Below, piece by piece: positions 1 to 29,737 of a stretch of DNA of 29,737 bases (positions are counted from its first letter, which is position 1; every line of letters begins with the position of its first letter). Source of the stretch: Glutinoglossum americanum (Eukaryota; Ascomycota; Geoglossomycetes; Geoglossales; Geoglossaceae); contig JAGHQL010000244.1 in the NCBI GenBank assembly GCA_020080175.1, positions 1 through 29,737 on the forward strand. The letters run 5' to 3'. Made by a program: the position numbers and the translations under genes. A model generated the notes under the pieces. That model was not told the DNA's origin, did no database searches, and worked only from the letters and a program-made list of their open reading frames with translations.

Positions 1-410
1 CTTGCTCCACCGCCTGGCGTAACGCCGCACCGCATCGTAGCCGCCGTCATAGCCATAATTGGGGTGAAATTAATTAAATTAAATTTGAAGACTTTTTTAA
101 AAAATATATATTCTTTGAGAGTGGTCGTGCGTGTGTGTGCGCAACTTAGTGCCTCGTTGCGGTTGTGGCTGCACGCTATGATAGATATGAAGGAGTGAAG
201 ACTGATATACACGGGGTACGAGCGGAGCTGTTTCCCCACCCCCCCGACAGAAAAAAAAAAATTCATCCGAGATCACCTCTTAAGTTGCTATCTAGCCCAG
301 CTCATTTTATACCCATCCATCTAGTCCCAATCAATCAATCTAGCCTTGAAGAAAAAAACCCTCTACCACCCTAAAGTGCGGGAAGGATGACAGTAACCAC
401 CAGCTTCTCG
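1..410. other. Left-edge noncoding stretch
   Basis: I see no supported gene here. Positions about 60-115 are AT-rich with an A/T homopolymer run, followed by a short GT-rich stretch at about 125-142. It probably includes the 3' flank of the minus-strand transcription factor gene that ends at 411. The 69-codon frame at 165-374 is rejected because its composition is low-complexity and it resembles no family I recognise. Confidence 0.5.
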
Positions 411-2804
411 TTAGACCTCACCAGCCAGAAAATTGTCCCCATCACTCAAGGCCTTGAGCCTTTCACACTTACCCCAGTACCCTTCCCACACATGAGATTC
501 ATCATATAGTGGATCTAGTTGGAGGAGATAATGTTCCAACGAGGAGTGTCGTGGGGAGTGTAGGTCCGATTGTCCACAATCTTCTTCGGTCGCCTTGGTG
601 GCATCTTGTAGTCTCAGGATGCTTTTTAGGGGTATTTCGGTACGGGAGCGAGTTAGGCTGAGATGGGGGTTTGATGGGGAGGTAGGTTCTTTGGGTTCGT
701 CAGGGAAGAGGAGGCGCCAGAGGAAGGTGGTTGGGGAGTGCACTGCGGAGAGGGAGGAATCAGTTGGGCTGGCTTTAGCGGGATGGCTTGAGTGGGTTTG
801 GTGAGGGGAATGTAAGCAGATAGTAATTGGTGGGTGGGAAAACATACATCTCGAACCTCTAAGACTATCTCTTAGGTATAGGTAAAACTCCGCATCTTCT
901 GCTGGAGGTTTCCTTGTAGGGCGAGCTTGTTCATATGAGAGAACGCGTTCGTTAATGATCATCGCGAATTTTACGATCATCTCCCCCAAGGCTGATGCTT
1001 TGGAGGTTAATGCTTCCTCTAGGATCTCTGTAGGCACGTCGAGCAATGCTTCTGCTTTGCATGGACGCTTAGATCGCGGTTCTCCCGTTAGCCTGAGAGA
1101 CATTGTGAGGCCTGTGGTGACCGAGAGGTCCACTTCAAACATACCACTAGACTCTCGGAAGAATACCCCAGCCAGCACCCTTCGTGAATGTTACGGTCCA
1201 TCTGGTCAACGAGGACACCTAGCGCTAATAATGAAGGTATAAATGCCTTTTGCCCCCGGGAACCCAGCTGACACTCAATTTGGGTAAAGAGTTCCTTCTC
1301 AATATCCTTTGTCTGGGTCGACACGAATTCAAGCAGCTGAGTGCGTAATTCGGGGCTTAGTTCATCCCATTTGAACATCTTACGGATCCATACCCCAACG
1401 CCTACACCACCGGAATATCCTCTATAGCAGACGCCGTGAAGGAAGCCACGGGTGAGCCGGCAATAAAAGTGATACCTCAGCGCCAGGCGCACTAGTTCGT
1501 TCTGAGAACAACGGGTTAGCAAAGTTTCCCCTACATTTCAACCGAGCAGAACTAACTGCATACATTTGTTCGGTCTGCGTATTCCATAGTATTCCTAATA
1601 AGAGAAGATAGGAAATACACATATATTTGATCCGTGCATTTCCTCGCCAGGCCATCCACGAAGGAATCGAACTCAGGAATGGGAATCTGTTTATGGCCTC
1701 GTTTAAGAGCAAACTTCTTCAGGCATGCTTGCCCAGGATTAGTCGTTGAATCCACGTCGAGCGGCTTTTGTAACCTCGACAGCTGAAAGCGTAAAGTAGG
1801 TCCATTAGTACCGCCCTTGACTTCGAGCAGGAGGCTGCCCTCCGCCCACCCTCCAGGCATCATGCTTCCCGTGGCGGACTTTAGCACGGACGCCCATTCA
1901 TCTATCTCTCTAGTTAGACCGTACGCTGACAAAGTTCAGTCGGTGAAGGACATAGGTTTAGCCATACCCGATTGATAAATTGCTAACTCCTTTAGACTGA
2001 CCCGTATGCATGGCTGGCTCCAAATGCTCGCCAGACACCTGCTGCACGCACCTTCAAGGACGGGATCACACTGATTAAATTAGTAATCTCTCTGGTCAAT
2101 CAAAGGCATTTCTTGCTTGCCGGCTTTTTGAGCAAGCGGCACTGGGCACATGCTCTCAGTGCCCGAACCTGCCGGACTTTCTTCCTGCCGTCCTCGGAAA
2201 ATCGCCTTCTTGTTGGTTTCACGTTATGCTCCCGTCTAATTGGGGTAGGGTATTCCTCGTGCTTTGGAAGTATCGCACGGTGAGTTGAATTCCGTACAAC
2301 CTTCTGGTCAATAAAGAGAATCTGCTGTTGTTTCACTGACTGTAGAGGAGAGGCGTTACGGGCTTTGACTTTCGAGATATTGACCCCACGGTATAGAGGC
2401 TGTAGGCCATGGCTAGTGAGACTAGGTGAAAAGAGAGCAGATTCGAAGAGAGGGGATTCCAAAGGCTCCGGAATTCTGCTACTCGCAGGGTTTAGTTCTG
2501 ACGATGCTGGTAAGGGCTTAGGAAGCCCTCCGTCCGCGGTAGTCGACTCTAAATGACACTGAGAAGCATCCCGTATCTCGCTGTGGATGTCTCCATAGCC
2601 ATCACACAAACCGGCGAATATCTCCTCTTTACTGCCGCTGAATTCAAAAGCTGTCGAGGGATATTGCGTAAAATGCTCGACGCGTTGGAGTGTACCATCA
2701 CCTAAAGGGATCCATTCGAAATTCTGCGCCGATGATAACTTCTCGAGCTCTTCATCCGGGAGCGACTTTACCCATTCCAGTAACAATGGATCGATGTCTG
2801 CCAT
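411..2804 (-). CDS. Zn2Cys6 (zinc binuclear cluster) transcription factor, multi-exon
   Basis: This is a predicted nuclear DNA-binding regulator with an unknown target. The proposed exons (minus strand) are 2804-2121, 2070-1968, 1925-1564, 1501-1195, 1153-848 and 742-411, giving about 697 aa. Joining exons 1 and 2 creates a complete cluster, C-x2-C-x6-C-x7-C-x2-C-x8-C, at residues 219-249, with the basic RLLKK between the second and third Cys and a W-x2-PC-I-R ending typical of one fungal subclass. The first intron is GC-AG (2120-2071, 50 nt, branch TACTAAT). The second is 42 nt (1967-1926). The third (1563-1502) has branch GCTAAC. The last (847-743) has donor GTATGT and a strong pyrimidine tract. 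The junction near 1195-1112 is uncertain: a 41-nt or 83-nt intron both restore frame. The start at 2804 begins MADIDPLLLEW. Another open frame at 3182-2925 could join through a 69-nt intron and extend the N-terminus. The C-terminal half has no domain I recognise. Confidence 0.72.
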
Positions 2805-4494
2805 TCTCAGGCACAACTGTAATAGTAATCCTCGTGTGTTTACCTTGGCTCCAAAAGAATACGCAGCAAAGAACTTCGTGCCCGAAACCTGAGGCAAGCT
2901 CCAACGAACCAGCACGAACGCATTTCAAGAGGGTGCCAGACGCCTGATTATAAACACCTCGAACGTACTCCTTATACGAGGTTTTGCACGGGTGGGGGAC
3001 TGAAGAGGCTGCAACATGCTAGGATCGGGAATCAGCGAATCAGCGACGAGCGGTGAACCGGATTGACCAATAGGCGGAAATGTCCGCGATGCTGAACCAT
3101 GGAAACCTGAGTCACTGTTGAGTTGCGGTAAGGCTACGCCAGGACGACGTCCAATAAGGATAAGGCGGTCGCGACCGCCCATGTTGACTGAGAGAGCCGC
3201 TATGTGAAACGTGATGCTGTCGGAAATACAAAGAGGAAGATGGGGTGCGAGGCAGAATAAAATTTGCCTACCGCCTTTCAAGGACAGGCTATGTTTCTCC
3301 TTTTTTTCCTCTTTTCGTTCCTTGTAGCTATCGGCCTTAGGCTTGTCCATGGTTATGGGGAGTACACCCTGATGCAACGGTTTATCCTTGGGAGTGATGC
3401 CTGGGGTCCCTCTCTAGATGCGCGCATGATATTGGCCATATAATCGATTTGAATTGGGTGGTGGTATTCTAGCAGTAAAGAAAAAACGACAAAATCAAGT
3501 GACTAGGAAAGCCTGGCTCCCGTTATTAGGAAACACATGGGGTATATCGGGGGTCTTCATCGATGTGTCGTTCCTCATGCGTGCAGTACTTGGGGTAGCT
3601 AAACTGACACGCAAATTTTTCATTAAAGCACATCTCCGCAGATTCAAAATTGCTTGCTTCGAAATACTTATGTATGCTATAACGGTAGTATGAGCTAATA
3701 GCTTAACGCATATCTTTTTACATTCCAAAACGTGACAGGACTCTTGGTAGATCGCGCTGTTGGTATCGTACCAGATGGCTTGACTACTATGCACTATGTG
3801 TGCGCTAAGAACGACTAACCAATCAGCTAGTTGAGGGTTCTTTCCGACTGGACTATTCTTGGGGTGTCTCGTAAGTGTCGTGTTACTGGGAACCGATAAC
3901 AACAACTGTCGAGGTACGTACAGAATATTGCTAGGCGGGCTCGTCACATTAGTGGAAGAGTTGTGGTTTAGGCATGCCGGGACTAATACCGTGAAGAGCC
4001 CTGATATTGGCAGCGGATGTCGAGATATCTCTGCGATGCTAGTCTAGAAACTAGCCGGAACCTTGAGGGAACACAATTGGCGTCGCTTTTGTGGAAAAGA
4101 TGTCTGTCGAACGCTGCTTTTTGAGGGTCCACAATACAGATCTTCCAGGGCGGAGGAGCCGGACAGGTGTCTCTAGATATTGCTATTGATGTCGCTTTGA
4201 CAGATGAGCTTGCATATCGAAGCACGGACTGGGGAAGATATGGCTGTGGGCGGGAAGAGAAAGTTGGTTGATTGGTCGGTGGCGGGGATTATAGTGCCGT
4301 GTATGGCGACGGAAGGATAATAATGCTTTTTAGATGTGATATCCCTAATGCAGATGTTAGATTATAAAAACCTTCTCTAAATTTCCTGGATGGCTCGTTG
4401 CCAACTGACCACGTCCGATCTTCCACGCATTCTAGCAGATGTCAGTTCCCCAACCTTGGGTTCTGCGTGTGGTCTAGGTGATTCTTTGGGTCTT
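2805..4494. other. Intergenic region between the zinc-cluster gene and the G-patch gene
   Basis: The first about 380 bases hold the promoter or 5' leader of the minus-strand transcription factor and possibly an extra N-terminal exon (3182-2925, beginning MGGRDRLILIGRR). From about 3380 to 4494 I see no gene. Small frames at 3495-3947 and 3983-4225 (minus) and 3454-3693 (plus) overlap one another, have no recognisable domain and show no convincing splice context. Confidence 0.5.
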
Positions 4495-5199
4495 TCATTC
4501 CTTGCCGCTAGCTAAATACTCCTCAACGTCTACCCTCCCATAGAGCGTATTCTTCAGCCTCTCTCCTCTCCGTCTCCCCTCCTCTTCCAACTTCCTAACC
4601 TCCTTAGCACCCAGCTTCTCCTTCTTCTTTACTTTCCCCCCCTTCCTGGCCACCCCACCTCCCACTTTCTCCCCTCCCTTAATCCCCAACCCAACCGTAT
4701 CCCCCTTCCACCTAACCTTCACCGGGAACCTGACTCCCTCCCCCCTCGCCCCTAGACCAGAGCGCGAATCAGGATCCCACCCGTGGGCGCAGAGGTATTG
4801 GAGGCCGATGTGTTGGCGGGGAAGGGAGGAAGGGGGGTGAGAATGCGGGAGGGAGAGTTGATGGGGGAGGGTGGATTCATGGGGTTTTTGGGGGGCGGAG
4901 GGGAGGGGGAGGTGGCAGGTGGGGCAGAGTGGGGGGTCGAGGGTAGGGGGGTTATCTGATGATGAGCAGGTGGTGGGGGATTGCTTGTTGTTCGGGGAGG
5001 GGGTGGATTTGGTGTTCGGGAGTACGATGGAGAGGTAGTAGTCTTGTATGCTCGGCGTCTCCGGTTTTGGTGGCGAGGCTTGAGGACCGTTTTCCGTAGC
5101 GGGGACGAAGTGGACGCGTTTCCGTTTGAGGCCTGCACCGAAGACGCGTTGATCTTGGAGGGGGATGAAGTATTCGTCGTCGTCTTCGTTGTTGGCCAT
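4495..5199 (-). CDS. G-patch domain protein, GPANK1-like
   Basis: This is a single-exon gene of 234 aa, probably nuclear or RNA-associated, since G-patch proteins commonly recruit DEAH-box RNA helicases; its specific partner is unknown. The N-terminus has acidic residues followed by a conserved FGAGLKRKRVHFVP block (about residues 20-35). A CPTC pair (about 105) is followed by a His/Pro-rich segment with HS-x-PPS, as in eukaryotic GPANK1-type proteins. The G-patch core, GWDPDSRSGLGARGEG followed by TVGLG, lies at about 148-182. The C-terminus is Lys/Arg/Glu-rich and probably a coiled coil or basic tail. I chose the start MANNEDDDEY (ATG at 5199) over upstream in-frame codons because the conserved acidic N-terminus begins there and upstream sequence looks like leader. 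It is divergent from the dehydrogenase gene at 5401. Confidence 0.85.
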   Translation of the reverse strand: MANNEDDDEYFIPLQDQRVFGAGLKRKRVHFVPATENGPQASPPKPETPSIQDYYLSIVLPNTKSTPSPNNKQSPTTCSSSDNPPTLDPPLCPTCHLPLPSAPQKPHESTLPHQLSLPHSHPPSSLPRQHIGLQYLCAHGWDPDSRSGLGARGEGVRFPVKVRWKGDTVGLGIKGGEKVGGGVARKGGKVKKKEKLGAKEVRKLEEEGRRRGERLKNTLYGRVDVEEYLASGKE

Positions 5200-5400
5200 A
5201 GTAGTGGCGGTGGTTCTTGAAGGCTTTTGGTAATGGAGTGGGAGGCGTTTTATTTGATGATTGGGCGATCTTATCTTATCTATGGATCGAGATTTGATCC
5301 GATCGATTAGATAAGCGATCCATCTCTTCGAGTCCTTGTGTCCCCTCCCATTTATAGTTGGTACTAGGAGAGGGGGAACAAGTAGCCAATTTTCTACAGA
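5200..5400. promoter_or_regulatory. Bidirectional promoter with GATA-type motifs
   Basis: This 201-bp gap separates two divergent genes. It contains overlapping CTTATCTTATCT at 5270-5281 (two HGATAR sites read on the minus strand) and AGATAAG at 5309-5315. In fungi such sites are bound by GATA factors (nitrogen or iron regulation families). Three sites within about 45 bp in a short shared promoter is suggestive, but function is inferred from motif match only. Confidence 0.4.
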
Positions 5401-6712
5401 ATGGCCATTTATATACTCTTTGAGGGCTTCTCCCATGGCCTTTCTGCCATCCCGTATGGGGCAGCGATTTTCAAACTCATGGTGTCTGTATTGGCGCTCT
5501 ATCTCCTGAAGAGGTTCTTCGGTGGAGCGACATACGCATCAGACCGACTAATGCATTCAAAGGTCGTAATGATTACAGTACGCACCTCCTATCATGTGGC
5601 TGATCGAAAAGATGCTTATCCTGGGGTTGTAGGGTGGCACATCGGGGGTCGGTGCCGCAGTGGCCCGCGCTCTGGCACTTAAAGGAGCACAAATCGTTCT
5701 CCTAACACACCATGCACCATCCGATCCGTTTCTGGTGGACTTTGTCATGGACCTCCGGGAGCAGACGAATAATGAGTTGATATTCGCGGAGCAGGTTGAC
5801 CTCTCGTCCCTGCATTCGATTCGGCTGTTTGCTACAAAGTGGATTGATAATGCTCCACCAAGACGGTTGGACATGCTGATCCTCTGTGCTGCGACTATGA
5901 CGCCGCTATTTAATAAGGTGCAGGATGAGACGGAGGATGGTGTGGAGGTGAATTGGGGAGTCAATTACCTGGCGAACTTCCATCTCCTCTCGATACTGAG
6001 TCCTGCTCTCCGTGCACAGCCTCCTGACCGGGACGTGCGAGTTATCATGGCAACTTGTTCGAGCTATGTGACCGGAACCTTGGATCTTAAAGATGAGGAG
6101 TTCCAGGAGCGCGGTTTCGCAAGTGCGAAGAAGGCGAGAACGTCGGCATATGGAGCTAGCAAACTCGCACTGATGATCTTCGCCCATTCCTTCCAACAAC
6201 ACCTGACAGCCTACCAACGCCCTGACAAACAACCCCCTAACGCCCGCGTATACCTTGTCGACCCCAGCTGGACTCGCACACCTGGGATGCGACGTTTCCT
6301 AACCGGAGGATCTCTCTGGGGCCTCCTCCTCTACCTCCTCACCTGGCCCCTCTGGTGGCTCGTGCTGAAATCCCCAGAACAAGGCGCACAGGGCTTCCTA
6401 CGTGCGGCAACAGACCCTGAGTTAGGAATTGGGGTTGGAGGGAAGTTGCTGAGAGAGTGTAAGGAGGCTATGCTATTGAGGGAGGAGGTTAGGGATGAGG
6501 GTGTTGGGAAAGAGTTATGGGGGGTGAGTGAAAAGATGATAGAGAGCTTAGAGAAGGAAGGGGTGGAGAGGAGGAAGAGGGAGAAGGAGCCTGTGAAGAA
6601 TGCTGAGGGAGGCGGTATGGAGGCTAAGGAGAAAGCTTCAGGCGCAGGTAAAAGTGTTGGTGGGGGTTCCAAGGCATCATCAAGGTCTAAACGTAATCGA
6701 AAGGCTGCATAA
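5401..6712 (+). CDS. Membrane-anchored short-chain dehydrogenase/reductase (Env9/retinol-dehydrogenase-like)
   Basis: This is a predicted NAD(P)-dependent oxidoreductase, about 418 aa. Its exons are 5401-5577 and 5633-6712, with a 55-nt intron (5578-5632) whose removal creates the TGGTSGVG cofactor-binding motif at about residues 59-66. The YGASK catalytic motif is present, and the usual NNAG is replaced by LCAA. An N-terminal hydrophobic segment (IFKLMVSVLALYLL) and a second one after the catalytic core (WGLLLYLLTWPLWWLVL) indicate membrane association. The DPSWTRTPGMRR block before the second segment and the KSPEQGAQ block after it resemble yeast Env9, a lipid-droplet oxidoreductase; the equivalence is inferred from memory of the family. 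The C-terminal about 90 residues are Lys/Glu then Ser/Gly/Lys-rich and probably disordered. The substrate is unknown. An alternative start is Met at about 5480, just before the hydrophobic stretch. Confidence 0.85.
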
Positions 6713-7146
6713 AAGCAGTAATTTCACGAGGTTGATAGATATTTTCCTTTGCGGCATGACACTTAGGCGTTTTTTTCCTGGCACTTTCCTAAGGCTTACA
6801 TATATGCATGGATTCTGGGACATGGATTTAGCGGGGAGGGGAAGCCTATCATGTATTCACAGCGATAGCGATGGTGAGAAAATAAAAAGAGAAATAAAAT
6901 ACTTTATATTTTAATGGTTTTTTACTCTGAGAATATTTATTAGTTTTCTATTGATCGGTGCGGTGCGCATTTGTATTTGACGCGTGGTGGCTTGGCGCCT
7001 AAGGAAGAGCTCCAGTTCTGAGCCGCAAAGCACCCGTTCATCTTCAACTCCAGCTACCAGAGAGCTGTCAACTCCACAACCACAACGAGAGAAAGATACC
7101 TACACCACCTAATCCCCACGGACCCCCTCTCGCATTCCCAAGCACA
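6713..7146 (+). other. Intergenic region: 3' flank of the dehydrogenase and UMP1 promoter
   Basis: The first half is AT-rich, consistent with a 3' UTR and polyadenylation region, including AATAAAAAGAG-type sequence near 6880-6900. The second half (about 6950-7146) is GC-richer and CA-rich near the UMP1 start, consistent with a promoter and leader. I see no gene. Confidence 0.5.
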
Positions 7147-7746
7147 ATGGTAAGCTCCCTCCCCCCTCCCTCAGCCCACCAAGCCACTAACCCACCCCCA
7201 GTCCCTAACAATCATCCCCTCCACCTCCACCACCCACCCACGCACAACACCCACCCCACCCAAGACCGCACCCTCCGCCCCCGGCCTCCACGACACCCTC
7301 CGCTCCGGCCTTCCCTCCCTCTCCTCCACCATCAACACCTCGCACCCCCTCGAGGCCCGCCTCAAGCACTGGACCGAGACCCAGGAAGCCGCCAAGATGG
7401 AGTCGCTGCGCAGGCTGTACGGGCTCGCGGAGCCGGTCAGGCGGGGCATGGAGATGCGGATTGTGCGGGAGGGCGAGGGGCTGGGTGCGCTCGGGGGGGT
7501 GCGGGTTGGGGGCGCCGGGAGCAGTGTGCATGAGGATATTTTGAGGGGGAGGGATCAGGGGTGTACGTGGGAGGAGGTTTTTAAGGGTGAGTTTTTTTTT
7601 TTTTTGGCTCTTTTGCTGTTTTGTGCTTTTGGGGTGCGAGGGGGGGATGGGGATGCTGATTGCTTTTTGTGGTTGGGATAGGCGATGAGCTTGCGGATGT
7701 CGATTTCCATACGGAGATGGAGGCGAGGTTGAAGATGAACTGGTAG
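7147..7746 (+). CDS. UMP1: Proteasome maturation factor UMP1
   Basis: UMP1 is a short-lived chaperone of 20S proteasome half-mer assembly, degraded as the first substrate of the mature core. The spliced protein is about 150 aa, the usual size. Exons are 7147-7149, 7202-7586 and 7682-7746. The first exon is the ATG alone: a 52-nt intron (donor GTAAGC, branch CACTAAC, acceptor CCCCCAG) follows directly and restores the fungal start MSLTIIP. The 95-nt second intron has a long T run after GTGAGT. Family signatures visible are APGLHDTLRSGLPSL, HPLEAR, the EPVRRGMEMRIVREGE block, HEDILRGRD, and the ending DFHTEMEARLKMNW. Without the first intron the reading frame is out of register with all of these, so the start-codon split is well supported. 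It faces IML1 tail to tail. Confidence 0.95.
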
Positions 7747-8274
7747 ATTGGCCTTTTACGACGACGCGTTCTATCGGCTCGCCATGCGGGGTTGTGGTTG
7801 GTAGCGTTTGGACGGCAGGGGAATGGGTGGATGGATGGGGCGATGCTGGTTTTGATGGGATGAGGCGGTGAGGAGAGGGGACTCATTAGATGGATGTATT
7901 CTATATGGGTAATAGACAATTGCTTCGGAAAATCAAGCTTCAGCTATGCTATCCTTCCCCTCTTCTTTTGTCCTAGCATTAAATCGTCGTAGGGGAGAAC
8001 TTGTGGAAGAGTCCTGCCTTGGGTAACCACTTGCACGATAGAGCATGGGAGCTATGGATCACCTATGAGATGTGGAGGGGTGGTATTATACTCCTCTGCT
8101 TATACCCTAATGGCGTGGTTTTTCGTGCTGGTAAACAACCGTTGTTTACTATCCATGAATAGTATCTAAAATTACATCTCGCACTATGGACCAAAACTCA
8201 AGCCTCGCACGAAAGAGCATCGTACTACTACCAACCAGTACTCAAAATAGCAATCTATGTCCATATTACGTTCA
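7747..8274. other. Convergent intergenic region between UMP1 and IML1
   Basis: These 528 bp lie between two 3' ends and probably hold the UMP1 and IML1 3' UTRs and polyadenylation signals. I see no gene, tRNA or clear repeat. Short frames on the minus strand at 7581-7919 are antisense to the UMP1 tail and Pro/His-rich by composition, and are not supported. Confidence 0.5.
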
Positions 8275-11200
8275 TCACTCCGGAAGCGCCTCAGTCGTGC
8301 TCCTCCTCGACCCCTGTGTACTCCCGCTCCCTTCCCTCCCCTCCCTCCCGACAACCGCCGATCCAGGGGCTGAGTGACCTGGAACCGGGCTCGGACTCTC
8401 CTCCCTCTTTAGGTTAAGTGGCATGGCTAGATTCGGGACACTCGCGTCTGGTGTGGGTATACCGCTTAGGCTGTGACCTGGACTAATAGCCCTGGTGCGT
8501 ACGTCGTCGTAGAACGCCGCCAAGGCCTTGGGGTCATTGCAGAAGGTTGAGAAGTCTTGGAGGATGCGCTGGGGTGTTGCGTATGCAGAGCCCATGCCTG
8601 TGATATCAGGGGCGACCCGGACGGTGGGGGTGGAGTAGGAGGAGACGCCGTCGGAGTTAGCTGCTCCTCGGGAACCGGTGGGATTGGGGGAAGTCGTGAA
8701 GTTCCAGTTCCCGGCGGAGTATCTGTCGGTGTGGTGGTCGGTTCTTTCGGCTCTCGATTGTTCTCTTGCTAGGACAGTGCGGCTGTTGTAGATTCGGTTG
8801 GCAAGTAGGATGAAACTATTATCGTCGGTGATCTGAGCGAGGACCGTGCCTGAACGGTGGATATACTGTGAATAGCGGTAAGTTGGTTTTCCGGTGGAGT
8901 ACTCCACATCAACGTCGGTGGTAAAGTTCGATGCAGCCTCTAGGTCTAGGACAAAATTGAATTTCCGCATTATCGCCTTGTGGTAGTAATAGTGGTCGGT
9001 GTGATGATGGGGGCTAAATGATGTAGTGTCAAAGTAATGCACTGGCGGTTTGCAGGGTGGAGGTATAGCAAGTGCGACTTCCGCTGGCGCCCTGAATGGG
9101 TGGGTCGTAGTAATCTCGCATGCCTCAGCGATGGGGACTTCAACGAGCTTTAAACCATATTTCTCAGCTAAGTTGGCCCATTGAGTGATAGCATCTTCGA
9201 TGAGTTTGGCCGTGACGTTCATCCAATCGATTCGTATATGGTAGCAATTGTCCGGATTGTGTAGTCGATCGTAGTGCAAGGTCACGAGCTCCGGCCGGTA
9301 GGATTTCCTTCGATGATCGACATCGTACTTTATCGTTTTGCTTAGCGTGATCTTGAGCTTCTTTCCGTTAGGGCCGGTCTTGGGTGTGGCAACCCCAGAA
9401 TCGGTTGCGGAACTATCGTCGTTTGAGCTTGAGCGGGATAGGTCGTGGCGAGGCGTTTCGGACATAGGAGTGGAGGGAATGGACTTGTCAGATCTCTTCG
9501 TGAACCAGCCCCCCCCCCTGGACTCTGGGCGGACTGTGCGGAACTCACTCGAGATCTGATAGAAGTAGTTTCCGTCACGGAACTTGTGTCGCCTTGCCAC
9601 GTGCTGAAACAACCCTTTCCCCATGAGTTCATCGCCAAACTCGACAGCTTGTTCGCGGTCTTCGATGTCTTTAAAGTTCTCTTGTAGCCATGTGGTTAAT
9701 TCAACACCAATGAAACAGTTGTAATGTAGTCGCAAATGCCACCTCCTATCTAGCATCTTGACCCCCTTTTCGCCTTGGATGGCTTGCGCCAAAGCTGGCA
9801 TGCTCACGCTTGACTTAGAAAATAGCTCTGATTCTGCGAAGAGCTGGCTCCGTCTTGCGTTGGGCTCAGAGTCAAGAAGCTGCAAAGCATCGAGTTCCGC
9901 CGCAATTACTTCTGAAGGGTCTCGCGTCCTATAAATAATGTCGAGCGGGTTGGGGTCTTTCTTTTTTGACCAGCTGGAAGAATCGTGGCGCTGGCGCTCT
10001 TCCGGGGGGATATGTCGGTGGCGTTGCCACATTTGCGAGAGCCTGCGAATTCCCTCTAGTCGGATTTCTTCCTCGTTGTCTTCGATGGAGGAGTGAAGCG
10101 GACGTCGCGCATTTGCAGGCTGGTCCACGGGTATGAGAACAAATCGGGCACGCCAAAAACGGAGATTCTCCGTGAGAGTGTCTTCGTAGCCAGCAATAAA
10201 CGAATCGACATAATTCCAATTATAATCCAGAAGGGACGGCTGGAATGTGATCTCGCGAGAAACATATTCCTTCCCCATTAATGGCCGAATTCTTGCGTTG
10301 TAATTCACAGGAAGGCTCGTGCTTCCGGAGGTGGCCACTGTAGGCTTCCGAACAAACCTTTTGATTTCCACGTCCTGCCCTTTCTCTATGCATAGTAGCT
10401 GATGGATATGATTTCCCATGGACATAAAGACCATGGCTCCATCATGGGCCATGAAGCCCTTGTGGAAGACGTCCACTATCTTCGAAGAAGACTTTCCCAT
10501 CGCAGCTGCAACAGCCGGCCCAACTACTAGCTGAAACCCTTGTGAAAGCCGAATTGAGATTAGCTCTCGCATGAGGTCCTCCCGCGTTTTGAGGCTCTCA
10601 AAAGGCTCGTCGTCGTCGTTTTGTGAGATACTATAGGGGCTTTCATGATACTCCATGGCTAGTTGTTCGGCAGTAGGGAAATATTCCGTCGTCAAAGGAA
10701 CTGCAGCAGGTGAACACAAAGACTTCCACTTCACAGATGACGTGCGAAGTGGGCGGGGAAAAACGTGCTGCCATTGCTTAAAGTGAGAGCTCGTTTCTTC
10801 GTTGCTGCTCTTAGGATTTGACGGATTCAGTACGGTCATCCACGGGGCCAGCGCGCTCGTTGGTGATAGTGTTGGCGGAACTGTAGGAGCAGTTGCAGCA
10901 ATATCAATTTTCGGGCCAGCTTGCTTCGTCATTGATGCAGCTTGGAGCACGTCAATCTTCTCCAACTCTCTTCTACTAGTCACATCAAAAACCGACCCGA
11001 CAAAGCTCTTTGCTCGCCCGTGCTGGGCTTGCTCCAAGGAAGTCACAGCGCTTTTAATAGTGATGGGTCGGGAAGGGCTTTTATCATTATCGTCAATTCT
11101 GCCGTTCGACTCTTTCACTGGGGCTAACCCGCTCCGAAGGGATCCCGCTCGGCCCGGCGAAGTGCTTCCGTTCTTGGCGGAAGGTAGAGCCTGGCTGTCT

Positions 11201-14008
11201 TTGAGAGAGCCCGCAATTATTGACGGGGTTTGAAAACCCCTGGTCAATATCGAACCTGGCTTCTCATGCTCGGTCTGTAGCTCTGTGCTTGCAGTGGCTT
11301 TGGGGGTACCAATGCCAAACCCTCTCAGTCCGAAATTGATGTGTCTTGACAATTTGGGAGGCTTTAGTGTACTAGTGGAAGCAATACTGCTTGTGCTGGC
11401 CTTGCGCTCGGAAGCACGGTTAGGGCTAGATCTGCGCTCTTTCATCTTCCTATCGAAGTATGCCGTTCCCGCGGGTGCATTCCTCCTCTGATCACCAACT
11501 GACGTCCCAAAAACAAGTGGACCGTCATCTTGTAGCTGTTGGGAGAGTTTTTCATGTTCTTCTCTGGCTTGCCTGCTCTTGATCTCTTTGATAGCAGCTT
11601 GGACACTCGGTAAGGGACGGAAAACCCATTCGTCGTAATCATCCATCCATTTGTACGCATCTCGGTTGTCCCGATGGTGTATATCCCTCTCTGTTTTGGC
11701 AAGAGGAGGCGAAAGACTCATCACGGTTGATAGCGTTTTCGGGCCGGTAGGGGTGCTTAGCCCAGAGGACGTGGTGTTTGTGGAGACTACGCTGGCCAGA
11801 TGTTTGGCCCCGATGCGGGGCATTTGTGCCGGGGCGTTATAAAAGGGATCCTCATGAAGGAGAGGGATAGAGATATTGCTAATCTCGTTTTCCATGATCC
11901 CCATCATCTGTAGTTCGTACATCCTACACCTAGGCACGAAAGCTTTGCGATCGCAGCGTCCTTCTCTGGCCGTTGCGTGTTCCCGGTGATGGTCTTGGGG
12001 TTGGTACAGGCCCAAACTGGACGTTCCACCGCTCCAAAACGACACATCGATCCAATGGGGGACCGCGTAGCTCCATTCTTGTTCAGTTTTAGATGTTGTG
12101 TTGGATGAACTTCCGGGGCTGGTAGCGAATTCCGAGAGTTTGGATGGTGAAAGGTTCATTCGGCTGGAGTAACTGCCATACTTGAGTGGGAGGGGGCTTG
12201 CAATATCTGCCTCCTGGCTGTTGGCTGGTGTTCCTGGGGAAAATTGTATCCTAGGACTTCGATACTTGAATAGCGGTACAGAGTGTAATGGCATTTTCGA
12301 CAGGCAGACTAGGTCGATTCCTATGCCGTTGCCAACTAACGCCTCCGTCGTCATCTTTAGCATTTCATAGTCAACCTCGAAATACCCTGTGCCAGGGGTA
12401 ATGACGACCATCGACACTCCTGTTCGAATTAAATCACGGTCAATGAAGTCGTGCGAGAACTGTGATGATGCGAGATTGATTGCTTCGAGTATATTACCAT
12501 GAATCGCTGCTGATGGATAACCAGCGATTACATGCTCCGGTCGGATAGAATCATTGTTGGATTCTTGGTTGCCCAAGCCGTCTTTCGGCCTGATTACACA
12601 GGGTGATGGCTGGATGAGAATATCACGTAAAAAGACCGTAAACTCCCTTCTCAGTTGGTAAAGTATTGTCGTCCACTCTCCGCTTGCCATTTCAGTGATT
12701 ACCACCCGAAAAAAATCCCTATAGGGTTTCTTGTCCGCGGTTTCTAGTCGGATCCCTGGTTTACCCCCGAAGGCGTCTGCGCTGCCCATTCCCCACGACC
12801 CCGTCCCTTCTTCATACTCTACTCTCGTAAAGAGAATGATACTGACAAGATGGCGAGCGCCTATCCTAGTCCATCTCTTAAACAACTCTGGGAGGAACCC
12901 ATTGACTACCTTGTTGAACATGATCTGCCCAGTGCCCTCAGAATCAAAATCCCACATTTCTCTTGACATCTGGATAAATAGAAAATATCTTGCTGATTCG
13001 CTTCGAAAGATTGGTTTGGTATTAGCAGAGAAGAGGGCGGACTGCACCCTCTGGCCTCGTACAAATATGTTCTTGACCAACGCTTTAATAGTTCCGAGAA
13101 ACAAAACTTTCTGCCCTTTGTAGACGGTTTTATCACTGAGTTCCGAGATGGCCAAGCGCCACATGTCGGACCGCGAGAGGTACAGATCTTTGAATGTCAG
13201 CTCGACATGGGAAGCTGAGTTCATACATTCGTCCACCTGTTCCAGGTTAGTCCCTAACCTCGCGAAGAGTGTTCAAGAAATTTACTGATGTTTGTAGGAT
13301 ACCGGGATCAATTCAATATTGTAAGACTTACAAGGGAGACGACAACGAGTTGTTTATTTCTAAATCCAAACGCGTTGGCGATGTGTGCGGCAAGAGATAT
13401 CTAGCCATTCTATAGTCAGTAAAGGTCAGAATTCATTGTAGCGGCACGGTTGTTAAGGAGCTACCCACTTGCAAATTTGGTTGTCTCGCCTTCTGCTCAT
13501 TACCCATATCCTTCGCAATAAAAACATACCGCTTTGACTGCTGTGATTTGCTCATGACCTCCTCTAGGTTGAGGGCGTTCGATGGACTCCGCCTCCTTTC
13601 CGTGCATACTCCAGTTGTAGGCCCTTCGGACATATTCGTCCCTGCATCCTTCGCATTCTTTGGAGCAACATCTTGAAAGTCTCGGATATCGCTGTTCGGT
13701 TTCAGAGCCACAATTTCTGCCAAGTCTCCTGCTCGTAGACTGCCTTTTGGGAAAAAACCGAAGTTGATAATGACATCCTCTCGCGGAGGATTATCTTCAT
13801 GCACCCACAGCTGGCAGATCCTCTCAATATGCTTGGGCTGAACCGTATCGCAATTGGATAGATTATCTCGAGGCACTGAATAGTCGCCTTGAGCACTCGG
13901 ATTGGGTGCTAGACTACTGATGGTCCTTGTGCTAATATTGCTAATTTGTCGAAGGTGGGAAGATCGTGGAGGTCCACGGAAGGGACTCGGGGTGTCGGGG
14001 TTGGACAT
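8275..14008 (-). CDS. IML1: Vacuolar membrane-associated protein IML1 (DEPDC5 homologue, GATOR1/SEACIT subunit)
   Basis: IML1 is the membrane-anchoring subunit of the Iml1-Npr2-Npr3 complex that acts on the Gtr/Rag GTPases at the vacuole to inhibit TORC1 when amino acids are scarce. Exons (minus strand) are 14008-13469, 13400-13332 and 13236-8275, with introns of 68 and 95 nt (branches CTGAC and GACTAAC). The product is 1856 aa, normal for filamentous fungi. The small second exon encodes ISLAAHIANAFGF and continues into the conserved HVELTFKDLYLSRSDMWR (about residues 212-229). A DEP domain lies at about 1350-1430 (DRRWHLRLHYNCFIGVEL, then GKGLFQHV and FRDGNYFYQ). The C-terminal domain includes RKFNFVLDLEAASNF and the segment around FILLANRIYNSR. 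The central and extreme C-terminal parts are Ser/Pro-rich and probably disordered. A run of ten C (9509-9518, G on the coding strand) encodes Gly residues just after the DEP domain. It is divergent from the exchanger gene. Confidence 0.95.
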
Positions 14009-14990
14009 GAATGGGCATTTGAAATTTCAGCGCATCTAGACTATCCGCATTCCCAATTATTTGAAGTTTGTTCGACCTAACCTTGAGATCTTGCAGAGAA
14101 CGGCATCTACCGAAGCCTGACATTTGTTGTAGCATCACGTGATCCGAAATGTTTGTAAATACAAACACCATACATTCTCTGTATTTGGAACTCGGAATGA
14201 AATAAATTTTGGGATTTCAAAATTGCCCAGTTTTTGCTTGGCACCAGAGGATGATCAGCTGAACAGTTTGATGAGTTGGGGGATCTGGCATTTCTGCCGT
14301 TTTTATAAACCCCTGTCAATTTTGGATGCGCCGTGCGATCGCCTCAGAGATCGCCTTTCCGCAGTATCGAACAGTTGGGTGGCTCGGGTTTCGGGATTTT
14401 TTGAGGCGCTTCTGTATCCGCTTCAGGGTCTGTGGCAGGCTGAAGCAATGAGCGATTTTTAGTCTTCGAGTAGAACTTATAACATGCTCCATTCGATTGG
14501 GCCAATATAAACATAGTTAGTTTCTTATTTTCTGCCAGCTGTCAAATTGCGGGCACGTGGCTTCTCATCACAGAGTTGCGGTGCGGGTGCCAAGATGGTA
14601 AATTTCTTGTTCATTCTTGGAATTTCTTGTATTTCTTTGTGTTGATTATATAGCCCTTTCATTTGTCCACCCGCAGACCTGCGATCGTACGAAATACGCG
14701 CGCGCACTTCCGGACTTAGCCACAACAACAATTAGGATTTCAAAGAGGCCTGCACATAGGAATATATTCTGCCTGAAGGCGGTCAACGCATTTGTATAGG
14801 TTAACACAGCCACTAGGCTGAAAACTTACTGACATACCCCGGCGGTCTCGACCTTGGAAGCCTCATTTCAGTCATCGCCTCCATCGCACACCCCAGAACC
14901 AAATCGCAACCTGCTCACTGCGCATTGAATGCCTTAGCTTCCCTGATTATATTTACCTATCAATTTTCTTAAAAGAAGCGACAGCCCGAA
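14009..14990. promoter_or_regulatory. Divergent promoter region between IML1 and the Ca2+/H+ exchanger
   Basis: No gene is supported in these 982 bp; small frames at 14107-14319 (minus) and 14139-14462 (plus) overlap and have no recognisable content. On the exchanger side GTGGCTCG (14379-14386) and GAGGCGCT (14403-14410) are each one base off the yeast Crz1/CDRE consensus GNGGCKCA. Calcineurin-Crz1 control of vacuolar exchangers is known in fungi, so the match is worth noting, but it is weak. Confidence 0.3.
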
Positions 14991-17006
14991 ATGCGTGAGT
15001 GAATCATTTCCCTTTCTTAAGTCACCCATGAATCGGCCTATCTGCTACGTTGGTGACTTGTTAACACCCAGCCCCGAACCCCAAATTTGCTGCACACGAT
15101 CTAACTGGGTATGGCCTGGATAATAGATAAATTTCGTACGCAGGCTAGGAGAAGTGCATGGTACACTCAAGAAGGGGATGATGGCCCTAACTACAATCCA
15201 TTTTGTCGCACGCGTCTCCAACAACGCCATCGCCCAAACGATCCAGAAAATCCAAGGAATCACTCGGCTACTTGCCTTCCAGATCATACGGGTTCAACTG
15301 AATTGACTGATGATGGAGAGGGTATTATTCCAGGACTTAACCATGCCCGCACAGTGCCGATGAGTTCTGGGGCCAACCCGGAAGTTAGTCTCGATAAAGA
15401 CATCGAAATGACGAGTCCGCCAACTTCTGATACAAACCGGCCACTAGCAGGAGGGGAGCGACCTATGAGGCGGCGTTTTTGGAGTAGAAAGAGTACTATA
15501 GGACGGAAATCGGATCGCTCTCCGACCACGGAATCAGCGAAACAAAAACTGAAGTTTAGTTTCTGGGGACAAATACGAGCGACTCTCTTTAGCTCTTGGA
15601 TCAATGTCCTTTTTATTTTTGCACCTGCCGGTATCGCCGTTAACTTCCTGGGGGTATCTCCGGTAATTGTCTTTGTTGTCAACTTCATAGCTATCATCCC
15701 ACTGGCTGCGATGTTGAGCTATGCGACGGAAGAACTTGCCTTGAGGGTGGGTGAGACACTCGGTGGTCTACTTAATGCAACATTTGGGTACGTGGAGATC
15801 TGATCCCAAGCTTATCCTGTCTTAACTGATGTCGTGATAGAAATGCTGTGGAACTCATCGTTTCCATTCTTGCTCTGATTAAACGTGAGGTTTTAATCGT
15901 GCAAACATCCTTAATTGGCAGCATTTTATCAAATCTACTCCTCGTCTTGGGAATGTGCTTTTTTGCTGGAGGGTTGAATCGTGTAGAACAGTTTTTCAAT
16001 GTGACGGTCGCCCAAACTGCCAGTAGCTTATTAGCTCTGAGTGTCGGTAGCCTGATCATTCCAACGGCATTTCACGCATGGTCGAAAGGTATTTCAATAT
16101 CCATTGGGTATTTCCAATATAAATGATTAATATATTGTTAATATAGCGGGCGACGCTGGTATTACGGAGCTTTCTCGCGGGACGGCAATCATACTGCTGA
16201 TAGTCTACGGCTGCTATCTATATTTCCAGCTCAAGTCACACGCTACCTTATATAATGAGCCTAGCCGCAAGGTTGAGTCGAAACGGGGAAAACCAGAGGG
16301 CGCATCAAAAAAGGGTATAGCCGCAATTGGTCGCGGTCTCGCATCTGGGATTGGCGGTCAGACTGTTCCTGCATACGACCCGGATGGAGAAATGTTACCG
16401 GAGCTCAGCATCGTAACTGCATTGCTCACGCTCGCCATCTCCACTGCTCTAGTTGCACTTTGTGCTGAGTTTATGGTTGGGAGCATCGATGCACTTTCTG
16501 AAACTGGAAATATCTCAAAAACCTTTGTAGGGCCCCGGTTTGGTCAAAGTGCATTTCGTAAGTCTAGCTTGCTGATATTCGATAGATCGGCTTGATACTC
16601 CTCCCAATTGTGGGAAATGCGGCAGAGCATGCTACGGCGGTCACCGTGGCTATCAAAGACAAGATGGACCTCGCAATCGGCGTTGCTGTGGGCTCCAGCA
16701 TGCAAATCGCTCTGCTGGTTGTCCCATTGATCGTCGTCCTCGGGTGGATTTTAGGTATCCACGACATGACTCTCTACTTTGACGGCTTCCAAATTGCCGT
16801 CTTGTTCGTAGCTGTCCTTTTGGTTAACTACCTCATCCAAGATGGGAAGTCCCATTGGTCAGTAGCATCCGTTGCTTGCATCTTCTGCGGATAGACCCGG
16901 CTGACACTGCTAAAAAAAAATTAGGCTTGAGGGAGTTCTACTGATGTCCACATATCTCATCATCTCCATCGCCGCATGGTTCTACCCGTCCGAGGGGAAG
17001 CAATGA
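14991..17006 (+). CDS. Vacuolar Ca2+/H+ exchanger, CAX/VCX1 family
   Basis: This antiporter uses the proton gradient to load Ca2+ into the vacuole. The model has six exons, 14991-14994, 15127-15787, 15841-16088, 16147-16525 or 16526 (the Phe codon ends at 16526), 16586-16857 and 16925-17006, giving 548 aa, with introns of 53-132 nt. Splicing restores both cation-binding repeats: NATFGNAVEL (about residues 218-227, intron within the Gly codon) and [14 protein letters not shown] (about 437-450, after an intron whose removal gives KTFIGLILL). The soluble N-terminus of about 145 residues is Arg/Pro/Ser-rich and may be an autoinhibitory or regulatory tail. About ten to eleven hydrophobic segments follow, with a cytosolic loop of about 60 residues around YDPDGEML. 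The preferred start is a 4-nt first exon (ATGC before GTGAGT), which gives [10 protein letters not shown]; the alternative is the in-frame ATG at 15111, which lies between the predicted branch point and acceptor of that intron. The ending FYPSEGKQ is typical. Confidence 0.9.
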
Positions 17007-18045
17007 GCTTTTAGACTCCATTTCGTTCAAACACCCCCCCTCCCTCTAATAATACCCCTTTTCACCAGAATGACATGTTACTAATAGCATCTCCAGGCGT
17101 TGTAGGCTGACGTGATCTACGGTTTTTTGTTTTTACCATAGACATTTTCCCCTTTGGAGTTTTTTTTTGCTGGGGGGGTTTTTTTTTTCCAATGCTAGGA
17201 TAAACCAATCTTGTAGTGGAAGACAAGCTAACCTTCCAAAACTATTTTCCTTTTCCCCGATAAGTTTGAAATGCCCTGCGGGTATTAAGTGTACAGCTCT
17301 TACAGCACCCTTTTTTTTTTTCTTTTTTTTCGAGACATGTATAACAAATCTTTTCCCGTTTCCTTTTCTTCATTTTACCCTCGGGAGGACCCCCTGGGCG
17401 GGGAGCCATTCCCGTAAATTTGGGGCATAGAAAGGTGACATTGTAACCGGGGTGGCTAATTCCGCTCTTTTTGTTTCTTTTTCTTATTTTTGGCCGTGTG
17501 GCTTAGGAAATGAAGAGGGCCCCCTTGATTCGTAAAAAAACCCCCCTCCCCCGGCGAACGATGGGGTTCAGCTTTCCCGAAACCCACTTTAGATATCCAC
17601 CACGTAAAAAACGTACGTCAAAACCCCCGCTCTCCCCCCCGTACGCAGATCCCCCGAGAATTCCCCGTGCTTGCAAAGTGGCCCGCCGCGTAACGTTGGA
17701 AAAAAAATCCGGGATAATCCCCATTTCAGCTCGTTTTCCGTAAGCCTGCGGGACGGGGAATGGGGGATCTCCTTGGTGGAAATTGGTAGGGGTGGGGGGT
17801 TTGGTTTGAGTGTGAGTGTGCCGTCATGGTGGGGCGGGAGAAGGGCTCGGCCGGTGGGGCGCCCCTGGTCGCGCCAAGCTTTTTTTTCTGCACCGCGGCC
17901 GTTCGTCGTGGATACCGTCGGAGGAACCGGGCGGTGGAGGTGCCGGGGCTGGGGCTGGAGCTGGGCGGCTGTGGGTGGTGGTATAGTAGTTGGTATTTTC
18001 TTGGGCTGAGCGGATGCTCGGGATACTCGGTCTTGCGGATACTCC

Positions 18046-18260
18046 GTGCTTACTTTTCTGGGTTTTTGTGTTGATGCTGGTGATTGGTGGTCGGATTAAC
18101 GTATTCGCGTTAATGAATTGTTTTTCCTTTCCCTCTCCTGTGGTATCGATATGGTGTGTTTACCTTTGCGAGGGTAGACTTGAGCGCACTATTTCTTGAG
18201 GGTTTTTTCCCAAAAGAGTAGGAGTTTAGCGTGGGCCTCACCTCTGCGGGGCCCATATCT
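18046..18260 (+). repeat. Diverged direct repeat, copy A
   Basis: Copy A shares a series of words in the same order with copy B at 18968-19190: GTGCTTAC-TTCTGGGTTT, TTGTGTTGATG, GGTGGT, TATTCGCG-TTAATGAAT, GGTATCGATATGGTGTGTTTA and AAAAGAGTAGGAGTTTAG. The offset is about 920 bp. Similarity is patchy, with substitutions and small indels, so the ends are approximate and it may begin nearer 17970. No coding capacity is evident. Confidence 0.5.
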
Positions 18261-18967
18261 TCTCAAGTGTTCGTGTTCCACAGTCCTGTCCGAAGATATA
18301 CTGACTAAATGCAATAAAAGTTAGTAAGAGGCTTCAATGTCCTACTTTTTACAAAAAGCAGAGTACTAGTTTCGTTTATCGTATGCCGCAACCTTTTGGC
18401 TGTGGCATATACTACCTAGTTGAAGGACTGCGGTGCCTATTCGAGATACTTCGTTGCATGGACTACTCTGTCCGATCCGGCAGGCCACCCATGGCTACCA
18501 GTGAGGGTATTTATGGGTTAAGGGCATCACAATATAGTCGCCTCCGTGCTCAGTCTCACTACTCACCGCAGCCGTCGCTTGGCCACAGTAATTCGTGAAC
18601 GGAATCTACAGTAAGTTAGTACTTCGCCGTGTGCTTCAGGCGGTTTGGCTACTTCCCCCGAAACATCGCATATGCACTCACCCTGGCCATTTATGAAGTA
18701 GCCGTTCGCGGCTCTTCTCTACCTACCTGAAACATGAGAGCGGATCAGATCGTTGAAGCTTCTTACTCTTCCCATGCGTGTGTTAAGGGCTAGGAACGGC
18801 ACCTGAACCACTGGCGCGGCACCGCGCTCTAGAGGAGCAATCACGGTAGTCACTGGACTTTCCCTTAAGGGGGGTCGGTGTTGGTGCTGTACGTTTTGGG
18901 TAGGCCAGCGGTGAGTGGAATTCCTGGAGTTACTCTAGTAATGTATACAGAGGATATGAGTTGTGTT

Positions 18968-19190
18968 TGTGCTTATCCTTCTAGGTTTCCCCCGTTTTTT
19001 TGTGTATAGTGCGTTGGTGGTGGTATTTGGTGGTGAAACTAGCATATTCGCATTTACGAATCGCCCCTCCACTCTTGCGGGGTTGGTATGATGTGTTTAT
19101 TTAGGTGGAGCGTCGCCGCTTGTGTGCGGTGATGTGGAAAAGGAGATAGTTTAGGCGTAAATCTGACATATCTGACCTGCGCCTTTTCTG
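18968..19190 (+). repeat. Diverged direct repeat, copy B
   Basis: Copy B is the second copy of the repeat at 18046-18260, in the same orientation. Corresponding words are GTGCTTATCCTTCTAGGTTT, TTGTGTATAGTG, GGTGGT, CATATTCGCATTTACGAAT, GGTATGATGTGTTTA and AAAAGGAGATAGTTTAGG. The two copies flank about 700 bp of noncoding sequence. The arrangement could be a tandem duplication or the ends of an old non-autonomous element; no element family can be assigned. Confidence 0.5.
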
Positions 19191-19340
19191 GTTCGTTAGG
19201 GTAGATAGTGCTCTCTATAGCTCTAGAAGCTCAGCTGGCCGGGTATCAGGCAAAACTCACTTTGTCAGTGGTGGTTTTCGATATCCTCAGGTTATTCTCA
19301 TTGATACCTTCAGAACCATCGATTGCCTTGGATATCTTAT

Positions 19341-19617
19341 TATCTCATTTCTCCGCTCTCCTCATAGTATCTTAAGCCGTCCTCCCCACTACAATCCGAA
19401 CTGCCTGCTTCCTCAATTACCTTCAGAAATCATCTTTCTACCTCCATCTGCTATCTTCAAACTGCCTTATCAGTTTTATCAATTACTTTGCCATCTCCCA
19501 CCTACCTCAGCCGCTCTCCTGGCCTCTTTCACCATCTTTCCACTTGCTCAGCTACCTTGCTCCTTCACCCCTCCTCCATCTTTTATCCCCCGTCTTCAAC
19601 TTCCACATACTTTCATA
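19341..19617 (+). other. Pyrimidine-rich tract on the plus strand
   Basis: About 280 bases are strongly enriched in C and T on the plus strand, with recurrent CTTCCT, CACCT and CATCTT words and few G. Such CT tracts occur in fungal promoters and leaders, and this could belong to a far-upstream transcription start of the SNF2 gene. It could also be simple low-complexity sequence in a gene-poor zone. Confidence 0.4.
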
Positions 19618-20714
19618 CGACTCAACTCTCCAGGTGACTTGCATTCTCTCCAGCATTTCACGGCCGGGGAAGGGGCATCGTCCTTAAAGCACCCAGAGTG
19701 GACTTTAGACTGGGTTTTCAGCTGTTTCTTGCCACCAGGTAAAAAACAAAGTGAGTCTACCTCGCCGGTGTGCCTCACTTGTCTGTGACTACATTCTTCT
19801 TTCTGACTCTGTGCCCGCTTCCTTTTCTGGGTGTCAACCTGAACAACCATATCTGCATCGCATCGTTTTCCTACTGGCACTGAGAATTTCTCTATAGCTA
19901 GTTGCTTTAAAGGGCTCTGAGAAGATCTTCTCCATCTGCACACAGCAATTACAAGAGTTATATCCATAGGTACGCACTTTGAACGCCAGAATTTTGCACT
20001 GATCTTTCATCGATCTAACTATCTGTCTGTTTCCCCTCTTCCTTTTATCAGTTATAACTAAGATGTCTGTTTCCGTCCTATGCTAACTGCATCTATCTAC
20101 TCACTTGTAGTGTTTGTAGCTCTCCTCAAGCCGCTCGCCCCTACATCCAAGATCCAAACTATAGTGCTTTGCTTCCCACGAATAAAAGGCCTAACCCTAG
20201 CCTCCGGGGAGCCCCGAGCTATCAAAATTGATATTCCTAAACCTTACCCACATTAGGTGAGCTCCATCAGCCGCCCCTACGTTCGAATGACTTAAGGGTT
20301 TATTGTGCCTATTTCCCCTTATTTGACACTACATTTTGCGACCCCTACTCTCTACTGCCTTGATTAGCACGGTTTAGGGTTTTCACATGTATTCACTCTC
20401 ATCTATTAGTAGTTGCCTCCTTCAATTGGGCTTAGCTCTTTTTTGGCCGATGTTTCCAGCCCTTACTGTTTCACAGTCTTATGCAAGTAGCTTCGGCCAT
20501 TACCAGCCCCAAGCGAGTTGAGACGTCCGTCTTTGAAGAGTGCCCCTTCGACTACTTTACTCTCCACGGCATGTTTCTTTCCCCTTGCTCACCACGACCA
20601 CTTCGAAAATCCCATAGTCGCCTCCCACTTTCATCGTCTGATGGCATTCATTTCCTCTCCTACTGTGGTGGCTATAGGCTAATCTTAGTTGGCTAGGAAG
20701 TCCCCGATATCGCA

Positions 20715-23700
20715 ATGTCCGCTGAAGAGTCCGATGATGCGACCCAAAGGGGTTATTTTTCTGGTTCTGAGGCGGGTTCGCAGCCGGACAGTGTGCTCGA
20801 TATTGGCACCCAGTTCGAGCCATATTACCCCCATGAAGAGCCCGAATTAGAGGTTGATTTATCTTCCCAAATTCGCGAACACCATAACCAAGGCATAAGG
20901 GGCTTTCCCAAGTCATCTAAAATAACACTAGGACTCTCTGCTTCGAGCAAAAATCCCAAGGGGGGTGATTCTAGTCATGGTGGACAGTCGTCGTCAAAAT
21001 CTGCCCAGCAACCTCAAACCTTAGCGGGGACTACCATACGAGATCCTTCTCTACTCACCAGTGGGTTTGGGGTCGCAAGTCTTGAAGGCAAAAATATCCA
21101 TGCGGTCTTCGATGCCGACGTGTTGTTTGATAAAAGAGATCTTCTAGGCACTGGAACGGACCTGGGTTGCAAGAAAAACCCCATAAAAATCGACTCAGGT
21201 CAGCCTCGACCGATCGAGCTGCCTGATGACGATGTAATTTTCGTTTCCTGTCGGCCAAGACAATTTCCTTTGACCCCTTTGAGTCAACCCATGAGGAGTT
21301 CGCCAGGCGTAAGGGTAAAAGAGGAGCCTGGGAGCCAAGAAGATACGTGGAATAGGCTTTCCGCAATTGCGGCAAAGGTCGAAGCTACTAACAGTAGTCT
21401 GAGCAGTTCCCTTGGGCCAGCTCGCGATGTCTTGAGCGGCCCAAGCTCTCACCTCAGCGTTAGGGAACCAGACAGCGACATCGCGACATTAGGGAGAACC
21501 CCTGACATTAATCTGCCTCCGTTAGGGTTTTCTAAAGAATCGGTTCGCCCTCGTTATGTGCCCAAGGAAGATGTAGTGGAGAAGATCCAAGCGAACTTGC
21601 TAAAGAAGTATATGAGGAAGTCGACTCTTAGCAGTCATGAAGGCTTCGGCGGGGGCAAAGCTGGCCCTATTGAAAAGAGGGAATCCCGCACTAGTCGAAT
21701 AGGAGCGGGAAATCCCCATTACGACTCATACCCACCAAGTGCTGGTGTCCGGGAGAAATTCCTAGAAGCCTCGGTAACAGGCGACGATCCAGAGAACGCA
21801 TGGATGAACGACGACATAAGCGATGAAGAGGAGGACTCTGACTCGTAAGCGCCCTCTAGCTTCTTTAACCTCTTCTGACAGGGCTACTAGCTACGAGAGG
21901 CTCAAGACCGCAATGGCAAAAGAGAAGAGCAATGCCACTCGGCTGAAGTTGGAGGTAGAACTAATCGCTGCGGGAAATAGAAAGGATGTGAGGAACCGGA
22001 GACGGCGTATGGGGTCACAGTCGAGAGAGTATGTTGTATCTACGGTCTCTTTTCCTGCTGGGGATAGTCCTAATCGGTCTCATAGTGAGGAGGCTGATCT
22101 GGAACTGGAGTCTCAAGGCGGACTTTTTATACCAGATTCACGGGAGAATGTCCACAAGCAGAGAAAGAGAGCCCATGAGGCATTTCAACGTTATAAGACG
22201 CCATATGAAGTTAGCCCTGGTGAAATCGAAGAGTTTGACATCGACCAGACCGATATAATTGCAAAAAAGCCCAGGGTTGAATCAGGGTCTGAGAGCCAGT
22301 TGGCTATGCGAGCAACAACCGAGATCGGAGAAGGGCAAGAGGAAGTTGGTGTTGCAGCTCAGAGATCTGCTAATACGAATCTTGAACAAGTTCCTCCAAA
22401 CGAGGGGAGGCTGGCTGGGAGCGAGGATGATGTTGAAGTAGCGCTGTTGAATGCGATAGTTCAATCCAGGTCAGCCAAGAAGCCAAGGAAGAAAGCCGGC
22501 CCAAGACGGAAGACGGCGAAGGAGGTGCATCTTCAGAAAACAAAGACTGCGAAAGTGGTCAAGGCTAGCAAGGCTGATAAGGCCAATAAATCTTCCAAGA
22601 CTACTCAGGGAGCAAAAGGGGGAAAGGTTACTAAGAGTACCGCAAAGGCTCCAAAAGTGCCGAAGAAAGGAAGTAAGAAGAAAACCACGAACGTAGCGAA
22701 CGGTCTTGGAGATACTGGGGAGGATCTTCTCCACAGCTTATTCTTTACGGATGCGATAGCGCAGCGTCAAGCTCAGGGTGACTTTGGGGAGGCACCAGTC
22801 ATTGGAGAAAAGCTTCACAAAGATCGAATGCTTAAAGAACTTATGGCGAGCGTTCCCAAGGAGGTAGGTTCTCACTCGCTAGGCCCCTCCTTAAACGCGG
22901 GGATAAGGTGCCAATCTGTGAACTAACTGTCTCCACGAATCACAGCACAAGAGGCTTGTCACCAACGACAAAATGCAGGTTCTTAAAGCATCAAAGAACT
23001 TCGGTTATGGGGCGGTAAAAGCTTTCGAGGGCAAGTGGCTACTTAGAGGAATGAAGGTATGTTACTTTGCTCTCTTTTGCAGGTTATGCCGCCGCGCACT
23101 AATGTCTGGTAGTCGCCCTTGTATCACCATCAGCTCCTGGGCGCTGACTGGATGGTTTGACATTTACAATTTGACTTATTGACTGAGCTATAGATGCTAA
23201 TGTTCCCGCAGGTTGGTCGCGAACTTGGGAGTCGAGAAAAAGGCGGCATATTGGCTGACGCCATGGGCCTTGGGAAGACTTTGCAAATGCTAGCAACGAT
23301 GGTTGGAAACCCGCCTGATCCAGGGGCAGCAGCTAGAGCCACGCTTTTGATTGTCCCAAGCAGTGTTATAGAGCAGGTAGGAAGGCAATATCCTAGGGTT
23401 TGATGAATCTGGGTTCTGAAAGCCTTTTTTTATAGTGGCAGGACGAGATCCGTACGCACGTCGAGGAGGACTTCTTCAAACGGGTGTTGCATTTCAAGAA
23501 ATCAAAAGAGATTCCACTCTCTATCCTCCAGACCTGCGACGTCATTATCACATCTTATACAGAAATCCTAGCGAGTTATCCGTATCCGAGCTATGGAAAA
23601 GAGAGGGAGATGGGGGCCCTCGAAGTTTGTGTTCTCAATTCCGTATTTTTCGAACTGCCCGCTGACAGCCTTAGGTTGCTGAGGTAGTGAAGAAGTCTTG

Positions 23701-26166
23701 GCCGGATCGTGGCGTCTTGCATCAGATGAGATATCACCGTGTTGTCCTTGATGGTTGCCCACTCCCGGTTTAAATGATTAAATGATGGTACAGAAGCTAC
23801 ATAATGCTGACGGTTATTAGAGGCCCATGTCATCAAGAACCATAAGAGCCGAACCTCGATAGCTTGCCATATGCTGAATTCCGAGTAAGGCCCTTCCCAA
23901 CCCGCAATACTTCACAGGACCAGCAAAAGGATCTGTTGCGTCTCGTGAACCCTCTATTGGGTAATAAATCATTCTAACCCTCGCTATTAGATATAGATGG
24001 GCTCTTTCCGGAACGGTAAGCCATCATTACCCTAAATTGGTAGACTGGCATTAACGATGTCGACCCCTGGGTTAGCCTATTCAAAAGTGAGTGGTCCAGT
24101 TTATCAGCATTTCCCCATAATTTTCTCACCTCAATTATAGCCGGATTGAGGAAATATACTCTTACTTTCGATTTCTTCGTGTACAATACACTATAGATTT
24201 CTATCACTTCAAGAAGGAATTTTGCGATCCGGACAGCGAGGACTGCAACGCACGACTTCTCACTATGTTGTCAATGCTAATGATTAGAAGAACCCTCAAA
24301 GACAAGATGTTCAATAGGCCGATCGTTGAGCTACCAGAGACATACACCAGTGTGAGGAGAGTTGACTTTAGCAAAGAGGAGAGATGTCTATATGAAATCA
24401 TTGAAGAGAGGTTCCGTATGGACTTCAATTTATTTCTGAGGGAGGGGACTGCCAAGCGGAACTACCGCACTATGGTAGTGAAGCTGTTGAGGCTACGACA
24501 GCTGACAGCTCACCCGTTCTTACTCCGTAAGCAAGATCTAACTTTACTCGGCTACAACTAGGCTCACAAACCTACTAGAGCAAACAATACAAGATATTTT
24601 TACCCTGGAAGACGTGAGGAAATTAGAGGCCAGACTTAACCAAGCTCAACAGGCAGACGGTCGTCCTCTGTACGAGAAAGTAGGCAGATGGGTAAAGGAG
24701 CGTGTTCTAGAGCGTCAAGCAGATGGAATCGATGCAAACGAACCACAAACCGAAGAAGAGTCAAGGGCTCGGTCCTTTGGTAAATCAGACTTTGGCACCT
24801 CATTTTCGATTTACAAATACCTCAACACCCTCGACGAGAAGGAAATGCTTACCCGTTGCGTATGTCGCATTTGTCACGATGTAGCATTTGACCCTCAAAT
24901 CACGGACTGTTACCATGTGTTCTGCAAGCCTTGCATCGAAGAGGAAGCTAGCCGCTGGGCACAAGAGGGGCATGAATTCACCGAATGCCCGGCTTGCAAT
25001 AACATCTTCTTGACCCTTGTCCCATGGTTCGACCTTACTGCGAAAGAAAATACGGCAAGCCCCTCATCACCTAGGGCCCATGAAGACGAGGAAAATGATA
25101 GGGCCGAGAAAAATGCGTCTTCGTGGCTGAATATAGAAGGAGAACTCCTTCCCTCTGCTAAAACCATTGCGCTGAAAGCAGTAATTTTGGACTGGATCGT
25201 GACGGCGCCGAATGACAAGATCGTCGTCTTTACTCAGTTCCGTCTGATGTAAGCCAACCTCCTCTGACGGCGGCAGATCTCCATATGACTAGCTAACCTA
25301 CCATCCTAGGGGAAAAATCATTGGAAAAATTTGCGAGCAAGAAGGTGAGTCTAGGAACCTCCCATGCCTGTAGTTTAACCTTCTAACACATAGGGAGGAT
25401 GGGGGTTCGTTAATGTAAGTTAAAGATTGGAATAATATGGTACAATTAGTGGATGTTAATGAACGGAACAGTTCACTGGAAACATGAACAATAAAGCGCG
25501 TAGCGCGGCCGTGAAGGCCCTAAAAGATGATCCACTCAAACGCGTCATGATCGCTGGTCTCAAATGTGGTGGGCAGGGCCTTAATCTCACGATGGCGTGC
25601 CGAGTGATCTGTATCGACCTCTGGTGAGCGAATAGGGCGCTTTTCCACCTTGTGTATCACCTGCAGAGAGCTAATAACCCCAAAAGGTGGAACCACAGCG
25701 TTGAACAGCAAGCCTTTGGTCGAGTTTTCAGGTAACGAATCCATTTATTACCGCTGCAGAACTGCGGTCCGGCCTCTCTGTCTCTAACATGCGTCCCATT
25801 CAAAACATAGAATCGGTCAGCAGAATCAGACGCATTTGACAAGATTTGTGGTTAGGGGCACCGTGGATGATCGGCTCCTAGGTAATCCCATCCCCAACGA
25901 AAAAGCCCAAAAGAGTCCCACTAACTCCCTATACATATAGGCATGCAAGCCGAGAAATCAAAAGTGTATGCACCATACACTCCCCTACACGGGTCGCTAG
26001 TATACTAACCTAAGATAGTGTTGACGGCGTGATGATGGATGATGGCCGAAATGTCCCTAAGTTGTCGGTAGAGGAGCTGGCGAGTCTATTTGGGTATTTG
26101 TCGGAGGACGAGGAGGGGAATCAAGTTATTTTGCCGGATAATGATAGGTTGGCAGAGTGTGATTGA
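20715..26166 (+). CDS. SNF2-family DNA-dependent ATPase with inserted RING finger (RAD5/RAD16/ULS1-like class)
   Basis: This is a predicted nuclear DNA translocase coupled to ubiquitin ligation, about 1448 aa. Its 19 exons are 20715-21844, 21882-22863, 22946-23056, 23113-23154, 23212-23376, 23436-23624, 23675-23753, 23821-23884, 23991-24015, 24076-24086, 24141-24526, 24579-25248, 25310-25344, 25398-25414, 25472-25623, 25687-25731, 25811-25881, 25941-25965 and 26019-26166; their sum is divisible by three. Residues 1 to about 700 are disordered, with a SUMO-interaction-like DDDVIFVS at about 170 and a Lys-rich stretch at about 573-640. Helicase motifs appear in order: HHQLLGADWM (about 745), DAMGLGKT (771-778), DEAH (899-902, split by an intron), YRWALSGTPIQN (922-933), MIRRT, then a C3HC4 RING (C1155 to C1201), VVFTQF, CGGQGLNL (about 1334) and FGRVFRIGQ (about 1362). 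A RING between the two helicase lobes is the RAD5/RAD16/HLTF/ULS1 layout. No HIRAN domain is evident, which argues against RAD5 itself. The exact orthologue is unresolved. Confidence 0.9.
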
Positions 26167-26608
26167 GAGGCGGATGGGAGTGGGATTCTTGGGGGGAGGG
26201 GGTTTTATGGTATTTTTTTTTGGTGGTTGCCAAAGAAGCATACAGGAAGGACCCTTGGGTATTCTCCGCGATAGGCTGTTGCCCCATCGTTTCTTTGCTA
26301 TATCCGATTAAACTTGGGTGTTTCGTTACTCTTCTTCCTGGCGCAAGGCTTTTTGAGACGATTGAACCAAAATAATGATAAGATGATTAGCTGATTCAAT
26401 CGCCATGATCGCTATGTGGACCTCATTGGGAAATCATGGTTCAGAGTAATTTAGGATCTCGAATTGGTATAGTTCCTGACGCGAAACGCGAAACCACTCA
26501 ACGCGTTCCCGGCGCGTCTCACAAATTTTGAAACCTCACTTCGCGATCCCTTCATCATTAACTTCATCAACAGCAACAAGACGCCGCCATCCCGACAGTG
26601 GAACCACC
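26167..26608 (+). promoter_or_regulatory. MCM6 promoter with MCB/SCB-like cell-cycle motifs
   Basis: The 442 bp between the SNF2-RING stop and the MCM6 ATG start with a G/T-rich 3' flank. At 26479-26493 there are two overlapping ACGCGAAA copies, and at 26501-26506 a perfect MluI cell-cycle box ACGCGT, followed by GGCGCGTC at 26511-26518. These match binding sites of the fungal MBF/SBF (Mbp1/Swi4-Swi6) complexes that drive G1/S transcription of replication genes. They sit about 100-130 bp before the ATG, an appropriate distance. The motif match is direct; regulation is inferred. Confidence 0.65.
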
Positions 26609-29660
<3,052 letters not shown>

Positions 29661-29737
29661 TGGTGGGTTTGGGTTCCAGGGGGAAAACAGCATTGTGCGG
29701 CGCTTCCGACCGAGGGTGCCCACGCTTTGCAACAGCC
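29661..29737 (+). other. MCM6 3' flank at the window edge
   Basis: These 77 bases follow the MCM6 stop codon. No feature beyond a likely 3' UTR can be supported. Confidence 0.4.

Follow-up and report, generated by a model that had tools for sequence, protein, structure and literature searches.

Architecture of the SNF2-RING gene

The window (the whole stretch of DNA analyzed, 29,737 nt from Glutinoglossum americanum) carries on its forward strand an SNF2-RING-Helicase_C gene at positions 20715–26166. We assembled the gene model manually, guided by reading frames and splice signals and with the first ATG in the open frame as the presumed start codon, and obtained 19 exons and 18 GT-AG introns whose spliced product is open and stop-free over 1448 aa. 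The N-terminal introns were placed from reading frame and splice signals only, and the model is least secure in its N-terminal half and at exon 18. Pfam places an SNF2-rel_dom at aa 747–1059 of the 1448-aa model (188 bits), a C3HC4 RING at aa 1157–1201, and Helicase_C at aa 1267–1370. The domain order is therefore SNF2, RING, Helicase_C, that of an SNF2 ATPase with a RING between its two lobes, which we take to be a Rad5/Rad16-like architecture. The best solved relative of the protein is Rad5 (6l8n, E = 5.4e-49), and the two align without a gap across the exon junction discussed below (LTGTPIINRLDDLFSLVQFL with LSGTPIQNRIEEIYSYFRFL). In Rad5 orthologues a HIRAN domain precedes the SNF2 domain; HIRAN was absent among the six Pfam families matched in the full model at E values up to 0.001, and on this count the protein is not classed as a Rad5 orthologue.

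Several exons of this gene are very small. The 11-nt exon 10, the subject of this study, is not isolated, as exons 9, 14, and 18 measure 25, 17, and 25 nt. Exon 9 (23991–24015) encodes (E)YRWALSGT, the first half of motif III, lies directly upstream of intron 9, and is set off from the preceding exon by the 106-nt intron 8 (23885–23990). Exon 14 (25398–25414, GATGGGGGTTCGTTAAT) encodes (G)WGFVN. Exon 18 (25941–25965) encodes (G)MQAEKSK and has the least certain boundaries, which were chosen for frame. Exon 4 (23113–23154, 42 nt, SPLYHHQLLGADWM) is followed by an intron found at the same position and phase in a paralogue, L045, described below. The median intron length in the two modeled SNF2 genes is 57.5 nt. 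Intron 1 (21845–21881), at 37 nt, is shorter than any other of the 32 introns modeled in the window gene and L045; some intron is required there because an in-frame stop lies at its start. Downstream on the same strand is an MCM6 gene, which spans positions 26609–28319 and continues beyond (start placed by eye). Its identity comes from a comparison of 26976–28319 with solved chains, in which the best match is MCM6 28vy_6 (E = 2.4e-145), presumably yeast MCM6. Taken with the short median intron, this match is in keeping with a fungal genome.

A candidate 11-nt exon in motif III

Exon 10 (CCTATTCAAAA, positions 24076–24086, forward strand) encodes Pro, Ile, Gln, and the first two bases of an Asn codon. 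This codon is split AA/C, whereas P, I, and Q lie entirely within the exon, such that 11 of the 12 nt of PIQN come from it. The exon stands in the setting ...CCTGGGTTAG/CCTATTCAAAA/GTGAGTGGTC... (slashes mark splice junctions throughout), with GGGTTAG before and GTGAGT after. Exon 9 ends at 24015 with ACG (Thr, phase 0), and its downstream partner in the gene model, exon 11 (24141–24526, RIEEIYSYFRFLRVQ...), starts at 24141 in phase 2. Splicing by way of exon 10 joins ...RWALSGT to RIEEIYSYF... as SGT-PIQN-RIEE, completing motif III (SGTPIQN). Intron 9 (24016–24075, 60 nt, phase 0) reads GTAAGC...GGGTTAG, and intron 10 (24087–24140, 54 nt, phase 2) reads GTGAGT...AATTATAG. Possible branch sites were recognized by eye at ATTAAC (24050–24055) in intron 9 and CTCAC (24125–24129) in intron 10. 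With a length of 11 nt and GT-AG introns on both sides, exon 10 falls within the definition of a microexon (at most about 30 nt, between two introns).

The initial annotation had proposed this exon as the source of PIQN, with introns of 60 and 54 nt and normal signals around it, and had numbered it exon 10 between an exon 9 ending in SGT and an exon 11 beginning RIEEIYSYF. Our rebuilt model reproduces the sequence, coordinates, and flanks of the exon, the lengths and ends of both introns, and the numbering; an equally placed 11-nt exon occurs in the paralogue.

Alternative joins and chance expectation

We enumerated the GT/GC-AG splice choices over about 24001–24199. Five single-intron joins are in frame and open, as are 40 of the 182 two-intron joins. 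Only two of those 40 supply PIQN, and RWALSGT is retained in just one, the combination of 24016–24075 and 24087–24140; the other was rejected because ALSGT is lost when its GC donor at 24001 is used. A direct join of 24015 to 24141, which had been named as a refuting transcript, reads SGTPD-stop, scores 130.3 bits against Pfam SNF2, and fails as a coding alternative. The remaining in-frame joins lose PIQN and were rejected as well. With the microexon included, the surrounding 400 aa score 192.2 bits against Pfam SNF2, compared to 163.0, 167.0, and 168.0 bits for the same 400-aa region in the three other in-frame full-length joins that were scored (a loss of 24–29 bits each) and 142.8 bits for a product lacking exon 9 as well as exon 10.

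Other in-frame joins are nevertheless possible (24016–24150, for example, gives SGTEIYSYF), and the locus might be spliced in one of these ways, or the gene might be non-functional, with PIQN at 24076 a mere accident. We weighed this reading against shuffled versions of the 125-nt interval, 200,000 in number, which preserved dinucleotides and in which the terminal GT and AG were fixed. An 11-nt exon bounded by AG and GT and reading P[ILMV]xN appeared in 60 of the 200,000 shuffles, and one reading P[ILMV]QN in 3, whereas 20,973 contained an 11-nt exon that was open, whatever its sequence. The corresponding counts for the L045 interval, again among 200,000 shuffles, were 37, 0, and 4,984. Because open 11-nt exons are common in the shuffles, the weight of this comparison rests on the peptide and not on the existence of such a segment. 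The window contains 227 AG-N11-GT segments, counting both strands, and of these only 24076–24086 begins with codons for Pro, [ILMV], and any residue and ends in AA. The rarity of P[ILMV]xN in the shuffles, the bits lost by the three other full-length joins, the open 1448-aa model, and the 11-nt exon at the same place in the paralogue all argue against this reading, which we regard as very improbable. An introner-like or otherwise repeated intron was also considered and rejected, since a search of the genome, within its sensitivity, turned up no further copy of 23885–24140.

Spliced alignment with motif III peptides from other proteins

We aligned motif III peptides to the locus with a homemade protein-to-DNA aligner that allows GT-AG introns in any phase, applies flat splice-site scores, and uses parameters of our own choosing. 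Peptides from the same genome were taken from 24 of the 30 SNF2 genes with an unbroken motif (see below), and 23 of the 24 returned exactly the introns 24016–24075 and 24087–24140; the lone exception, from L006, gave a short match elsewhere. For outside queries, a search with a single protein found no relatives in the prokaryotic and viral contig collections, and a search with an alignment of the two paralogues found at least 80 prokaryotic and 51 IMG/VR loci, which were used solely as a source of outside peptides. Of the 131 bacterial and IMG/VR loci fetched, 26 had no motif by pattern, leaving 105 peptides. The same two introns were returned by 96 of these 105 bacterial or viral SNF2 peptides; of the remaining nine, seven placed no intron at the site and two chose 24040–24091 instead. 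The equivalent exon of L045 was returned by 18 of the 24 same-genome peptides, the other six continuing into the first intron for a few codons, and by 87 of the 105 bacterial or viral peptides, the other 18 using no intron there.

Motif III in the SNF2 genes of the genome

The genome surveyed comprises 25.8 Mb in 317 contigs. At least 57 PF00176 matches were grouped by us into 34 genes, counts that are lower bounds, and one of these (L053) was dropped because by eye it resembled an XPB-type helicase, leaving 33 SNF2 genes. Loci that gave no initial match to the motif were read on both strands and by eye. Motif III is unbroken in 30 of the 33 genes, contains a single intron in one (L019), and carries an 11-nt exon in two. 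In L019 (contig C252; G000:C252:26240-29899), reading by eye places one intron between the G and T of GTP, without a microexon, with LTG in one frame and TPLQN in another. A third relative, L044 on contig C260, reads SGTPIQN without a break. Contig C260 holds, within about 10 kb and on opposite strands, two related SNF2 genes with RING-like segments (G000:C260:105000-109600 and 113500-118700), one with the microexon and one without.

An 11-nt exon at the same place in a paralogue

The second gene with an 11-nt exon, L045 (contig C260; G000:C260:113500-118700), is the closest relative of the window gene found in the genome, with 39% identity over 760 aligned positions. Its site reads ACG/GTGAGC...ATTAATAG/CCAATACTCAA/GTACAA...CTTCTAG/TAACGTG, and AATAG precedes the exon. 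The exon CCAATACTCAA is 11 nt long, encodes P-I-L-N with the Asn codon split 2+1, and lies between introns of 56 and 52 nt. Its alignment position, length, and phases (0 and 2) are identical to those of exon 10 in the window gene; the coding contribution of the microexon is conserved in a relative. L045 has a second microexon of 18 nt at motif I (Walker A; locus coordinates 1824–1841), reading MGLG-K/TVTMI/-A and flanked by introns of 60 and 49 nt.

Six introns of the window gene (4, 5, 9, 10, 12, and 14) have a counterpart in L045 at the identical alignment column and phase, within compared cores of 16 and 14 introns. Random placement of introns, a crude null, gave a mean of 0.1 shared introns and a maximum of 3 in 20,000 trials. 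Because these six introns coincide in column and phase, the microexon and its two introns most likely predate the duplication that yielded the C260 paralogue, judging from the two sequences. The 11-nt exons could instead have arisen twice, each paralogue having independently gained introns to either side of PIQN, and the intron inside the same motif of L019 implies that the site can accept introns. However, introns 4, 5, 12, and 14 are shared as well, with the same positions and phases, which indicates a common intron-rich ancestor and leaves a double gain very unlikely in our estimation.

The two genes are not identical in structure. Intron 8, which cuts off exon 9 in the window gene, is absent from L045, and exons 13 and 14 (25310–25414; 35 + 17 = 52 nt) match one 52-nt exon of L045. 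Exons 9 (25 nt) and 14 (17 nt) appear to reflect later intron gain in the window gene, or loss in L045.

Splice signals, frame consequences, and a proposed splicing mechanism

Splice-site scores were compared with those of the 28 other introns of both genes, a set that includes one L045 intron whose donor is one base off. The intron 9 donor outscores 19 of these 28 and its acceptor only 4; the intron 10 donor likewise outscores 19, and its acceptor 26. The normal splice signals described in the initial annotation thus stand with one reservation, the weak acceptor of intron 9. In L045, it is the second donor that is weak, outscoring 1 of the 28. Given the weak intron 9 acceptor and the weak second donor of L045, splicing at this site could be inefficient or regulated.

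When the microexon is skipped, the window gene reads SGTPD-stop and L045 reads SGT-stop; in both paralogues, retention of either intron brings a stop after no more than 1 to 14 codons. Since skipping and retention both stop the frame, there is no productive alternative at the microexon alone, and constitutive inclusion is the simplest reading. A regulated switch is conceivable nonetheless, in which inclusion would produce the active ATPase while skipping or retention would turn the gene off, or in which exons 9 and 10 would be skipped jointly to give a 1436-aa protein without motif III, possibly a dominant-negative or scaffold form. Joint skipping of exons 9 and 10 (25 + 11 = 36 nt) would keep the frame, the intron 9 acceptor is weak, and a 20-nt microexon of Trichoderma is described as glucose-regulated (PMC11121469). 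On the other hand, equal phases are expected by chance about one time in three, and neither gene yields a full-length product when only the microexon is skipped. We place little weight on joint skipping because L045 lacks intron 8 and the 36-nt pair is not conserved. According to the cited sources, a length that is a multiple of 3 is usual for microexons in animals, the 20-nt exon of fungal Xlr2 being an exception (PMC11121469, PMC8831610); exon 10, at 11 nt, does not have such a length, and only exons 9 and 10 together keep the frame. Overall, we consider a regulated switch quite unlikely.

We think it very probable, on the strength of the sequence comparisons, that exon 10 is a real coding microexon of an SNF2-RING ATPase, constitutively needed, spliced by intron definition, and flanked by introns older than the duplication. 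Fungi rely largely on intron definition. Under the constitutive reading, the two short introns, of ordinary length for these genes, would each be recognized across themselves, so that the 11-nt exon would not need to be recognized as an exon. Introns 9 and 10 would presumably be removed successively, because factors cannot occupy both sides of 11 nt together, and the spliced product would restore motif III (SGTPIQN). Mis-spliced RNA would be unable to make the enzyme, because its frame stops in or just after motif III, and would probably be subject to decay. The genome encodes a PRP40 relative with FF domains (E = 1.1e-32 to PRP40 chain 6n7p_J), which may assist at the window microexon; in worm and mouse, a role for PRP-40/PRPF40A in promoting the intron-definition splicing of microexons has been proposed (PMC11463390).

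Discussion

Very small exons are already known in fungi and plants. One of the closest parallels is that of the CYP621A P450 genes of Fusarium, described as containing a 1-nt exon in the PKG motif with read support and 20 orthologues (PMC12940212). Like exon 10, it is a tiny fungal exon within a conserved motif, is essential for frame, and was deduced from homology; its two introns and exon together resemble one over-long intron of 139 nt (PMC12940212). The cases differ in that CYP621A involves 1 nt of a P450 motif backed by 20 orthologues and sequence-archive reads, whereas the window exon is 11 nt, lies in SNF2 motif III, and draws its evidence from a paralogue. The Xlr2 gene of Trichoderma virens is reported to contain a 20-nt, glucose-regulated microexon that is missing from the JGI gene model (PMC11121469). 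It too is a microexon of a filamentous fungus within a conserved motif, but its regulation by glucose is demonstrated, while the window exon is known from DNA sequence.

In plants, conserved microexon Cluster 16 is assigned to an SNF2 N-terminal domain (PMC8831610). The resemblance lies in a coding microexon of 1–15 nt in an SNF2 domain, with variants without flanking introns also occurring; we liken the two by domain alone and claim no homology. The P450 genes of the white-rot fungus Phanerochaete chrysosporium, as described in a genome-wide survey of gene structure, have microexons of 2–10 aa throughout the set and a shortest exon of 6 bp (PMC1184071); they share with the window gene the combination of small exons and small introns in a fungus, but belong to a different gene family. 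Among the literature matches listed, none describes by its title a microexon in a fungal SNF2 gene. The initial annotation had called the exon unusual for fungi, which is a fair description, although very small fungal exons within conserved motifs have been published before. The added surprise is its retention across an old duplication.

A more far-reaching interpretation is that the microexon is an old, maintained splice checkpoint of an SNF2-RING subfamily, and that the window gene could, by skipping exons 9 and 10 together, produce an isoform with a dead ATPase. We consider this improbable. If it were true, both introns would have been held since the ancient duplication because skipping or retention truncates the ATPase, and helicase output would be tied to splicing efficiency.

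Exon 10 offers a clean, testable case in which an invariant enzyme motif of a fungus contains a very small exon, at one and the same position in two genes of only 39% identity. Members of this SNF2-RING helicase family could be fragmented or truncated by gene finders that pass over such exons, and the pair of paralogues offers a system for studying how fungi splice exons too short for exon definition.
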